A stretch of 64,000 bases of DNA from positions 310,001 to 374,000 of the forward strand of contig NZ_JAKUJZ010000004.1 in the NCBI RefSeq assembly GCF_022436675.1, written 5' to 3'. The stretch comes from Rheinheimera hassiensis. GTDB taxonomy: Bacteria > Pseudomonadota > Gammaproteobacteria > Enterobacterales > Alteromonadaceae. Positions within the stretch are counted from its first letter, which is position 1, and every line of letters starts with the position of its first letter. The translations under genes were made by a program, and so were the position numbers. The notes beneath the pieces were generated by a model. The model was not told the DNA's origin, ran no database searches, and was given only the letters and a program-made list of their open reading frames with translations. This document shows, one piece after another, positions 1 to 64,000 of this stretch.

Positions 1-1007
1 TTCGCTTCACCGCGCTTTAAGTCATTTGTAGCGTCAAGCATATTGCCGTTGGCGTGTAAATTCAGGCGGGTAAAGTTAACATCAGGATAGCGGTCTTCAT
101 GAAACTGTGATGACCAGTTCCAGGGGCCATCTTGCCAGTCAGCTATTACCGTTGTTTCAGGTTGTGGATAGTCGATGTAAGTATAAATAAATAGTGGCGT
201 ATTATCGTCAATATAAGCTAATAGGGGATGTTGGCTCATATCAACTGTGAACTTAAGCCTGTTTTCTGTTTGGCTAACCTGTACCATTGGTACTCCGCGA
301 CTACTGGTTTGGGTTAAGTACCCTGCTGCTTGTTGACGCGGAATAAATGCACTAATGTTAGCTCCCAGCTCTGCCAGTGCTGTATCCGCACTTGAAGATT
401 GCGTGTCTTTAAAGTGTAGTATCTGAATGGCAACGTCACCGGCGTCAACCTGGTCGTTTTGGTTGATATCAAAATGTACGCCATATTGATACTCAACACG
501 TCCCGTTGGTTGGGCATCGCGGTTTATACCTACATAGGGCGGTAAATAAGTTAAATCGATAGTCAGTTCCATCTGATCAATGCCAGAGTCATTGCCGCAT
601 CCGTTGGTAATATCGATGAGATTGCCGGCGACAAATTCTAACGTTTCGCCGTCCTGACTGATTTGCAAATTAGCGCCATTCAATTTGAAAGTGGAATTAC
701 TCATCTCGCCCGTTTTAATGTCTTGGGCTGCTGCAGAATTCGCTGTGCTTGATACTATTTTAAAAAGGGACGCCTCAGTGCAGCCACTTGTAGGATCGTT
801 TACATAAGTTGTAATTGAATGCTCAGAAATCCCAACATAAGCATCGCCACTTAGCTGCCATAAACCATAGTAGCTTGCATTTAAGGGCGCTGGAATTGCT
901 TCTGCACCAGTGTCTCCGGCATTACTGTCTGAGCCGCCACCACAGGCTGTTAATCCAAGGCTACTTATAAAGAGAGCTGGTAGAGTGAGCTTCCGTATTG
1001 CTTTCAT
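1..1007 (-). CDS. Putative lipoprotein, partial (C-terminus beyond the window)
   Basis: The reading frame opens at an ATG at 1007 and stays open to base 1, so the 3' end lies outside the window. The N-terminus is a lipoprotein signal: basic MKAIRK, a hydrophobic stretch, then the lipobox LTAC followed by a GGGSDSN linker, so the protein is probably lipid-anchored and exported. The mature part is rich in Ser, Thr, Gln and Asp. It contains a segment reading DINQNDQVDAGD that resembles a dockerin/EF-hand type calcium loop. I do not recognise a catalytic family. It is divergent from the thiamine riboswitch operon and shares only the short leader region with it. Its function is unknown; a cell-surface or periplasmic role is inferred from the signal alone. 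Confidence 0.75.
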   Translation of the reverse strand, partial: MKAIRKLTLPALFISSLGLTACGGGSDSNAGDTGAEAIPAPLNASYYGLWQLSGDAYVGISEHSITTYVNDPTSGCTEASLFKIVSSTANSAAAQDIKTGEMSNSTFKLNGANLQISQDGETLEFVAGNLIDITNGCGNDSGIDQMELTIDLTYLPPYVGINRDAQPTGRVEYQYGVHFDINQNDQVDAGDVAIQILHFKDTQSSSADTALAELGANISAFIPRQQAAGYLTQTSSRGVPMVQVSQTENRLKFTVDMSQHPLLAYIDDNTPLFIYTYIDYPQPETTVIADWQDGPWNWSSQFHEDRYPDVNFTRLNLHANGNMLDATNDLKRGEA

Positions 1008-1161
1008 ATTGATTTCCCTAAAATAAAACATGATGTTAGCAAAAATGTAATTAGATGTACAAGTCACTATCGGAAAAACAACCCGATCACATGATTTTGG
1101 TATACGGTGATATACCAAAGCTGCATTGCAGCCGCCTGTAAAAAGCTTTACACTTGCCGCG

Positions 1162-1243
1162 CAACCAAGGGGTGCAATAGCTGAGATGCCCAAAAGGCGA
1201 ACCCTTAGAACCTGATCCGGATTATACCGGCGGAGGGATGGTG
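1162..1243 (+). promoter_or_regulatory. TPP (thiamine pyrophosphate) riboswitch, THI element
   Basis: The segment carries the conserved THI-box blocks in order: GGGGTGC, GCTGAGA-like CTGAGATG, ACCCTT, GAACCTGATCCGG, then TTATACCGGCGGAGGGA, closed by ACCA (from 1164) pairing with TGGT (to 1242). It lies directly upstream of a TonB receptor operon and predicts repression by thiamine pyrophosphate. Confidence 0.96.
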
Positions 1244-1263
1244 CTAACTCCTCAAGCTGGTGT

Positions 1264-1287
1264 GATCTCTGTGTTTTTATGGAGATT
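1264..1287 (+). promoter_or_regulatory. Hairpin covering the Shine-Dalgarno of the thiamine receptor gene
   Basis: GATCTC at 1264-1269 can pair with GAGATT at 1282-1287 (one G-T wobble), burying the GGAGA Shine-Dalgarno at 1281-1285. No U-tract terminator is seen between the riboswitch and the gene, so control of translation initiation is the likelier mode. This is a prediction from pairing only. Confidence 0.45.
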
Positions 1288-1296
1288 CATACAAAA

Positions 1297-3405
1297 ATGC
1301 GTTTTTTCCCATCGTTAATCGCTGTTGCGGTATGCAGCAGTTTTTCTATGCAAATTCAAGCAGCTGAAACTGTGCCAGAGCCGGTCGATACCGCTATAGA
1401 GCGGATCCGCGTGCAGGGCGATTTTCGCCAGCAGGCAGTACAGCAGGTTGCCGGTAGTATTGCGCTGGTTAGTGAGCAGGATGTTAAGCGCACCTCTGCG
1501 CAGCATCTGGATGACTTACTTAACCAATTTGCCAATGTTAACTTTACCTCCGGCGCATCACGCGGCCGCTATATACAGATGCGCGGCATCGGCGAGCGTA
1601 GTGAGTTTGTTGATACGATAAACCCATCAGTGGGCATATTAATTGATGGTATCGATTATTCCGGTATGGGCATAAGTGGCATCAGTGATTTAGCCCAGCT
1701 GGAAGTATTTCGTGGCCCTGAGGCTACCCGCTTTGGTGCTAATGCACTGGCCGGTATGCTAAACCTGACTACCAAAGGCCCAACGGCGACGCCGGAAGGC
1801 AAGTTCAGCGCTACGCTGGCTAACTACAACAGCCGCCAACTCTCAGGCCAGTTTAGCAATAGCATTAATCAGCAACTGGGTTATAGTTTTTCGCTGGAAC
1901 AGCAAAACTCAGACGGCTTTATTGATAATGCTTATTTAAACCGCGACGATACCAATAATATCGACGAATTTACCGGCCGTTTTAAGCTGCGTTATCAGCC
2001 ATCAGATGCCCTGACACTGCAACTGGTTACGCACTTTACCGATCAGGATAACGGCTATGATGCGTTTTCGCTGGATCGCAACCGCACCACGCTGTCAGAC
2101 GAACCCGGGCAGGATAAGATCCGCAGCAAAGCGCTGGCGCTGCAGGCTGATTACCATGGTTTGCCGTTTGCGACAGTGCTGGCGCAACTGAGTTATTTAA
2201 CGGCCGACAGCGACTATGGTTTTGACGAAGACTGGAGCTATGTCGGTATTCACCCGGATGAATATGCCACTACCGACCGGTACTTACGCAGCCGCGATCA
2301 ACTTACGCTGGATTACCGGTTTGTCTCTACACCCGAGGGTAAGCTGGGCAACAGCGACTGGGTATTTGGCCTCTATGCCACCAGTAAAAACTTTGATTTA
2401 ACGCGGCAGTTTTGGAACTGGGATTTGTCACAGGACGATGAATTTGTCAGCGAGCTCAGCCGCAGCAATGCCGCTGTGTATGGTGAGCTAAGCACGCCGT
2501 TGAGCAGTGGCTGGAGCCTGGTGTCGGGCCTGCGCCTGGAGCGGTATGACGATGACTACAGCGATATCAGCGGTAACAATATTAAAAACCACGACACTAT
2601 GTGGGGCGCCAATTTAAGCCTGAATTATCAGGTAAATAGCCAGGCGTTGGTATACCTGCTGGCGTCGCGTGGTTATAAAACCGGTGGTGTAAATGGCGAT
2701 GCGCTGGCCAAAGCTGCCGATGACAGCTTAAGCGAGCTAAACAGCAAAGCCAGCTTTCAACCTGAAACACTGTACAACGCCGAATTTGGTGTAAAGGGCA
2801 GTGCGTTGGATCAAAGCATTACCGCCAGGGTTGCAGCGTTTTATATGTGGCGTGACGATATGCAGGTTAAAGGCTGGCTTAACCCCGATAGCGGCCCGCA
2901 ATTTGCCGGTTTTATTGATAATGCCGGTAGCGGCCGTAACTACGGTATTGAAATGGAAAACCGCCTGCAACTGCATCCGCAGTTTGCAGTATTTTTATCT
3001 GCCAGCTGGCTCAAAACCAAGCTGGGTAATTATGTCACGCTGGACGAAGAAAATTTCAGCGGCCGTGAGCAGGCCCAGGCGGCACGCTTTCAGTACAGTG
3101 TAGCCACTGACTGGTATATCACCGAAGCCCTTACATTTAATGTCAGCCTGCAGGGCAAAGACGCCTTCTTTTACTCTGACGGCCACAATGCCAGATCGTC
3201 ACGCTACGAGCTGTTGGGCGCGCGCTTAAGCTACCAGCTCACAAACTGGGAGCTGGCAGTATGGACCCGCAACGCGCTGGATCAGGACGTCGGTGTGCGC
3301 GGCTTCTATTTTGGTAACGATCCGCGCGACGGCTACGAGCCACATGTGTATGAGCAATTTGCTGAGCCACGCCGTTTTGGCGTAACGGCCAGCTATCAGT
3401 TCTGA
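1297..3405 (+). CDS. TonB-dependent receptor, probably for thiamine
   Basis: An outer-membrane active-transport receptor of about 702 residues. After a signal peptide ending near IQAAE, an N-terminal plug begins with the ERIRVQG TonB-box-like segment and contains LEVFRGPEATRFGANALAGM, the usual plug motif; a 22-strand barrel follows and ends in the C-terminal Phe of SYQF. The start at 1297 is preferred over an in-frame ATG at 1279, because GGAGA at 1281-1285 is correctly spaced for 1297 and the protein then begins directly with a signal peptide. The TPP riboswitch just upstream and the downstream YkoF-like, PnuT-like and kinase genes point to thiamine or a thiamine derivative as substrate. 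The substrate is inferred from context, not from the barrel sequence. Confidence 0.88.
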   Translation: MRFFPSLIAVAVCSSFSMQIQAAETVPEPVDTAIERIRVQGDFRQQAVQQVAGSIALVSEQDVKRTSAQHLDDLLNQFANVNFTSGASRGRYIQMRGIGERSEFVDTINPSVGILIDGIDYSGMGISGISDLAQLEVFRGPEATRFGANALAGMLNLTTKGPTATPEGKFSATLANYNSRQLSGQFSNSINQQLGYSFSLEQQNSDGFIDNAYLNRDDTNNIDEFTGRFKLRYQPSDALTLQLVTHFTDQDNGYDAFSLDRNRTTLSDEPGQDKIRSKALALQADYHGLPFATVLAQLSYLTADSDYGFDEDWSYVGIHPDEYATTDRYLRSRDQLTLDYRFVSTPEGKLGNSDWVFGLYATSKNFDLTRQFWNWDLSQDDEFVSELSRSNAAVYGELSTPLSSGWSLVSGLRLERYDDDYSDISGNNIKNHDTMWGANLSLNYQVNSQALVYLLASRGYKTGGVNGDALAKAADDSLSELNSKASFQPETLYNAEFGVKGSALDQSITARVAAFYMWRDDMQVKGWLNPDSGPQFAGFIDNAGSGRNYGIEMENRLQLHPQFAVFLSASWLKTKLGNYVTLDEENFSGREQAQAARFQYSVATDWYITEALTFNVSLQGKDAFFYSDGHNARSSRYELLGARLSYQLTNWELAVWTRNALDQDVGVRGFYFGNDPRDGYEPHVYEQFAEPRRFGVTASYQF

Positions 3406-3432
3406 AGCCCGTGATTATTTAAGGAGCAAGTT

Positions 3433-3681
3433 ATGCAGTTATCCGTTGAAATCAGTAAGTATCCGTTAGCCGACGATTATATTACGCCGATAAAAGGCTT
3501 TATTGCCGAGCTAAATAAATACCCGGACGTAACCGTGCTGACCAACACCATGAGCACCCAGTTATTTGGTGATTACGATGCAGTGATGCAGGCCCTGCAG
3601 GCCTGTATTAAATGGTCATTCGAACGTTATGGCAAAGTGGTATTTGTCTGTAAGTTTATTCACGGTGATTTGCGGCCATGA
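3433..3681 (+). CDS. YkoF/MTH1187-like thiamine-binding protein
   Basis: A small protein (82 residues) of the MTH1187/YkoF ferredoxin-like fold, whose members bind thiamine or its hydroxymethylpyrimidine part. The family signature is seen in the N-terminal SVEISKYPL strand, the following YITPIKGFI helix, and the central TNTMSTQLFGDYDAV segment. It has no signal peptide, so it should act in the cytoplasm, perhaps buffering or sensing imported thiamine. A strong AAGGAG lies upstream at normal spacing. Its stop overlaps the start of the next gene by four bases (ATGA), indicating translational coupling within the thiamine operon. Confidence 0.82.
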   Translation: MQLSVEISKYPLADDYITPIKGFIAELNKYPDVTVLTNTMSTQLFGDYDAVMQALQACIKWSFERYGKVVFVCKFIHGDLRP

Positions 3682-4307
3682 ATGAGCTGATCACACAGGC
3701 TATGGCGCAGTGGCAGCTGATGCACAGCCTTGAGCTGGCGGCAACGCTGCTGGCGCTGGCTTATGTGATTCTGGCATTAAAACAAAGCCTGTGGTGCTGG
3801 CCGGCTGCGTTGTTAAGTACGGTGTTGTTTACCCACGTTATGTGGCAGTCGGCATTGTTGTCTGATGCATTGCTACAGCTGTATTACGCTGCTATGGCGT
3901 TGTATGGCTGGTGGCGCTGGCAGCAACTTCGCCAAAGCGCCCCGGATCAACGTGGCCCGGTATACGAGTGGGCCTGGCAGCGCCATGCGCTATTAATTGG
4001 CGTTACTGCTATAGCCGGTGTGGCACTGGGGGTTTTTATGGCAAATTATACTCAGGCCGATTTTGCCTATCTTGATGCCCAAACCACGGTGTTCAGTGTG
4101 ATGGCAACCTGGCTTGTAGCCCGTAAACTGGTGTCAAACTGGTTATACTGGGTGGTGATAGACGCCGTATCAATTTTCGTTTATGCACAAAAACACCTGT
4201 ATTTCCTTACCGGCTTGTTTATGCTGTATACGGTTATCGCTATTGCAGGGTACTTTATTTGGCGCAGTCATTATCAGCAACAACCGGCAGTGAGATTGAG
4301 CATGTAA
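3678..4307 (+). CDS. pnuT: PnuT-like thiamine transporter (PnuC family)
   Basis: An inner-membrane permease of 209 residues with about seven hydrophobic segments. It is of the PnuC vitamin-transporter family, recognisable from LYYAAMALYGWWRW and the conserved NWLYWVVIDAVSIFVY segment near the C-terminus. PnuC members move nicotinamide riboside by facilitated diffusion with trapping by a kinase; the PnuT branch occurs under THI elements and moves thiamine. Here the riboswitch, the YkoF-like gene before it and the kinase gene after it support thiamine. It overlaps both neighbours, so the operon is tightly packed. Assignment to PnuT rather than PnuC rests on the context. Confidence 0.85.
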   Translation: MNELITQAMAQWQLMHSLELAATLLALAYVILALKQSLWCWPAALLSTVLFTHVMWQSALLSDALLQLYYAAMALYGWWRWQQLRQSAPDQRGPVYEWAWQRHALLIGVTAIAGVALGVFMANYTQADFAYLDAQTTVFSVMATWLVARKLVSNWLYWVVIDAVSIFVYAQKHLYFLTGLFMLYTVIAIAGYFIWRSHYQQQPAVRLSM

Positions 4308-5152
4308 CCCGCTTATGCCAGCGGTTGGAGTTTTTTGTCGATCAGCCGCCTGTACAAGTGCGGGCGCTGTCTCATGGTGCCAGTAACCAAAGTTACTATG
4401 TAAAAACAGCACAGGGCGAATATGTACTGCGCTGTTATCCGGCGGAGTCTACCGTATGCCGCCAGCAGGAACTGCGCTGCCAACATGCCGCCGCCGCTAA
4501 AGGGCTTGCCGCTACGCCTTTGTGTTTAAACAATCATTATCAGGTGATGTTAAGCGAATATATCAGCGGTGCTGAACCGTTCGATTATGAGCGCCATGGC
4601 GGTAGTGCCTTAATATCTGTACTGGCGCAGTTTCATCAGTTACAAGTGCAAACCGCTACGCTGGATTATGCCACCTATTTACCGCAATTACTGGCAGCGC
4701 TGCCCGCCAATAACCGCGCCGATAAAACCCTGCTGGCAGCATTGCGACAGGCTGCGCAACAGCTTAGCAGTATGGAGCCTGATGTAGTGTTGTGTCATAT
4801 GGATTTACATCAGGGTAATTTGCTCTGGGCCGCTGATGCACTGTGGTTACTTGATTTTGAATACAGCCAGCAGGCCGACAGCAGCCTGGATTTAGCCGCC
4901 ATAAGTTTACATTTTAACTTAGATAAAACAGCAGAGGCGCAAATGATAGCAGGCTATGCCCGCTCTCGGCAGTGCAACGAACTTGATGCACTGTCAGCCA
5001 AAAAATTACCAGCTGAAAAACTACTGGCCGAAAAGCTGCCTGCAGCAAAGTTGTTGTATAGTGGTTTTTGCTGGTTGTGGTATCTGGCGCTGCCAGATTG
5101 CCAGACGCAGGCAAACTATTGGCAGCAGCAGGTACAAGATTTAACGATGTAG
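4259..5152 (+). CDS. APH-fold kinase, probable thiamine kinase
   Basis: A cytoplasmic phosphotransferase of the choline kinase/aminoglycoside phosphotransferase fold. The N-lobe has HGASNQSYYVKT with a nucleotide-binding strand. The C-lobe shows the Brenner motif CHMDLHQGN (catalytic Asp) and the metal-binding LLDFEY. In this operon the likely job is phosphorylation of thiamine imported by the PnuT-like permease, giving metabolic trapping as ThiK does. The start is uncertain: no in-frame ATG precedes the fold, and the TTG at 4259 overlaps pnuT by 49 bases; TTG at 4325 is another choice. Near the C-terminus four copies of a KLPAEKLL-like unit lie in tandem at about 4990-5055, which is unusual for the family. 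Specificity for thiamine is inferred from context. Confidence 0.75.
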   Translation: MAQSLSATTGSEIEHVTRLCQRLEFFVDQPPVQVRALSHGASNQSYYVKTAQGEYVLRCYPAESTVCRQQELRCQHAAAAKGLAATPLCLNNHYQVMLSEYISGAEPFDYERHGGSALISVLAQFHQLQVQTATLDYATYLPQLLAALPANNRADKTLLAALRQAAQQLSSMEPDVVLCHMDLHQGNLLWAADALWLLDFEYSQQADSSLDLAAISLHFNLDKTAEAQMIAGYARSRQCNELDALSAKKLPAEKLLAEKLPAAKLLYSGFCWLWYLALPDCQTQANYWQQQVQDLTM

Positions 5153-5155
5153 CAG

Positions 5156-5338
5156 TTACAGCCCCCCCAAGCGCTCAGCCAGAGTTTTGTAGCGCTTTAC
5201 ATCGTCTTCGTTAAACAACGGTTTACCTTCGCTGTCTTTATCGGCGGCTATCAGCAAATTTTCCCGTGCCAGTCGCTCTACTCTTACTGTTTGTACGCCA
5301 AGCAAATTTGCAACCTGCTCAACTGTCATTAATGCCAT
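5156..5338 (-). CDS. Small MerR/excisionase-like helix-turn-helix protein
   Basis: A 60-residue protein with a winged helix-turn-helix of the MerR/excisionase type: MTVEQVANLLGV as the first helix pair and VRVERLARENLL as recognition helix, then a KPLFNEDDVKRYK wing segment. It is too short to carry an effector domain. It is convergent with the thiamine kinase gene, whose stop is three bases away, and has no recombinase neighbour that would make it a phage excisionase. Its target is unknown. It is real by its clean domain match and start context but small, so confidence is moderate. Confidence 0.65.
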   Translation of the reverse strand: MALMTVEQVANLLGVQTVRVERLARENLLIAADKDSEGKPLFNEDDVKRYKTLAERLGGL

Positions 5339-5527
5339 AACCTGATCCTATTGAGTAAAAAACTTACAAGTAATAGCCTAAAATCAGGCGTTTGTGAATA
5401 GCTAACTGATAAAGCCTGCTTAGCTCAAAGCAATGTCACACTCCGTTACACTTTTTAAACAGCGGCTAATAGTGTTGCCCGGAACAGCGTGCTAATTTCA
5501 TCTGTTACCGTTATAGAGAGCCTAACC

Positions 5528-7648
5528 ATGAAAACAACATTCTATTCATTATTATTTACTGCCCTGATTAGCAGTGGTCTGGCCCATGCTGCCCAGCCAG
5601 CAGCACCGGTGGCAGTGCAGCAGCCTTATACTGTTAAATCTCCTAATGGCGACCGGCAAGACCCTTTTTACTGGCTGCGCGACGACAGCCGCACCTCGGC
5701 AACCGTGCTGGATTACCTGCAACAGGAAAATGAATACTTTGCCGGATACGCCAGCAAATATCAGCCACTTACTGCCAAACTAACAGATGAAATTATTGGC
5801 CGAATTAAACAGGACGACAGCTCTGTACCTTACAACAAAGGCGATTATAGCTACTACCGTCGTTTTGAAACCGGCCAGGAATATCCGGTTTATGCGCGTA
5901 AGTCATTAAAAGATGGCACCGAGCAAATTATGCTGGATGTTAACCAGCTGGCGCAGGGTAAAGACTTTTATCAGGTGGCCAACTGGCAGGTAAGCCCGGA
6001 CCAAAACCTGCTGGCTTACATGGAAGACAGTAATGGCCGGCGTCAATATACGCTTAAAGTACGTGATTTACGCACCGGCCAGGATTTACCCGATCAACTT
6101 ATCGGCTTATCCGGCAGTCTGGCCTGGGCACAGGACAATAAAACGCTGTACGTGATTAAAAATGACCCGGTAACCCTGCTTAGCACTAAGGTATTGCAGC
6201 ATACGCTGGGCAATGATCCTGCCAGTGCCCGTCAGGTATATGAAGAAAAAGACAATAGCTTTTACATGGGCGTTGGTAACACGCTGGACGATAAGTATGT
6301 AATGATTTATTCCAGCAGCACAGTGTCTGGCGAAATACGGGTGCAGGATGCCAGCAAGCCACAAAGTGAGTTTAGCGTTATCGCACCACGCCAGCGTGAT
6401 TTTCAGTATACGGCCGAGCATCTTAATGGCCGCTGGATTATCAATACCGACTGGGATGCACCTAATTTTCGCTTGATGACAGTAGAAACCGCTAAGCTGG
6501 GCGATCGTAACAACTGGCAGCCGCTGGTAGCGCACGATGAAAAGGTATTTATTGATGGTTTTGAAGCCTTTGATAATTATCTGGCCATTAGCGAGCGCAG
6601 TAATGGCCTGCGCCGTATTAAAGTAATGCCATGGAATGCGCCGGACAAAGCCTTTTATGTGGCATCAGACGAAGCTGCCTATGTAACCACTTTTGAAACA
6701 AACCCGGAGCAAAATACCGACTGGTTACGCTACACCTATACATCACTGACCACACCGCAAAGTGTGTATCAGTTGAATATGAAAACCGGTGAAAAACAGC
6801 TGCTTAAAGAAACCGAAGTATTGGGCGGTTTCGATAAAAATAATTACGCTACTGATCGCGTATGGGCCACCGCCGCCGATGGCGTAAAAATACCGGTGTC
6901 TTTATTGTATAAAAAAGGCGTTAAAGCCGACGGTACTGCACCTTTGTATCAGTATGCTTATGGCTCTTATGGTAGCTCGTCTGATCCGGCATTTCGCTCT
7001 ACCGTGTTCTCGTTGGTTGACCGGGGTTTTGTTTATGCGATTGCCCATATTCGCGGCGGGCAGGAAATGGGCCGCCACTGGTATGAAGATGGCAAACTGC
7101 TGAAAAAAATTAATACCTTTACCGATTACATCGCCGTAACCGATTATCTGGTAGCCAATAAATACGCCGCCAAAGATAAAGTGTTTGGCATGGGTGGCAG
7201 TGCTGGCGGCTTGCTGATGGGCGCAGTGGCAAACATGGCACCGGAAAAATACCGCGCACTGGTAGCGCACGTACCTTTTGTTGATGTGGTTACCACCATG
7301 CTGGATGAAAGTATTCCGCTTACCACCAACGAGTTTGACGAGTGGGGCAACCCGAAGCAAAAAGCCTATTACGATTATATGCTGTCGTATTCGCCGTATG
7401 ATCAGCTGAGCAAGCAGGCTTACCCGGCATTGCTGGTAACCACCGGCTTACATGATTCCCAGGTGCAGTATTTTGAACCGGCCAAATGGGTAGCTAAATT
7501 ACGTACGCTAAAAACCGACAACCAGCCATTATTGTTTAAAACCAATATGGAGGCTGGCCACGGTGGTAAATCTGGCCGTTTTTCACGCTTAGCCGAGTAC
7601 GCGCAGGAATATGCCTTTATTCTTAACCTGCTGGGGCAAACCGAGTAA
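5528..7648 (+). CDS. Secreted prolyl oligopeptidase (S9A family)
   Basis: A serine peptidase that cleaves after proline in short peptides, here exported: MKTTFYSLLFTALISSGLAHA is a signal peptide. The N-terminal part starts with the family's PYTVKSPNGDRQDPFYWLRDD and continues into a seven-bladed propeller; the C-terminal alpha/beta-hydrolase domain holds the nucleophile in GMGGSAGG (about residue 558), the Asp in GLHDSQV (about 642) and the His in EAGHGGKSGR (about 677). Length (706 residues) fits the family. The frame extends upstream to a GTG at 5489, but the ATG at 5528 directly begins the signal peptide and is preferred. It is monocistronic, with a terminator downstream. Confidence 0.93.
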   Translation: MKTTFYSLLFTALISSGLAHAAQPAAPVAVQQPYTVKSPNGDRQDPFYWLRDDSRTSATVLDYLQQENEYFAGYASKYQPLTAKLTDEIIGRIKQDDSSVPYNKGDYSYYRRFETGQEYPVYARKSLKDGTEQIMLDVNQLAQGKDFYQVANWQVSPDQNLLAYMEDSNGRRQYTLKVRDLRTGQDLPDQLIGLSGSLAWAQDNKTLYVIKNDPVTLLSTKVLQHTLGNDPASARQVYEEKDNSFYMGVGNTLDDKYVMIYSSSTVSGEIRVQDASKPQSEFSVIAPRQRDFQYTAEHLNGRWIINTDWDAPNFRLMTVETAKLGDRNNWQPLVAHDEKVFIDGFEAFDNYLAISERSNGLRRIKVMPWNAPDKAFYVASDEAAYVTTFETNPEQNTDWLRYTYTSLTTPQSVYQLNMKTGEKQLLKETEVLGGFDKNNYATDRVWATAADGVKIPVSLLYKKGVKADGTAPLYQYAYGSYGSSSDPAFRSTVFSLVDRGFVYAIAHIRGGQEMGRHWYEDGKLLKKINTFTDYIAVTDYLVANKYAAKDKVFGMGGSAGGLLMGAVANMAPEKYRALVAHVPFVDVVTTMLDESIPLTTNEFDEWGNPKQKAYYDYMLSYSPYDQLSKQAYPALLVTTGLHDSQVQYFEPAKWVAKLRTLKTDNQPLLFKTNMEAGHGGKSGRFSRLAEYAQEYAFILNLLGQTE

Positions 7649-7667
7649 GCCGCTGCAACACCATACT

Positions 7668-7696
7668 AAGCCGGGTTAAATAGCCCGGCTTTTTTC
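7668..7696 (+). terminator. Intrinsic terminator of the oligopeptidase gene
   Basis: AAGCCGGG at 7668-7675 pairs with CCCGGCTT at 7684-7691 across an eight-base loop and is followed by a T run. Confidence 0.9.
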
Positions 7697-7757
7697 TGCC
7701 TGCAATTTCACTTTTATTACTGTGTCTGCTGTTTTTCTTCCCTCGTCAAGTTGTGCA

Positions 7758-7776
7758 AATAAGATTAATTATCATT
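7758..7776. promoter_or_regulatory. Candidate Fur box 1
   Basis: AATAAGATTAATTATCATT matches the 19-bp Fur consensus at 12 positions by eye and lies in the leader of the iron-uptake operon. Confidence 0.5.
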
Positions 7777-7818
7777 TGCAAATAATTCTCAGTTAGATTA
7801 AAGTTCGGCTCGCAAGTT

Positions 7819-7837
7819 AATAAGAATTATTATCATT
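7819..7837. promoter_or_regulatory. Candidate Fur box 2
   Basis: AATAAGAATTATTATCATT, again 12 of 19 Fur consensus positions by eye, ends just before the ribosome binding site AAGGA of the DUF4198 gene. Together with the first box it suggests tandem Fur control of the downstream operon. Confidence 0.6.
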
Positions 7838-7848
7838 AAGGAACCGTT

Positions 7849-8658
7849 ATGTCGTTGCCACTTAACCGGGCTATTTTTGCTGCCGCTGTACTGGCAGGCA
7901 GCTTTGCCATCCCTTTTGCCGCGCAAGCCCATGTGCCTTATTTACAGCCCGCCAGTTTTGAACCGATCCGCGGTGGCTGGGTAAGCCTGGATGCCGCCTT
8001 TGCCGATCGCTTTTTTATTCCGGAAGTGGCCTTTGATAACAGCCAGTTTAGTGTACTAACACCGGCTGGCGCTGCAGTTAAACCAACATTAGTGCAGTAC
8101 AGCCACACCCGCACCACGGCAGAGCACCAATTAACTGACGACGGCACTTACCGCTTTAGTACCGGCCTGCGTTATGGCGCGGTATTTCATACCTATGAGC
8201 AAGACGGCGAGCGCAAAAACAGTCGCGATGAAAACTTCAAATTACCGGCCGGGGCCAAATCTATTGCGCATTTCCAGGCGGTCACCCGGGCTGAAACCTA
8301 TGTCAGCAAAGGCGCACCAGACCATAACGCCTTAAAACCCGGAGGCGAAGCACTGGAGCTGGAGTTTCTCAGCCACCCGAATGATCTTTATACCGACAGC
8401 ACCTTAAGAGCCCGCGTGCTGTTTAACGGCAAGCCGCTGGTACAACAGGCAGTAAATGCGTATTTCGTGGAAGCCGGTGCCAATGACGAAAAAGTGACGC
8501 AGCAACTGACGACTGATGCCGCCGGTATTATCAGCTTTAAACCCGAAAAAGCCGGTACTTATTTGCTGCTAAGCCGCTATCGCGCTGATGCTCCGGCCAG
8601 CGCCAAAGTGCCGCAATACAGTTACAGCTACAGCGTTGTGCTGGAAGTTACCCAATAG
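7849..8658 (+). CDS. DUF4198 family periplasmic protein
   Basis: A 269-residue exported protein with signal peptide (cleavage near AAQAHVPY). It matches the DUF4198 layout: an N-terminal beta domain starting HVPYLQPASFEPIRGG, a central PGGEALELEFLSHPNDLY segment, and a C-terminal Ig-like domain ending in a Tyr/Ser-rich strand. Members of this family are found beside metal and haem transport genes and are thought to help metal uptake in the periplasm; no enzymatic activity is established. It is the first gene of a run that ends with TonB-ExbB-ExbD and lies behind two Fur-like boxes, so an iron-related role is inferred. Confidence 0.8.
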   Translation: MSLPLNRAIFAAAVLAGSFAIPFAAQAHVPYLQPASFEPIRGGWVSLDAAFADRFFIPEVAFDNSQFSVLTPAGAAVKPTLVQYSHTRTTAEHQLTDDGTYRFSTGLRYGAVFHTYEQDGERKNSRDENFKLPAGAKSIAHFQAVTRAETYVSKGAPDHNALKPGGEALELEFLSHPNDLYTDSTLRARVLFNGKPLVQQAVNAYFVEAGANDEKVTQQLTTDAAGIISFKPEKAGTYLLLSRYRADAPASAKVPQYSYSYSVVLEVTQ

Positions 8659-8688
8659 CGCTCACCCGTTAGCGCAGGAGTTTTACCC

Positions 8689-9288
8689 ATGAACAAACAA
8701 CATTTATACACCACCTTATTTCTGGCGTTAAGCAGTGCCTATCTGAGTGCCTGCAGCAGTACGGCGGCCTCCGACATGCCTCGTTTAAACGAGGCGCAGC
8801 AAAAGCAGCTGGCAAGCGAACGTGCCGGCCACTTGCGCCAGACTCATGTGCGCTTTAATGCGCTGGATAAAGACGAAAACGGCTATATCAGCCGCGCTGA
8901 ATTTAACCGCTCCGGCGATTTAGCTTTTGAGCGGATGGATACCAGTAAAGACGGCGTGTTATCTGCTGCCGATCCTAAACCAGAACCGCGGGGCCAGGAC
9001 ACGCGCTCAGAGCAAACCCGCCAGCAACAGGCACAGCGCACACAGCAGCCCCGGCGTGAACGCCTGTTAAAAATGCCAACTACCCATTCTGTTGACGGCA
9101 TGCTGGCTATGTACGACAGCAATAAAGATGGCGTAATTAGCCGCGAAGAATATGCCAAAGGCCGTGCTGCACAGTTTGCGGCTACCGATGCCAATAGCGA
9201 TGGCCAGCTGAGCTACGACGAATACGTTTTAGAGTTTGCCGCCCGGCTGGACCAGCAAATAAGCCAGACCGGCAAAAAAGCCGACTAA
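8689..9288 (+). CDS. EF-hand calcium-binding lipoprotein
   Basis: A 199-residue lipoprotein: signal ending in the lipobox LSAC, then four EF-hand loops, DKDENGYISRAEF, DTSKDGVLSAAD, DSNKDGVISREEY and DANSDGQLSYDEY, in two pairs separated by a Gln/Arg-rich linker. Calcium binding outside the cytoplasm is expected. It has a good ribosome binding site (GGAG) 30 bases after the DUF4198 gene and lies upstream of the receptor gene, so it is part of the iron operon. Why an EF-hand lipoprotein accompanies a receptor and TonB system is not known to me; a structural or sensor role at the outer membrane is possible. Confidence 0.85.
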   Translation: MNKQHLYTTLFLALSSAYLSACSSTAASDMPRLNEAQQKQLASERAGHLRQTHVRFNALDKDENGYISRAEFNRSGDLAFERMDTSKDGVLSAADPKPEPRGQDTRSEQTRQQQAQRTQQPRRERLLKMPTTHSVDGMLAMYDSNKDGVISREEYAKGRAAQFAATDANSDGQLSYDEYVLEFAARLDQQISQTGKKAD

Positions 9289-9311
9289 GCCGCACTCAGG
9301 AGAACAGTAAC

Positions 9312-11621
9312 ATGGCTATGCAGTACACTTTATTGGCACTGGCGATAACGAGTGCTTTTGCCACAACGGCACTGGCAGATAACACTGCGCCAGAGCTGGA
9401 TACCGTATCGGTAACCGCGCAGGCGGTGCAAACCCAGGCTAACAGCAAACAAACTGAGCAGCTGAGCGCACAGCAGCTACAGCAGCAGCAAGCACAAAAT
9501 ATTGCTGATGCAGTGCGCTTTGTGCCCGGTGTCACCACTACCGATATGGGCCGCTTTGGCAGCAATGGTTTTAATATTCGCGGTTTAGATGGTGATAGGG
9601 TAGCCATTACCGTAGATGGTTTGTCACTGGGTGAAACGCTGGACCCACCCACTTTTGTCGCCTATGAATTTTTCCGCTCCGCCAGAGGCGGAGTTGATAT
9701 CGATGCATTAAAGCAAATTGAAATTGTAAAAGGTGCGGATGCTATCGCCGCCGGTAGCGGTGCTTTAGGCGGTGCTGTGTTGTTTGTTACCAAAGATCCG
9801 GCCGACTATTTAACTGCAGAAGGTGATGACAGCCATATTGGTTTGTCTGCCGGTTTTAGCGGGTCAAATGATGAAACCTCGTTCAGTGGCACTGTGGCTA
9901 ACCGCAGCGGCAAGCTGGAATCTTTACTGGTGTATACCCGTCGTGATGGTAGTGAAACTGAAACCGCCCGTTCTGGCGACAATATCAGCGGCGCCGGGCG
10001 CACTATTGCCGATCCGCTGGATTACAGCAGTGATAATATTCTGGCCAAACTGCAATATCAGCTAACGGATAGCCAGCGTCTGGGCTGGACAGGCGAATAC
10101 TTTAAACAACAAAGTGAGCTGGATAACCAATCCAGGCTGGATAGCACTTATTTATCCCGCTTTGGAGATGATGAAATTGAGCGTAAACGCCTTGGTCTGC
10201 AATACGAGTGGCTTGCCGCTCAGGCCTTTGCTGACAGCGTAAATGCAACGGTAGATTACCAGTCAAATTACACTAATGGTTTAACCACCATGCTAACCAC
10301 CGGCTGCAGTGGTGCAGTAAATGGTGGAGTGTCACCTTGCCTGCGCAGTGAAGACCGTGATTTTAAGCAACAGCAACTAAAACTGGCCGTGGCGCTGGAT
10401 AAAGAACTGTTCGGCACCTTACACCAGCAATGGTTGTATGGCGGTTCGGCTGAACGGCGCAGCGTGGAATATTCTGCTATCGACAGCCGCTATATTGGCC
10501 AGACAGATGAGCTGGCAAGCCCAGCGGTAATTGACCCGGATCAGGTGCCCAAAACCGATGTTACTGCATTTAGCCTGTATGCCCGCGATGTGATCAAGTT
10601 TGACCCGCGCTGGACATTGCGCCTTGGTGGCCGCTTTGACTCACTAAAATACAGCCCTGAGTTAAACGAGCAATTTAGTGATGACAGCCAAACTGTAGCC
10701 GACGTCGATTTTACCGCTTTTACCTGGCAAACTAACCTGACCTACCAGATAGCCAAAGCGCATCAGGTATGGGCGCAGGCCGGGCGCGGTTTTCGGGCAC
10801 CGACCGTAGCAGAAATGTATTCACCTACCTCGCTGATCAGCCGCACCGAACAGGCCACTGGCACTGTAGTAGATGATCTATGGAGCAGCATCGCTAACCC
10901 TGATCTAAAAGCCGAGCGCAGCCTGAACCTTGAAGTGGGTTACCGTTACCAAACCGATAATCTGCTGCTGGGCGTATCGCTGTTTAAAGATCAGTACAGC
11001 GATATGATTGATACTGTTACCCGGATACAAAACCCTGATGTGATGTATGAAACCTGTACCCGTGGCGTCTGTACTGTAGCGCAGGGTAACCAGTACAACA
11101 CCATTGATAATATTGGCGAAACCGACGTAAAAGGCGTGGAGCTGGAAGCCGCCTGGCGCATTAGCCGTGCCTTTAGCTCGCGTTTGGCTTATTCGTATAA
11201 CGAAGGCGAAAAAGAAAACGGTGACCCGCTGCGTAGTATTAATCCGGCATCAACGGTATTGGGCTTTCGCTACGATGGTGCAAACTGGAACATTACCGCC
11301 AATCTTACTCACAGTGCGGCTAAAAAAGCCAAAGACGCCTATGACTCAATAGAAAGTGATTTTGAAGCAAAGCCTTATCTGACAGACAGTTACACCGTGG
11401 TTGATCTGATGGGGACACTGGATCTTACGCCAAACTGGCAGCTAAGAGCCGGTATTTATAACCTGTTCGACGAAGAATACTACCAATGGCAGCGGGTACG
11501 TTTTGTTACCAACTGGGTAGGCAGTGGTGTGCGCGGTGGTGTACTGGCTGACGGCACCGGCCTGCAGCGCTACAGCGAACCTGGCCGTTACGCCAAACTG
11601 GCCATAAGTTATAGCTTCTGA
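9312..11621 (+). CDS. TonB-dependent receptor, haemoglobin/haem receptor type
   Basis: A 769-residue outer-membrane receptor with signal peptide (…TTALADN) and TonB box region LDTVSVTA. The plug contains NIRGLDGDRVAITVDG and GSGALGGAVLFVTKDP, typical of the haemoglobin/transferrin/lactoferrin receptor family. The barrel shows a FRAP box (GFRAPTVAEMY) and an NPDL box (ANPDLKAERS), both hallmarks of haem receptors, and ends in LQRYSEPGRYAKL…YSF. However, no His lies between the FRAP and NPDL boxes, where HemR-type receptors have their haem ligand, so the substrate may differ. AGGAG precedes the start at 9 bases. Its TGA overlaps the ATG of tonB. Fur control is expected from the operon leader. 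Confidence 0.85.
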   Translation: MAMQYTLLALAITSAFATTALADNTAPELDTVSVTAQAVQTQANSKQTEQLSAQQLQQQQAQNIADAVRFVPGVTTTDMGRFGSNGFNIRGLDGDRVAITVDGLSLGETLDPPTFVAYEFFRSARGGVDIDALKQIEIVKGADAIAAGSGALGGAVLFVTKDPADYLTAEGDDSHIGLSAGFSGSNDETSFSGTVANRSGKLESLLVYTRRDGSETETARSGDNISGAGRTIADPLDYSSDNILAKLQYQLTDSQRLGWTGEYFKQQSELDNQSRLDSTYLSRFGDDEIERKRLGLQYEWLAAQAFADSVNATVDYQSNYTNGLTTMLTTGCSGAVNGGVSPCLRSEDRDFKQQQLKLAVALDKELFGTLHQQWLYGGSAERRSVEYSAIDSRYIGQTDELASPAVIDPDQVPKTDVTAFSLYARDVIKFDPRWTLRLGGRFDSLKYSPELNEQFSDDSQTVADVDFTAFTWQTNLTYQIAKAHQVWAQAGRGFRAPTVAEMYSPTSLISRTEQATGTVVDDLWSSIANPDLKAERSLNLEVGYRYQTDNLLLGVSLFKDQYSDMIDTVTRIQNPDVMYETCTRGVCTVAQGNQYNTIDNIGETDVKGVELEAAWRISRAFSSRLAYSYNEGEKENGDPLRSINPASTVLGFRYDGANWNITANLTHSAAKKAKDAYDSIESDFEAKPYLTDSYTVVDLMGTLDLTPNWQLRAGIYNLFDEEYYQWQRVRFVTNWVGSGVRGGVLADGTGLQRYSEPGRYAKLAISYSF

Positions 11622-12361
11622 TGTTTTCTCCCGCCGCTATGCAACCGCTGGCGCACAGCCTTCCCCCTGCTGTTAAAGCAGGGGGCTTTTTGTTTACGCT
11701 GGTTGCAGTATTTAGTGTGCATTTATTGCCGCTGGCCTGGCATCTGAGCTCAGATCAAAGCGCTGCTGTAACAGTACAACCGCCAGTATTAACCGGAGTG
11801 TTGGTATCGCAACCGGCTTCGCAGCAAACTGCCGCACCACCACCAGAGCAAAAGCCTGTAGCTACACCAGAAGCGCAACCAGAAGTGAAACAAGAAATTA
11901 AGCCTGCAGTGAAACCAGTAGCTAAGCCAGAAGTTAAGCGCGAGCTTAAGCAAACCCAGGCTAAAACAGTTGTTCAGCCTGAACCTGTTACTAAAGCAAC
12001 TGCGCCGCCGGTAACTGAGCAAAGTAACCGGGCAGTAAAACACAGCCACGCCGCCATAGCAGTGCCGGTTTCGGCGCCGGTGTTAAATGCTACCGCACAC
12101 TATAACGCGCCACCGGTATACCCACAGTTATCGCGCAAACTGCGCGAGCAGGGCACGGTAGTGCTGGAGCTTACTGTGCTGATTAATGGCACCGTAGCCG
12201 ATGTTATCGTGCTGCAAAGCAGTGGCTATCCAAGGCTAGATCAGGCTGCGCTCAGTGCCGTGCAGTACTGGCGTTATCAGGCGGCACGCCGTGGCGACAC
12301 AGCAATAGATTATCGCTACCGCCAGCGGGTAGCCTTTTCCTTAACTGACGGAGTTAACTAA
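11621..12361 (+). CDS. tonB: TonB energy-transducing protein
   Basis: The protein couples the proton-motive force from ExbB/ExbD to outer-membrane receptors. It has one N-terminal membrane anchor (FTLVAVFSVHLLPLAW), a periplasmic spacer with Pro/Lys/Glu repeats (KPAVKPVAKPEVK), and the C-terminal TonB domain (YPQLSRKLREQGTVVLELTV … SSGYPRLDQAAL … YWRYQAAR). The start at 11621 overlaps the receptor stop (TGATG); an ATG at 11639 is an alternative. A perfect 8-bp hairpin with CTTTTTG lies inside the first 25 codons (see separate entry). The gene is followed by exbB with a one-base overlap, giving a dedicated TonB system for the receptor of this operon. Confidence 0.94.
   Translation: MFSPAAMQPLAHSLPPAVKAGGFLFTLVAVFSVHLLPLAWHLSSDQSAAVTVQPPVLTGVLVSQPASQQTAAPPPEQKPVATPEAQPEVKQEIKPAVKPVAKPEVKRELKQTQAKTVVQPEPVTKATAPPVTEQSNRAVKHSHAAIAVPVSAPVLNATAHYNAPPVYPQLSRKLREQGTVVLELTVLINGTVADVIVLQSSGYPRLDQAALSAVQYWRYQAARRGDTAIDYRYRQRVAFSLTDGVN
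11663..11691 (+). terminator. Terminator-like hairpin inside the 5' end of tonB
   Basis: CCCCCTGC at 11663-11670 and GCAGGGGG at 11678-11685 form a perfect 8-bp stem with a seven-base loop, followed by CTTTTTG. It has the full form of an intrinsic terminator but lies within the tonB reading frame, so it could lower expression of tonB-exbB-exbD relative to the receptor. Confidence 0.7.
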
Positions 12362-13101
12362 TGACGCAATTAACAGACAACCCTTATGGCTTAGCCGCGT
12401 TATGGGCGCAGGGCGATTGGGTAATAAAAGGCGTGGCGCTGTTGCTGCTGTTAATGTCGGTGGCCAGCTGGAGTGTGATCATCTGGCGCAGCCTGATGTT
12501 GTGGCGCCTGCGCCCGGCCAATAGCGCTTCGCGTGACTTCTGGCACGCACAAAGTTTCGCAGAAGGTCTGCAGTTATTGCAGCCCGGTAACAGTGCCAGC
12601 CCATACCGTATGCTGGCCGAAGAGGGCCAGGCGGCGATTGATCATCACCGCCTGCACAAAGCCGATTTACACGGCCAGCTAAGTTTAAATGACTGGCTAA
12701 GCGCCTGCTTGCGTAACGCAATTGATGATAACGTCCAACAACTGCAGCGTGGCCTGCCGGTGCTGGCGTCAGTGGGGTCTACCGCACCTTTTATCGGCCT
12801 GTTTGGCACGGTGTGGGGTATTTACCATGCATTGATCAGCATAGGGGTATCCGGCCAGGCAGGTATTGATAAAGTGGCTGGCCCGGTAGGTGAGGCATTA
12901 ATTATGACTGCCGTTGGTTTGGCGGTGGCCATCCCTGCGGTGCTGGGCTACAACGCACTGCAACGGGCCAATAAAGGTGTGATTACCCGTCTTAATCGTT
13001 TTGCCCATCAACTACATGCCTATTTTCTCACCGGTGCTGCGCCCAAAGCCAGTGTCAGTGTGTTAACCAGTAAGCAGGCCAGTAACGAGGAGAGTGCATA
13101 A
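12361..13101 (+). CDS. exbB: ExbB/TolQ/MotA family proton channel protein
   Basis: The inner-membrane proton-channel subunit of the TonB motor. It has 246 residues and three membrane segments: one near the N-terminus (VALLLLLMSVASWSVIIW), then a cytoplasmic part, then a pair carrying the conserved LPVLASVGSTAPFIGLFGTVWGIYHA and GPVGEALIMTAVGLAVAIPAV. The starting ATG shares a base with the tonB stop codon (TAATG), indicating coupled translation. It forms a pentamer around an ExbD dimer. No unusual features; assignment to ExbB rather than TolQ follows from the adjacent tonB and exbD genes. Confidence 0.95.
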   Translation: MTQLTDNPYGLAALWAQGDWVIKGVALLLLLMSVASWSVIIWRSLMLWRLRPANSASRDFWHAQSFAEGLQLLQPGNSASPYRMLAEEGQAAIDHHRLHKADLHGQLSLNDWLSACLRNAIDDNVQQLQRGLPVLASVGSTAPFIGLFGTVWGIYHALISIGVSGQAGIDKVAGPVGEALIMTAVGLAVAIPAVLGYNALQRANKGVITRLNRFAHQLHAYFLTGAAPKASVSVLTSKQASNEESA

Positions 13102-13509
13102 ATGGCCTTCGCCACAGATTCGCAGGATGATGAGATTATCAGCGAAATAAACATGACACCGCTGGTTGATGTAATGCTGGTGTTGCTGATTATTTTTATG
13201 ATCACCATGCCGGTGCTCACCCAATCGGTGCTGGTAGAGTTGCCTCAGGCCAGTGCAGAGCCTACTACGGCACAACCCGACAGCATCGCCATCAGCGTAC
13301 TGCGTGATGGCAGTGTGCAGTGGAATAGCGAAATGGTAACGGCAGAGCAGCTGCAACACAAGCTGGCGCAAATAGCGCATTTGCCCCAGCAACCGGCGGT
13401 GCAGCTAATGGCCGATAAAGCGGTGGAATACCAGCATGTGCTTAACGTAATGGCACTGGCGCAGCAGTTGGGCATTACGCAATTAGGTTTTGTTACTGAC
13501 CCCATGTAA
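13102..13509 (+). CDS. exbD: ExbD/TolR family transport protein
   Basis: A 135-residue inner-membrane protein with one transmembrane helix, INMTPLVDVMLVLLIIFMIT. It contains the essential membrane Asp in PLVDVML, the proton-relay residue of ExbD/TolR, followed by a periplasmic domain that ends in ALAQQLGITQLGFVTDP. Its ATG follows the exbB stop directly. It completes the TonB-ExbB-ExbD motor and is the last gene of the Fur-type operon; about 85 bases separate it from the next gene, with no clear terminator in between. Confidence 0.95.
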   Translation: MAFATDSQDDEIISEINMTPLVDVMLVLLIIFMITMPVLTQSVLVELPQASAEPTTAQPDSIAISVLRDGSVQWNSEMVTAEQLQHKLAQIAHLPQQPAVQLMADKAVEYQHVLNVMALAQQLGITQLGFVTDPM

Positions 13510-13595
13510 AACATTATTGTATTGCTGGAGGGTTAATAAAATACTGTGTAATATGCCTCGCTATTGTAAAGGATATAAAAATAACAGAGGAAATT

Positions 13596-15440
13596 ATGCG
13601 CTATTTTATGTTGTTATTGTTGGCAGGCCTATTAGCAGGTTGTGGTGGTTCATCCGGCTCAGATAATACACCACCAACACAAGTAAACACTGCTCCGGTG
13701 CTTACCGGCCAGTTGAATATGCAATTATCAGCAGCGTCTGCCGGATCTGTCAATCTGGCACTGGCTGATGCCGAGAATGACACATTGGCAGTAAGCTACA
13801 CCAATAAACCTGCTTGGGTTCAAGGTACTCTTAACGCTAATCAGTTGCTGCTAAGTGCAACACCGGGTTTCTTCCATGTTGGTACGCATCAGTTTGTTGT
13901 CAGGGTGTCAGATGGCAAATTACACTCTGATTACACTATCACCCTGAACGTGGCCGACGACCCGTCGAAATGGACAGAAATTGCCACGTCTAAAGCCGAA
14001 TTTATCGGCCAATGGGCACTGGATAATGGCGACAGCTTGTATTTGTATCCCAATGAAACCGGACGTTATTTTGCTAAAAATGGCGAAGTTTTTAATTTGA
14101 CCTGGTTTTACTTAAATGGTTACATTGAAATTTCTTCACAAAAAATAAACTGCATTTCAGATTGTAGCGAATACTTCGAGGCTTATGTCATAGCTGCTGA
14201 CACTGACAGAAAAAGGCTGGTGCTTGAGTCTGATGACAGCATGTTGGCTGTAACCATACAAAGATATACCAGTGCCGACGCCAGCAGTGGAAGCTATGTG
14301 ATGCCTTATACTGCAGTCGATTTTGTTAGTGAAATTGTAAATGACAACATCAAGCTCTATTTGCCTTTATTACTTTCACATAACGGCTATAGCGAATACT
14401 CAACGGTTGAAATGAACACCCGTTTGGTTCAGGGGGATGTCGGTGTAGAGGTTATACCTTTACAGGATGTCAGCAATACTACTATAGACTTTCTTCATAT
14501 AAACAGTGGTAATGAGGTACAGCTGGAACTTCAAATTGATTTGTTATCAGCAAATCTTCTTACAGCTTCAGATGGCATGTTGGTATTAGCTTATCAATTC
14601 GGTGCACGTTTGACAGACACCAACATTGAAGCTTCAGCTTATTACGGTTTGACAGAATTCCTTACACAGCAACCTGTCAGATATATTGAGATGTTGAGGA
14701 GCCCGACCGTAGCAGTCCCGGAAATAGCACTTAACAGCACGTATCACTCCGCGTTTCGATTTGAGCCATCTTCAATTATAGAAGACTTTCTGTTTGGCGG
14801 TACTGAAGTTATTTTTACAACAAACCAGCAGGGCAAAGCAAAGTTTGAGATCCCTGGAGCAACTCCACTGGATGATATTCAGTTTGATTGGGCAGTTACC
14901 GGTAGTGAGTTGCAGATACAACTTGACTCACAGCAATACAGCTATCGTTTTATAGAGCACCCAGTATTCGGTTTAAGCATGGTTACCTCGAGAGATGTTT
15001 ATTATCCTTTCGTAAAAAGAACGGAAGTATTTAGTGTAAATGACATTATAGGGAGCTTCCGCTTAGAAGATGTAATGGGGTTTTCAGCGGTCTATCATAA
15101 TATATACAATAATCATCTTGCTTCTTTATCTAGTTCTTATCCTGATACAAGTACCCATAGTTATGGCGCCAGCTACAAATGGCAGGAGCAAGGTAACGGT
15201 TCAATCACGTTGTTATACGCAAATGCTTGTGCTGCGGAGCTGGATTACGAAAGCTGTGAAGATGACTTAATACAACGTTTGGCTAATGGCGAGCCAGTAC
15301 TATTGTATTATCGTAATTTGCGTGTAGTAGCTAAAACCCAAGAAAATACTATAGTGCAGATTAGTTACAATTATACTACTCAGACAATGAAACAGCGGTA
15401 TCAGAGTATTCAGCGCTGGACTAACGTGCCTGCGCAATGA
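13596..15440 (+). CDS. Putative lipoprotein with an Ig-/cadherin-like N-terminal domain
   Basis: A 614-residue exported protein. The N-terminus is a lipoprotein signal with lipobox LAGC followed by GGSSGSDN. Residues about 30-125 look like a putative-Ig/dystroglycan-type cadherin-like domain (NTAPVLTGQ … LADAENDTLAVSYTNKPAWVQ … GTHQFVVRVSDG). The rest has no family I recognise; it is rich in Tyr, Ser and Asp and predicted mostly beta. Base composition is more AT-rich than the TonB operon before it, and codon choice is less GC-biased, which may mean later acquisition or weak selection. A ribosome binding site (AGAGGAA) precedes the start, and a good terminator follows. Function unknown. Confidence 0.8.
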   Translation: MRYFMLLLLAGLLAGCGGSSGSDNTPPTQVNTAPVLTGQLNMQLSAASAGSVNLALADAENDTLAVSYTNKPAWVQGTLNANQLLLSATPGFFHVGTHQFVVRVSDGKLHSDYTITLNVADDPSKWTEIATSKAEFIGQWALDNGDSLYLYPNETGRYFAKNGEVFNLTWFYLNGYIEISSQKINCISDCSEYFEAYVIAADTDRKRLVLESDDSMLAVTIQRYTSADASSGSYVMPYTAVDFVSEIVNDNIKLYLPLLLSHNGYSEYSTVEMNTRLVQGDVGVEVIPLQDVSNTTIDFLHINSGNEVQLELQIDLLSANLLTASDGMLVLAYQFGARLTDTNIEASAYYGLTEFLTQQPVRYIEMLRSPTVAVPEIALNSTYHSAFRFEPSSIIEDFLFGGTEVIFTTNQQGKAKFEIPGATPLDDIQFDWAVTGSELQIQLDSQQYSYRFIEHPVFGLSMVTSRDVYYPFVKRTEVFSVNDIIGSFRLEDVMGFSAVYHNIYNNHLASLSSSYPDTSTHSYGASYKWQEQGNGSITLLYANACAAELDYESCEDDLIQRLANGEPVLLYYRNLRVVAKTQENTIVQISYNYTTQTMKQRYQSIQRWTNVPAQ

Positions 15441-15445
15441 ATGAA

Positions 15446-15487
15446 ACAAGAAAGCCTGCTGCAGTTGGCTTTCTTGTTATTTTTATT
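15446..15487 (+). terminator. Intrinsic terminator after the Ig-like lipoprotein gene
   Basis: ACAAGAAAGCC at 15446-15456 pairs with GGCTTTCTTGT at 15467-15477 over a ten-base loop; a T-rich tail follows. Confidence 0.88.
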
Positions 15488-15609
15488 TGATTCTTTTACA
15501 GCCAGTGATTAAGGGCTTATCTGCTGCTGTATTTCGCTCAAAGCCACTATGTAAACTTCGTTTATTAATGCTAGCCTGCCTCAGACAATTTTTGTTCTGA
15601 GGCCTTGCT

Positions 15610-16464
15610 ATGCCCTATACCCGCGTTGTGCTGTTAACCCTGCTGGCGCTTGTCGCCTTTGCCGGTAATTCGCTGCTATGCCGTGCGGCACTGGCGTATA
15701 CCCAGATAGATGCCGCCAGTTTTACCAGTATCCGGCTGGTATCTGGCGCTGTGGCATTATGGGCGTTAGTAGTATTGCGCCGGGGTGAATATAGCGGCCG
15801 TGGTAACTGGCTATCTGCGCTGGCGCTGTTTGTTTATGCTGCCGGGTTTTCCTTTGCTTATATTCAGCTGAACACCGGTATTGGCGCGCTAATACTGTTC
15901 GGGGCGGTGCAAACCAGCATGATAGCTTACGGCCTGTGGCGTGGTGAACGCTTTAGTTTGTTGCAGTGGTTGGGTTTGCTGCTGGCTTGCTCGGGGCTTA
16001 GTGGTTTGTTGCTGCCGGGGTTGTCGGCACCGCCGCTGTCAGGGGCTTTGCTGATGTTAGCTGCCGGTGTAGCCTGGGGCATGTACTCGTTGCGCGGCAA
16101 AGGCGCAGGCGATCCGCTTGCGGTAACCAGCGGTAACTTTATCCGGGCAGTGCCGATGGCGCTGTTGCTTAGTGTGTTGTTAGTCAAGCAGGTGTCGTTA
16201 GACAGTGCCGGGGTAGGGTATGCGCTGCTATCCGGTGTTTTAACCTCTGGTATCGGTTATGCCATCTGGTATACCGCCTTACCGTTACTCAAAGCTACAA
16301 CAGCAGCTACGGTGCAACTAAGTGTGCCGGTGCTGGCAGCAATGGGTGGTGTATTGTTGTTGCAAGAACCATTAACACTGCGCTTGCTGCTGGCGTCGCT
16401 GGCAATTTTGGGCGGCATCGCATTAGTGGTGTTAGCTGCAAACCGCAAACAGCAATTACGTTAG
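15610..16464 (+). CDS. EamA-type DMT superfamily exporter
   Basis: An inner-membrane transporter of the drug/metabolite transporter superfamily. It has 284 residues with ten hydrophobic helices in two EamA repeats: the first begins ALVAFAGNSLLCRAAL, the second begins LLMLAAGVAWGMYSLRG. The latter motif is typical of the RhaT/YdcZ-like and amino-acid-metabolite exporters. The substrate cannot be read from sequence. It stands alone between two terminators and faces the S10 peptidase gene tail to tail. Confidence 0.88.
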   Translation: MPYTRVVLLTLLALVAFAGNSLLCRAALAYTQIDAASFTSIRLVSGAVALWALVVLRRGEYSGRGNWLSALALFVYAAGFSFAYIQLNTGIGALILFGAVQTSMIAYGLWRGERFSLLQWLGLLLACSGLSGLLLPGLSAPPLSGALLMLAAGVAWGMYSLRGKGAGDPLAVTSGNFIRAVPMALLLSVLLVKQVSLDSAGVGYALLSGVLTSGIGYAIWYTALPLLKATTAATVQLSVPVLAAMGGVLLLQEPLTLRLLLASLAILGGIALVVLAANRKQQLR

Positions 16465-16472
16465 CTTTAAAG

Positions 16473-16505
16473 TAAAATCCCCGCCGAAGCAGGGATTTTA
16501 TTTAA
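16473..16505. terminator. Bidirectional terminator between the DMT exporter and the S10 peptidase
   Basis: TAAAATCCC at 16473-16481 and GGGATTTTA at 16492-16500 form a 9-bp stem with A/T tracts on both flanks, so it can serve the two convergent genes. Confidence 0.85.
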
Positions 16506-16523
16506 TAGCGTTTTGCAGCAGTA

Positions 16524-18026
16524 TCAATACTTCGCAGCTACACCGTCAGCTGGTAAAGCACCTAAGATAAACTCGCGCAGATCGTCGTTCGATTTTTTCA
16601 AATCTTCATAGCGCAGGTACATCATATGGCCACTGCGGTAGCCTTTAAAACTAAGACGGTCTTTCATTTTACCGCTTGGATCTAACTGCCACATATTGTA
16701 CTTGGCATCGAAATAGTTAGTGGCACCATCAAAGTAGCCTGATTGCGTCATCACTTTCAGATACGGGTTTTGTGCCATAGCCTGGCGCAGGTTTTCACCC
16801 GTTTCATCACCACTTCTGTCCCACGGGTGCACAGGGCCGAACATATTGTATTTAATGTCAGTTTTGTAGTTCAGCTCATTACGCAGATAGTGGTTAATAG
16901 CTGGGGTAAATGAGTGCAACCAAGAGGTTAGCTCGGCGTTGTAATCTGGCCGGTCGCCAGCATCGCGTTTATCAATACCTAAATAGCGTGAATCCAGCCG
17001 ACCTATAGTTTGGCTGCGATCACGTAGCAGTTCTTTCCAGAAGTAGTTGGTTGGAATATCCAGGTTGTTTTGCAGCACCGCTTGCAGCGATAAACCAGAA
17101 TAGCTGGCGACCTGCTGGGCTATACGCTGTTTTTCATCGCTGCTTATCGCATTACCTTTGGCCAGCGCTGGCAGGTACTGGTTCAGGGTAAAGTTTTCTA
17201 CTTCTGGCAGAATGTCGTATAAATCTTTTTGCTGCAGATCTGTGGCCAGCTTTTTATGGTACCAGGCCGTAGCGGCAAAATACGGCAGGCGGTTAGCGGC
17301 TTCTACCGGGCCTTCGCGTTTGATACCCAGTTCGGTGGGCGATACCAGTACTACGCCGTTTAAGTACATCCATTGCTGGTTCTGTAGTGCCAGCGCCAGG
17401 CCAGATACGCGGGTAGTGCCATAGCTTTCACCAATTAAAAACTTCGGTGACTGCCAGCGCTCAGTGCGCGTTACAAAGGTGTTTAGCCACTCTGCCAGGT
17501 ATTTTACGTCGGCATTTACGCCAAAGAACATTTTTTGTTGCTGATCTTTTGATGGCATTTTGCCATCTTTGCCTGGCAATACGCGTGAATAACCGGTATT
17601 TACCGGGTTAACGAATACAATGTCGGCTACATCTAACACTGAATACGGGTTGGTTTTTACGCCATACGGTTGTACCGGGTAACCTTCTTTGTCAATAACC
17701 AGTGCTTTAGGGCCGGTGTAAGCTACATGCATCCACACCGAGGCAGAGCCGGGGCCACCGTTAAACGAAATCAGTAGCGGGCGCTTGGCGCGATCTTTAA
17801 TGTCGCTGCGCTGATAATAGGTATAAAACAGCGTCGCGGTTGGGTTGCCTTCTTCATCCCACACCGGCTGGGTACCGGTAGTCGCGGTATAGCTAAAGCG
17901 CTTACCGTTAACTTCGGTTTTATGCTCGGTAATCACTGAGCTGTCAATTTCAATCTGGCGCTCAGTTGCCAGCACCATGGTACTGCACAGCAGTAGCAGC
18001 AGGGCAAAAGGTTTAACTATGTTCAT
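16524..18026 (-). CDS. Secreted serine carboxypeptidase-like peptidase (S10 family)
   Basis: A 500-residue exported alpha/beta-hydrolase peptidase. After a signal peptide (MNIVKPFALLLLLCSTMVLA) come the S10 oxyanion-hole motif FNGGPGSASVW, the nucleophile motif GESYGTTR (Ser at about residue 199), and the His in GYRSGHMMYL (about 466). Family members remove C-terminal residues from peptides, and with the prolyl oligopeptidase and M16 protease nearby this fits a peptide-degrading lifestyle. It is convergent with the DMT gene and separated from the divergent bacterioferritin genes by 260 bases. No truncation or missing motif seen. Confidence 0.92.
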   Translation of the reverse strand: MNIVKPFALLLLLCSTMVLATERQIEIDSSVITEHKTEVNGKRFSYTATTGTQPVWDEEGNPTATLFYTYYQRSDIKDRAKRPLLISFNGGPGSASVWMHVAYTGPKALVIDKEGYPVQPYGVKTNPYSVLDVADIVFVNPVNTGYSRVLPGKDGKMPSKDQQQKMFFGVNADVKYLAEWLNTFVTRTERWQSPKFLIGESYGTTRVSGLALALQNQQWMYLNGVVLVSPTELGIKREGPVEAANRLPYFAATAWYHKKLATDLQQKDLYDILPEVENFTLNQYLPALAKGNAISSDEKQRIAQQVASYSGLSLQAVLQNNLDIPTNYFWKELLRDRSQTIGRLDSRYLGIDKRDAGDRPDYNAELTSWLHSFTPAINHYLRNELNYKTDIKYNMFGPVHPWDRSGDETGENLRQAMAQNPYLKVMTQSGYFDGATNYFDAKYNMWQLDPSGKMKDRLSFKGYRSGHMMYLRYEDLKKSNDDLREFILGALPADGVAAKY

Positions 18027-18286
18027 CGGACCCCCGGATTATTATTATAGGTAAGTAATACCACTCTCTGTTTACCGTAAAATGCCAGACAATTCAAAAG
18101 GCTTGAGACAAGCGCCATGAAATCCGGCTTAAGCTTTAATACGCTAATTAAGCGTTAAGCTAAACGAGTTAATAATACGAATGGTTATCAGTAATATGTT
18201 ATTGATTATAAACATAATTTTGCGATGAGGGCGATTTTGGTCTACACTATGCAGCAATTCTTGTCGCGACAGAAAAGGTACATTAC

Positions 18287-18760
18287 ATGAAAGGCAATCC
18301 GCAGGTGCTGTCTAAGCTAAATGAAATACTGACAGCTGAATTAACCTCTATTAATCAGTACTTTCTGCATGCCCGCATTTATAAAAACTGGGGCTTAAAA
18401 GCGCTTAACGATGTGTGCTACAAAAAGTCGATTAAAGATATGAAGCAGGCCGATGAGCTGATCGAGCGCATTTTAATGCTGGAAGGCCTGCCCAATTTGC
18501 AGGCGCTGGGTAAATTGCGCATTGGTGAAGACACACCAGAAATGCTGCAGTGCGATATGGAGTTTCAGGTAGAACAACTGCCGCTGCTGCGCGACACCAT
18601 AGCATTATGCGAAACCGAGCAAGACTACGTTAGCCGCGATATTCTGACTGAAATTCTGGAATATGAAGAAGAACATCTGGACTGGCTGGAAACGCAGCAG
18701 CACCAAATCAGCACTATGGGGCTGGCAAATTACCTGCAGGCACAGCTGGGAGGCGAGTAA
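18287..18760 (+). CDS. bfr: Bacterioferritin, haem-binding-type subunit with degenerate ferroxidase site
   Basis: A 157-residue four-helix ferritin subunit that assembles into a 24-mer iron store. Read against E. coli Bfr numbering, the haem ligand Met52 is kept (IKDMKQ), but the dinuclear iron site is altered: Glu18, Glu127 and His130 remain, while positions 51, 54 and 94 are Asp, Gln and Gln instead of Glu, His and Glu. It is thus expected to bind haem yet to be poor or inactive as a ferroxidase. The next gene shows the reverse pattern, and the two follow without a gap, so they probably form a mixed shell as reported for two-subunit bacterioferritins. A purine-rich AAAAGG precedes the start. 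Confidence 0.92.
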
Positions 18761-19228
18761 ATGAAGGGCAATAGCAAAATTATCGACGCGCTAAACATAC
18801 TGCTGGCCAACGAGCTGGCCGCGATGGATCAGTACTTTATTCACTCGCGTATGTACCATGACTGGGGCTTACACAAGCTGTTTGAGCGCATCGATCACGA
18901 GTTTGACGACGAAAAAGGCCATGCTTCCAAGCTGATTGAACGCATTATCTTCTTAGAAGGTGTGCCGGATATGAGCAAGCGTGACGCCATTCACGTTGGT
19001 AAAGATGTTCCTGCCATGCTGCAGAACGATTTAAACGTAGAATACACCGTGCAAAAGCTGTTAAAGCAAACGATGGCGTTGTGCGAGAAAGAGCAAGACT
19101 ACGTTACCCGGGCGATGTTGCAGCAGTTGCTCGACGACACCGAGGTAGACCACGCCCACTGGCTGGAGCAGCAGTTAAACCTGATTAAACTGCTGGGCCT
19201 GCCCAACTATTTGCAGTCGCAGATGTAA
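18761..19228 (+). CDS. bfr: Bacterioferritin, ferroxidase-type subunit lacking the haem ligand
   Basis: A 155-residue bacterioferritin subunit starting directly after the stop of its paralogue. The ferroxidase ligands are complete: Glu18, Glu51, His54, Glu94, then Glu128 and His131 (one residue shifted by an insertion in LLDDTEVDHAHW). The haem ligand Met52 is replaced by Lys (DDEKGH). It should therefore oxidise Fe(II) but not hold haem by itself, complementing the first subunit. Such pairs are known from Neisseria, Shewanella and others. The two genes form one operon; no ribosome binding site beyond GGAGG inside the end of the first gene is needed, which couples their translation. Confidence 0.93.
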   Translation: MKGNSKIIDALNILLANELAAMDQYFIHSRMYHDWGLHKLFERIDHEFDDEKGHASKLIERIIFLEGVPDMSKRDAIHVGKDVPAMLQNDLNVEYTVQKLLKQTMALCEKEQDYVTRAMLQQLLDDTEVDHAHWLEQQLNLIKLLGLPNYLQSQM

Positions 19229-19287
19229 CTGCTGGCTGCAATCGCCGACGTAACAGCAAACTGTAATCGCGAATATAATTAGCGTAC

Positions 19288-19656
19288 TTAATGGCATGCA
19301 AAACAATGTTTTAGTTTTGCATGCAGTGCCGCCAGCTCGGCCTGGCCTTGTGGCTGGCGCTGGTATAGCCGGGTTAGTGCAATTAGCGGCATATACAACA
19401 TATCCATACACGCCTGGCGCTGCGCCGCAGTTTGTTGCGGGTTAACGGCACCTTCGGCCAGCGTAAACAGCGCATAGCGCAAACACCACTCCTGCAACAA
19501 ACTGCTGTTTTGCCGCTCCAGCATAGTGGCTAACTGGCAGCAGCGACAGCTGTAATCAGATACCAGCCGGTGATGATCATCCGGCATGATCGTTCCTGCT
19601 TTTAGGTGCCGGCTCAGGCGGCTGAAATCCTGCCACAAAGAACTTTGTATCAGCAT
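19288..19656 (-). CDS. Small helical Cys-containing protein, possibly FagA-like
   Basis: A 122-residue soluble protein without signal peptide, predicted all-helical. It has several Cys (YSCRCCQL, EWCLRY, HCFACH) and a GAVNPQQTAAQR turn. I do not recognise the fold with certainty. Position and size resemble FagA, the small Fur-controlled protein of the Pseudomonas fagA-fumC-orfX-sodA operon, but that is an inference from context. It follows the 149-residue gene by ten bases with a strong AAGGAG, so both are transcribed leftward from the Fur box at 20172. A GC-palindrome (GCATGCAAAAC / GTTTTGCATGC, 19294-19324) lies over its last codons and may serve as its transcript end. Confidence 0.65.
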   Translation of the reverse strand: MLIQSSLWQDFSRLSRHLKAGTIMPDDHHRLVSDYSCRCCQLATMLERQNSSLLQEWCLRYALFTLAEGAVNPQQTAAQRQACMDMLYMPLIALTRLYQRQPQGQAELAALHAKLKHCFACH

Positions 19657-19666
19657 AATGTGCTCC

Positions 19667-20113
19667 TTAATGCAGTGTGGCAGAGGCGGGCTGTGTTGGC
19701 GTTTGTGTAACGGGTGCTAACTGTGAAAAGCGGCACAGTTCACGGCGCAGGCTGCAGCTTTCACGCAGCAGTGCAACATTAGCCGGGTGGGTATCAGGCA
19801 ACTGAGCCTGCAGTTGCAGCACTTGCTGTAAGGCGCGGTTTAACGTGGCCAGGCAGCGGCGCCAGCGTTGTTGTCTGGCATAGGTTTCGGCCAGATTCTG
19901 CACGCTGATCGACAGGCAGATAATTAACAATGCAGTGCCATCGGGTGCGCCGGGCATGTTGTTTTCGGCTGATCTGGCTTCGTATTCCGGCCAGGCCTGT
20001 GTTAGCAACACGGCGGCCTGCTGGTATAAGTCGGCCGCCAGCACATAGTGGTCGTGCGCAAAAGCACTGTTGGCCTGGCGGATAATGTGTTTCCAGTGTT
20101 CTATCGTATCCAT
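19667..20113 (-). CDS. TPR-like helical protein, possibly OrfX-like of sodA operons
   Basis: A cytoplasmic protein of about 149 residues made of paired helices (HWKHIIRQANSAFAHDHYVLAADLYQQA and NLAETYARQQRWRRCLATLNRAL), each like a TPR unit. No catalytic motif. ATG at 20113 is preferred because AAGGTGAG lies just before it; a GTG at 20122 would add three residues but overlaps that site. It is divergent from sodA and shares the Fur box with it. In Pseudomonas a hypothetical protein (orfX) sits directly before sodA in a Fur-controlled operon; this gene may be its counterpart, though I cannot confirm homology. Confidence 0.65.
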   Translation of the reverse strand: MDTIEHWKHIIRQANSAFAHDHYVLAADLYQQAAVLLTQAWPEYEARSAENNMPGAPDGTALLIICLSISVQNLAETYARQQRWRRCLATLNRALQQVLQLQAQLPDTHPANVALLRESCSLRRELCRFSQLAPVTQTPTQPASATLH

Positions 20114-20171
20114 ATCACTCACCTTGTCGGGAACCTGACTGAAAATATGGCTTGTTTTTCGACTAAATGCA

Positions 20172-20190
20172 AATGATAATGGTTATCATT
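20172..20190. promoter_or_regulatory. Fur box in the sodA divergent promoter
   Basis: AATGATAATGGTTATCATT is a perfect 8-3-8 inverted repeat very close to the Fur consensus. It lies 15 bases before sodA and about 60 bases before the leftward helical-protein operon, so one Fur dimer site could repress both when iron is plentiful. Confidence 0.9.
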
Positions 20191-20204
20191 AATTGGGGAT
20201 TGAT

Positions 20205-20813
20205 ATGAACTTTACGTTACCGGAACTACCTTATAGCTACAATGCGCTGGAACCGCATTTGGATGCACTGACTATGGAAATACACCACAGCCGTCACCAT
20301 CAAACTTATGTTAACGGTTTAAATGCAGCACTTGAAGGCAGCGCCTATACTGACTGGCCACTGCAGCGTTTACTTAAGGAAATAGCAGCATTGCCACAAC
20401 CATTACAAAAGGCGGTGCGTAACCATGGTGGTGGGCATGCGAACCACAGTTTGTTCTGGCAGGTTATGTCGCCGCAAGGTGGTGACGAACCTACCGGTGA
20501 ACTGGCCAAAGCCATAACGCAGCACTTTGGTAGCTTTGCCCAATTTAAGCAGCAATTTATTCAGGCGGCGCTCAGTCGGTTTGGCAGTGGCTGGGCCTGG
20601 CTGGTAAAAGATCAGCACGGTAAATTGCAGGTAAGCAGCAGTGCGAACCAGGACAGCCCGTTAATGGAAAGGCTAACACCGATACTGGGGCTGGACGTAT
20701 GGGAACATGCTTACTACCTGCAGTACCAGAATAAGCGGCCAGATTATGTGGCAGCATTTTTTAATGTGATTAACTGGCCCTATGTGGCGGGGTTATATCA
20801 GGAGAAACAATGA
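20205..20813 (+). CDS. sodA: Superoxide dismutase, Mn type
   Basis: The enzyme turns superoxide into oxygen and peroxide in the cytoplasm. It has 202 residues and matches Mn-SODs along its length: YTLP-like start, [13 protein letters not shown] (metal His), [11 protein letters not shown] (metal His), SGWAWLV, the Mn-type SANQDSPLM (Gln near the metal), and [18 protein letters not shown] (metal Asp and His). The Gln in the C-terminal ANQDSP segment speaks for Mn rather than Fe. GGGGA at 20195-20199 fits a start at 20205; a TTG at 20193 is unlikely. Control by the Fur box upstream means expression under iron limitation, when a Mn enzyme is useful. The ZIP transporter gene overlaps its stop. Confidence 0.94.
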
Positions 20814-21700
20814 AGCAGATGTTGTTGCAATGGCCTGCGCTGGGGCTGCGTAAGCTGACTGGCCTGCTGATAGTACTTGCCGGTGCAGGCTATGGGTTGC
20901 AGCAACTGGTGGTATTAATGCAGCAGCAACCTAATGTGCGCTATGCCTTTTATGCCGGTATGGTGGCGGCTACCGCAACGGCTGCCGGTGCAGTACCGGC
21001 GCTGTTTATGCGCCGGTTATCACAAAAGCTGCTTGATGTAATGCTGGGCTTTGGTGCCGGGGTGATGCTGGCAGCCTGTATGTTTTCGTTGATCGTACCG
21101 GCGCTGGCTTTGTTAACTGACAGCGGTGCTTCACCATGGCGCAGTTCTGGTAGTGTGGCGCTGGCCATTTTGCTTGGCGGTGCTTTTATGCTGCTGCTGG
21201 AGCGGTTGGTGCCGCATGAGCATTTTATTAAAGACGAAGACAGGCTGCGCGGCCAAACTCTGCGCCGTAGCTGGTTATTTGTGTTTGCTATAGCGCTGCA
21301 TAATATCCCTGAAGGGTTGGCTATCGGGGCGTCTTTTGCCGGTGGCGACACCGCAGCAGCCACCGCATTGGCTACCGGCATCTCGGTGCAGGACATTCCT
21401 GAAGGGCTGGTAGTGGCAATGGCTCTGCTGGCTGTGGGTTATAGCCGTTCACTGGCGGTGGGCATTGCGATATTGTCTGGCTTAACCGAGCCGGTTATGG
21501 CCGTGGTTGGTGCGGCGGTGCTGGGCGAATCCAGTTTATTACTGCCTTGGGGCCTGGCAGTGGCGGCAGGTGCTATGTTGTTTGTTATCAGCCATGAAAT
21601 GATCCCTGAATCACATCGGCAGGGCCACGAACTGGCCGCTACCAATGGCTTAATGCTGGGCTTTGTATTGATGATGTTATTGGATACCGCTCTGGGCTGA
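20810..21700 (+). CDS. ZIP family divalent metal transporter
   Basis: An inner-membrane metal importer of 296 residues with eight or so helices. The metal path is visible in [12 protein letters not shown] (helix IV) and [13 protein letters not shown] (helix V), with a further [11 protein letters not shown] in the C-terminal half. It starts within the sodA stop (ATGA overlap), so it is translated together with Mn-SOD under the same Fur box. ZIP proteins carry Zn, Mn or Fe; import of Mn to load SodA in low iron is the likely purpose but is inferred from the coupling. Pseudomonas aeruginosa also has a ZIP gene next to sodA as far as I recall, so the pairing may be conserved. Confidence 0.9.
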
Positions 21701-21830
21701 TAACCTTACCCAATAAGCATGCCGACACAATTTATTACAATCCAATTGTGGTTGGCGCTGGTAGTGGCTAGTTGTTTTCATTACATTGACCTTCACAAAA
21801 AGTAACAAGTTGTCTAATCGTGGTGGTCCA

Positions 21831-24710
21831 ATGAAAAAAATATTTGTTATCAGTGCAATAGCGCTGGCTGTATTAACCGGTTGTGCCGGTGAGAGTAGTT
21901 TATCTGCCGATGCGCGTGCCGCGCAGCAGCAGGTGCAGGGCCAGGTACTGGTAAGCCCGAACGACAACCGCGCTTATAAAACCCTGGTACTGCCGAATAA
22001 ACTGGAAGTGCTGCTGGTGTCAGACCCTGCAGCAGAAAAATCGGCTGCGGCGTTAAGTGTGGGCGTAGGTTTACTGCAAGATCCCATGAGCCAGCAGGGT
22101 ATGGCGCATTATTTAGAGCATATGCTGTTTTTAGGCACCGAGCGTTACCCTGATACCAAAGGCTACAGCGAATTTATGACTGCCAACGGCGGCGCGCAAA
22201 ATGCCTACACCTGGCTTGATATTACCAACTATATGTTTAAGGTGAATAACAACGCTTACGACGAGGCGCTGGACCGTTTCTCCGATTTTTTTAAAGCACC
22301 CAAGCTATACCCTGAATATACCGATAAAGAGAAAAATGCCGTTAATGCAGAGTGGTCAATGCGCCGCGAAATGGACTACTTCGGCCAGTACAATTTGTCA
22401 CGCGGCATGATGGGCAGCCACCCGGCGAACCGGTTTTTAATTGGCAACCTGGAAACGCTCGGCGATAAAGACGACAGTAAACTGCATCCTGAAACCGTAG
22501 CGTTTTATAACCAGTATTACTCGGCCAATATTATGAAAGTGGCCCTGCTAAGTAATTTACCGCTAAGCGAAATGGAACAACTGGCCAGCAAACATTTTAG
22601 CAGTATCGTTAATAAGAACATTGAAAAACCTGCTGTAACTGCAGAGCTGGATTTTAACCAGCTGGGCGGCAAACGCATTCACTATGTGCCGAATAACGAT
22701 GTAAAACAGTTACGGCTGGATTTTACCATCAGCAATAACAGCAAACAGTTTGCCGTTAAACCAAATGAATTTATCAGCTACCTGCTGGGCTCAGAAATGC
22801 CCGGCACACCGGCGGCGCAGCTAAAAGCCATGGGGCTTATTTCTAACTTAAATGCCAGCGCCACGCCCGACTTATACGGCAATTATGGCTCGCTAAGCAT
22901 AGACGTAGAGCTAACAGACGCCGGTATGCAAAACCGTGAAGGCATAGTGGCCACTATCATGCAGTACATTGAGCTGGTAAAACAGCAGGGTGTAGACAGC
23001 AAATACTTCAGTGAAATTCAAACCAGCCTGAACAATCAATTCCGCTTCCTGGAAAAAGGCGATGAATTTGGCTATGTATCTAACCTTGCTGACGCCATGC
23101 AAAAAGTACCGGCCCGCAACGCCATAAATGCGCCGTTTTATTACCAGCGTTTTGACGCCAATGCCGTTAAAGATGTGCTGGCGCAGTTAACACCTCAGCG
23201 CCTGCGTGTATGGTATATCAGCAAGCAAGAGCCACATGATAGCAGCCTGCATTTTTACGACGGCAAATATAAAATTACTGATATCAGTAGCGAAGAGCAG
23301 CAAAGCTGGCAACAAAGCCCGCAGCTGGCACTGAATTTACCGGCAGTAAACCGGCTGTTACCGGAAAACTTTGAGCTGGTAGCACCGGTACAGCAAGCCA
23401 AGCCAGAAATTGTGTTGCAGCAAAACGGCATTACCGCCTGGTTGTACCCAAGCCAGCAGTTTGCCAGCCAGCCGCGTGGCGTGCTGGAAATTTTTATCAA
23501 CACAGATTCTCCCCAGCAGGATATTAAAGCCAGAGTAGCCCTGGCGCTGTGGCGTGACATTTTCACCCTGCAGCAAAGTGTGCTGGCCACTGAAGCTGAT
23601 ATTGCCGGTATGCAACTGCGTTTAACCGCCGGTAGTGGCATGGCGCTGACGGTAGCCGGGTTTACTGACAAACAACAGGAGTTATTACAGCAGGCGCTGG
23701 CAGGTTTGGCGGTTAGCACTGACGAGCAAAGCTTTGCCCAGGCTAAAGATCGCTATATCCGTGGCTTGCAAAACCAGGGTAAGCAGTTCCCGTTTTATCA
23801 GGCATTTAATGGTTACAACACTCTGGTGCGCAATGGTAACTATGAGCCAGAGCAGTTAATTGCTGCAGCTAACGGTTTAACCATTGCACAGCTGCAAAGT
23901 TTTATCGCCGATACGCTGGCGAATAATCAGCTGCGGGTATTTGCTTTTGGCAACTACGACAAAGCGGCCATAGCGCAAGTGGTTGCTACCGTGCAGCAGA
24001 CATTGCCAGCGCAGCGTAACGAGCAGCCATACAGCCGCACAGCCTACTGGCAACCGACCGCCGGTGAAAAACTGGTACTGCAAAAAGATATCGATGTAGC
24101 CGATGTTGGCCTGGTAGATGTGCATATACACCCTGAAGCTTCATACACCCAGTTGGCACGGGCAACAGTGCTAAAAAGCCATTTTAGTAATGTGGCCTTT
24201 GATAAACTGCGCACCGAAGAGCAACTGGCCTATGCCGTGGGTGGCACCGCCATGCAAATAGAAAACTACACCGGTTTTGCCATGTATATTCAAACGCCGG
24301 TAAAAGGCGTAGCCGATATGCAGGCCCGCTTTGACAGCTTTAAGCAACAATATGCCGCCGAGCTGGATAAGTTAACCGAAGATAACTTTGCCCAGCTTAA
24401 AGCCAGCACACTGATCACACTAAAAGAGCCGGCGAAAAACCTGCAGGACGAAGTGGGGCCATTAATTACCGACTGGTACCGCGAGAAATTCAGCTTCGAC
24501 AGCAAACAGCAGTTAATTGCCGCCGTAGAGCAGGTAACGCTGGAGCAGGTAAAAGCCTTTTACCGTGAAACCATGCTAAATGACAACGCAGCCCGCATTT
24601 CGGTGCAAATGCGCGGTACTAAGTTCCGTGACCAGACGTTTGCCGATCTACCTGGCCAAACTAAAGTAACCGACGTGGCCGCCTTTCATCAGCAAATGAA
24701 AAAGCAGTAA
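21831..24710 (+). CDS. M16 family zinc metallopeptidase, lipoprotein (pitrilysin/insulinase-like)
   Basis: A large protease of 959 residues with four M16 half-domains. The start at 21831 begins a lipoprotein signal with lipobox LTGC, so it is anchored outside the cytoplasm; an upstream in-frame ATG at 21786 would spoil that signal. The inverted zinc motif HYLEH (about residue 80) and the downstream Glu in NAVNAEWSMRR are both present, so it should be active. The C-terminal half has the family's DKLRTEEQLAYAVGG segment. It degrades peptides and small proteins, fitting with the two secreted serine peptidases upstream. Monocistronic, with a UUCG-loop terminator downstream. Confidence 0.94.
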   Translation: MKKIFVISAIALAVLTGCAGESSLSADARAAQQQVQGQVLVSPNDNRAYKTLVLPNKLEVLLVSDPAAEKSAAALSVGVGLLQDPMSQQGMAHYLEHMLFLGTERYPDTKGYSEFMTANGGAQNAYTWLDITNYMFKVNNNAYDEALDRFSDFFKAPKLYPEYTDKEKNAVNAEWSMRREMDYFGQYNLSRGMMGSHPANRFLIGNLETLGDKDDSKLHPETVAFYNQYYSANIMKVALLSNLPLSEMEQLASKHFSSIVNKNIEKPAVTAELDFNQLGGKRIHYVPNNDVKQLRLDFTISNNSKQFAVKPNEFISYLLGSEMPGTPAAQLKAMGLISNLNASATPDLYGNYGSLSIDVELTDAGMQNREGIVATIMQYIELVKQQGVDSKYFSEIQTSLNNQFRFLEKGDEFGYVSNLADAMQKVPARNAINAPFYYQRFDANAVKDVLAQLTPQRLRVWYISKQEPHDSSLHFYDGKYKITDISSEEQQSWQQSPQLALNLPAVNRLLPENFELVAPVQQAKPEIVLQQNGITAWLYPSQQFASQPRGVLEIFINTDSPQQDIKARVALALWRDIFTLQQSVLATEADIAGMQLRLTAGSGMALTVAGFTDKQQELLQQALAGLAVSTDEQSFAQAKDRYIRGLQNQGKQFPFYQAFNGYNTLVRNGNYEPEQLIAAANGLTIAQLQSFIADTLANNQLRVFAFGNYDKAAIAQVVATVQQTLPAQRNEQPYSRTAYWQPTAGEKLVLQKDIDVADVGLVDVHIHPEASYTQLARATVLKSHFSNVAFDKLRTEEQLAYAVGGTAMQIENYTGFAMYIQTPVKGVADMQARFDSFKQQYAAELDKLTEDNFAQLKASTLITLKEPAKNLQDEVGPLITDWYREKFSFDSKQQLIAAVEQVTLEQVKAFYRETMLNDNAARISVQMRGTKFRDQTFADLPGQTKVTDVAAFHQQMKKQ

Positions 24711-24727
24711 GCGATATACGGCTTTGA

Positions 24728-24756
24728 AAAACGCAGCTTCGGCTGCGTTTTGCTTT
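24728..24756 (+). terminator. Intrinsic terminator of the M16 protease gene
   Basis: AAAACGCAGC (24728-24737) and GCTGCGTTTT (24742-24751) pair perfectly around a TTCG tetraloop, followed by a T-containing tail. Confidence 0.93.
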
Positions 24757-24998
24757 AATAGCGCCTTTTACCAGTAGCCCGCGTTCAAACTTTGATCTGG
24801 CGCAGAACCTGTCTATGCTTCTTCTGACAAATTAGTTTAATCTACTTGAATAATGATAGCCTGATGAGCAACAGCAAAACGGTAACTCATTGCTTATTTA
24901 TTTGTGTTAACTAAACCGTGCATGGCGCGCCTTCGTAATGCTTGCAAAAGGAAAAGGCGTTGCTATGTATAACTAATACTGCCGTGGAGATCGTTCAG

Positions 24999-26309
24999 AT
25001 GTTTTTTAATAAAAATAAAGACAAGCAAGATGTTATCGGTTCTGCGGTAAAACCTTTAGAAGCACAAGCCCACAGTATTTCAAACTCGTGTGCTGTTATT
25101 TATTTTTCGCCATCTGGCGAAATACTCAAAGCCAGCCCGCTGTTTCTCAATTGTGTTGGTTACAGCATGGATGAAATCCAGGGGCGGCATCACAAAATAC
25201 TGTGCCCAAAAGAGCTGGTTGAATCCGCCGAGTACCGGCAGTTTTGGTCCGATCTGGCAAAAGGACAGCCCAAACGGGGCCTGTTCAGGCGCAAGCATAA
25301 AAATGGCAACGATATCTGGCTTGAAGCGACTTATATTCCTACCATTGAAAGTGGCCAGGTTATTCAGGTAATGAAAATTGCCAATGATGTGACAGCAGTA
25401 CACGAAAAATCAGTAAGTAATTCGGCTTTTATCAATGCTGTCGAGCGTTCAAACGCGGTAATAGAATTTACCCCGGACGGCACTATCATTACGGCAAATG
25501 ATAATTTTATCAATGCTTTGGGGTATCGCAGTCTTAGTGATATCCGCGGTAAACACCATAGAATTTTTTGTGCCCCCGAGTTTTACACCGACAACCCGAC
25601 ATTTTGGCAGGACTTGGAGAACGGCCACGTAAAAAACGGTTTATTCCGCCGCATAAGCAGCCAGGGAAATTCGGTGTGGATTGAAGCAACGTACAACCCG
25701 GTATTTGATCATGCCGGCAAGGTCATTAAAGTGGTTAAGATAGCCAACGACATTACCCAACGGATGGAGCGGCAACTGGCAATTCAAAAAGCGGCAGAGC
25801 TGGCACACAGCACCTCGGTTGAAACTGCTCAGGTGTCAGAGCGCGGCGCCAGTATTTTAAAAGAAAACTTGCGCAACTCAGAAAAAGTATCGCAGGATAT
25901 CAAACAGTTAGCCGGACTGGTGGAAGAGTTAAATATTCAATCAGGCGAAATCTCCAAAATTGTTACTACGATAAAATCGATTGCTGATCAAACCAACCTG
26001 CTGGCATTAAATGCCGCCATTGAAGCCGCCCGCGCGGGTGAGCATGGCAGAGGCTTTGCGGTAGTAGCCGATGAAGTAAGAACGTTGGCAAGCCGCACTA
26101 CCAAGTCGACTGAAGAAATAAACCAGATGGTGAGTAAAAACAATCAACTGGTAACACAGGGCCGGGGCAGCATGTTGCAGGTTACTGAGCAGGCAGATAA
26201 AAATGCAGATTTAATAACAGAAGCTGTCAGTATTATTGATGAAATACTTAAAGGCGCCGATTATGTATCGCATGTTGTTGGCGATTTGGTTAATAACTCC
26301 AACAGGTAA
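24999..26309 (+). CDS. Cytoplasmic PAS-PAS chemoreceptor (BdlA-like)
   Basis: A methyl-accepting type signalling protein of 436 residues without membrane segments. Two PAS domains lie in tandem (about residues 30-135 and 150-260), each with the pattern GRHHKILC / GKHHRIFC and [13 protein letters not shown] / [14 protein letters not shown] signalling domain follows with the highly conserved hairpin tip [21 protein letters not shown]. The layout equals BdlA of Pseudomonas, which senses redox or nutrient state and promotes biofilm dispersal, and Aer-like receptors. TGGAGA at 24985-24990 fits a start at 24999 better than the upstream in-frame codon at 24942. No chemotaxis genes are nearby. Confidence 0.88.
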
Positions 26310-26558
26310 TATGCGAATAATGCCGCGGTATCACATCTGAGAGAAACGGCATCTTTGCTATCAACTTACGATCGGGCGCGGCTTATGCGTATTCATAAAC
26401 TGCTCCCCCCAACTCTGTATAAATTGTAACTATTTCGGGTATGCCTGCTGTGGTAAATGTCTTAGGATAAGCATCTGTAAATGGCCTTATCGGCGCACGC
26501 TATTGGCAGGCCGTTTGCTGTAGCAGAAGTTATTTCTATGATTTAAAAAGGAAGCAAT

Positions 26559-27050
26559 ATGGACAACAGCGCGCTTTATATCGCTTTGGAAAATGCAGTA
26601 CCAGGCTTTGTCGCGGCCAATGTAATAACACCTGAGGTAGATGAACGGCAGGGTATCTATAAAGAATTGTTTTGGCTGGATGCGCTGCTGGGGAAAGATT
26701 TTCATTGTTATGTTGAATGGAAAGAGTTTGATCCCTGGGCTCTGGCTAATCTGAATAAGTTGGTACCGATCCGCCAGGCTGGAGTAACGCTTGTGACAGA
26801 CAGCTTATACGATAAACACGGAGCTCCGCTTGGCGAGTTAAATTATTACGATGACGGTGGTTTCTTTCTGCCGGTTTTGCAGCAGCAACTTCAGGCCGCC
26901 AATTTGCAGCTGCTGGAAATTTGTACCATACAAAATAACCAGCCTTACCTGCAGGAAAACCCACGTTTTATCTGCATAACTACCGACCCGGATAAAGTGG
27001 CGCAATTGCAACAGTGCTTACAGCATAAAGGGCTTGTTCTTGTTGGCTAA
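26559..27050 (+). CDS. Hypothetical protein, 163 residues
   Basis: An acidic soluble protein without signal peptide or membrane segments. Apparent alternation of helices and strands; notable segments are KELFWLDALLGKDFHCYVEWKEFDPW and a repeated PEVDER / TDPDKV style of charged turns. I do not recognise it. A very good ribosome binding site (AAAAGGAAG) precedes the ATG, and codon use matches its neighbours, so it is likely real. Surrounded by long non-coding stretches on both sides (249 and 399 bases), it appears monocistronic. Confidence 0.7.
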   Translation: MDNSALYIALENAVPGFVAANVITPEVDERQGIYKELFWLDALLGKDFHCYVEWKEFDPWALANLNKLVPIRQAGVTLVTDSLYDKHGAPLGELNYYDDGGFFLPVLQQQLQAANLQLLEICTIQNNQPYLQENPRFICITTDPDKVAQLQQCLQHKGLVLVG

Positions 27051-27449
27051 GCTAAAGCTTATTTCAGGTAAACGGCAGGTAATAAGAAAAATAGTTTGAG
27101 CAATCACTTTAAACAGTGTTTTACCTGCCTGTTATCTGCTTAAAAAGCACACTGCCGTTTTAATGCGGCAGTGGCGCCGTTCACATTTTTCTCTGTTTAA
27201 GAAAATTCAAACACTGTTACCGGTTTACCTGCTCAGGCAGTCTGCCGGCGGCAGATCCTGCTTATTGCATTCAGGTTGTACTGGTCTATCTTGTTGGTGG
27301 AGTTGTATACCCGTCCTACCTGATGCTGCGCCGGTGTTGGCTATGCCTTAAGGTAGCTTGGGTACAGTCACACGGAAGGGGCGCAAAAATAATAACGATA
27401 ATCTTAGCAAGAACCCTGTTTCAGCAGAGAAAAGACGAGGACAACCCAA
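27051..27449. other. Non-coding interval before the lipase gene
   Basis: No convincing gene is seen. CACTGCCG (27150-27157) pairs with CGGCAGTG (27166-27173). Read on the minus strand the stem is followed by TGCTTTTT, so it looks like a leftward intrinsic terminator although no leftward gene lies upstream of it. Confidence 0.5.
27142..27173 (-). terminator. Orphan leftward terminator
   Basis: An 8-bp stem with an eight-base loop and a T5 run on the minus strand. It would end a transcript that starts somewhere between it and the lipase start, where no minus-strand gene is evident. Confidence 0.55.
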
Positions 27450-28499
27450 ATGAAAAAATCTACCCTGCTTTTGCTGGCGGGCCTGTTTAGCGGCGTGGCG
27501 CAAGCCGCTGTTAGCGGCTACCCGGTGGTGTTGGTACACGGTTTTCAGCCGGATAATTTAGCCAGCCAGCCTACCGGTAGCCAGGTAAGCACTAATGGCG
27601 CAGAGTATTGGGCGCAGTACTGGCGCGACCGAGCCGATGTACGTATTGACTGGCCATCGCAAGAACGGGTGGCCGGTAAAATTGCCAGTGACTATGTCTG
27701 GCCTAAGCTGCAACAGCTGTCACAAAATGGCACCTGCGCCAGTGGTTGTATCTTTGTGTCGCACTCTGCCGGTGATCTAGTTACCCGCTACATTATTGAT
27801 AACCAGGCGCTGTGGTTACAAAACGCGGGCTTACAACCGCTGAATATTGTCGCTACGTTTGATTTTGCCGGTGCTGGCGGCGGGGTAGAACTCGCCGATT
27901 TAGCAGTCAATGTCGCCGGTGGCTCCGGCTTGATTGATGGCGCACTGCGGCTGGCCATATCCTTGTGGCTGGGGCAAATACCGTCACCGTCTAACATTGG
28001 TGTGTTAAACGACTTACGGGTAAACACCGCACGCCAGTTAGCGGCCTTCCCAGACAGTCGGGTGCCGCGCTTACGTTTTGTTGGCGCCGGATCTGACTTT
28101 TTAGGGGCCACCGGTGCATTTTTGCCAGGTGAGGATGACGGCGTAGTGGCCAGCCATTCCAGCTGCGGTGCGGCCAGCGCAGGCAGCTTTAACAGTTGTT
28201 CACGCAGCGTGGCCTTTGATGGCAAGTTGACATCTGTTAGCGGGCCAACCAGCTTTATGCCGTACCATTACCCTATGTTAATGAGCGAAGGCTACAGCCA
28301 TAGCGACGTTATTGCCAATGGCGCGGCTGATGAAATTACTGCCGCCAGCAATAGCATAAATTACTTAAACGGTGAGCGGCTGCAATTTAACACTTTTGAC
28401 GAAAGCCGTGGCTGGTGGGTATTTAGCTCGCGTTATCGCATAGTGCGTAACTCTGATAACACCAGTATGTCGGCACTGGTGTATCAGACGGCGAACTAG
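27450..28499 (+). CDS. Secreted triacylglycerol lipase-like alpha/beta hydrolase
   Basis: A 349-residue exported hydrolase: signal peptide MKKSTLLLLAGLFSGVAQAAV, then the lipase strand VVLVHGFQPDN with oxyanion residues and the nucleophile elbow VSHSAGDLV (Ser about residue 105; the usual first Gly of GxSxG is Ser). The segment EDDGVVASHSSCG resembles the DGLVGTCSSH region of Pseudomonas-type lipases, which holds the catalytic Asp and calcium site, and YSHSDVIA resembles the catalytic His region. An ester lipid substrate is likely. It sits five bases before a gene of unknown family that may be its partner. The classical steryl lipase foldase (Lif) is absent. Confidence 0.85.
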   Translation: MKKSTLLLLAGLFSGVAQAAVSGYPVVLVHGFQPDNLASQPTGSQVSTNGAEYWAQYWRDRADVRIDWPSQERVAGKIASDYVWPKLQQLSQNGTCASGCIFVSHSAGDLVTRYIIDNQALWLQNAGLQPLNIVATFDFAGAGGGVELADLAVNVAGGSGLIDGALRLAISLWLGQIPSPSNIGVLNDLRVNTARQLAAFPDSRVPRLRFVGAGSDFLGATGAFLPGEDDGVVASHSSCGAASAGSFNSCSRSVAFDGKLTSVSGPTSFMPYHYPMLMSEGYSHSDVIANGAADEITAASNSINYLNGERLQFNTFDESRGWWVFSSRYRIVRNSDNTSMSALVYQTAN

Positions 28500-28504
28500 C
28501 GCTA

Positions 28505-29548
28505 ATGAAAAAGGCAGTATTGATAATAAGCCTGCCAGTATTGCTGGCAGGCATATGGTTTTTCTGGCCGCAACCGGCAGAGGTAGTGCCAAAAACAACA
28601 CCGAAAATTATAACTCCCGCCGCGGCTGTTAAGCCGGCTAACACGGCGGTGGCTAAGCCGCAGCAAATTAACGTAACAGAAAAAATACCCCAGCCGGTAA
28701 GTGAAAGTTTTAAAATACTGGCCAGCGCTTATGCTGCTGAGCTTGAGCTACCGCCGTATTCGCGGCCGCTAAGCGCGGATGATGAACACCTGCTGGCGCC
28801 AAACCGCTATATCCCGCAAACGGTGCCCCTTGAGGGCGGTGCCAGCGCAACGATAGTGATGCCAAAATTCCGTTTTAGCTACCCCGAGGCCATTCCGGTA
28901 ACGCTGCAGGTAAGCGGTATTCAGGTATCAGATGTCAGTGTGATACTAAGTGCGGAAGGCACGGCAACGTTAGTGGCCACTGAAGAAATGCGCGGTACAC
29001 CGGCTAACTGGTCAGCCACCTTTGATGCAGAGGCCGACTGGAACGGTGCTTTTGAAATCAGCGTGAGCTTTAGCGCTAACGGCCAGCAGCAAGTGCTAAA
29101 AACCGGCATTGGATACAGCCACCCGGTAGCCACTATTACCGGCGTGGGAGATAGCCGTGGCGTTGGCAGCGATATGCTGATCCCGGTAAAAATAGCGGTA
29201 CACCAAGCCGGTTATTACCGCTTACGTGCTAATTTATTTACCGAACAACGCCAGCCGTTAGCCTTGCTAACCGGCAACGCCAAGCTAAGCGAGGGTCAGG
29301 GTGAAATAACCCTGCGGGTGTTTAAAGCGGTGCTGCAACAGCAAAGCGGGCCTTATATTTTAGGCACCTTTGTGCTGGAAAAGCGCCCGGCAGTACCCGG
29401 CGAGCTAACCCAATATGGTGACAGTGAAAAAGCAGAATATAAGCTGGATTATTTTGCGTTAAGCCAGCTAAGTGACGAACCCTGGCAACCTGATGCTGAA
29501 GAGCTGCAACGCCTGCAGTTTTTACAACAAATGGCCGGGCAGCAATAA
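28505..29548 (+). CDS. Membrane-anchored protein of unknown function, candidate lipase partner
   Basis: A 347-residue protein with one N-terminal hydrophobic segment (AVLIISLPVLLAGIWFFW), a Pro/Ala/Lys-rich linker, and a periplasmic part with at least two beta-sandwich-like regions (IPVTLQVSGIQVSDVSVILS and MLIPVKIAVHQAGYYRLRANLF). It starts five bases after the lipase stop, so the two form an operon. The plan (membrane anchor, flexible linker, periplasmic domain next to a secreted lipase) recalls the lipase foldase LipB/Lif, but the sequence lacks the Lif motif RxxFDYFLSA, so it is not that family. I do not recognise it otherwise. A chaperone or inhibitor role is possible and unproven. Confidence 0.75.
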   Translation: MKKAVLIISLPVLLAGIWFFWPQPAEVVPKTTPKIITPAAAVKPANTAVAKPQQINVTEKIPQPVSESFKILASAYAAELELPPYSRPLSADDEHLLAPNRYIPQTVPLEGGASATIVMPKFRFSYPEAIPVTLQVSGIQVSDVSVILSAEGTATLVATEEMRGTPANWSATFDAEADWNGAFEISVSFSANGQQQVLKTGIGYSHPVATITGVGDSRGVGSDMLIPVKIAVHQAGYYRLRANLFTEQRQPLALLTGNAKLSEGQGEITLRVFKAVLQQQSGPYILGTFVLEKRPAVPGELTQYGDSEKAEYKLDYFALSQLSDEPWQPDAEELQRLQFLQQMAGQQ

Positions 29549-29553
29549 CGCGT

Positions 29554-30069
29554 TTAAGGCCGGTGTTTGTTTAGCTTACGCTGCAGGGTGCGCCGGTGCA
29601 TGCCCAGTAATTCTGCGGTACGGCTGATATTGCCGCCGTGCTCGGCCAGTACACGGTGAATATGCTCCCACTCCAGTTGCTCGGGCGATAACAGTACGGC
29701 GATGTCAGCGGTTGTGCTGCTTTGCGCCTTGCCGGTTATGGCTTGTTCCAGTTGTAAAAAATCGACCGGCTTGGTCAGGTAGTCATCGGCCCCCAGCTTC
29801 ACTGCCTGCACCGCATTGGCAATGCTGGCATAACCGGTAAGCAGCACAATGCGGCTTTGCGGTAATGCAGCCCTAAGCGGGGCAATAAAGCTTAAGCCCG
29901 ACTGGCTGGCAAAGCGTAAATCCAGCAAATAGGCCTGCGCTTGTTGGGCAATTAACAGCTCTGCGGTGATGGCATCGGCGTAAGTGGTTACACTAAAGCC
30001 GCGCTGGCCAAAGCGCCGGGCCAGTGCGCCAAGCAATACGCTGTCATCATCTACAATGACCAGGTGCAT
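29554..30069 (-). CDS. prrA: RegA/PrrA-type response regulator
   Basis: A 171-residue DNA-binding response regulator. The receiver domain has the acidic pair VDDDS, the phospho-acceptor Asp50 in YLLDLRF, and the Lys in YLTKPVDF. After a short Pro-poor linker, a Fis-type helix-turn-helix ends the protein with GNISRTAELLGMHRRTLQRKL, the signature of the RegA/PrrA/ActR/RoxR group. These regulators switch redox-related genes. Its start overlaps the stop of the kinase gene (TGATG), so the two are coupled. Two sites matching the GCGNC-N5-GNCGC consensus lie at 31514 and 35987. Confidence 0.88.
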   Translation of the reverse strand: MHLVIVDDDSVLLGALARRFGQRGFSVTTYADAITAELLIAQQAQAYLLDLRFASQSGLSFIAPLRAALPQSRIVLLTGYASIANAVQAVKLGADDYLTKPVDFLQLEQAITGKAQSSTTADIAVLLSPEQLEWEHIHRVLAEHGGNISRTAELLGMHRRTLQRKLNKHRP

Positions 30070-31379
30070 CAGCTGTGCTCAACTTTCGGCCGCGGAATAT
30101 CGATCCGCGTTAGCGTACCGTTATCCAGGTTGCGCCGGCGCACCGTGCCACCCAGGCGCTCAATAGACACATTGGCCAGAAACTGGCCAATACCCAGGCC
30201 TTGCTCACTTTGTTGTGGCAATTTGCCCAGCTCAGCCAGGCGGTTGTCTGACAGGCCCTCACCAAAATCATAAATACTAATACTAAAGCCACTGTCCTGC
30301 AGGGCAATCGCCACCTTTAGCTCAGCGCAGCCATTAGCCACACTGGCATCGGCGGCGTTATCGAGGATATTAATCAGCGCCGCACCAAAACCCTGGCTGT
30401 CGGCCAGGGTAAAGTCAGCAGCGGTAATGGTTTTATCAATAGCTAAACCAATGTCGGGCCGGCTGTTCAGCCAGCGGTCTATATGCTGCTCTGTTAGCAC
30501 AAGCAGTGGTTGTGGCGCGTCGTCGCGGCGTAAACTGCCGGCGTCCTGGCGTAGTTGCTGCACAATTTGCTGGCAGCGGTTTAACTGCAGGCGTAAATCG
30601 GTTAACGCCGGGCTACTGTTATCAACAGCAATTTCGTCGCAGAGCAAATTCATCGTCTGAATGGGGCTGGCTAAATCATGGGCGGCATTGGCGGCAAAGG
30701 TGGCCAGCGCCAGCATGTGTTCATGGCGCACTTGTTGCTGTTGCAGCTCACTGATTTTACGTGACTTTAACCGTATTAAATTGGCCTGGGCATTAATAAA
30801 CCAGCTGATCAGAATGGCCGACAAAGCAAAAGCCCACCACATTTGCAGCATATGCTGGTTAAAAGCACTGCCAGCAGCGCTGCTATGCATGTGGCTGTGC
30901 TGGGCGTGCTCTGCCTGTTGCAGCAGTTGGTCTACATCGGGAATGGTTAAATCGCCAATCAGCAACAGCAGGCTGTAGGCCATGATGGCCAGCATGGCGA
31001 TAATATAACAAACCCGGCCCGGCAGCATGACTGCTGCAACCGCCACCGGCAGCAATAACAACGCCACCAGGCCGTTACTTACACCGCCGCTTAATAGCAG
31101 CAAGCAGCCCAGCAGCAATACGTCCAGGCAGCAGCTAATGGCATAAATACGCGCCAGGTGGCTTTGTGCACCGGCAAACAGCCGGGGAATAACATTGGTA
31201 GAAATGTGCGTAAGTAGTAACAGCCAAATAAGCGGCCAGGAGCTGACAGGGTAGTCAAATAACCAACCGGCCACAGCGGCGGTTGCTTCAAAGCCAATAA
31301 GCCCCCAGCGAAAATTAGCAAATTGCTGCAGCTGGTGGCGCGGTGATAATTCGGTGGAGATAATCAGTTTTTGGGCCAT
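30069..31379 (-). CDS. prrB: RegB/PrrB-type redox sensor histidine kinase
   Basis: A 436-residue inner-membrane kinase with six hydrophobic segments in the first 190 residues. The GGVSNGLVALLLLPV stretch matches the quinone-binding GGxxNPF region of RegB. The H-box is AANAAHDLASPIQTMNLL. The redox box LNRCQQIVQQL keeps the Cys that, in RegB, forms a regulatory disulfide. The ATPase part has DNAADASVANG and GLGIGQF. It should phosphorylate the downstream regulator in response to quinone pool or oxygen state. Ribosome binding site is weak. A minus-strand hairpin with T5 lies within 25 bases upstream of the start, which is an unusual place for a terminator. Confidence 0.88.
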   Translation of the reverse strand: MAQKLIISTELSPRHQLQQFANFRWGLIGFEATAAVAGWLFDYPVSSWPLIWLLLLTHISTNVIPRLFAGAQSHLARIYAISCCLDVLLLGCLLLLSGGVSNGLVALLLLPVAVAAVMLPGRVCYIIAMLAIMAYSLLLLIGDLTIPDVDQLLQQAEHAQHSHMHSSAAGSAFNQHMLQMWWAFALSAILISWFINAQANLIRLKSRKISELQQQQVRHEHMLALATFAANAAHDLASPIQTMNLLCDEIAVDNSSPALTDLRLQLNRCQQIVQQLRQDAGSLRRDDAPQPLLVLTEQHIDRWLNSRPDIGLAIDKTITAADFTLADSQGFGAALINILDNAADASVANGCAELKVAIALQDSGFSISIYDFGEGLSDNRLAELGKLPQQSEQGLGIGQFLANVSIERLGGTVRRRNLDNGTLTRIDIPRPKVEHS

Positions 31380-31399
31380 AGCTTTACATCGGCTTCAGA

Positions 31400-31425
31400 T
31401 AAAAAGACGGCTGCCAGGCAGCCGT
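31400..31425 (-). terminator. Terminator-like hairpin in the leader of the redox kinase gene
   Basis: On the minus strand ACGGCTGCC and GGCAGCCGT (31407-31425) are followed by CTTTTTATC. It lies about 20 bases upstream of the kinase start, so it could act as an attenuator or mark the end of a short leader RNA. Confidence 0.6.
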
Positions 31426-31513
31426 TTGCAAAATGTCAGAAAAGACTAAACCATTGCAGCGGTAATGTCATGTCTGAGTTTTTAGTGTAACCCCGCCAGC
31501 GGTTTACGTCGCT

Positions 31514-31528
31514 GTGGCAAAATGTCGC
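31514..31528. promoter_or_regulatory. Candidate RegA/PrrA binding site 1
   Basis: GTGGC-AAAAT-GTCGC fits the published PrrA/RegA pattern GCGNC-N5-GNCGC except for one base in the left half. It lies upstream of the redox kinase/regulator genes, suggesting autoregulation. Confidence 0.5.
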
Positions 31529-31700
31529 AGCGGTGTATTGGTTTAAAAGCGGTAGTTTGTTGCAGCAAAATTCCTACACCACCAAAATGCTTGATTTACA
31601 TTCAATTAGCAGCCTAGACTGGATAAAATTTTGAAACTTGCGGGATCTTGAATACGCAACTCGCGGGTTTAGATCCTTTGAATAAACTATTAGGAAACAT

Positions 31701-32204
31701 ATGACCACGTCCGATTTATCTCAACCACAAGAGCCGCTTTCAGGGGGGCCGCCCATGGGTAAGGTGAGACGATTATTCCAGGCCATCAGCTATCTGCAGT
31801 ACCCGTTGCTGCTGGTTGCTTTCGGTTATATGGTCTATCCGTACTTTGCAGGTTTCGACACGTTCTGGACATCCGTCAATAACGCGCTGATCTTCAGTGG
31901 GTTGGCGATCAGTTTCTCGACGTTGCAGGACACCACCAAGACGCAGAACAGTTTCTCCAAGAAGATATGGGAGGACACGCGCAAAGGGGGGCTCGCATTA
32001 GTAGTGATCTCAGGCACGACGCTGCTATTTCTAGCTCTGGGAATGTTCGGCTTCTTCGTTTCCAAGGGCGGCATCCTCAAGGAGGTCAGTTTTGGCGTGC
32101 TGATGCTGGGGATTGGATACGTCGGGCTGTTGAAGACAGCGATTGAGATGCATGAGCATCATCGGGTGGTGGCTGGCGCCTTAGACTCGACAAAGTCCGT
32201 ATAG
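31701..32204 (+). CDS. Small four-helix membrane protein of foreign codon style
   Basis: A 167-residue inner-membrane protein with four hydrophobic segments (YLQYPLLLVAFGYMVYPYF; ALIFSGLAISF; LALVVISGTTLLFLALGMFGFF; VSFGVLMLGIGYVGLL) and charged N- and C-termini. I do not recognise the family. Its codons differ from those of the neighbours: Phe is mostly TTC, Lys mostly AAG, and rare AGA/CGA/GGG codons occur, whereas flanking genes use TTT and AAA freely. A long perfect inverted repeat follows the stop by 24 bases. Both facts suggest horizontal acquisition. AGGAAA precedes the start; an internal ATG at 31755 is an alternative. Function unknown. Confidence 0.7.
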   Translation: MTTSDLSQPQEPLSGGPPMGKVRRLFQAISYLQYPLLLVAFGYMVYPYFAGFDTFWTSVNNALIFSGLAISFSTLQDTTKTQNSFSKKIWEDTRKGGLALVVISGTTLLFLALGMFGFFVSKGGILKEVSFGVLMLGIGYVGLLKTAIEMHEHHRVVAGALDSTKSV

Positions 32205-32228
32205 GCGCAACCCAATAAACGTAATGAC

Positions 32229-32284
32229 GGATCAGATAAAAATTAAATTATAGTGAGGCATCAGGTTTAATTTTTATCTGATCC
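32229..32284. repeat. 19-bp perfect inverted repeat, possible REP/MITE-like palindrome
   Basis: GGATCAGATAAAAATTAAA at 32229-32247 is repeated as its exact complement at 32266-32284 with an 18-base spacer. It is much longer and more AT-rich than the intrinsic terminators of this window. It could end the transcript of the foreign membrane gene, but the form (GGATCAGA… termini) recalls palindromic elements of IS200-like REP transposases or miniature transposons. Confidence 0.75.
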
Positions 32285-32366
32285 TAATAATTCCAAGCTG
32301 CTCTTCTGGCCGCATTAGCGGCCAGTTTGTTATTTATCAGCAACACGGTTGCCAACACATCCTGCT

Positions 32367-33779
32367 TTAGCGCCGCCTTAGCCGCATGGCAAAGCCCATT
32401 ACCGCCATTGTAAGCAGCAATACCATAAAGCCTACTACCAGCATATCGCGACCTTCGCGGCCGAGTAATGGCTGCAACATGCCCCATTTATGCACAAAAG
32501 AAAAACTGTACCGCTCCCACTGGCTGGCGCGGCTTTGTTGCTCAACTAACTGGCCGCTTACGGCGTCGATAAATACTCTGCCGTTAGCATAATCAAATTG
32601 CCATACTGGCAGGCGTTTATTGCGAAAGTCGTAGTCGGGGCCAAAGCGGGTAACCAGGCTTTGCTTGGTTAGCTCTGCCGCACTTAAGCCGGTAAATTGT
32701 TGTGCCAGTAGCTGGGCGTAATGCTTGTCATCCAGTGGCGGGGCATCGGCGCTAAGGCCGATAAACTGCGCGCCTTTTTCACTTTGCTGGCCGTTAAAGC
32801 GGCTGGTGCGATCGGCCTGCTGCTGCGGGTTAAACTCTGACAAACGCCAGTACCAGTTGGCGCCGTTAGCCAGCACTAAACTGGCGCTGTTATACATAGC
32901 GGTGGCATCAATGCTTTGAGCCGTATCAACCGCAACCGGCAGTTGCTGCATGGCAGGCAGCGTTAAACCGGCGGTTTCAACGGCGACCTGTTTATAGCTA
33001 AAGTGGTAAATACCGCTAAGCAGATACAGCGTAACCGGCATAAACAACAGCCAGGATAACGCGTAATGCCAGCGGCGTAGGCCGCGCCGTTTGGCAGTAA
33101 AGGGCAGTTTAAGCAGTAACCAGGCACCGCTGAGGGTAAGTAACAGCGCGCTGCCAAGCAGTATGGCCATAATCACCATTTTTAACCTGGGTGTGGCGTC
33201 CAGCCATTGCCAGCTGTGAAACTGACGAAATACTGCCTGTATGCTGGTTTTGTAGGGGTTGGTTATACCGGCCATGCTCAGGCTTTCGGTGTGAATATAC
33301 AGGCTGAGGCCGTTGTGGTAATCCACCTGATATACCGGCAGCAGGCGGTTAACCGTCGGGTAGGCGTTATTAAAAGCGCTAAGCAGGGTTACGCTGCTTA
33401 CATCCTGCTCAGCCTGGCCGCTGTAATGGCTGGCTAGCCAAATAGCCATAGCTTCATCGGTTGGTGCCGGGCTGTTATCCAGCGCCAGATACTGGCGCGG
33501 CGAGGTTAAATCGCGGCTAAGTTGCAGCACGGTGTGTTCGCGGTAGGGCACCAGCTTTACCAGGGCCTGTGCCGGCAGTGGCCGGGCGGCCAGCTGTTGC
33601 ATGGCCTGTTGTAATGTATTGCCGGAAAGCTGCAGGCTGGGCGTGCGCATGGTAACAGCCTGCGGCCCGGTCCAGCTCATAATGGGGTGCGAAATACCGG
33701 TTAAGGCAAAAATCATTAAGGTAATGCCGCCCAGCCACAACAAAATACGGTGCCACCTGATCAGTGTTGAAATTCGCAT
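32367..33779 (-). CDS. PepSY-domain inner-membrane protein (PiuB/iron-regulated type)
   Basis: A 470-residue membrane protein with four main helices: near the start (IRWHRILLWLGGITLMIFALTGISH), two in the middle (MVIMAILLGSALLLTLSGAWLLL; RRWHYALSWLLFMPVTLYLLSGIYHF) and one at the end (VVGFMVLLLTMAVMGFAM). Periplasmic PepSY regions lie between, for example PVWQFDYANGRVFIDAVSGQLV. The paired RWH histidines fit a haem-binding reductase-like architecture. Such proteins accompany siderophore or copper receptors and may reduce the imported metal. It follows the TonB receptor gene by 24 bases in the same operon. Confidence 0.87.
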   Translation of the reverse strand: MRISTLIRWHRILLWLGGITLMIFALTGISHPIMSWTGPQAVTMRTPSLQLSGNTLQQAMQQLAARPLPAQALVKLVPYREHTVLQLSRDLTSPRQYLALDNSPAPTDEAMAIWLASHYSGQAEQDVSSVTLLSAFNNAYPTVNRLLPVYQVDYHNGLSLYIHTESLSMAGITNPYKTSIQAVFRQFHSWQWLDATPRLKMVIMAILLGSALLLTLSGAWLLLKLPFTAKRRGLRRWHYALSWLLFMPVTLYLLSGIYHFSYKQVAVETAGLTLPAMQQLPVAVDTAQSIDATAMYNSASLVLANGANWYWRLSEFNPQQQADRTSRFNGQQSEKGAQFIGLSADAPPLDDKHYAQLLAQQFTGLSAAELTKQSLVTRFGPDYDFRNKRLPVWQFDYANGRVFIDAVSGQLVEQQSRASQWERYSFSFVHKWGMLQPLLGREGRDMLVVGFMVLLLTMAVMGFAMRLRRR

Positions 33780-33803
33780 GCGTTTTGCCTTTAGAGTTAA
33801 GCG

Positions 33804-35918
33804 TTAAAAATTCACCGTGGCACTGACAAACACACTGCGCGGCATGCCGGGGCGGTATTCAACAGCACTGGAACCTACCTGATTGCTGGTGTAGGTAGAA
33901 TAGGTTTTGTCGGTAATATTCATCAGCCGGGCTGCCAGGGTAATATTGTCTGTTAGCGGGTAGCGGGCACGCAGGTGCCATAGGTCGTGGCCGTTGTAGG
34001 TATTGGTGTTGGTTTCGTCGGTAAAGTAACGGCCTACTTTTTGCCACTCCAGTTCCAGCCACAGGCCAGACACTGCCCGGGGCTGATAGCTCAGGCTGCT
34101 TTGCCACAGTTGTTTTGGTGCTTTACCTACGTCAAAGCTGGCAAAGTTGCGGGTTTCGTTCACCGGCGGCACACAAACCGGCGGGAAGCAGCTAAACAGG
34201 TACTGAAAATCTTCATATTTTTGCCGGGTAAGGGTGCCGCTGCTTTGCAGCTTAAGCTCATCGGTCAGTGCCCATTGCAGCATCAGTTCAACACCGCGGT
34301 GGCTGGTTTTACCGGCGTTGGTAACTTTGCGGCTGTTGGCGTCTATGTAAGTGACCACATCATCTTTAATGGTTAAATCATACAGGCTGGCATCCAGCTG
34401 AATGTTGCCAAACTGGCCGCGCCAGCCCAGTTCGTGGTTAACCGCGGTTACCGGCTCAAGTGCTGTGGTGTCGTTGCTGCTGCCGGGGCGGAAGACCTGG
34501 CCTACCGAAGGCACCCGAAACGCATGGCGGCGGTTGGCGTACAGCTGTTGGTTGTCAGCGAACTTCCAGACAATTCCGGCTTTAGGGCTAAGCTGGTTGT
34601 AGCTTAATTTTTGCGATGGCGGCCGTAACCAACTGCTGCGACCTACCTGTTGTGGTACATCGGCATCCAGTAAATCGGTGTAATCGACACTAAAATAGTC
34701 GTATCGCGCGCCCAGGCTGATAATCAGTTGCTCTGTCGCAAACCACTGCAACTGAGCATAGGGCGACAGCACGGTCTGGTCAGCATCGTAGTGATAATTA
34801 GTGCGGCCGGTTAGCGCGTAATCGGTGTAAATGCCATCTTGCTGCGTTACGCTTATTTGCTGCTCGGCGAAACTGGCCGGGGTGTAATCAACATCAATAC
34901 CAGCGCTCCAGTTAACACTGTTCTGGGTGTGCTGGCTGTACTGTGCCAACAGGCCGTATGACTTAAACCGGGTTTGCTGCACTACCGGATCGTAACTGAG
35001 CATCCAGCTGGGCATTAAGTCTGAGCGGTTGTCGCGGAAGAACGGTGTCAGCATCAGCTCGCTGTTATCAGACAGCTGATGGCGCAGCTCGGCCGATAAA
35101 CGCAGTGCCTGCACATCGCGTGCGCCTATGTCGCCATGATAGTAGTTATGTGCCGGGTTTTGCTCAAAATCGGTTAACGATAAACCCGAGGTGCCGCTTT
35201 GGTCTACTTTGCCAAAGCTGAGTAACGATTTTACCCGGGTATGGCTACCCAATTCGCTGTCCAGCCGCAGGTTGCTAGACAAGCGCTGGTAGTCAGATTC
35301 TTCCCTAAAACCGTCGCTTTGCGTGCTGTTTAGCTGCCAGTAAAAGCTGTGGGCATCGTTTAACGGGCTGCTCAGGCTTAGCAAGCCGCGTTGCCAGCCA
35401 TCGCTGCCCAGTTCGGCCTGGGCTTTGCCGCTGAACTGTGCTGTTGGCTCAGGGGTTAAAATATTAAAAATTCCGCCAATCGCATCGCTGCCGTACAGCG
35501 CTGAGCCGGGGCCTTTGGTTACTTCTACCCGGCCGGAGTTGGGAATGTCTATTTCATACAAGCCGTTGTGATTAAAAAAGCCGGTGGGCCGGGTGGGCAG
35601 ACCGTCCTCTAAAAACAGGTAAACGCCGCCTGTAGAAATAGGCTGGCGGATGGCTGTCATATGGCCTTCGCCGCCCAGATCATTAACATGCACGCCTGAT
35701 ACGCGGTTTAACAACTCAGACGGATGGCCGGGGCTGACATTTTTAATGGTATCTTCGTCTATTACCGCTACGGCTTCGGCCAGGTTAACCAGAGCCTGCG
35801 CCTGGCGACTACTGGTGACCACCATCACTTCAATATCTTGCTCTGCAGCCAATGTCTGTGGCAGTAATACCAGGAATGGCAGGCCGATAAGTGCCAGTAC
35901 GGTTTTGTGTTGTGTCAT
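33804..35918 (-). CDS. TonB-dependent receptor paired with a PepSY protein
   Basis: A 704-residue outer-membrane receptor with signal peptide (…LPQTLAAEQ), TonB box region DIEVMVVTSSRQ, plug motif SGRVEVTKGPGSALYGSDAIGG, and a barrel ending with the C-terminal Phe of ATVNF. The FRVP box (HAFRVPSVGQVF) is present. Receptors of this group carry siderophores or metal chelates; a PepSY gene directly downstream supports metal (iron or copper) import with periplasmic reduction. A RegA-like site lies about 70 bases upstream of the start, suggesting redox control, and an imperfect palindrome with CTCATT / AATGAG arms (35927-35954) lies close to the start. The substrate is not decided by sequence. Confidence 0.88.
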   Translation of the reverse strand: MTQHKTVLALIGLPFLVLLPQTLAAEQDIEVMVVTSSRQAQALVNLAEAVAVIDEDTIKNVSPGHPSELLNRVSGVHVNDLGGEGHMTAIRQPISTGGVYLFLEDGLPTRPTGFFNHNGLYEIDIPNSGRVEVTKGPGSALYGSDAIGGIFNILTPEPTAQFSGKAQAELGSDGWQRGLLSLSSPLNDAHSFYWQLNSTQSDGFREESDYQRLSSNLRLDSELGSHTRVKSLLSFGKVDQSGTSGLSLTDFEQNPAHNYYHGDIGARDVQALRLSAELRHQLSDNSELMLTPFFRDNRSDLMPSWMLSYDPVVQQTRFKSYGLLAQYSQHTQNSVNWSAGIDVDYTPASFAEQQISVTQQDGIYTDYALTGRTNYHYDADQTVLSPYAQLQWFATEQLIISLGARYDYFSVDYTDLLDADVPQQVGRSSWLRPPSQKLSYNQLSPKAGIVWKFADNQQLYANRRHAFRVPSVGQVFRPGSSNDTTALEPVTAVNHELGWRGQFGNIQLDASLYDLTIKDDVVTYIDANSRKVTNAGKTSHRGVELMLQWALTDELKLQSSGTLTRQKYEDFQYLFSCFPPVCVPPVNETRNFASFDVGKAPKQLWQSSLSYQPRAVSGLWLELEWQKVGRYFTDETNTNTYNGHDLWHLRARYPLTDNITLAARLMNITDKTYSTYTSNQVGSSAVEYRPGMPRSVFVSATVNF

Positions 35919-35986
35919 GCCCTATACTCATTTTATATATATGATTTTAATGAGATAAGGTAACAAAAAGGCATGGCTCAGGGGAT

Positions 35987-36001
35987 GCGGCAAATTGTCG
36001 C
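35987..36001. promoter_or_regulatory. Candidate RegA/PrrA binding site 2
   Basis: GCGGC-AAATT-GTCGC matches GCGNC-N5-GNCGC exactly and shares GGCAAA-TGTCGCAGC with the site at 31514. It lies about 70 bases upstream of the TonB receptor/PepSY operon. Confidence 0.6.
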
Positions 36002-36025
36002 AGCAAAGCTATTGCTGTAGTAAGG

Positions 36026-36047
36026 CCTTGCGCCGGCTGGCGCAAGG
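36026..36047. terminator. Hairpin after the unknown membrane protein gene
   Basis: CCTTGCGCC and GGCGCAAGG form a 9-bp stem with a four-base loop. It lacks a clear T run, so it is a weak terminator candidate for the leftward gene that ends at 36063. Confidence 0.5.
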
Positions 36048-36062
36048 TTGTTGCGGGGTTAG

Positions 36063-37946
36063 TTATGGGGTTTGTGGCTGCTCCGGTGGCAGGCTGGTGC
36101 TGGCTTCGGCGTCTTGCTGTGGGCTGGCCAGCGTGGCCTGATCTGAGGTAACCGGCATGGCGCGTGATTGCTGGTTAATCTGGTAAATTTGCTCAGTATT
36201 GGATAAATCCTGCTGGTTTTTAATGCTGGCAATGGTTTCGCGATCAGACAAGAAGCCCTGAATATCGTCCAGTATCGCCTGCAGTTCCTGCGGGTTGTCC
36301 TGCATTTCCAGAATATGCCGCGGGTGTTCGACATTTTTGGCACCGCTGTCGGCAAAGGTGCTGCTCATAATGCGTGAGGTAATAATCCACGGTGTTAACG
36401 ATGAGCGCATAACGTAGTTTTCTGACGCGGTAGAATCGTAAATGCCTTTACCTGTAGTTAACTTGCTTTGGGTGTAGGTGCCTTCGCATTTTAAATACAC
36501 CAGTAAGGAATCAAAATTCAGCTCGGCCCAAAAGGTGTGGCTGTAGGTTTCGAGCAAGCGGCCAAAGCTGTGGCAAATCAGCCAGCTGAAAATCAGGCTT
36601 AAAATAAACTGGCTTTCATTAAACAGGTTAACAGCAAAGCCTTGTGTTATGGCATCAGACGGGCGGGCCAGTGCGCTGTATTCCCGGATCAGCTGCAGCA
36701 CGGTTTCGGCTTCAAACAATAAGTAAAACAGAATAAAAGGCCCGATTAACAGCAATATCTGGCCGCTAATGGTAGCCAGTAAACGCAATTGCTTAAACAG
36801 CGTGTTGTGTTCCATCGGGGCATAAGCGGGCTGGGTTTCTATAATTACTTCGCCGCTAAAATCGCCTTTGCTTTCCGATTGCTCATTTAACTGCGGGTTT
36901 AGCTCGCGGTAGATCCGGTTAGGTATTTCTTTGTAGCGCCGGTTAGCCATAACAATATTGTCGATATTAACAAACAGCTCGCGCGGGTGAATGTTTTCCT
37001 GCCAGTTGGCGCGGTATTCCGACACTTTGGTTTGTGCCTTGACCTGGGCGGTACGTTGTTTTAACAGCAGAAAGATAAAGGCGCCACTGATGGCGGCAAA
37101 TAACAGCACCAGCAAAAGCTGTGGTACTACGGCAAAGCTTTCCAGCTCGGATTGTTGTAAGTCAGCAACAAAGCGCTGAATTTCACGCTGCTGCAGCAGG
37201 TAGCTAATTAGCAAGCCCAGCAACACCGGCGCCAGTATGGCAAAGGCCATAATTTTGGCCAGTTGCAGGTTGCCTTGGGTTTCAATGGTTTTTTCGGCTT
37301 TACGGTACACCGTACTGGCGCTGCGCCAGCTGATAATTAAATACACTACCAGCACAAACGAGAAAAACGGCAGCAGAATATCGCCGGTGTTGCCAGCCAG
37401 GCCGGTTAAGCAAACAAAGGCAGTTAACGCATAAGCTACCAGTGCAATAACGGTGGCAATTAAGGCGCCGGAAAAACGTTGCGCCAGATTACGCAGCGGG
37501 TAGGGCAGAAAAATAAGCTTTGGTACCAGCGTGTGTACCAGGCGGGAGATAAACCCCACCGGTTCAACGAAGGTTTTGTTTTTGCGGCCCATCAGCATTT
37601 CTTCTAAGTCGACGCTTTTATAATGCGGTTGCTCCAACTTGGCAGTTTCACGCTCGGATTTGCTGTAATTCGGTGCCAGTGAAGTAGGTACGCTGCGGCC
37701 AACAAAGAAGCGCAGCATCTGAAAAATACCACCGCCCAGCGCGCGTAAGCCACCTGCCAGCAACATAAAACCAATGGCGGCATAAAACCAGGCCAGAGCT
37801 TTATCCTGTTGTACCAGGCTTACCACTTGCAGTAGCGGGTAAATTCCAAGCAAACTGACCACTAAACCCCGTACTGCCCGCAGCAGGCCTTCGGCTTTAA
37901 ACGGGTTACGGATCCCTAACGACTCACTACCATAATCATAAGCCAT
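36063..37946 (-). CDS. Large multi-pass membrane protein of unknown function
   Basis: A 627-residue protein with about eight hydrophobic helices: two near the N-terminus, four between about residues 150 and 300, and two more between about 390 and 470. Its cytoplasmic loops are long and charged (RKNKTFVEP; ELFVNIDNIVMANRRYKEIPNRIYREL) and the C-terminal 150 residues are hydrophilic, ending in a Pro/Gln/Ser-rich tail. I do not recognise a family. The NIDNIVMANRRYKE loop might be a conserved functional site, since it is the most densely charged part. Good ribosome binding site (AAAAGGAAG). Likely monocistronic. Confidence 0.8.
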   Translation of the reverse strand: MAYDYGSESLGIRNPFKAEGLLRAVRGLVVSLLGIYPLLQVVSLVQQDKALAWFYAAIGFMLLAGGLRALGGGIFQMLRFFVGRSVPTSLAPNYSKSERETAKLEQPHYKSVDLEEMLMGRKNKTFVEPVGFISRLVHTLVPKLIFLPYPLRNLAQRFSGALIATVIALVAYALTAFVCLTGLAGNTGDILLPFFSFVLVVYLIISWRSASTVYRKAEKTIETQGNLQLAKIMAFAILAPVLLGLLISYLLQQREIQRFVADLQQSELESFAVVPQLLLVLLFAAISGAFIFLLLKQRTAQVKAQTKVSEYRANWQENIHPRELFVNIDNIVMANRRYKEIPNRIYRELNPQLNEQSESKGDFSGEVIIETQPAYAPMEHNTLFKQLRLLATISGQILLLIGPFILFYLLFEAETVLQLIREYSALARPSDAITQGFAVNLFNESQFILSLIFSWLICHSFGRLLETYSHTFWAELNFDSLLVYLKCEGTYTQSKLTTGKGIYDSTASENYVMRSSLTPWIITSRIMSSTFADSGAKNVEHPRHILEMQDNPQELQAILDDIQGFLSDRETIASIKNQQDLSNTEQIYQINQQSRAMPVTSDQATLASPQQDAEASTSLPPEQPQTP

Positions 37947-38120
37947 GGTTACTTCCTTTTATAAATCAGTTTGTTGAAAAAGAGACTATCTTGCCTGACG
38001 GCAGCTTTTTTGCAATGCTTAGCCGGGTAGTTTTAGCCTAAAATGCGTTTGAGTGCGAGTTAATTATGTCAGGTGCCGGTTAAGTAATGCGGCGTGGAAG
38101 TAAGGCATGAGTGAAAAATG

Positions 38121-38149
38121 AAAAAGGGTGCCCGATACCCGCAGCACCC
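38121..38149 (-). terminator. Terminator of the MetX-like hydrolase gene
   Basis: On the minus strand GGGTGC (38149-38144) pairs with GCACCC (38131-38126), followed by TTTTT, 12 bases after the hydrolase stop. Confidence 0.8.
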
Positions 38150-38160
38150 GTCAGGAAAAA

Positions 38161-39318
38161 CTAGTTTAAAAACTCAGCTATTTGCTCTGCCACCGCGCTA
38201 ACGCCCACCACGCCGTCAAGATGGCCCCAAATGCCGGGAATTTCGGCATACTGTGGTGTATTGCCGCCGGCTGTCATGGCGGAGGCGCTGTGCTGGCTTA
38301 AGGCTGGTGGCAGCAGTAAATCGCCACTGGCTGGCAAAAACAGCGTTTTGGCTTTTACCCGGCTAAGGGCTTTTTGCCAGTTATCGCCCATGCCGGCGCG
38401 CCATAATTGCGATGCGCGCACGAGATACAATATATGGTTGGCGTCCTGATATTCTGCCCGCGCTTTAGCCTGTTGCAGCAGTTGATCCCAGGCAGAAAAG
38501 GTTGCGTTAATATCCTGCCGTGGGGCGTTATCCAGCTCTGGTGCCGGGTAACGCTGGTTAAAGCCGCTAGGGTGCAGCGCATCCTGGGTAATGTACGCCA
38601 GAGCGGTGTTCAGCCCTTGTATGGGCTGGCTTTTGTCATAGTAGTTGCCGTTATGCCAGTTGGGATCGGTTTTTATCGGGTAAGCCCAGCGCTCCAGCTT
38701 TACTGCGGCGTAGGCATCGATATAAGCGCTGCCGATAACCGGAATTAGGCGCTCAACTCTGTCGGGGTAGCGCACTGCCCATTCAATAGCCTGAAACGAG
38801 CCCATCGACGGGCCGATAACCGCATGCAATTTGCCAATGCCCAGGCTGTCGAGCAGGGCTTTTTGTACTTCAACAAAATCACCGATGCTGACCACCGGAA
38901 AGCTTAAGGCATAGGGTTTACCGGTAGCTGGGTTGATAGTAGCCGGGCCTGTAGTAATCACGTTTGGATCAAACACATTGGCGTTTACCAGTGTATCGCT
39001 GCTGATCACGTAAAACTTATTGGTGTCTATCGCTTTACCGGGGCCGATAATGGCGTCCCAGTAACCGGAATTGCTGTCGTCTTTATGGTATTTACCGGCA
39101 GCATGGCTGGTGCCGGAGAAAAAATGGGTAATTAAGATAACGTTAGATTTATCGGCATTAAGCTGGCCATAAGCTTCCCAGCCGATATTGACCTGCGCAA
39201 TAGTGTGGCCGTTTTGTGTGCTGAAGTTGTCCAGCGTAAAGCGCTGTTTTTGCACCAGCATGGCATGCGCGCAGGCCGATAGCATAACGCAGCAGAGTAA
39301 AATAAGCCTGATAAACAT
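38161..39318 (-). CDS. Exported MetX-like alpha/beta hydrolase
   Basis: A protein of 385 residues homologous to homoserine O-acetyltransferase (MetX) along the alpha/beta-hydrolase core. The nucleophile elbow is IGPSMGSFQAIEWAVRYPDRV (Ser about residue 171), the acid lies in ASGDLLLPP, and the His in IWGHLDGV, so the triad is intact. Unlike MetX it has a signal: MFIRLILLCCVMLSAC, either a lipobox (LSAC) or a cleavage site after AHA. It is therefore exported and cannot be the methionine enzyme; an esterase or lactonase acting on a small acid ester is plausible. The start at 39318 is chosen because GGAGG precedes it. It follows the GntP permease gene by 14 bases. Confidence 0.82.
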   Translation of the reverse strand: MFIRLILLCCVMLSACAHAMLVQKQRFTLDNFSTQNGHTIAQVNIGWEAYGQLNADKSNVILITHFFSGTSHAAGKYHKDDSNSGYWDAIIGPGKAIDTNKFYVISSDTLVNANVFDPNVITTGPATINPATGKPYALSFPVVSIGDFVEVQKALLDSLGIGKLHAVIGPSMGSFQAIEWAVRYPDRVERLIPVIGSAYIDAYAAVKLERWAYPIKTDPNWHNGNYYDKSQPIQGLNTALAYITQDALHPSGFNQRYPAPELDNAPRQDINATFSAWDQLLQQAKARAEYQDANHILYLVRASQLWRAGMGDNWQKALSRVKAKTLFLPASGDLLLPPALSQHSASAMTAGGNTPQYAEIPGIWGHLDGVVGVSAVAEQIAEFLN

Positions 39319-39332
39319 GGTGTTGCCTCCGG

Positions 39333-40634
39333 TTAAAACCACTGAAACAGCGCTATGGCCAGCATAGTGCCCAGCACCGGCATCAGTACGCTGACAACGG
39401 CAACCGGCCAGTAGGCATTTTGATGTGTTTCACCACAGATAGCACGGATGGTGGTAACCACATAGCCATTATGCGGCAGAGAATCGAGCGCGCCGGATGA
39501 AATAGCCACCACGCGGTGCAGTTGCTCGGGGTCTACGCCGCGGTCCAGATAGTGCGGCGCAATTTCCGGCAGGGCAATAACCTGGCCGCCGGACGCCGAG
39601 CCGGTTAATCCGGCGATGGCACTTACAGCCACGGCGGCACCCAACAGCTCTGGCCCGGGCAGGTGGGTCATATAATCTACTACGCTGCTAAATGCCGGTG
39701 TTAGTTTGGCTACTGCACCAAAGCCCACAACGGCGGCAGTATTACCAATAGCCAGCAAGGCGCCGAGTACGCCTTCGTTAGTGGCCGCTGCCGGGTTGGA
39801 TAAAAAGCGGAAATTCAATAAATACAACGTGATTACGCCACCGGCCAGAGCAATAATTAACGCGGCTTGCTGCAGGCTGTCGTGCAGCAAAAACGAAGTT
39901 ACCAGCACCACCAGCAACGGCAGTAAACCGGTTAGCCAGTGGGGTAAGGGTTTATCACTTAACAGCGGATCGCTGCTACGGGCGGTAAACTGCTCGCCCT
40001 TGCGCATAGCTGATTTAATCATCCACATTAGCGTAAGGTAACCGCCAACCGCCATAAACAGCGCCACAATAATACTTACCTGCCAGCCCGCATAAGGCGT
40101 GGTGCCAAGGTAGGGAATGGGGATCCAGTTTTGTATTTCCGGTGAGCCGGCCGATGTCATGGTAAAGGTAACCGAGCCCAGCGCCAGTGTTGCCGGAATA
40201 AAACGCCTTGGCAGGTTAGCGCCTTTAAACAGGCTTACTGCCATAGGGTAAGCAGAAAACGCCACCACAAATAAGCTGACGCCACCATAGGTTAATACCG
40301 CACACGCCAGTACTATAGCCAGCACCGCGCGGGTGTGGCCCAGCCGTTTAACAATAGCAAGTGCCACAGCGTCTGCAGCGCCGGTGTGCTCCATTAATTT
40401 GCCGAAGATAGAGCCCAATAAAAACATCAGAAACCAGGCGGCAACAAAACCGGCAAAACCAGACATATAACCGTGGACAAAATCGGCTTTATCGGCCAGT
40501 TGCCAGAACGGAATACCATTGGTTATTGCCACCAGTAATGCGCACAGGGGGGCGGTAATAAACAGGTTAAAGCCGCGCATCGTCAGTACTATCAGCAGGC
40601 CAAGCCCAGCCAGCAATCCGATAAGACTCAACAT
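39333..40634 (-). CDS. GntP family permease
   Basis: An inner-membrane secondary transporter of 433 residues with about 12 helices, of the gluconate:proton symporter (GntP) family. Recognisable parts are the GFAGFVAAWFLMFLLGSIFGKLMEHTGAADAVA region, GLTGSASGGQVIALPEIAP and ISSGALDSLPHNGYVVTTIRAICGETH; the last is highly conserved. GntP members carry gluconate, glycerate or D-beta-hydroxybutyrate. With a downstream exported hydrolase and a 3-hydroxybutyrate dehydrogenase 7 kb away, a hydroxy-acid substrate is likely, but which one is open. Divergent from a TonB receptor gene. Confidence 0.9.
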   Translation of the reverse strand: MLSLIGLLAGLGLLIVLTMRGFNLFITAPLCALLVAITNGIPFWQLADKADFVHGYMSGFAGFVAAWFLMFLLGSIFGKLMEHTGAADAVALAIVKRLGHTRAVLAIVLACAVLTYGGVSLFVVAFSAYPMAVSLFKGANLPRRFIPATLALGSVTFTMTSAGSPEIQNWIPIPYLGTTPYAGWQVSIIVALFMAVGGYLTLMWMIKSAMRKGEQFTARSSDPLLSDKPLPHWLTGLLPLLVVLVTSFLLHDSLQQAALIIALAGGVITLYLLNFRFLSNPAAATNEGVLGALLAIGNTAAVVGFGAVAKLTPAFSSVVDYMTHLPGPELLGAAVAVSAIAGLTGSASGGQVIALPEIAPHYLDRGVDPEQLHRVVAISSGALDSLPHNGYVVTTIRAICGETHQNAYWPVAVVSVLMPVLGTMLAIALFQWF

Positions 40635-40791
40635 CTTGTTATCCTTATTATCAGTTTCAGTTAGTCTGATACAGGACGGCAGGCATCACCATAGTACTAA
40701 GGTACAGGTTAAAAATTCTGCGTTTAGGCCTACAGTAAAGCTGCATAAATAATTACAAGATGATGTGAAATCAAACAGCAGGAGAGCCAAG

Positions 40792-43041
40792 ATGGCCAAT
40801 AACTATAATAGCGATGCACAGCACAAGTTTAGCAGTACCCTACTTAAACCCAGCTTAGTTGCACTGGCGATCAGCAGCTGCTTTGCCACTGGCGCCCTGG
40901 CGCAGGATACGGCTACCGGGACAGAAGCTGACGTTAAACTGGAACGCATTGAAGTAACTGCCCGGCGTACAGTAGAAAACCTGCAGACAGTGCCGGTTGC
41001 GGTAACCTCTTTGGGTGAAGAAGAGCTGGCCCAGCGCGGTATGGACAACATTACTGCAGTGGCGCAGTTTTCACCTAACACCACACTGCAGGTATCGCGC
41101 GGTACCAACAGCACCCTTACCGCTTATATCCGTGGTATTGGCCAGCAGGATCCGCTGTGGGGTTTTGAACCCGGCGTAGGTATTTATATTGATGACGTAT
41201 ATATGGCGCGGCCACAAGGTGCAGCACTGGATGTATACGACGTTGAACGGATAGAAGTACTGCGCGGCCCGCAGGGCACGCTGTATGGCCGCAATACCAT
41301 TGGTGGTGCGGTAAAATATGTTACCAAACAGCTAACCGGCGATAACGAATTTGCGGTGCGCGGCACTGTCGGCACAAAAAACCAGCGCGACCTAAAAATT
41401 TCCGGCCAGACCGGCCTGAGTGACAATGTGTTTATCAGCGGTGCTTTTGCCACCTTTAACCGCGATGGTTTTGGTAAGTTTTTAAATACCGGCGATGACA
41501 ACTACAACAAAGAGCTGATGACCGGCCGGGTAAGCCTGCAGTGGAATGTTACGGATAGTTTTAACATGCTGCTAAACGCTGACAAAACGGTAGATGATTC
41601 AAACCCGCGCGGAGGTTTTAGGCTGTTCCCCAGCGCACTGGCGCCAACAGATGCCGTGCCAACCAGCGTGTATGATGCCAATATCAGTATGCCGGTAACC
41701 AATAAGGTAGAAACGGAAGGCCAGTCAATTACCATGACGCTGGATTTGTCTGATAACTGGACGCTTAAGTCTGTTACTGCGCGGCGCGAAGGGGTAACCG
41801 ATACCAATATTGACTTTGACTCTACCAGCTTTCCAACGCTGGATATTCCGGCGTTTTATGAAGACACTCAGGTATCGCAAGAGCTGCAGCTGTTATACAG
41901 CGACGATAAGCTCAAAGTAGCATCAGGCCTGTATTACTACGACGGCGAAGCCTGCGGTGCCTTTGGCCAGGTAGTTTATGGCTTAAGCACCACCGAAAAC
42001 GGCGGCTGTGTGCAAACCGACAGCATTGCCGCTTATGCCCAGGGCACTTATCAGCTGGATGATAAATGGTCATTAACCTTTGGTGGCCGTTATACCAAAG
42101 ATGATAAAGACGCCAGCGTGTACCGCTATGTTTATGCCGGTTATAAATTCCCGCGTGACACTGACGGCGTTTACCTGTCTACCCAAACCGAATTTACCGG
42201 CAGTGAAAGCTTCAGCCACTTCTCGCCGCGTGTGGGCGCAGAATATCAGTACAGCCGCGATCTGATGTTATACGGTAGCTACACCAACGGTTTTAAATCC
42301 GGCGGTTTTGACATGCGCGCCAATCAAGCCATTAACCCCGATGCCGACGAACCGTATCAGGAAGAAACCGTTGATACCTATGAACTGGGTATGAAAAGCG
42401 AGTGGTTTAATCAGCGTTTACGCTTAAATGCCGCGGTGTTTATGTCGTCTTACGACGATATGCAGGTTACCGTACAGCGCTCGGTTGAAACGGCGCCCGG
42501 CGTGGTGACGGTAGCATCACAGGTACTAAACGCTGCCAGCGCTGATCTAAATGGTGTAGAACTGGAAGCGCAATTTGCGGTAAGCCGTGATTTTGATTTA
42601 AGCATGATAGTGGGTTACGTTGATGCCAGCTTCAATAAAGTGGAATTTTTCGACCCGAACCAGCAGCAGGTGGTGGATGTGTCCGATGTTTGGGCTTTTG
42701 CTAACACGCCTGAGCTGACAGCGACACTGGCCGGTAAGTACAGCATTGCAACTGACATCGGTGAATTTGTGCTGACAGCCAATATGGCGCACCGCAGCGA
42801 AACCCAGATCTTTGAAGTGCCGTCTATGCTGGATTACGGCGCTTACACAGTATTTAATGCCGGTGTAAACTGGTATTCAAACGATGGCCACTGGGATGTG
42901 TCGCTACAGGGTAAAAACCTGGGTGACAAACAAGCGCGTATCGCCGGTTATAATTTTGCCGGTGCGGTGCTGGATAACTCAGTACTGGGTTTTTATATTG
43001 ACCCGCGTACCGTTAGCCTGAGCGTTGGTTACCGTTTCTAA
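40792..43041 (+). CDS. TonB-dependent receptor of unknown substrate
   Basis: A 749-residue outer-membrane receptor of the type frequent in Alteromonadales and Caulobacterales. It has a signal peptide (…CFATGALAQD), then LERIEVTARR as TonB box, plug segment VERIEVLRGPQGTLYGRNTIGGA, and barrel ending in VGYRF. The ATG at 40792 is preceded by CAGGAGAG and is preferred over the GTG at 40765. It is divergent from the GntP/hydrolase pair and is followed by the CrbR-like regulator gene. If it belongs with GntP, the exported hydrolase could process what the receptor brings in. A hairpin with GAAA loop (43095-43112) follows it. Confidence 0.87.
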   Translation: MANNYNSDAQHKFSSTLLKPSLVALAISSCFATGALAQDTATGTEADVKLERIEVTARRTVENLQTVPVAVTSLGEEELAQRGMDNITAVAQFSPNTTLQVSRGTNSTLTAYIRGIGQQDPLWGFEPGVGIYIDDVYMARPQGAALDVYDVERIEVLRGPQGTLYGRNTIGGAVKYVTKQLTGDNEFAVRGTVGTKNQRDLKISGQTGLSDNVFISGAFATFNRDGFGKFLNTGDDNYNKELMTGRVSLQWNVTDSFNMLLNADKTVDDSNPRGGFRLFPSALAPTDAVPTSVYDANISMPVTNKVETEGQSITMTLDLSDNWTLKSVTARREGVTDTNIDFDSTSFPTLDIPAFYEDTQVSQELQLLYSDDKLKVASGLYYYDGEACGAFGQVVYGLSTTENGGCVQTDSIAAYAQGTYQLDDKWSLTFGGRYTKDDKDASVYRYVYAGYKFPRDTDGVYLSTQTEFTGSESFSHFSPRVGAEYQYSRDLMLYGSYTNGFKSGGFDMRANQAINPDADEPYQEETVDTYELGMKSEWFNQRLRLNAAVFMSSYDDMQVTVQRSVETAPGVVTVASQVLNAASADLNGVELEAQFAVSRDFDLSMIVGYVDASFNKVEFFDPNQQQVVDVSDVWAFANTPELTATLAGKYSIATDIGEFVLTANMAHRSETQIFEVPSMLDYGAYTVFNAGVNWYSNDGHWDVSLQGKNLGDKQARIAGYNFAGAVLDNSVLGFYIDPRTVSLSVGYRF

Positions 43042-43094
43042 ATTATATAGCCAACACCGCTGCATCTTCAGGTAGGACGGGTATAAAACACTTG

Positions 43095-43112
43095 CCGGGG
43101 CGAAAGCCCCGG
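43095..43112 (+). terminator. GNRA-loop hairpin after the TonB receptor gene
   Basis: CCGGGGC and GCCCCGG pair around GAAA. No T run follows, so it may be a weak terminator or an RNA-stabilising 3' end. Confidence 0.5.
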
Positions 43113-43146
43113 TACATTATGGGCCAAAAGGCTCAGAACCGGATTT

Positions 43147-43794
43147 ATGATTGCTTTAATTGCTGACGACCACCCGTTGTTTCGCGTAGCGCTATCGCAG
43201 GCTTGCGCCAATATTCTTGGCAGCGACGCCCTGCTGCTGCAGGCGCAAAACATGCAACAACTCTGGCCCTTGCTAAGGGCGCACCCCGACACCAACTTTA
43301 TTTTTCTCGACTTAAAAATGCCCGGCTCAGACGGTTTTACCGGCTTAAGTGCACTGCGCACCGAATATCCGGACGTACCGGTTATTATGGTATCGGCCGA
43401 AGAAAACCCGGTTATTATCCGTCAGGCATTAACATTAGGTGCTGCGGCCTATATTCCTAAATCAGCGCCGCTGGAGCTGTTATCTGAAGCCATCGCGGCG
43501 GTATTAAACGGCGACAACTGGCTGCCTGCCGAACTTGAGCAGGATGTACGCAACGCCAAACCACTTATTGATGAAGATTTCGCCCACCGGCTGGAGCAAC
43601 TTACCCCGCAGCAGTTTCGTGTGCTAAAAATGATTGCCGACGGCCTGCTGAATAAGCAAATTGCCTACGAGATGAACGTGCAGGAAACCACCATTAAGCA
43701 GCATGTATCAGCCATTTTGCGCAAACTGAACGTTAATAACCGCACCCTGGCCGGTATTATGTTTGAAAAACTGAAACTGCCGGAGAGTGTTTAA
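43147..43794 (+). CDS. crbR: LuxR/NarL-type response regulator, CrbR-like
   Basis: A 215-residue response regulator. Receiver domain: acidic pair IADDHP, phospho-acceptor Asp in FIFLDLKMPG, Lys in YIPKSAP. Output domain: LuxR helix-turn-helix LTPQQFRVLKMIADGLLNKQIAYEMNVQETTIKQHVSAIL. It lies tail to tail with a solute-symporter-type hybrid kinase gene with a four-base overlap, which is the arrangement known for CrbS/CrbR (also MxtR/ErdR) that control acetyl-CoA synthetase and acetate use in Vibrio and Pseudomonas. The name rests on this pairing. Confidence 0.82.
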   Translation: MIALIADDHPLFRVALSQACANILGSDALLLQAQNMQQLWPLLRAHPDTNFIFLDLKMPGSDGFTGLSALRTEYPDVPVIMVSAEENPVIIRQALTLGAAAYIPKSAPLELLSEAIAAVLNGDNWLPAELEQDVRNAKPLIDEDFAHRLEQLTPQQFRVLKMIADGLLNKQIAYEMNVQETTIKQHVSAILRKLNVNNRTLAGIMFEKLKLPESV

Positions 43795-46700
43795 CGCAAT
43801 AAGCGCTGGAACAGTTTTTTCAGCGCCACCGGTTTAAGTGGTTTGAGCAAAAAGTAATAACCGGCGTTTAATGCTGTTTCGCGAATGTTTTCATTATGAT
43901 CCGCCGAATGAATAATCACCGGTACATTAACAGCGAAATGTGCCGCCAGTTGTTCGGCAACTTCAACGCCGGTGGCGTTGTTGTCCAGATGATAATCAAA
44001 CAGTAGTAAATCGGGTTTCAGGCCTTGTTGTAACGCCTGCAGCGCTTCGGCTGGCTGGCCGATGGCGGTAACAGCAATACTCCAGCTACGCAGCAGCTCT
44101 GCTACCGCTGAGCGTAACTGAGGTTCGTTATCCAGCAGTAATACTGTTTTACCGGCAAAGCTGGCGCTGATCTCTTGCTGGGTTTTTGCGGCAATAAGTG
44201 CAACCGGCGCCTGAGTAACCGGCACTGTCAGGCTAAAACAACTGCCTTTGCCCGGCACTGATTGCAGTGTTAACGGATGGCCTAAAATAGTGCTGATACG
44301 CCGTGCTATCGCCAGGCCCAGCCCGAGGCCTTTTTGATCCTGCTGTTCACCTTGCTGAAACTCTTCAAAAATACGTTGCTGATCTTGTATCGCAATGCCG
44401 ACACCGGTATCCATAACGCAAATTTGCACAGCGCTGCCTCGCCGCTTGACGCCCAACAATACTTTGCCGCTTTGGGTATAACGAATGGCATTGGATAACA
44501 GGTTTTGCACCACCCGTTTTAACAGTTTACGGTCGGTGCTTACCGCCAGTTTTGCTGGCAGGTAGTGCAGTGACAGGCCTTTTTCCTGCGCCAGAACGCT
44601 GGCGTCTTTGGCGATGTCATCCAGCAGTGCCTGTATAGTTACCGGCTGGTGATGGGCGCTGATCACGCCCGAATCAAGTTTAGTCAGCTCCAAAATGGCA
44701 CCAAGCAACTCTTCGGCAGAATTTAAAGAACTGATCAGGTTCTGGCTAAGTTGTTTAAGCTCTGGCTCAGTTTGCTTGTCGCGCAGTAAGCTGGCAAACA
44801 GCGCTGAGGCGTTAAACGGCTGCATTAAGTCATGGCTGGCGGCGGCAAAGAAGCGCGTTTTCGCCTGCGTAGCGGCTTCAATCTTTTGCTGTGCCTGCTG
44901 CAACTGCTGATTAAGTTGTTGCAGGGCTTGGGTGCGCTCTGTTACGCGTTGCTCTAATTGCTGCTGGGTATCGATAAAAGCACTGACATCTGTATACGTA
45001 GTAACAAAGCCCCCGCCGGGCAACGGGTTACCCTGCATTTCCAGTACGCGGCCGTCTTGCTGGCGGCGCTGAAACTTATAGGCGCTGCCTTGTTTTAAAT
45101 AGCTAAGCCGTTTATTAATTTCGGCTTCTATGTCGTGGCTGTCGATCAGGCCGCGCTGCAGGTTAAAGCGAATAACATCGGCTACCGGCCGACCCACTTC
45201 CACCAGGGCCGGAGGGTAGCTGAACATATCAATGTAGCGCTGGTTCCAGGCAATCAGACGCAGATCGGCATCTACTACGCTGATGCCCTGGCTGATATTA
45301 TCGATGGTGGATCGCAGCAGTGCCTGATTAAACTGAAACACCTGGCTGGCTTCGTCAACAAAACGGGCAACCGACTCCAGCGGCAAGGCAGCATGGCGGC
45401 CGCTGGCGTCCATAATCAGCCGCATAGAGGCACCACCTACTACGGCGGCTAAACTGCGCTCGGCGGCTTGTAGCAAATTAGCCGGGGCCAGTTGCTGCAG
45501 CTCGTGTGGGTCTTTTAAATTACGTTGCAGCAGGCGGCGGGCTTCTTTTTCTCCGGCAAAGCGTTTTACCAGCAGGTAGCAATCCTGCACGCTGAGGTTT
45601 AGTGGCCTGGCGTTGTGTTGGGTAAGCTGGGTACGTAAAAAACGGCCGCTTTCCAGCCATTCACCCACCCGTGTGGTGCTAACACGGCTGACTAACAGCA
45701 CTAGCAGGCAGTTTACTGTCAGGCTTACCAGCACGCCCAGGCTAATCATGTCGATATTTAACCCCAGCAGCTTTTGTGGTGCCAGCAGGCCGATACCAAA
45801 AGGCCCCTGAGTTAACCACTGATTGCCCAGTAAACCGGCGCGGCTAAGTTCGGGCAGCAAAATAATATAAGCCCATACCAGTGCACCGCCGCACAAACCG
45901 GCGATAGCGCCCTGACGGTTAATATTGCGGCTGAGTAAGCCAAGAATTAGCGCCGGCGCCAGTTGTGCCACCAGGGCAAAGGCGGTTAAACCCAGCTGAG
46001 CCAGGCCGGTTTCGGTGCCAATCCAGCGGTAATACACATAACCCAGCGCCATTACCGCCAGCATGGCAATACGGCGCAGTGTTGAAATTTTGATATGGCC
46101 GGACGCCGCCGCCTGGCGTGCCGGTGTGCGGTAAAGCAGTGGTGCCAGCAGTTCGTTGGTGATCATAATACCCAGCACCACCGTGGCCACCACCACCATG
46201 CTGGTTGCAGCTGAAAAGCCACCCAGATACGCCAGCAAGGCGATATCGGTGCGTTGTGCAGCCAATGGCAGCTGCAGTACCACCAGATCGATATTGGCAT
46301 TGCTGCCCAGCAACATTACGCCGGCCAGCGCCAGTGGCAGGGTAAACATACCCATTAACAGCAGATAAAGCGGAAAAATCCAGCGGGCGCTGCGTAAATG
46401 CCCCAGATGTTGGTTTTCCACAAAGGTAACGTGGAATTGCCGTGGTAAACATAAGGTAGCGGCAAACCCCAGCAATACGTGCAGCCAGTAGGTATGAGCA
46501 GGCAGGGCTTGTTGCTGCACCTGTTGCACTGCGGGGCTGAGCGCGGCCAGTTGGAATATCTGGCCGATACCGTCGTACATGCCCCAAAACACAAAAGCGC
46601 CAATGGCCAGCAGGGCCAGCAATTTAACCAGTGATTCAAAGGCGATGGCGGTCATCAGGCCGGGGTTGGGTTGGTGGGCCTTGGCGCTTTTGCTGACAAA

Positions 46701-47246
46701 CAACAAGGCAAAGACAGCCATCCACAAGCTGACATAAAGGCCGGTATCGCTGTACCAGGCCAGGCCAGGCTTACTGCCAACCAGCGTGTTAATGCTGGTA
46801 GATACAGCATGCAGCTGCAGCGCTATATAAGGCACGGTAGACATTAACAGAATAAGTGTGGTGATCACCGCCAGGCTGCGCGAATGGCCAAAGCGGGTGG
46901 CAATAAAGTCGGCAACTGAGGTGATACGGTAACGGCGACAGGCAATAGCGATGCGGGCGATAAGCTTAAAGCCGAACCAGAACAGGATAAAAGAACCGAT
47001 ATAGGTAGGAGGCATCCACCAGCCGTTTACGGCAGCTTGGGCGGTAACACCATAAAATGCCCAGGACGTACAGTAAATAGACAGCGCAAAGCTGAACACC
47101 CAGGGAGCCAGCGGGTGTTTACTGTTAATGCGCCTGCCAAAGCGGCCCACGCTGAACAAAATTAACAGGTAAACCAACGAAAGCGCAGCAATGGTGCCAA
47201 GCCCAATGCTGCTGCCGTTTAGCATCATAAGTTCAGGTGCTGTCAT
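43791..47246 (-). CDS. crbS: SLC5-type hybrid sensor histidine kinase, CrbS-like
   Basis: A 1151-residue membrane kinase. About residues 1-510 form a sodium:solute symporter (SLC5) domain with 12-13 helices. A STAC linker follows (NLSVQDCYLLVKRFAGEKEARR). Then come a PAS domain (LLRSTIDNISQGISVVDADLRLIAWNQRY), a coiled coil rich in Gln, the kinase H-box FFAAASHDLMQPFNA, the ATPase with GLGLGLAIARR, and a C-terminal receiver with Asp in DLLLFDYHLDN. This is the CrbS architecture. The SLC5 part probably senses or carries a small carboxylate such as acetate. No domain appears missing. It partly overlaps the regulator gene at its 3' end. Confidence 0.88.
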   Translation of the reverse strand: MTAPELMMLNGSSIGLGTIAALSLVYLLILFSVGRFGRRINSKHPLAPWVFSFALSIYCTSWAFYGVTAQAAVNGWWMPPTYIGSFILFWFGFKLIARIAIACRRYRITSVADFIATRFGHSRSLAVITTLILLMSTVPYIALQLHAVSTSINTLVGSKPGLAWYSDTGLYVSLWMAVFALLFVSKSAKAHQPNPGLMTAIAFESLVKLLALLAIGAFVFWGMYDGIGQIFQLAALSPAVQQVQQQALPAHTYWLHVLLGFAATLCLPRQFHVTFVENQHLGHLRSARWIFPLYLLLMGMFTLPLALAGVMLLGSNANIDLVVLQLPLAAQRTDIALLAYLGGFSAATSMVVVATVVLGIMITNELLAPLLYRTPARQAAASGHIKISTLRRIAMLAVMALGYVYYRWIGTETGLAQLGLTAFALVAQLAPALILGLLSRNINRQGAIAGLCGGALVWAYIILLPELSRAGLLGNQWLTQGPFGIGLLAPQKLLGLNIDMISLGVLVSLTVNCLLVLLVSRVSTTRVGEWLESGRFLRTQLTQHNARPLNLSVQDCYLLVKRFAGEKEARRLLQRNLKDPHELQQLAPANLLQAAERSLAAVVGGASMRLIMDASGRHAALPLESVARFVDEASQVFQFNQALLRSTIDNISQGISVVDADLRLIAWNQRYIDMFSYPPALVEVGRPVADVIRFNLQRGLIDSHDIEAEINKRLSYLKQGSAYKFQRRQQDGRVLEMQGNPLPGGGFVTTYTDVSAFIDTQQQLEQRVTERTQALQQLNQQLQQAQQKIEAATQAKTRFFAAASHDLMQPFNASALFASLLRDKQTEPELKQLSQNLISSLNSAEELLGAILELTKLDSGVISAHHQPVTIQALLDDIAKDASVLAQEKGLSLHYLPAKLAVSTDRKLLKRVVQNLLSNAIRYTQSGKVLLGVKRRGSAVQICVMDTGVGIAIQDQQRIFEEFQQGEQQDQKGLGLGLAIARRISTILGHPLTLQSVPGKGSCFSLTVPVTQAPVALIAAKTQQEISASFAGKTVLLLDNEPQLRSAVAELLRSWSIAVTAIGQPAEALQALQQGLKPDLLLFDYHLDNNATGVEVAEQLAAHFAVNVPVIIHSADHNENIRETALNAGYYFLLKPLKPVALKKLFQRLLR

Positions 47247-47291
47247 TAGATAACATAATGTACGGATTGTGCCCGAGTTTTCAGCATTGAG

Positions 47292-48041
47292 CTAGCGGGC
47301 TGTCCAGCCGCCATCCAGCACCAGGGTTTGTGCTGTCATATGCCGTGCGGCATCACTACATAAAAAAGCGGCAGTGGCGGCAATTTCGTCAACACCAATA
47401 AAAGCTTTTTGTGGCATAGGCGCCAGCATGATCTGCTCTATTACCTGCTGCTCTGTCAGATTATGCTCTTTGGCCTGGGCCGCAATTTGCTGCTCTACCA
47501 GTGGGGTTTTTACATAAGCCGGGCACACAGTATTAATGGTAAAGTTGATGTCGGCGTTTTCCAGCGCGACTACTTTACTAAAGCCGAGTAAACCATGCTT
47601 GGCAGCAACATAAGCCGATTTAAATGGCGATGCTACCAGCGCATGGATAGAACCGATATTAATAATGCGGCCAAAATTACGCTCACGCATGCCAGGCAGC
47701 ATGGCGCGGCTTAGCATAGCCGGGCCGGTAAGCATGACATTAAGCAATAGCTGCCATTTTTCCGGCGGAAAGTCTTCCAACCTGGCAACGTGCTGAATGC
47801 CTGCATTGTTAATAAGGACATCCGCCGGGTACTTAGCCGCACAGCTGGCGATAGATGCTGCGTCGGTAACGTCAAGCACAATGCCCTCTGCGGCAAAACC
47901 TAGCTGTTTAAGCTCGGCCACTTTGTTGTCGATACTGCTTTGCTGCAGATCGGCAAGAATAACCTTGTGGCCCTGAGCGGCAAAATGGCTGGCAATGGCA
48001 AAACCTATACCGCCGGTACCCCCTGTTACAAGAACCTGCAT
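47292..48041 (-). CDS. bdhA: 3-hydroxybutyrate dehydrogenase (SDR)
   Basis: A 249-residue cytoplasmic short-chain dehydrogenase converting D-3-hydroxybutyrate and NAD+ to acetoacetate. It shows the nucleotide motif TGGTGGIG, NNAG, the catalytic Ser in NIGSIHALVAS, the Tyr and Lys in SAYVAAKHG, and the substrate-loop PAYVKTPLVEQQI. The His in SIHALV and Lys in SPFKSAY are typical of hydroxybutyrate dehydrogenases and separate it from other SDRs. The ATG at 48041 has GGAGT before it; an in-frame ATG at 48068 is less likely. Its place beside crbS and near a GntP permease suggests use of C4 acids from storage polymer or medium. Confidence 0.87.
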   Translation of the reverse strand: MQVLVTGGTGGIGFAIASHFAAQGHKVILADLQQSSIDNKVAELKQLGFAAEGIVLDVTDAASIASCAAKYPADVLINNAGIQHVARLEDFPPEKWQLLLNVMLTGPAMLSRAMLPGMRERNFGRIINIGSIHALVASPFKSAYVAAKHGLLGFSKVVALENADINFTINTVCPAYVKTPLVEQQIAAQAKEHNLTEQQVIEQIMLAPMPQKAFIGVDEIAATAAFLCSDAARHMTAQTLVLDGGWTAR

Positions 48042-48416
48042 GCTGTTTACTCCGTAGTGAGATTGCACTTAGCTGATACCTTCCATGCTAGAAGCAGCGC
48101 TAACGTCGGGCAACGCTACTTTAGTGCTATAAGCACTGTCGCAAGTTATGTTGCGCTAAAACGGCGCATTACAATGTCATCTGGATAGCTAATTAGCAGA
48201 ATAAGGTATTGAGGTTTTGTGATGCCCGTCAGTTGTGCTAAATTTGCCGGCTTATAACAAAACTACATCCGCTTCCAGGGTGGTTTTGGCCGTCATAAAT
48301 GTTATTTTTCAGCGTTTTAATAGCTTATTACGCTCTGTATGGCATAAAGCGGCATAATCAGAGTGCTAACCCAGGTGGTTGCAGCACCCGATAAAGTCTT
48401 ACGTTGAGGATACTTT
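48042..48416. other. Divergent intergenic region between bdhA and the AbgT gene
   Basis: No gene seen on either strand beyond random frames. It holds a short palindrome AGTGCT-ATA-AGCACT (48123-48137) and the related pair GTTGCGC / GCGC nearby, which may be regulator sites; nothing more can be supported. Confidence 0.4.
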
Positions 48417-50012
48417 ATGTCAGCTTCTGACAATAACACCGCCGATAACGGCAAACGCGGCTGGTTTACCCGTTTTCTCGATACGGTAGAGTGGTTTGGT
48501 AACCTGCTGCCGCATCCTGTTACTTTATTTGCTATGTTTGCTGTAGCCGTGGTGCTGGGCAGCGGTATAGCAGCATACTTTGATGTCAGTGCGATAGACC
48601 CGCGGCCGGAAGGTACTGCAGGGCGCGCGGCAGACGGCGTGATCCGTGTGGTTAACCTGGTCAGTGTCGAGGGGCTGCAGCGCATTGTGTCTAACCTGGT
48701 TACTAACTTTACCAGCTTTCCACCTCTGGGTGTGGTGCTGGTAGCTTTGCTGGGCGTGAGTATTGCCGAGCACTCCGGGCTGATTTCTGCCGCGATGCGT
48801 GGCCTGGTAATGGGCGCCTCTAAGCGCATGGTTACTGTAACGATTGTATTCGCCGGTATTATTTCTAATACGGCTTCAGAGCTGGGTTATGTGGTGTTAA
48901 TACCGATGGCGGCGGTGATCTTCCACTCGCTCGGGCGCCATCCGCTGGCAGGTTTGGCAGCCGCTTTCGCCGGTGTATCCGGTGGCTATAGCGCTAATCT
49001 GTTTATTGGTACTGTTGATCCATTACTGGCTGGTTTTACCCAGTCGGCTGCCAATTTAATTGACCCTGATTACACCGTTGGGCCTGAAGCGAACTGGTTT
49101 TTTATGATTGTCAGCACATTTTTTATTGCCGGTTTGGGGGCTTTTGTTACTGAGAAAATAGTAGAGCCCAAATTGGGCAAATACGACGTTAGTGAAGCGG
49201 CGGTTGATTTAGGCAAACCACAATTAGATAAACTGAGCGCAAAGGAAAAGCGCGGCTTAAAAGCGGCCGGCCTGGCGTTTCTGGCGCTGGGTATTTTGCT
49301 GGTATTAAGTGTGGTGCCACAGTGGGGGCCATTGCGGCATCCTGAGACCGGGTTAGTTGCCGGTTCGCCGTTCTTAAAAGGCATAGTGGTATTTATTTTC
49401 GTCACTTTTGCTATTCCGGGTTATATCTATGGCCGCGTTGTCGGCACAATGAAAACCGACCGTGATGTGATTAATGCGATGGCAAAAAGCATCAGCTCTA
49501 TGGGCTTGTATATTGTACTGGTGTTCTTTGCAGCCCAGTTTGTCGCCTTTTTCGGTTGGTCTAACTTAGGCTCGATTTTGGCGGTGAATGGCGCTACTTT
49601 GCTGCAGGATATTGGCTTAACCGGGCCGGGGTTATTTTTCTTCTTTATTGGCATGTGTGCGTTGGTCAACTTGTCGCTGGGTTCAGCTTCGGCGCAGTGG
49701 GCTATTTTCGCGCCTATTTTTGTGCCTATGCTGATGATTGTTGGCTACTCGCCGGAGGTAATACAGGCGGCCTACCGTATTGGTGACTCGGTAACTAACC
49801 TGATCACGCCAATGATGAGCTACTTTGGCTTAATACTGGCGGTGGCAGCACGCTATAAGAAAGATTTAGGCATTGGCACGTTGATCGCCACCATGCTGCC
49901 TTATACCATGGTGTTTTTCGTGGGTTGGACCTTGCTGTTTTACGTTTGGGTGTTTGTGCTGGGCTTGCCGGTAGGGCCGGGTTCACCAACCTACTATCAG
50001 TTTGGCGGTTAA
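48417..50012 (+). CDS. AbgT family transporter
   Basis: A 531-residue inner-membrane transporter of the AbgT family, with about 11 helices plus two hairpins. Conserved parts include RFLDTVEWFGNLLPHPVTLFA at the N-terminus, GVSGGYSANLFIGTVDPLLAGFTQSAA, and AYRIGDSVTNLITPMMSYFGLIL. Members import p-aminobenzoyl-glutamate or export sulfonamide-like compounds. No abgA/abgB peptidase genes are beside it, so a folate-catabolite role is less supported and an exporter or a different dipeptide is possible. GAGGATAC precedes the start. Confidence 0.92.
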   Translation: MSASDNNTADNGKRGWFTRFLDTVEWFGNLLPHPVTLFAMFAVAVVLGSGIAAYFDVSAIDPRPEGTAGRAADGVIRVVNLVSVEGLQRIVSNLVTNFTSFPPLGVVLVALLGVSIAEHSGLISAAMRGLVMGASKRMVTVTIVFAGIISNTASELGYVVLIPMAAVIFHSLGRHPLAGLAAAFAGVSGGYSANLFIGTVDPLLAGFTQSAANLIDPDYTVGPEANWFFMIVSTFFIAGLGAFVTEKIVEPKLGKYDVSEAAVDLGKPQLDKLSAKEKRGLKAAGLAFLALGILLVLSVVPQWGPLRHPETGLVAGSPFLKGIVVFIFVTFAIPGYIYGRVVGTMKTDRDVINAMAKSISSMGLYIVLVFFAAQFVAFFGWSNLGSILAVNGATLLQDIGLTGPGLFFFFIGMCALVNLSLGSASAQWAIFAPIFVPMLMIVGYSPEVIQAAYRIGDSVTNLITPMMSYFGLILAVAARYKKDLGIGTLIATMLPYTMVFFVGWTLLFYVWVFVLGLPVGPGSPTYYQFGG

Positions 50013-50021
50013 GAAAACCAA

Positions 50022-50205
50022 TCAGATAGAGGAATCGGAGTGCTCTAAATCAACCGTTGAAGGCATTGATGCTGACAAATGCGCCGGGAGCGCATTTGAA
50101 CAGCTACGCTGGTCCGCAGGATAAACTTCATGGATGAAGTTTATAGTCGAGCCCCCAGGGAAGGCGTGTTGATGTGAGCGCTCCGGTTCCGGTGGATTAA
50201 GGTTG
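50022..50205. repeat. Structured non-coding repeat element with several stem-loops
   Basis: The stretch between AbgT and nagR carries two perfect stems: CAAATGCGC / GCGCATTTG (50076-50098, five-base loop) and ATAAACTTCA / TGAAGTTTAT (50121-50144, TGGA loop). Around them are GC-rich segments such as GAGCCCCCAGGGAAGGC. The GGATAAACTTCATGGATG style resembles intergenic repeats with CATGGATG loops that occur in many copies in Alteromonadales genomes. The apparent minus-strand reading frame here is a by-product. Only one copy lies in this window, so the multi-copy nature is an inference. Confidence 0.55.
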
Positions 50206-50214
50206 CTATAGGCT

Positions 50215-51240
50215 TTATTCACTAACAGCAGTAGATTCACGTACCAGCAGCTCAGGGATAAATACCGGCTGCTTGTCTGACAGCGTCTTACTGGCATTTG
50301 GCTTGGTATGACGGAATAACAGCTCTGCCGCTTGCTGCGCTATGGTCACGTTAGGTTGGTGTGCTGTGGTTAGCGGCGGCCAGGTTTGGCGCGAAAATGG
50401 GCTGTTTTCAAAACCAGCAATCGCCAGTTGCTGCGGAATAGCAATATTCATCAGCCGGGCACTAAATAAGGCACCTGCGGCAATTTCATCATTACAGGCA
50501 AAAATAGCGCTGGGTTTTTTGCTCAGGCTCATCAGCTGTTTTGCACCTTTTACACCCGACTCAAATGAGTAACTGCCCGGCACAATAAACTTAGAATTGG
50601 GGGTAATGCCGCGTTTAGTCAGCGCTGCCTGATAACCGGCTAAGCGCTCGCCGCTTGAACTGTGTTCTTCGTCACCACATAAAAAGGCGATATCAGTGTG
50701 GCCCAGTTCCAGCAAATGGTTAGTAATTTTAAAGGCGGCGGTAAAATCGTCTACCAGCACACAGTTACTTAACTTAGGTGACGGCGTAGAGCCAGAGATA
50801 ATCCTGACAAAATGTACGCCGATCTTTTCCAGCGCTTCGGCAATATGCGGCATTTCAGAAAACGGCGGCGTTAGCACCAGGCCGGCTAAACGTGATTGCT
50901 GCACTAAGTCTATCACTTCCTGCACAATATCCGGTGATTTGGCATTGGTGGGGTGAATAAGCAGCTCATAACCGTGCTTACGGCATGCATCAAGTAAACC
51001 ACGTTGCATATCAATTACATAATAGGCATTAGGGTTGTCGTAGATATAACCAATGCTAAATGAGCGGTTACTGGCCAGATTACGGGCGGCAGCATTAGGC
51101 TGATATTGCAGCGCAGTAATAGCCGCCATCACTTTGTCATAAGTGTCTTTTCGCACCGACGGTTCATTGTTCATTACCCGGGATACGGTTTTAATAGATA
51201 CCCCAGCATGGCTGGCAACATCATTAATGGTTACTTTCAT
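50215..51240 (-). CDS. nagR: LacI family transcriptional regulator, NagR-like
   Basis: A 341-residue repressor: N-terminal LacI helix-turn-helix INDVASHAGVSIKTVSRVMN with hinge helix AARNLASNRS, then a two-lobe periplasmic-binding-like effector domain (GYIYDNPNAYYVIDMQRGLLDACRKHGYEL … FACNDEIAAGALFSAR … IAGFENSPFSRQTWPPLTTAHQP). It heads, divergently, the GlcNAc/chitin genes, and three copies of a TGACA-type palindrome lie in the promoters around it. In Shewanella and Alteromonas a LacI-type NagR controls the nag regulon. Amino sugar or its phosphate as effector is inferred. Confidence 0.85.
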   Translation of the reverse strand: MKVTINDVASHAGVSIKTVSRVMNNEPSVRKDTYDKVMAAITALQYQPNAAARNLASNRSFSIGYIYDNPNAYYVIDMQRGLLDACRKHGYELLIHPTNAKSPDIVQEVIDLVQQSRLAGLVLTPPFSEMPHIAEALEKIGVHFVRIISGSTPSPKLSNCVLVDDFTAAFKITNHLLELGHTDIAFLCGDEEHSSSGERLAGYQAALTKRGITPNSKFIVPGSYSFESGVKGAKQLMSLSKKPSAIFACNDEIAAGALFSARLMNIAIPQQLAIAGFENSPFSRQTWPPLTTAHQPNVTIAQQAAELLFRHTKPNASKTLSDKQPVFIPELLVRESTAVSE

Positions 51241-51311
51241 GGTTTATCCCACGGTTTTACTACGTTAAGGCTGCCTATTATATCGCCATTTACAGTAATA
51301 GTTAGTATAGA

Positions 51312-51330
51312 AATGACAGCGTTGGTCATT
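51312..51330. promoter_or_regulatory. Candidate NagR operator near nagR (7-base spacing)
   Basis: AATGACAGCGTTGGTCATT: half sites TGAC and GTCA separated by seven bases rather than six. It lies 72 bases upstream of the nagR start, fitting autoregulation. Confidence 0.65.
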
Positions 51331-51610
51331 CATTAGATCAAATTAAACTAATGGATACCTGTTTTTTTGCGAAACGGCAAATGTTAATTGCTATTGCGTT
51401 AAGAATGATACTGCCTTAGCTAATGCTGTATAGGTTTAACATTATGAATTATTTTTAAAAATTACACATACCACGATATTTTTTGTGATACTGGATTTTT
51501 GCAATACGGAAGAGGCGGGTAAATAAGCAAATAGACTAAGTTTGATAATGCGGTTAAATTTTCGTCGTATTTGGTTTGCAAAGGCAAATTTTTTTGTGTA
51601 TGTTCATTTG

Positions 51611-51630
51611 CAATGACAGCGTTGTCATTG
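51611..51630. promoter_or_regulatory. Candidate NagR operator before the GlcNAc receptor gene
   Basis: CAATGACAGCGTTGTCATTG has perfect 8-base arms around a central GCGT. It lies 54 bases before the receptor start and just after a possible -10 element. Confidence 0.8.
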
Positions 51631-51683
51631 AGTGTCCGGGATAAAATAAAACAGTAAGATTAAAACAGGAACGGGAGAAGCAT

Positions 51684-54362
51684 ATGCAGCACAATAAAAT
51701 TAATAAATGTGCCTTAGCAGTGAAGCTCAGCTTGTTGGTAGGAAGTGCCGCATTAACAATGCCAGCATTTGCCGCCGATCAGGTTGAAGCAACAGAACAG
51801 GTTGAAGTTATAGAAATCCGCGGTATACGCGCTTCACAAGAGGCGAACTTAAACGCCAAGCGTTACTCAAATGCCGTTGTAGATGTAGTTACGGCAGAAG
51901 ATATTGGCAAATTCCCCGATAAAAACGTTGCCGAGTCGTTGTCACGTATTACCGGTGTTGGTGTAAGTCGTGAGTTTGGTGAAGGTGAAAAAATTACTGT
52001 ACGCGGTGCCAGTTCATCTACTAACCGTACTTTGCTTAATGGCCAGACAGTAGCAACAGCAGACTGGTTTATTCTGGATAATCCAGGCCGTAGTTTCAAC
52101 TACACTATGCTGCCCTCTGCATTGGTGTCTGATTTAGAAGTGTATAAATCGCCGCTTGCCAGTATTGACGAAGGCTCGATTGGTGGTACGGTTATTCTGC
52201 GTACGCGCAAACCGCTGTCGATGGAAGCAAACTCAGTCAATATTTCGCTGGAAGGGCAGTATTCAGAGGCGTCGGAGAAGTGGGACCCTCAGATCTCCGG
52301 CTTGTATTCATGGAAAAATGATGACGATAGTTTCGGTATTCTGGTGTCGGCGATCAAGCAGGATCGTAAAGTCGTTCGTGAAGGGATTGAAATTCTGGGT
52401 TGGCCAACTAACCCGGATTTAGACGCAAAAGTACCAAGCCATATTGGTGTGCCACGGTTTGAACAAGACCGTGAACGCGAAACCTTATTTTTGTCGTTGC
52501 AAGCAAGACCAAATGACAAGCTGGATATGGTGCTGAATGTGCTTGATTCCAAAGTAGATGCTAACAACCAGAACCAGAACTGGCTGATTTTTGTCAACAA
52601 CAATGCAGCCGCGTTGACAAATACTGTCACCGAAAATGGCAGTATTGTGGCTGGCGAAGTCACAACAGGTGGTACAGCGGCTTATAACTTTATTAACCGT
52701 GTATCTTCAACTGAAACCCGCTCTATAGACCTCGATCTAACCTACAGTGCTGAAATGTTTGAGTTGCACACTCAGGTCGGTCACACCAAAGCTAAAGGTG
52801 GTACTTATCGCGAAACATCTTGGGAGTATGGTACTCCGGCAGATATTACCGGTTACACCTTTGATTTGCGTGGTGGTAAACCATCGGCGTCAACTACGGT
52901 AGATGCGTCTGATCCTACGCAGTTCCGTCCGGGTTGGATTTGGGGTGGCGAAAAGCCTACAACAGATGAAGAAACCTATGGTCAGCTTGATTTTACTATT
53001 CCGGTGCAAAAGGGCGCATTTTCAGCAGTAAAAACCGGTGTTAAATATCGTGCGGCAGAACGGACTCAAGACCGTATTGCTTACAGCTGGCATGGGCCAG
53101 AAACCATGACGGGTAACGAGGATGTCGCAGGTAGCTATCTGGACCATATTTTTGCCAGTTGTTACGATTTAGCCCAATGTGGTTTGTTTAGTGGCACCGT
53201 TAATATCGACGCCGTGGTAAATGGCAATATGACTCAGCAATTGGCACATAACCGTGCAGTGATGGAGCAAATTGCTTTCGAAGGGTTAGACGGTGTACCG
53301 GCAGATTATGCTAAATCACTTAATTTGCCTGAGATTTGGAGTGTTGAAGAGAATATTTTGGCGCTTTATGTACAGGGTGATTTTGAAGGTGAAGGTTTCC
53401 GCGGTAATGTTGGCATGCGTTATGTAGATACGCAGCAAACCTCAGGTGGTTATGAATTCTCCGGCGATTCCTGGGGCTTGCAGACTATAGACCGTGAATG
53501 GCTGACACCAGAATATTTAGCCTGGGTTGAAACGGACAACGATTACAGTGAAGTGTTGCCTAGTCTGAATATTGCTTTTGATTTATCAGAGGATCAGATC
53601 CTGCGTTTTGGTGCGGCGCGCGTAATGGCGCGGCAAGACTGGAATAATATTTCGTCGTCTATCACCTATGGTTCACTTGATGTAGCCCAGCCAACGGGTA
53701 GTGCCAGCAACCCGATGTTAATGCCACAAATTGCTGACCAGTTTGATATATCGTGGGAGTGGTATTTTGATGCATCAGCCTTATTTGCTGTAACCTATTT
53801 CCATAAAGATGTGAAAAGTTACCGCAGTTTTTCCACCTTTGTTGATCAACGTTACTGGGAAGAAGGCGAAGAGTGGGTCGATGTTACTTTTACCCGTCCT
53901 GAAAATGGTCCTGGCGGTAAAACAGATGGCTTCGAAGTCAGCTATCAGCAGGCCTTTGGTGATTTTGGCGTCAGTGCTAACTACACCTATACCAACGCCG
54001 AGCGTGATGAAGTGCGCGATCTGGCTTCACCGGGATCAGGCCTGGTTGAAGGTACCTCCAGACATATGGCTAACGCCAGCGTGTACTATGAGACGGATAA
54101 AATTGGTGCCCGTTTAATGTATAACTACCGCACCGAATGGTACAAAGGCCTGCACTATAACGGTGATGAGTTATGGAATGACAGCTATGGCCAACTGGAT
54201 GCCAGCCTAAGTTACAACCTGACCGACAATATTACCTTTTCCCTGGAGGCGGTTAACCTGACCAACGAAGAAGTTGTTGAATATAATACAGATAAAGCGC
54301 GGTTGTTTTCTATCTATGAAAATGGTCGCCGCTTTGTTGCTGGTGTGCGTATGAACTTCTGA
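51684..54362 (+). CDS. TonB-dependent receptor for GlcNAc/chitooligosaccharides
   Basis: An 892-residue outer-membrane receptor of the large carbohydrate type seen in nag/chi regulons of Alteromonadales. It has a signal peptide (…MPAFAADQ), the TonB box region VIEIRGIRAS, plug motifs SRITGVGVSREFGEGEKITVRG and LEVYKSPLASIDEGSIGGTVILRT, and a long barrel ending in AGVRMNF. The operator at 51611 and its place between nagR and the cupin, SapC and hexosaminidase genes give the substrate. GGGAGAAG precedes the start. A strong hairpin separates it from the cupin gene. Import of chitooligosaccharides for periplasmic cleavage is inferred. Confidence 0.9.
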   Translation: MQHNKINKCALAVKLSLLVGSAALTMPAFAADQVEATEQVEVIEIRGIRASQEANLNAKRYSNAVVDVVTAEDIGKFPDKNVAESLSRITGVGVSREFGEGEKITVRGASSSTNRTLLNGQTVATADWFILDNPGRSFNYTMLPSALVSDLEVYKSPLASIDEGSIGGTVILRTRKPLSMEANSVNISLEGQYSEASEKWDPQISGLYSWKNDDDSFGILVSAIKQDRKVVREGIEILGWPTNPDLDAKVPSHIGVPRFEQDRERETLFLSLQARPNDKLDMVLNVLDSKVDANNQNQNWLIFVNNNAAALTNTVTENGSIVAGEVTTGGTAAYNFINRVSSTETRSIDLDLTYSAEMFELHTQVGHTKAKGGTYRETSWEYGTPADITGYTFDLRGGKPSASTTVDASDPTQFRPGWIWGGEKPTTDEETYGQLDFTIPVQKGAFSAVKTGVKYRAAERTQDRIAYSWHGPETMTGNEDVAGSYLDHIFASCYDLAQCGLFSGTVNIDAVVNGNMTQQLAHNRAVMEQIAFEGLDGVPADYAKSLNLPEIWSVEENILALYVQGDFEGEGFRGNVGMRYVDTQQTSGGYEFSGDSWGLQTIDREWLTPEYLAWVETDNDYSEVLPSLNIAFDLSEDQILRFGAARVMARQDWNNISSSITYGSLDVAQPTGSASNPMLMPQIADQFDISWEWYFDASALFAVTYFHKDVKSYRSFSTFVDQRYWEEGEEWVDVTFTRPENGPGGKTDGFEVSYQQAFGDFGVSANYTYTNAERDEVRDLASPGSGLVEGTSRHMANASVYYETDKIGARLMYNYRTEWYKGLHYNGDELWNDSYGQLDASLSYNLTDNITFSLEAVNLTNEEVVEYNTDKARLFSIYENGRRFVAGVRMNF

Positions 54363-54387
54363 CCCGCCAAATGTTGACCGTAAAGCC

Positions 54388-54426
54388 AAAGGTTGGTACT
54401 GCTAAGCAGTACCAACCTTTATATTT
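54388..54426 (+). terminator. Long hairpin between receptor and cupin genes
   Basis: AAAGGTTGGTACTGC (54388-54402) and GCAGTACCAACCTTT (54406-54420) pair perfectly over 15 bp with a TAA loop, followed by ATATTTT. It looks like a partial terminator that keeps receptor expression above that of the two downstream genes. Confidence 0.8.
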
Positions 54427-54451
54427 TCAGCCACTGAGTGGAGACAATTAT

Positions 54452-55465
54452 ATGAAAGATGTTACCCAGTGGCATAACGTCGATGAAGCCTTGTTCCGGC
54501 AGAAGATTGTTCCGTTGCACCAGCCAGCAGTATTGCGTCAGGCAGTAAAACACTGGCCAGCAGTGCAGGCTGCTTTGCAATCAGATATGCAATTACAACA
54601 CTATTTTGCCGCACTGGATAACAGATCTGAGGTAAATACTATACTGGCTCATCCCGATAGCGGCGGACGTTTAAGTTACAACGAGACGCTGACAGGATTT
54701 AACTTTGAGCGACAAAAAGCGCCGGTTACTGCGGTTATTAATGAGCTACGCAAAATTAACGGTAAAAAAGATGCTTTGCATATAGCAGTACAAAGCGCCC
54801 GCACTGATGCCTGTTTACCGGATTTTCGCCGTTTAAATACGATGCCTTTACTGGCTGCTGATATATGTCCGCGGATCTGGGTGGGAAACCGCATTATAGT
54901 GCCGGCACATTTTGACAACGCAGATAATTTGGCCTGTGTTGTGGCCGGTTCCCGGCGTTTTACCTTATTTCCACCAGAGCAGGTCAGCAACTTATATATC
55001 GGCCCGCTGGATTACACTCCGGCCGGAGCCCCCATCAGTATGGTTGATATGCTAAAACCAGACTTTGCCGCACACCCTAAATTTAAATCGGCACTTGAGC
55101 ACGCTCAGCTCGCTGAGCTTGAACCCGGTGATGTGCTGTATATACCTACCTTGTGGTGGCATCACGTCGAGTCATTGTCTGCAGTTAATGTTCTGATTAA
55201 TTACTGGTGGGGCGGTTCACTGGGAGATGACGCAATTCAGGCATCGCCTTTTGACAGCCTGTTGCACACCTTAATGACGATAAGACAGCTACCGCCAGAG
55301 CAAAGGCAGCACTGGCAGGCGTTTTTTAATCACTTTGCATTTCATGCTGATGGCAACCCGGTTGCACATTTAACTGAAACACAACAAGGTATTGCCGGTG
55401 AGCTGCCGAACAAGCGGGATGCCAACATTAAAGATTGGCTGATTACACAGTTAAAAACTATGTAA
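54452..55465 (+). CDS. Cupin-like (JmjC-type) protein of TonB-receptor clusters
   Basis: A 337-residue cytoplasmic protein of the cupin_8/JmjC group, probably an Fe(II)/2-oxoglutarate-dependent enzyme. The metal motif is seen in VPAHFDNADN (His-x-Asp), with the second His in WWHHVES after the PGDVLYIP strand. Such genes occur with SapC genes behind TonB receptors for sugars in Alteromonadales, Caulobacter and Xanthomonas; their substrate is not known. GTGGAGA precedes the ATG at 54452. An in-frame ATG at 54371 lies upstream of the hairpin and is unlikely to be used. Confidence 0.83.
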   Translation: MKDVTQWHNVDEALFRQKIVPLHQPAVLRQAVKHWPAVQAALQSDMQLQHYFAALDNRSEVNTILAHPDSGGRLSYNETLTGFNFERQKAPVTAVINELRKINGKKDALHIAVQSARTDACLPDFRRLNTMPLLAADICPRIWVGNRIIVPAHFDNADNLACVVAGSRRFTLFPPEQVSNLYIGPLDYTPAGAPISMVDMLKPDFAAHPKFKSALEHAQLAELEPGDVLYIPTLWWHHVESLSAVNVLINYWWGGSLGDDAIQASPFDSLLHTLMTIRQLPPEQRQHWQAFFNHFAFHADGNPVAHLTETQQGIAGELPNKRDANIKDWLITQLKTM

Positions 55466-55610
55466 GTAGTGAAGTGTTTTGGTATTGATCCCGTTGTTGA
55501 CTTAGCGCATGATAACACCGCACTGCTGGTGGCGTTCGGGGTAGGCGACTTATAACAACATCTTTGCCACCAGTACTTCTCAAATCCATGAACAGAATAA
55601 AGAGCAGTTT

Positions 55611-56318
55611 ATGACTTCAACACCTAAGATTGTGCCGTTAAATAAAGAACAGCACGCCGCAACTAAAATCAATAATAACAACGCCTTTTCTCATATCAGC
55701 AGCGAGCATTTATTACCGGTAGTGGTACACGAATTTGTTGTAGCCGGTGCTGAGTTTCCGATTGTATTTGTAAAAGCCAACGACACTTTTCAGCCGGTAG
55801 CTATGCTGGGTCTGGCTGCGCAGCAAAACCTGTTTATGCAAAATGATCAATGGCAGGCGCTGTATGTGCCACGTGCGGCGCGTAATTACCCGCTGGTGCT
55901 GGTTAAAGATAAGCCAGATGGCGATCGCCTGATGGTGGGCCTGGATGAAAGCTCGGCCCGTGTTGGTCAGGCTGAAGGTAATGCCCTGTTTAACGACGAT
56001 GGCAGCGAAAGCGAGTTTTTAACCCAGCGTAAACAGCAAATGGCTGAATATGTCGATATGGGCATGATTACCCGCAACTTTGTGGAAAAATTACAAAGCC
56101 TGGAGCTGATTAAAGAACAGGTATTAACACTGACAATTAAAGGTGAAGAGCGCCGTATTAACGGTATTTACCTGATTGACGAGCCAAAACTGAACGAGTT
56201 GAGCGATGAAATGTTCCTTGAGCTGCGTAAAAACGGTTATTTAACCGCTATTTATGCTCAGCTGATGTCACTGCAGCATACGCAGAAACTGGTAAAGAAA
56301 ATCGCTGACGCTGGTTAA
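55611..56318 (+). CDS. SapC-like protein
   Basis: A 235-residue soluble protein of the SapC family (named after an S-layer-associated gene of Campylobacter). The typical features are PLNKEQHAATKI near the start, HLLPVVVHEFVVAGAEFPIVFVK and YVPRAARNYPLVLVKD. No signal peptide or catalytic motif. The family is repeatedly found beside TonB receptors and cupin-like proteins of carbohydrate loci, suggesting a shared pathway, possibly regulation or modification of the receptor; the function is unproven. Followed by a terminator pair. Confidence 0.87.
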   Translation: MTSTPKIVPLNKEQHAATKINNNNAFSHISSEHLLPVVVHEFVVAGAEFPIVFVKANDTFQPVAMLGLAAQQNLFMQNDQWQALYVPRAARNYPLVLVKDKPDGDRLMVGLDESSARVGQAEGNALFNDDGSESEFLTQRKQQMAEYVDMGMITRNFVEKLQSLELIKEQVLTLTIKGEERRINGIYLIDEPKLNELSDEMFLELRKNGYLTAIYAQLMSLQHTQKLVKKIADAG

Positions 56319-56320
56319 TT

Positions 56321-56355
56321 AATAAAGCTAATAGCTTGATGCGATTAGCTTTATT
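56321..56355 (+). terminator. Terminator 1 after sapC-like gene
   Basis: AATAAAGCTAAT (56321-56332) and ATTAGCTTTATT (56344-56355) form a 12-bp stem with an 11-base loop. Confidence 0.75.
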
Positions 56356-56369
56356 TGTAGTGTTGCCTG

Positions 56370-56403
56370 AAAGCCAGCTAACTTAAGTTAGCTGGCTTTT
56401 TAT
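56370..56403. terminator. 30-bp perfect palindrome, bidirectional terminator between sapC-like and hexosaminidase genes
   Basis: The bases 56370-56399 are a perfect palindrome centred on AACTTAAGTT, with T4 to the right. It lies between convergent genes and may end both transcripts, more strongly the rightward one. Confidence 0.8.
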
Positions 56404-56405
56404 CT

Positions 56406-58961
56406 TCAAAGTTCGGGTATTACTGTACGGCTTACGGTATTGCCCAGACGGCTGCGCAGCCAAAGCGTAGCCGGTTGCGCTGGCGCGGCAGCTGGGCAGG
56501 GGTGCCAGCTCTGGCCCTGATCGGTACTACACTCGGTAGTTAAAAACGGCAGCGCCGTATTGACCTGCAGTTGCTCAGCACTGAGTTTTACGCCCGGTGG
56601 TGGCAGGTAAAAACTGCTGTTATTCGCAGCCAACCGGCCAAGCTCAACCTGGCTTAACCGCAAAGCAAACCGCTGCCAGTCCTGGCTACGCTGGATGCTG
56701 TTATTATTGGCCTCCCAGCCGGCTTTATGCCAGGCGCGTTCGGCCAATGCCAGCAGGCGGGGGTAGATCATTTGTTCCAACTGCTGTGCTGTACGTATGG
56801 TTTCGCTCCAAACCTGGCCCTGAATGCCCAGAATATTTTCTGCTTGCTTAAGTGCCGGCATTTCGCGGCCCACCAGAGCGTCTAAATCGGTAATCAGGGC
56901 GCCGCTGCGCGTAGTGTCGGCATTGGCGTACAAATTATCTGGCATAAAGCCAAACACTTTATCGATACCGCTAAAGCGGGTGGCCCAGTAATAACCACGC
57001 TCGGCCGGGTTGGCTTCATGCGGGTGATCAAAATACAAATGGGTGCCGGGTGACAGGATCACCTGATAGCCGTTATTAGCCAGCCGGTAAGCGCGATCGC
57101 CCACGCCCCATTCCCAGATATTGTCCCAGGCATTGGCTATTACCCGTTCATTAGCAAATTGGCTACGGTTAAAGGTATTTTGCCGGTCGTACATCAAACC
57201 GTCTTCCCAGCCTGCCAGTGAAAGGCCGCGCTGTTGGGTGATATTTGCCAGCCGGCTGACAAAATAGGGTTTTAAATCGGCAATTCCTGTTACGCCATTA
57301 CCCGCGTCGTTAAACAACTGCAGGCATGCAGCAGAACCGGTCCAGGAGCCGTTTGCTACCTCATCGCCACCCATATGAAAAATATTCAGTTTAATACCGG
57401 CCTGGCGGTACATTTGCTGTAGCTCATACATCACTTTATCGACAAAAGCATAGGTTGAGTCCATACAGACATTTGCTGAATTGTCGTTATAGTTTTGCAC
57501 GCTAAGATAACTGGAACTGTCGTTCGGATCAGACAGCAGATATTGGCTGGCTGCTTCTGGTTGCCCAGCGGCCATTAAACGGTTATGGCGGGCTTTCATG
57601 GCTACAATAGCGGCACGGGCGTGCCCAGGCAGGTCAATTTCCGGTATGACTTCAATATGACGCTCGGCAGCGTATTGCAAAATTTCAATGAAATCGGCTG
57701 TGCTGTAATAACCATTACCAGAGCCATCCGGGTGCGGCCCGGTACCAAGTTGAGTAAGCAGGCAGTGCTGTTCGGTTAAATCAAAGCAACGCTTGGCGCC
57801 GATGTCGGTTAGCTCCGGCAGACCGGGAATTTCCAGCCGCCAGCCTTCGTCTTCTGTCAGGTGCAGATGCAGCTTGTTCAGTTTGTAGCGTGCCATATTA
57901 TCAATTAGCCGCAACGTCACCTCTTTACCATGAAAGTTGCGCGCCATATCGTAGTGCATACCGCGCCAGGTGGCGCGTGGCTGATCGGTTATTTTTCCTG
58001 CAGGTAGCAGCAGTTTATTGTCTTGTAGTTGTAGCAGCGCCAGTAATGTCTGCACAGCATAAAAGGCACCGGCGTTGTCTTTACCGGTAATGCTGATGGT
58101 TTTATCGCTGATATCGAGCTGGTAGCCCTCAGCAGTAACAGCTAAGCCGCTATCTACCTGTAGTGTAATCACGCTGGTTTTTTTATCTGCCACGGCGCTG
58201 CTGCCGGGCACCGATAACCCCATTTGCTGTAACTGCTGTTGCAGGTATTTTGCTTCTTGTGTCAGGCGGCCACTAAAATGAATGTGCCAGCTGTTATCCA
58301 GCGTAACACGGCGCTTAGCAAATTCGGCATGAAGTGGCGTAGGTATAATGCGGGTGCTGACATCATCGCTTATACGGGCACTGTTTAGCTGCGTGTTGTG
58401 GTTAAAGCGTAAGGCGGCGTCGACCACCGGCACCTGATCCGGCTCGCCCATATTGCGTAGCTGTTGCGTTGGTGCACTAATAGGCCGCACAAACTGGCTA
58501 AAGTCTTCAGTATCAGTGTTGCGAAAAACTTCGGCTTGCAGCTTAGCAAAGGCAATAAAAGCGCGTGGCATAAAATCACTGTAGCTTACCATCCAGGGGG
58601 CCGATTCAAACGGCAGCGTCAATTGTTGCGAGGGTTTAAGGCCGGCAAAGCCCGCTATCGGGCGGATACGGTGCAGGTCGCCTTGTACGTGTTCAATTTG
58701 TAAACCCTGTTGCCGGGTAGGCTCTATGCGGCGGATCAAATGAAAGTAAATTTGCCAGTCTGCTTCGCCTGCAGGCAGGGCTTGTGCAGAGTTATTCTGC
58801 AGTGTTATAGCAGCGCTAAAACGGGAAGGTGTCTCTAGCTTGTTTGACTGCACACTAAATTGCAAGCTGCTGTTTTGGGCAAATTCTGCCAGTTGCTGCT
58901 GGGTCCATGCCGCCGATGCCGGAGCTGCACTTAGCATCAGTAAAAACATAATAACGCGCAT
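56406..58961 (-). CDS. Beta-N-acetylhexosaminidase (GH20), exported
   Basis: An 851-residue glycoside hydrolase that removes terminal GlcNAc from chitooligosaccharides. Signal peptide MRVIMFLLMLSAAPASAA, then an N-terminal carbohydrate-binding domain (CHB_HEX), a GH20b domain (about residues 200-325), the GH20 barrel starting at RATWRGMHYDMARNFHG, the catalytic Asp-Glu pair in HMGGDEVANGSW (about 531), and a small C-terminal domain. The order and length fit chitobiases of marine bacteria. It should act in the periplasm on oligosaccharides brought in by the receptor, producing GlcNAc for the nag genes, which diverge from it with an operator between. Confidence 0.94.
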   Translation of the reverse strand: MRVIMFLLMLSAAPASAAWTQQQLAEFAQNSSLQFSVQSNKLETPSRFSAAITLQNNSAQALPAGEADWQIYFHLIRRIEPTRQQGLQIEHVQGDLHRIRPIAGFAGLKPSQQLTLPFESAPWMVSYSDFMPRAFIAFAKLQAEVFRNTDTEDFSQFVRPISAPTQQLRNMGEPDQVPVVDAALRFNHNTQLNSARISDDVSTRIIPTPLHAEFAKRRVTLDNSWHIHFSGRLTQEAKYLQQQLQQMGLSVPGSSAVADKKTSVITLQVDSGLAVTAEGYQLDISDKTISITGKDNAGAFYAVQTLLALLQLQDNKLLLPAGKITDQPRATWRGMHYDMARNFHGKEVTLRLIDNMARYKLNKLHLHLTEDEGWRLEIPGLPELTDIGAKRCFDLTEQHCLLTQLGTGPHPDGSGNGYYSTADFIEILQYAAERHIEVIPEIDLPGHARAAIVAMKARHNRLMAAGQPEAASQYLLSDPNDSSSYLSVQNYNDNSANVCMDSTYAFVDKVMYELQQMYRQAGIKLNIFHMGGDEVANGSWTGSAACLQLFNDAGNGVTGIADLKPYFVSRLANITQQRGLSLAGWEDGLMYDRQNTFNRSQFANERVIANAWDNIWEWGVGDRAYRLANNGYQVILSPGTHLYFDHPHEANPAERGYYWATRFSGIDKVFGFMPDNLYANADTTRSGALITDLDALVGREMPALKQAENILGIQGQVWSETIRTAQQLEQMIYPRLLALAERAWHKAGWEANNNSIQRSQDWQRFALRLSQVELGRLAANNSSFYLPPPGVKLSAEQLQVNTALPFLTTECSTDQGQSWHPCPAAAPAQPATLWLRSRLGNTVSRTVIPEL

Positions 58962-59278
58962 AAAAAATTCCCCTGTTGTCGCGGGTGCTATGCAATTTGC
59001 ACCAGCTTGTTATTTTAGTATGTTAACAAACAACTTAAGTATCTTATGTAAATTTATGATTATATTGTTAATTTTAAATTTAATGCGGTCAGCGCCGTAA
59101 AATGCCAGTCTGTTTTTCAAACAAGACACTTGTTATTTGCCAGATTTATTATATGCTGATTTTTAAAAATGACAACGCTGTCAATTTACTTTGCCAACAG
59201 GCAAACCGCAAGTAATAACAGACAGCAACAGTGATGACAGCCAGCGGTATTAATACAACTTGCAATGAGGTTAATAGG
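58962..59278. other. Divergent promoter region of hexosaminidase and nagK genes
   Basis: AT-rich, non-coding. It contains the palindromic operator at 59168 and no other clear element. Confidence 0.5.
59168..59186. promoter_or_regulatory. Candidate NagR operator between hexosaminidase and nagK
   Basis: AATGACAACGCTGTCAATT carries the reverse complement of the TGACAGCGTTGTCA core at 51613. It could control the two divergent units. Confidence 0.8.
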
Positions 59279-60193
59279 ATGAGAACAGCGCTGAAGGCCG
59301 ATACGCCTTTATATTTAGGAATAGATGGTGGTGGCAGCAAATGCCGCGCTGTTATTGTATCGTCAGATCAGCACATTTTAGGCGAAGGCTTATCCGGCCC
59401 GGCTAACCCGTTGCGCGGTATGAAAGTGGCAACAGACTCTATTTTAACGGCGACCCAGCAAGCGCTTACCAGTGCGGGCCTCGCATTTAATGATATGTCG
59501 CGCTTAATTGCCGGTGCCGGTTTGGCAGGTGTCAATATGCCGCAGTATTTCCGGCTTTTTTCTGACTGGCAGCATCCGTTTAAAACACTGCATCTTACCA
59601 GTGACTTGCATATCGCCTGTATGGGCGCGCATCAGGGGCTTGATGGTGCGGTAATTATTGTTGGCACTGGTTCTTGTGGCCTGGCCGAAGTAAACGGCCA
59701 ACTGATAGAGGTCGGCGGCCATGGCTTTCCATATGGTGATAATGGCAGTGGTGCCTGGTTTGGTATGCAGCTGCTGCACAAGGTATTACTCAGCCTGGAT
59801 CAGCTGGCACCGCCTACGCAAATGACAACCTTGCTGCTACAAGAGCTGGCAGCCAGCAACAGTATTGAAGTGGTGTCGCATTTTATGCAGGCAACGCCGA
59901 CTACCTATGCCAAATATGCACCTTTAGTATTTATTGCGGCAGAAGCAGGCGATGCGACGGCAATGCAGCTGGTGCGTCAGGGCGCAGAATTTATCAGTGC
60001 TATTGCCGACAGGTTACTGAGCATAGCGCCGCCCAGGTTATCTTTTATTGGCGGCTTGGCGCATAAACTGCTGCCGTATCTGCCAGAACATACTCAGCAA
60101 AAGGTTACACCGGCATTACAACCGCCGGAACTCGGTGCAGTGTGGTTTGCCCGTCAGCGCAGCCAACTGCCATCTTCCGTTATGTCGTTATAG
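59279..60193 (+). CDS. nagK: N-acetylglucosamine kinase (BadF/BadG family)
   Basis: A 304-residue cytoplasmic sugar kinase making GlcNAc-6-phosphate from GlcNAc and ATP. It belongs to the ASKHA/BadF group, with the phosphate-1 motif YLGIDGGGSKCRAVI at the start, GAVIIVGTGSCGL as second phosphate motif, and GGHGFPYGDNGSGAWFG, typical of GlcNAc kinases. GAGG at 59267-59270 fits the ATG at 59279; an upstream in-frame ATG at 59231 is not needed. It opens the nagK-nagB-nagA operon. Kinase-based entry fits transport of free GlcNAc by NagP rather than a phosphotransferase system. Confidence 0.92.
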   Translation: MRTALKADTPLYLGIDGGGSKCRAVIVSSDQHILGEGLSGPANPLRGMKVATDSILTATQQALTSAGLAFNDMSRLIAGAGLAGVNMPQYFRLFSDWQHPFKTLHLTSDLHIACMGAHQGLDGAVIIVGTGSCGLAEVNGQLIEVGGHGFPYGDNGSGAWFGMQLLHKVLLSLDQLAPPTQMTTLLLQELAASNSIEVVSHFMQATPTTYAKYAPLVFIAAEAGDATAMQLVRQGAEFISAIADRLLSIAPPRLSFIGGLAHKLLPYLPEHTQQKVTPALQPPELGAVWFARQRSQLPSSVMSL

Positions 60194-60205
60194 GTAAGAA
60201 GTAAA

Positions 60206-61204
60206 ATGAGCAACAGTATTATGGCTCTGGAAGCCACAGAAGCGCCACAACGTATTGCAGAACAACTGGCAGCTAATGCCGCTACCGTGCAACAGGTGGT
60301 AGAACAAATTCGTCAGCGCTCACCCAAGTTTGTTTATATGGTGGGCCGGGGATCTTCTGATCATGCCGGGGTATTTGCCAAATATTTAATTGAAATAGAA
60401 GTCGGCCTGCCTGTAGCGGCCGCCGCGCCATCGATTGCCAGCGTGTACAATAAATCGTTGCAGCTGGCCGATGCGCTGGTACTGGTGATTTCACAATCGG
60501 GCCGTAGCCCGGATATTCTGGCGCAGGTGGAGATGGCCAAACGCAGCGGCGCTATGGTTGTCGCGTTGGTAAACGATACTACCTCACCTTTGGCTGAGCA
60601 GGCGCATTACACGCTGCCGCTGCATGTCGGTGCTGAAAAAGCTGTGGCCGCCACCAAAAGTTATCTGGCTACCTTAAGTGCTATTTTACAGCTGGTGTCG
60701 GTATGGTCGGGTAATCAGGCATTGCAACAAGCCGTGCAGCAATTGCCGCAAAGTTTGCAGGCAGCTATCGAATTACCACAGCAGTTAACGGCACAGGCGT
60801 TAGAGAATGTGGCGCATCTGGTGGTATTAGGCCGTGGCCTGGGTTATGCCATTTCGCGCGAAATTGCGTTAAAGCTAAAAGAAGTATGTGGTATTCATGC
60901 TGAAGCATTTTCCAGTGCTGAGTTTTTACATGGTCCGGTTACGCTGGTAAAGAATCAGTTCGCTATTGTCGATGTCACTATAGAAGATGAGAGTTTAAGT
61001 GCGCACCGCAGCCAGATAGAAGATGTGCGCAGCCGTGGAGCGGCTATAGTGCAGCTACATCACCGTGGTGTAAACGCCGATGCGCGGGTGTTGCCCTTAC
61101 TGGTATTGCAGCGCTTTTATCTGGATGTTGAAGTGGTGGCCCGTAGCAGAGGTATTAATCCCGATGCACCGCCAGGCCTGAATAAAGTGACCAAAACGGT
61201 ATAA
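60206..61204 (+). CDS. nagB-II: Glucosamine-6-phosphate deaminase, SIS type (NagB-II)
   Basis: A 332-residue protein of two SIS (sugar isomerase) domains: the first with VYMVGRGSSDHAG and LVISQSGRSPDIL, the second with LVVLGRGLGYAISREIALKLKE and FLHGPVTL. It resembles the isomerase half of GlmS without the glutaminase part. In GlcNAc operons it replaces classical NagB, converting glucosamine-6-phosphate to fructose-6-phosphate and ammonia. It sits 12 bases after nagK and before nagA. The residue set for deamination is conserved as far as can be seen. Confidence 0.92.
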   Translation: MSNSIMALEATEAPQRIAEQLAANAATVQQVVEQIRQRSPKFVYMVGRGSSDHAGVFAKYLIEIEVGLPVAAAAPSIASVYNKSLQLADALVLVISQSGRSPDILAQVEMAKRSGAMVVALVNDTTSPLAEQAHYTLPLHVGAEKAVAATKSYLATLSAILQLVSVWSGNQALQQAVQQLPQSLQAAIELPQQLTAQALENVAHLVVLGRGLGYAISREIALKLKEVCGIHAEAFSSAEFLHGPVTLVKNQFAIVDVTIEDESLSAHRSQIEDVRSRGAAIVQLHHRGVNADARVLPLLVLQRFYLDVEVVARSRGINPDAPPGLNKVTKTV

Positions 61205-61227
61205 CCCAACCTAACGGTAATAAGTAG

Positions 61228-62346
61228 ATGCAGCAATTAAGTGTCAGCCGCCTGTTTGACGGCGAAAAGTGGTTTGATAATGTCAGTGTCGTTATTAAAG
61301 ACGGCGTTATTCAGGTAGTAACACCGGCAGCCGGTGCAGTACAGCAGGGGTTGCTGGTGCCTGGTTTTATTGATGTACAGGTTAACGGTGGCGGCGGAGC
61401 TTTATTTAACACCGCCCCCAGCCGGCAGACACTGCGCACTATGTTGCAGGCACATGCCCGTTTTGGTACCACGGCTATGCTGCCCACGGTAATTACCGAC
61501 AGCGTAAAGGTAATGCAGCAGGCAGCGGATGCTATTGCCAGTGCTATTGCTGATGCCGAGCCCGGTATTATTGGTGTGCATTTTGAAGGGCCGCATTTAT
61601 CGGTACCGAAAAAAGGCGTGCATCCGCAGCAGCATATCCGGCAGTTAAGTGAGGCAGAGCTGGCGATATACAGCCGTACTGATCTTGGCATTAAGCTGGT
61701 AACGGTAGCGCCGGAAAACCTCAGCCCGCAGCAAATACAGCAGCTGGTAACGCTGAATGTGATTGTTTGCCTTGGCCACTCTAATGCAGATGCTGCCACA
61801 GTGCAGGCTGCGCTGGATGCCGGTGCCACCGGCTTTACCCACTTATATAATGCTATGTCGCCGCTGACCTCGCGTGAGCCGGGTATGGTGGGGGTAGCGC
61901 TGGCAGATGCCAACAGCTGGTGCGGCGTGATTTTTGACGGCCATCATATGCACCCGGTGGCTGCCAAAGTGGCATTGGCGGCGAAACGCCAAGGTAAACT
62001 GATGATCGTAACCGATGCCATGTCGCCGGTAGGCACCTCAGACAGCGAATTTGCTTTTTTTGACGGCAAAGTGATACGAGAAGGCAATAAACTGACCAAT
62101 GCAGACGGTGCGCTGGCTGGCTCGGTGCTGGATATGGCCGCCGCCGTGCAGTATGCCGTGGAACAGCTTGACGTCAGTGCCGCAGAAGCCTTACGCATGG
62201 CGTCGTTGTATCCTGCGCAGTTTTTAGCGCAACCTAATAAAGGCCGCATAGTGGCCGGGGCGCAGGCAGATTTAGTGTTACTGAATAATAACTGGCAGGT
62301 GCAGGCTAACTGGATTAACGGTCAGCCGGTATTTACTGCCCAATAA
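61228..62346 (+). CDS. nagA: N-acetylglucosamine-6-phosphate deacetylase
   Basis: A 372-residue amidohydrolase removing acetate from GlcNAc-6-phosphate. It shows the barrel motifs of NagA: PGFIDVQVNGGGGALFN, HFEGPHLSVPKKGVHP with the metal-binding Glu, CLGHSNAD and HLYNAMSPLTSREPG with metal His residues, and the catalytic Asp in VTDAMSPVG. Length is normal. It lies 23 bases after the NagB-II gene and before the permease gene; the acetate released could feed the CrbS/CrbR-type acetate response encoded 14 kb to the left. Confidence 0.95.
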   Translation: MQQLSVSRLFDGEKWFDNVSVVIKDGVIQVVTPAAGAVQQGLLVPGFIDVQVNGGGGALFNTAPSRQTLRTMLQAHARFGTTAMLPTVITDSVKVMQQAADAIASAIADAEPGIIGVHFEGPHLSVPKKGVHPQQHIRQLSEAELAIYSRTDLGIKLVTVAPENLSPQQIQQLVTLNVIVCLGHSNADAATVQAALDAGATGFTHLYNAMSPLTSREPGMVGVALADANSWCGVIFDGHHMHPVAAKVALAAKRQGKLMIVTDAMSPVGTSDSEFAFFDGKVIREGNKLTNADGALAGSVLDMAAAVQYAVEQLDVSAAEALRMASLYPAQFLAQPNKGRIVAGAQADLVLLNNNWQVQANWINGQPVFTAQ

Positions 62347-62406
62347 CATACTAACAAACATATTAATAACATAATAATGGCACAATAATAATAGCGGGGA
62401 ATAAAT

Positions 62407-63735
62407 ATGGACATGACAGCTGAGCAGGCAAAAAGGCGCAGCAGCATACTGCCAATGACAATTATCGGTATTTTATTTTTTATCTTTGGTTTTGTAACCT
62501 GGCTAAATGGCTCACTGATTCCATTCTTACGAATTGTCTGTGATTTAAATGAGTTTCAGGCATTGTTTGTTACAGGGGCGTTTTACATTGCTTACGTGGT
62601 GATGGCATTACCCATGTCGTTTGTGTTGAATAGAGTGGGTTTTAAGAACGGCATGGTGGTTGGCTTAGTTATTATGGCCGTCGGAGCCACGTTGTTTATC
62701 CCCGCAGCGCAAACCGCACAGTATGGCTTGTTCCTGTTGGCATTGTTTGTGTTGGGCACCGGCTTAACGATATTACAAACCGCGTCCAACCCTTACATTG
62801 TGTGTATTGGTCCGCGTGAAAGTGCAGCTATGCGTATTAGTATTATGGGGTTGGTAAACAAAGGCGCTGGCATTGTGGTACCAGCATTATTTACTGTGCT
62901 GATCTTAACCGGAATGGATCAATTTGATGCACCAGTGTTGGCTGCATTAACCGATGCTGAGCGTGCTTTGCGGTTAAGTGAATTATCTAACCGTCTGGTA
63001 ACACCTTACATTTACATGGCTCTGGCTTTGATAGCGCTGGCGGCTTTTGTTAAATATTCGCCATTGCCTGAGCTGGATTTAAGCAGTAATAACACAGCTA
63101 ACAACGATACCAGCGGACGCTGGACTGACGTATTTGCCCATCCGCAACTGATTCTGGGTGTAGTCGCGTTATTTACTTATGTTGGCGTCGAAGTTATTGC
63201 TGGCGATACTATAGGTCTTTATGGGCAGGGCCTTGGAGTAGAAAATTTTGGTGCATTGACGTCTTATACTATGAGTTTTATGGTGCTGGGTTATATCGTC
63301 GGCGTGTTCTGTATTCCGAAGTACTTGTCGCAAGCCCGCGCACTTCAGGGATCGGCCATCTTTGGCTTATTGTTTACGTTGGGCGTCATGTTTGGTGCAT
63401 CAGATAACAACACAATCGCCAGTCTGTTGCTAGGATGGAGCGGTATTCCTTTGGTACCAGATACTGTGATGTTTTTAGCGTTGTTGGGTTTTGCCAATGC
63501 GTTGGTGTGGCCAGCGGTATGGCCTCTGGCGTTAGAAGGGCTGGGTAAACTTACCAGCACTGGATCTGCGCTACTAATAATGGGTATTGCAGGTGGCGCT
63601 TTATTGCCTTTGCTTTACGGTTATATTGCCCACATTAGCGGCAATAGCCAGCAGGCATATTGGATCATGCTGCCTTGCTATAGCTTTATCCTTTTTTATG
63701 CTTTTAAGGGCCATACTATGCGGCGCTGGCGGTAG
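62407..63735 (+). CDS. nagP: GlcNAc permease, MFS (FucP/NagP family)
   Basis: An inner-membrane sugar:proton symporter of 442 residues with 12 helices. FucP-type motifs are seen: FGFVTWLNGSLIPFLRIVCDLNEFQALFVTGAFY in helix 1-2 and LQTASNPYIVCIGPRESAAMRISIMGLVNKGAG. The context (nagK-nagB-nagA just upstream) identifies it as NagP, the GlcNAc carrier of Shewanella-type nag clusters. The 60 bases before it are an AT-rich run with a GCGGGGA ribosome binding site just before the ATG. It closes the rightward operon. Confidence 0.93.
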   Translation: MDMTAEQAKRRSSILPMTIIGILFFIFGFVTWLNGSLIPFLRIVCDLNEFQALFVTGAFYIAYVVMALPMSFVLNRVGFKNGMVVGLVIMAVGATLFIPAAQTAQYGLFLLALFVLGTGLTILQTASNPYIVCIGPRESAAMRISIMGLVNKGAGIVVPALFTVLILTGMDQFDAPVLAALTDAERALRLSELSNRLVTPYIYMALALIALAAFVKYSPLPELDLSSNNTANNDTSGRWTDVFAHPQLILGVVALFTYVGVEVIAGDTIGLYGQGLGVENFGALTSYTMSFMVLGYIVGVFCIPKYLSQARALQGSAIFGLLFTLGVMFGASDNNTIASLLLGWSGIPLVPDTVMFLALLGFANALVWPAVWPLALEGLGKLTSTGSALLIMGIAGGALLPLLYGYIAHISGNSQQAYWIMLPCYSFILFYAFKGHTMRRWR

Positions 63736-63758
63736 CTCCTGAACAAATGCGCGGTAGC

Positions 63759-64000
63759 TTAAAAGCGGTATTCCCAGGTTACTGCCAGGCTGCCGCGTTT
63801 AACGCGCAGTTCTGGCTCTGGCGATTTATCAAATGCCCGGCCCTCTATACTTAGCAAGCCGTTAAACAACGGTTGGCGATACTCCAGCCTTAACTGCCAG
63901 TTTTTCAGCTCTGAACTGGCAGCAAGAAACTCACCACGCAGCACACTAACCGCCCAGCTGTAACCGTCAAATGTCTGATAGCGGTAACCTGCAGACAGTA
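63759..64000 (-). CDS. Outer-membrane beta-barrel protein, C-terminal fragment at the window edge
   Basis: The frame stays open from the stop at 63759 to base 64000, so the start is outside the window. The visible 80 residues alternate polar and hydrophobic residues in short strands (GYSWAVSVLRGEFLA; WQLRLEYRQPLF; LLSIEGRAFD) and end in TWEYRF, a C-terminal Phe typical of outer-membrane barrels. It may be a TonB receptor, porin or another barrel; the family cannot be told from this piece. It is convergent with nagP, 23 bases apart. Confidence 0.6.
   Translation of the reverse strand, partial: LSAGYRYQTFDGYSWAVSVLRGEFLAASSELKNWQLRLEYRQPLFNGLLSIEGRAFDKSPEPELRVKRGSLAVTWEYRF

Follow-up and report, generated by a model that had tools for sequence, protein, structure and literature searches.

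In a Rheinheimera-like genome, four genes that lie downstream of a single TPP riboswitch, and encode a TonB-dependent receptor, a YkoF-type protein, a PnuT-type permease and an APH-fold kinase, very likely form a thiamine (vitamin B1) salvage operon, which imports thiamine and traps it in the cell. The main parts of the operon are familiar, and in Shewanella and Bacteroides, too, a TPP riboswitch is known to precede a receptor and a permease. What lacks an explanation is the small protein, of a B1-binding type, which the operons of relatives nearly always include. No description of the four-gene set was found among the matches listed in the literature searched. The features are listed below by their positions in the window, which is the whole 64-kb stretch of DNA that was analysed.

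1158..1255, + strand: TPP riboswitch aptamer (THI element); Rfam RF00059, 70.1 bits, gathering score 54.3
1219..1292, + strand: predicted expression platform with two alternative hairpins, from folding
1297..3405, + strand: TonB-dependent outer-membrane receptor (Omr1/OMthi type); Pfam plug 54.1 bits, barrel 101.5 bits
3433..3681, + strand: single-domain YkoF-type protein, 82 aa; Pfam Ykof 25.4 bits, cut-off 21
3678..4307, + strand: PnuT-type inner-membrane permease; Pfam NMN_transporter 171.6 bits
4259..5152, + strand: APH-fold small-molecule kinase, proposed thiamine kinase, TTG start; Pfam APH 82.1 bits

An earlier note on this DNA had named one TPP riboswitch and these four protein classes, and the Rfam match and the Pfam scores agree with it on both. 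It had also described the genes as tightly overlapping, which holds for ykoF/pnuT (4 nt) and pnuT/kinase (49 nt), but not for receptor/ykoF, where there is a gap of 27 nt. The aptamer is the only match to any Rfam family at gathering level in the window. The genome has a second RF00059 match, ahead of a thiC-type cluster which can be read as thiC-thiDE-thiG-thiH. The genome also encodes ThiL (350.6 bits), and a model search with TIGR01378 found no thiamine pyrophosphokinase in it. With this cluster, a ThiL and no TIGR01378 match, imported thiamine would therefore need a thiamine kinase. Of the other three full-length APH proteins of the genome, one resembles SrkA, one methylthioribose kinase, and one appears to be a fructosamine-kinase relative.

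Loss of the gene order in relatives had been named as an outcome that would speak against the operon, and the order is instead conserved. Counting one locus per genus, the receptor, YkoF, PnuT and kinase genes are contiguous in 43 of the 49 genera of the host's family that have a YkoF-type gene, and 40 of the 49 loci carry a TPP riboswitch at Rfam's gathering level. The same contiguous four-gene order is found in 53 of 80 named loci. Outside the family, all ten genomes with a YkoF-type gene have receptor, YkoF and PnuT on one strand and in this order, and the operon kinase is present in four of the nine that could be assessed. Since the order is conserved across many genera, the operon is not a chance arrangement. 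A search with PADLOC for a defence role of the APH and YkoF proteins gave no match at E 0.001.

Parts of this arrangement have been described in other bacteria. In Shewanella oneidensis a TPP riboswitch is reported upstream of the TonB-dependent receptor SO2715 (PMC2659441), and pnuT, SO2713, two locus numbers away, is called a "predicted thiamin transporter" (PMC5955497). A whole-word search of the papers covered found no mention of SO2714 or SO2712 by name; these are perhaps the YkoF-type and kinase genes of that organism. One Shewanellaceae locus in our set (L190) has the order riboswitch, YkoF, PnuT, kinase, without a receptor. In Bacteroidetes, OMthi, pnuT and tnr3 are reported as a single operon in most of the genomes examined, which shares with ours the TPP riboswitch, the TonB-dependent receptor, PnuT and a thiamine-converting enzyme, but its third gene is tnr3 and not an APH-fold kinase, and the excerpted text mentions no YkoF-type gene (PMC5613172). 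According to the same excerpts, a Bacteroides thetaiotaomicron that has lost biosynthesis needs about ten times more thiamine when the receptor or PnuT is also lost, single deletions of the receptor or pnuT are without effect, and the transcripts of both change little with thiamine (PMC5613172). Thiamine is described as scarce in the sea, with many bacterioplankton depending on an outside supply (PMC10881298), and the precise machinery by which Alteromonas-like bacteria take it up therefore matters for models of vitamin exchange.

The leader of the operon suggests how it might be controlled. The segment GCTGGTGTGATCTC (1256-1269) has two possible partners: one is the aptamer's 3' part, the other is GGAG...TCATAC (1281-1292), the stretch that includes the Shine-Dalgarno. 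Leaders and start codons were compared with those of 16 relatives, chosen from 21 Rheinheimera- and Arsukibacterium-like loci, and both alternative hairpins are predicted in 17 of the 17 leaders. Against 100 simple letter shuffles of each leader, between 0 and 2 shuffles were as low. Taken alone, the sequestering hairpin folds better than shuffles (z -3.99), which the leader as a whole does not (z -0.44). A terminator scan of the whole region listed 9 sites (5.0 in shuffles, sd 2.5), none of them in the stretch from the aptamer to the start codon at 1297, which favours a translational model, and with the hairpins of all 17 leaders we propose that the riboswitch acts as a translational switch. 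At high TPP the folded aptamer would leave the segment behind it unpaired, and this segment could then cover the receptor gene's Shine-Dalgarno and stop translation; at low TPP it would instead be paired to the 3' part of the aptamer, leaving the ribosome site accessible.

The first gene under this switch encodes a protein with plug and barrel domains, a TPP riboswitch ahead of it and pnuT nearby, which is what defines an Omr1/OMthi receptor. A longer reading frame begins at 1279 and ends at 3405; the start at 1297 seems likelier, given a conserved GGAG 12 nt upstream and an N-terminus which by eye resembles a signal peptide. Its thiamine transport is putative, and for receptor and permease alike the riboswitch and relatives suggest thiamine as the cargo. 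The permease belongs to the Pnu family by its NMN_transporter match. In an NCBIfam scan only PnuC models gave meaningful matches to it, and PnuC scored 79.9 bits, above the cut-off of 42.45; the operon and its riboswitch suggest thiamine, and not nicotinamide riboside, as the putative cargo.

In the route we propose, the receptor would draw scarce thiamine across the outer membrane and the permease, probably working by facilitated diffusion, would pass it over the inner membrane. The kinase would then convert thiamine to thiamine phosphate, which would be retained in the cell, and the chromosomal ThiL would convert thiamine phosphate to TPP. The YkoF-type protein is most likely a homo-oligomer that binds thiamine in the cytosol; placed at the permease or close to it, it would hold the incoming thiamine and make it available to the kinase.

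The kinase is the step on which trapping would depend. All 11 Rheinheimera loci examined keep its TTG start, and in all 5 Arsukibacterium loci examined an ATG occupies the corresponding position. The best NCBIfam model for it is thiK (TIGR02721), at 82.0 bits, which does not reach the curated cut-off of 299.45. The same model matches all 34 operon kinases at E 0.001 and is the top NCBIfam model for nine of the ten scanned in detail, with none of the ten passing the cut-off; across the class, it matches in 68 of 274 genomes and never above the cut-off that would mark a canonical ThiK, so these matches could not serve as references. E. coli ThiK (YcfN) and the kinase share the APH fold and a similar catalytic loop (CHMDLHQGN against LHMDVHAGN), and BLASTP between them gives one meaningful stretch (56 residues, 38%). 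They differ in that the kinase falls under the ThiK equivalog cut-off and that E. coli thiK sits between lpoB and nagZ. These models and the context lead us to propose that the protein is a thiamine kinase.

The structure model of the kinase (pLDDT 94.7) has as its nearest solved fold the bacterial choline kinase LicA (TM 0.81), and the 60 PDB matches listed, out of 100, include none named as a thiamine kinase. The protein also passes the cut-off of Pfam Choline_kinase (PF01633; 39.8 bits over 29), well below its APH score. Unlike LicA, it lies in a TPP riboswitch operon, and a narrow grouping of the two in the tree was rejected. The operon kinases are very diverse (mean column identity 24%) and fell in separate groups in a first tree, so it does not follow that they all share one substrate. 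That tree, in which the reference rows were badly incomplete, placed the wider clade of the window's kinase beside two choline kinases and unnamed APH proteins (support 90/88). For approximately unbiased (AU) tests the tree was rebuilt without ThrBalt_L238, ThrBalt_L240, APHunk_L200, FN3K_own and MtnK_own; it holds E. coli ThiK as the sole true ThiK, on a long branch, and the groups tested were partly named after the first tree. A single clade of all operon kinases with E. coli ThiK was not rejected (p-AU 0.23), and the window's clade with ThiK gave p-AU 0.22. The earlier note had held that a grouping with choline or homoserine kinases would count against it, and here the outcome is divided: the window's clade with the two choline kinases (p-AU 0.005) and the wider seven-row clade with choline kinases alone (p-AU 0.007) were rejected, but the wider clade with choline kinases and three unnamed APH rows (p-AU 0.40) or with homoserine kinases (p-AU 0.12) was not.

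The YkoF-type protein has no signal peptide that can be seen by eye. Its AlphaFold2 model (pLDDT 95.6) matches the folds of MJ1052, TM0486, MTH1187 and the YkoF-thiamin complex 1sbr, the last at TM 0.83. Below E 0.001 there are 14 natural chains, from MJ1052, SP2199, TM0486, YBL001c, a B. cereus DUF77 protein and MTH1187, which we take to form one superfamily with YkoF; a 15th chain is a designed protein. Both the Pfam score and the fold thus place the protein in the YkoF/MTH1187 thiamine-binding superfamily. It has the same fold as Bacillus subtilis YkoF, but that protein has two domains in one chain and goes with an ECF transporter, whereas the window's is a single 82-aa domain paired with PnuT.

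The YkoF-type gene lies directly before pnuT in 44 of the 49 genera of the host's family. Five genomes from three other families have the YkoF-pnuT pair but no operon kinase, and in 5 of the 49 genera the YkoF-type gene stands alone, without a riboswitch. The earlier note had suggested that the protein delivers thiamine to the kinase; because the pair persists without the kinase and the gene also occurs by itself, a cytosolic thiamine binder near the permease seems likelier than a hand-over to the kinase. A more specific version, which we consider rather unlikely, is that the protein is a dedicated PnuT partner which docks on the permease and takes thiamine at its inner mouth, while the adjacent kinase slot is filled by different APH-fold enzymes in different lineages. 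If so, facilitated diffusion would become effectively one-way uptake at nanomolar thiamine, even before phosphorylation, and the protein would be a substrate-binding protein acting on the inside of a channel-like transporter.

A serious competitor, though we hold it to be less than even, is that the YkoF-type protein is a general buffer or sensor of the thiamine/TPP pool which is merely co-regulated with the operon; this is compatible with the salvage reading for the other parts. The genera with a lone, riboswitch-free gene fit it, including two loci (L058 and L060) whose proteins are 71% and 78% identical to the window's. So do the seven loci examined on this point, selected for a PnuT match and a riboswitch close together, in which receptor, PnuT and kinase lie elsewhere under their own riboswitch; one of these genomes (G026) has no YkoF-type match. 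Against it stand the position immediately before pnuT in most genera, the same YkoF-PnuT order in all ten genomes of other families, and the overlap of the two genes in the window. For the binder near the permease, the conserved pairing raises a testable question: what does a cytosolic vitamin binder contribute to a facilitated-diffusion transporter?

Two other readings concern the substrate of the whole operon. It is improbable that what the operon takes up and phosphorylates is a precursor of thiamine or a product of its breakdown, such as HMP or an aminopyrimidine, with the YkoF-type protein binding HMP. By the title of one paper, B. subtilis YkoF is said to be a member of a thiamin/HMP-binding family, and the genome appears to encode a ThiD-ThiE-like protein, by our own reading, so HMP could be used. 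But HMP is already phosphorylated by ThiD, which would make a separate ThiK-type kinase redundant, and the best NCBIfam model of the kinase is ThiK. The PnuT and receptor of Bacteroides are moreover reported to serve thiamine uptake (PMC5613172). Similarly improbable is an operon for another nutrient, with a choline- or nicotinamide-riboside-type kinase and a PnuC permease, as the Choline_kinase and PnuC cut-offs, the LicA fold and the wider choline-kinase grouping would allow, but against which stand the TPP riboswitch here and in most relatives examined, ThiK as the best NCBIfam model, the rejected narrow groupings and a second, distinct Pnu paralogue in the genome (109.1 against 274.2 bits).

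The operon context could also help to name many proteins for which "APH family" or "YkoF-like" is now the only label. As a regulator of the operon, a convergent 60-aa HTH gene was considered and set aside: it is found in 60 of 160 loci, yet many other genera carry it far away from the operon. The gene is present in 74 of 147 genomes, in one of them marginally, and an inherited neighbourhood is the simpler reading of its place near the operon.

Rfam, Pfam and open reading frames place a TPP riboswitch and four genes where an earlier note had put them, and judged by all the context that could be tested this is a real, conserved thiamine-salvage operon. Its parts are:

1158-1255, TPP riboswitch aptamer (Rfam, 70.1 bits, gathering threshold 54.3)
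1279 or, the better start, 1297 to 3405, TonB-dependent receptor ORF
3433-3681, YkoF-type protein of 82 aa (Pfam Ykof, 25.4 bits, cut-off 21)
3678-4307, PnuT-type permease
4259-5152, APH-fold kinase with a TTG start

Two of the three gene junctions overlap: the YkoF-type gene and pnuT share 4 nt, pnuT and the kinase gene 49 nt. All 11 Rheinheimera loci examined share the unusual TTG start, and all 5 Arsukibacterium loci examined have ATG instead. Among the best 80 of 90 loci, the closest named relative of the YkoF-type protein is from Rheinheimera pacifica (98% over 82 residues). Immediately past the kinase gene, and convergent with it, lies a small gene:

5156-5338 (-), 60-aa helix-turn-helix protein (Pfam HTH_17, 27.9 bits, cut-off 27)

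By coordinates a relative of this gene sits just past the kinase in 60 of 160 loci, including receptor-less Pseudoalteromonas loci, and in many other genera it is located elsewhere in the genome.

The earlier note had proposed a survey of relatives for conserved co-occurrence, and the gene order is indeed kept. Of 147 sampled Alteromonadaceae genomes, 140 encode the YkoF-type protein (49 of 52 genera). With one locus taken per genus, receptor, YkoF-type gene, pnuT and kinase are contiguous on one strand in 43 of 49 genera, and 40 of those 43 complete loci have a gathering-level TPP riboswitch (loci L069, L071 and L079 have none). One genus, with locus L050, has the last three genes without a receptor, and five have a solitary YkoF-type gene. 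The 80 named loci, the best 80 of 90 and skewed to close relatives, comprise 53 complete loci, 16 without a receptor (15 Pseudoalteromonas, one Shewanellaceae), 10 solitary YkoF-type genes (Pseudidiomarina or Idiomarina) and one that ends at a contig edge before the kinase. Tandem pairs of PnuT-type genes occur within one operon at loci L064 and L068.

Across Gammaproteobacteria, 13 of 274 genomes match the YkoF-type protein: two in the family, one marginal (G290) and 10 others, which were analysed. The order receptor, YkoF-type gene, pnuT is kept in all 10, so outside the one family the system is sporadic, yet its order is stable. The riboswitch is present at nine of these loci, the tenth being cut by the contig start, and the kinase comes after pnuT in four of the nine genomes with a long enough contig. 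One genome, G291, has an additional, solitary YkoF-type copy. Two loci, L229 and L230, from two other gammaproteobacterial families, have a methyltransferase-domain gene inserted between the receptor and the pnuT-adjacent YkoF-type gene; in L230 it is flanked by two YkoF-type genes:

L229:3826-4464 (+), methyltransferase-domain gene
L230:4129-4377 (+), YkoF-type gene
L230:4390-5022 (+), methyltransferase-domain gene
L230:5037-5303 (+), YkoF-type gene

PnuT is reportedly a facilitated-diffusion thiamine transporter. In Shewanella oneidensis a TPP riboswitch lies upstream of receptor SO2715 (PMC2659441), which is in a list of receptors whose cluster has thiamin among its substrates (PMC3400609), and SO2713 is pnuT, a predicted thiamin transporter (PMC5955497). 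A further paper discusses thiamin receptors co-located with PnuT and says that proof is lacking (PMC2771747). Work on Bacteroides describes an operon whose third gene is tnr3, receptor and PnuT transcripts that respond little to thiamine, and deletions of receptor or PnuT that have an effect once biosynthesis is also deleted and none singly (PMC5613172). The literature searched yielded no description of a YkoF-type gene and an APH kinase as regular operon members, though RegPrecise or the key 2002 paper may list the combination; the moderate novelty rests on the YkoF-PnuT pairing.

Three of the five solitary-YkoF genera were examined (g7 and g35 were left out) through seven loci picked for a PnuT match close to a riboswitch; all seven, from seven genomes, have receptor, pnuT and kinase elsewhere under their own TPP riboswitch. 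One of the seven genomes (G026) has no YkoF-type match, and G035, of genus g35, has no PnuT match. Uptake and phosphorylation can therefore be encoded without a YkoF-type gene nearby, and the solitary genes mean that a YkoF-type gene can persist without uptake and kinase genes nearby. Five genomes of families f4, f55 and f147 have adjacent YkoF-type and pnuT genes without the operon kinase. In all five a convergent gene faces pnuT; two are above the Pfam APH cut-off of 23.2 bits, one is just below it, and two (L230, L233) have no Pfam match. The three APH-like genes, which differ from the operon kinase, are:

L227:5653-6558 (-), Pfam APH 24.2 bits
L228:2887-3579 (+), Pfam APH 22.1 bits
L232:4975-5844 (-), Pfam APH 32.5 bits

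The YkoF-type gene has a stronger link with the permease than with the kinase. That its product hands thiamine to the kinase, as the earlier note suggested, is one of two models and may be the case.

Among 54 aligned YkoF-type proteins, 36 match Pfam Ykof and 37 match Thiamine_BP (E 0.01). The AlphaFold2 model of the window's protein (pLDDT 95.6) has fold matches below E 0.001 to MJ1052, SP2199, TM0486, YBL001c, a Bacillus cereus DUF77 protein, MTH1187 and one designed protein; B. subtilis YkoF with thiamin (1sbr) falls just above this threshold with a TM of 0.83. YkoF has two domains whereas the window's protein has one, so it would take an oligomer to recreate the YkoF arrangement. No signal peptide was seen by eye, and the protein should therefore be cytosolic.

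In all 17 leaders of Rheinheimera and Arsukibacterium examined, the stretch GCTGGTGTGATCTC is kept after the aptamer, followed 3' by a variable linker and then GGAG...TCATAC...ATG. All 17 are predicted to pair this stretch either with the 3' part of the aptamer (12-13 pairs, about -25 to -26 kcal/mol including the enclosed hairpin) or with the Shine-Dalgarno sequence, in an alternative hairpin of -11.9 to -14.6 kcal/mol. The two predicted structures are mutually exclusive, which suggests that TPP controls translation. The folding z of the Shine-Dalgarno hairpin is -3.99 in the window and -3.55 and -2.13 in two relatives; the full leader is no more stable than shuffles (z -0.44). Covariation support for the switch is thin because the leaders come from close relatives.

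A second TPP riboswitch in this genome precedes a putative thiC-thiDE-thiG-thiH cluster, and the genome also encodes a ThiL (350.6 bits). Without a thiamine pyrophosphokinase, imported thiamine is usable only via a thiamine kinase and ThiL. TIGR01378 has no match in this genome, which is not proof that the pyrophosphokinase is absent, since the model matched just 7 of 14 control genomes. Of the seven APH-family matches in the genome, one is the operon kinase, three are partial and lie within long reading frames, and three are full proteins resembling SrkA, a fructosamine-kinase relative and methylthioribose kinase, which leaves the operon kinase as the only evident thiamine kinase candidate. 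A distant second Pnu paralogue (locus L250, G000:C51:226600-227157), with WWFW in place of the WLYW motif, is perhaps a nicotinamide riboside transporter.

Among 18950 NCBIfam models, thiamine kinase (ThiK) is the best for the operon kinase; its 82.0 bits fall short of the 299.45-bit cut-off, which leaves the kinase outside the ThiK equivalog. The ThiK model matches 34 of 34 aligned operon kinases at E 0.001 or better and is the top model for 9 of the 10 scanned in detail; for the remaining one, from L050, it is outscored by a model of a guanitoxin-biosynthesis kinase. The kinase also exceeds the Pfam Choline_kinase cut-off (39.8 vs 29 bits), and the solved structures nearest its AlphaFold2 model (pLDDT 94.7) are choline kinases, LicA first (TM 0.81). 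The 60 listed of 100 sequence matches in the PDB include no entry named as a thiamine kinase, so structure comparison cannot pick the family.

AU tests used a tree of 45 rows that included two choline kinases, four homoserine kinases and E. coli ThiK. Narrow groupings with the two choline kinases were rejected, both for the window's four-row clade (p-AU 0.005) and for a wider seven-row clade (0.007). The seven-row clade was not rejected with the choline kinases plus three more, unnamed APH rows (0.40) or with the homoserine kinases (0.12), so the tree leaves the nearest known family undecided. Groupings with E. coli ThiK were not rejected for the four-row clade (0.22) or for all operon kinases (0.23); all operon kinases as a single clade gave 0.25. 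From the models and the context, the operon kinase is likely ThiK-like in function. The thiamine-salvage reading of the earlier note stands, the kinase's substrate being inferred. The catalytic loop motif is HxDxxxxN. Many of the aligned operon kinases from other genera (L037, L038, L047, L080 and others; for example CHHDLAFEH) have His in place of its Asn, and the window's kinase, unlike these, retains the Asn.
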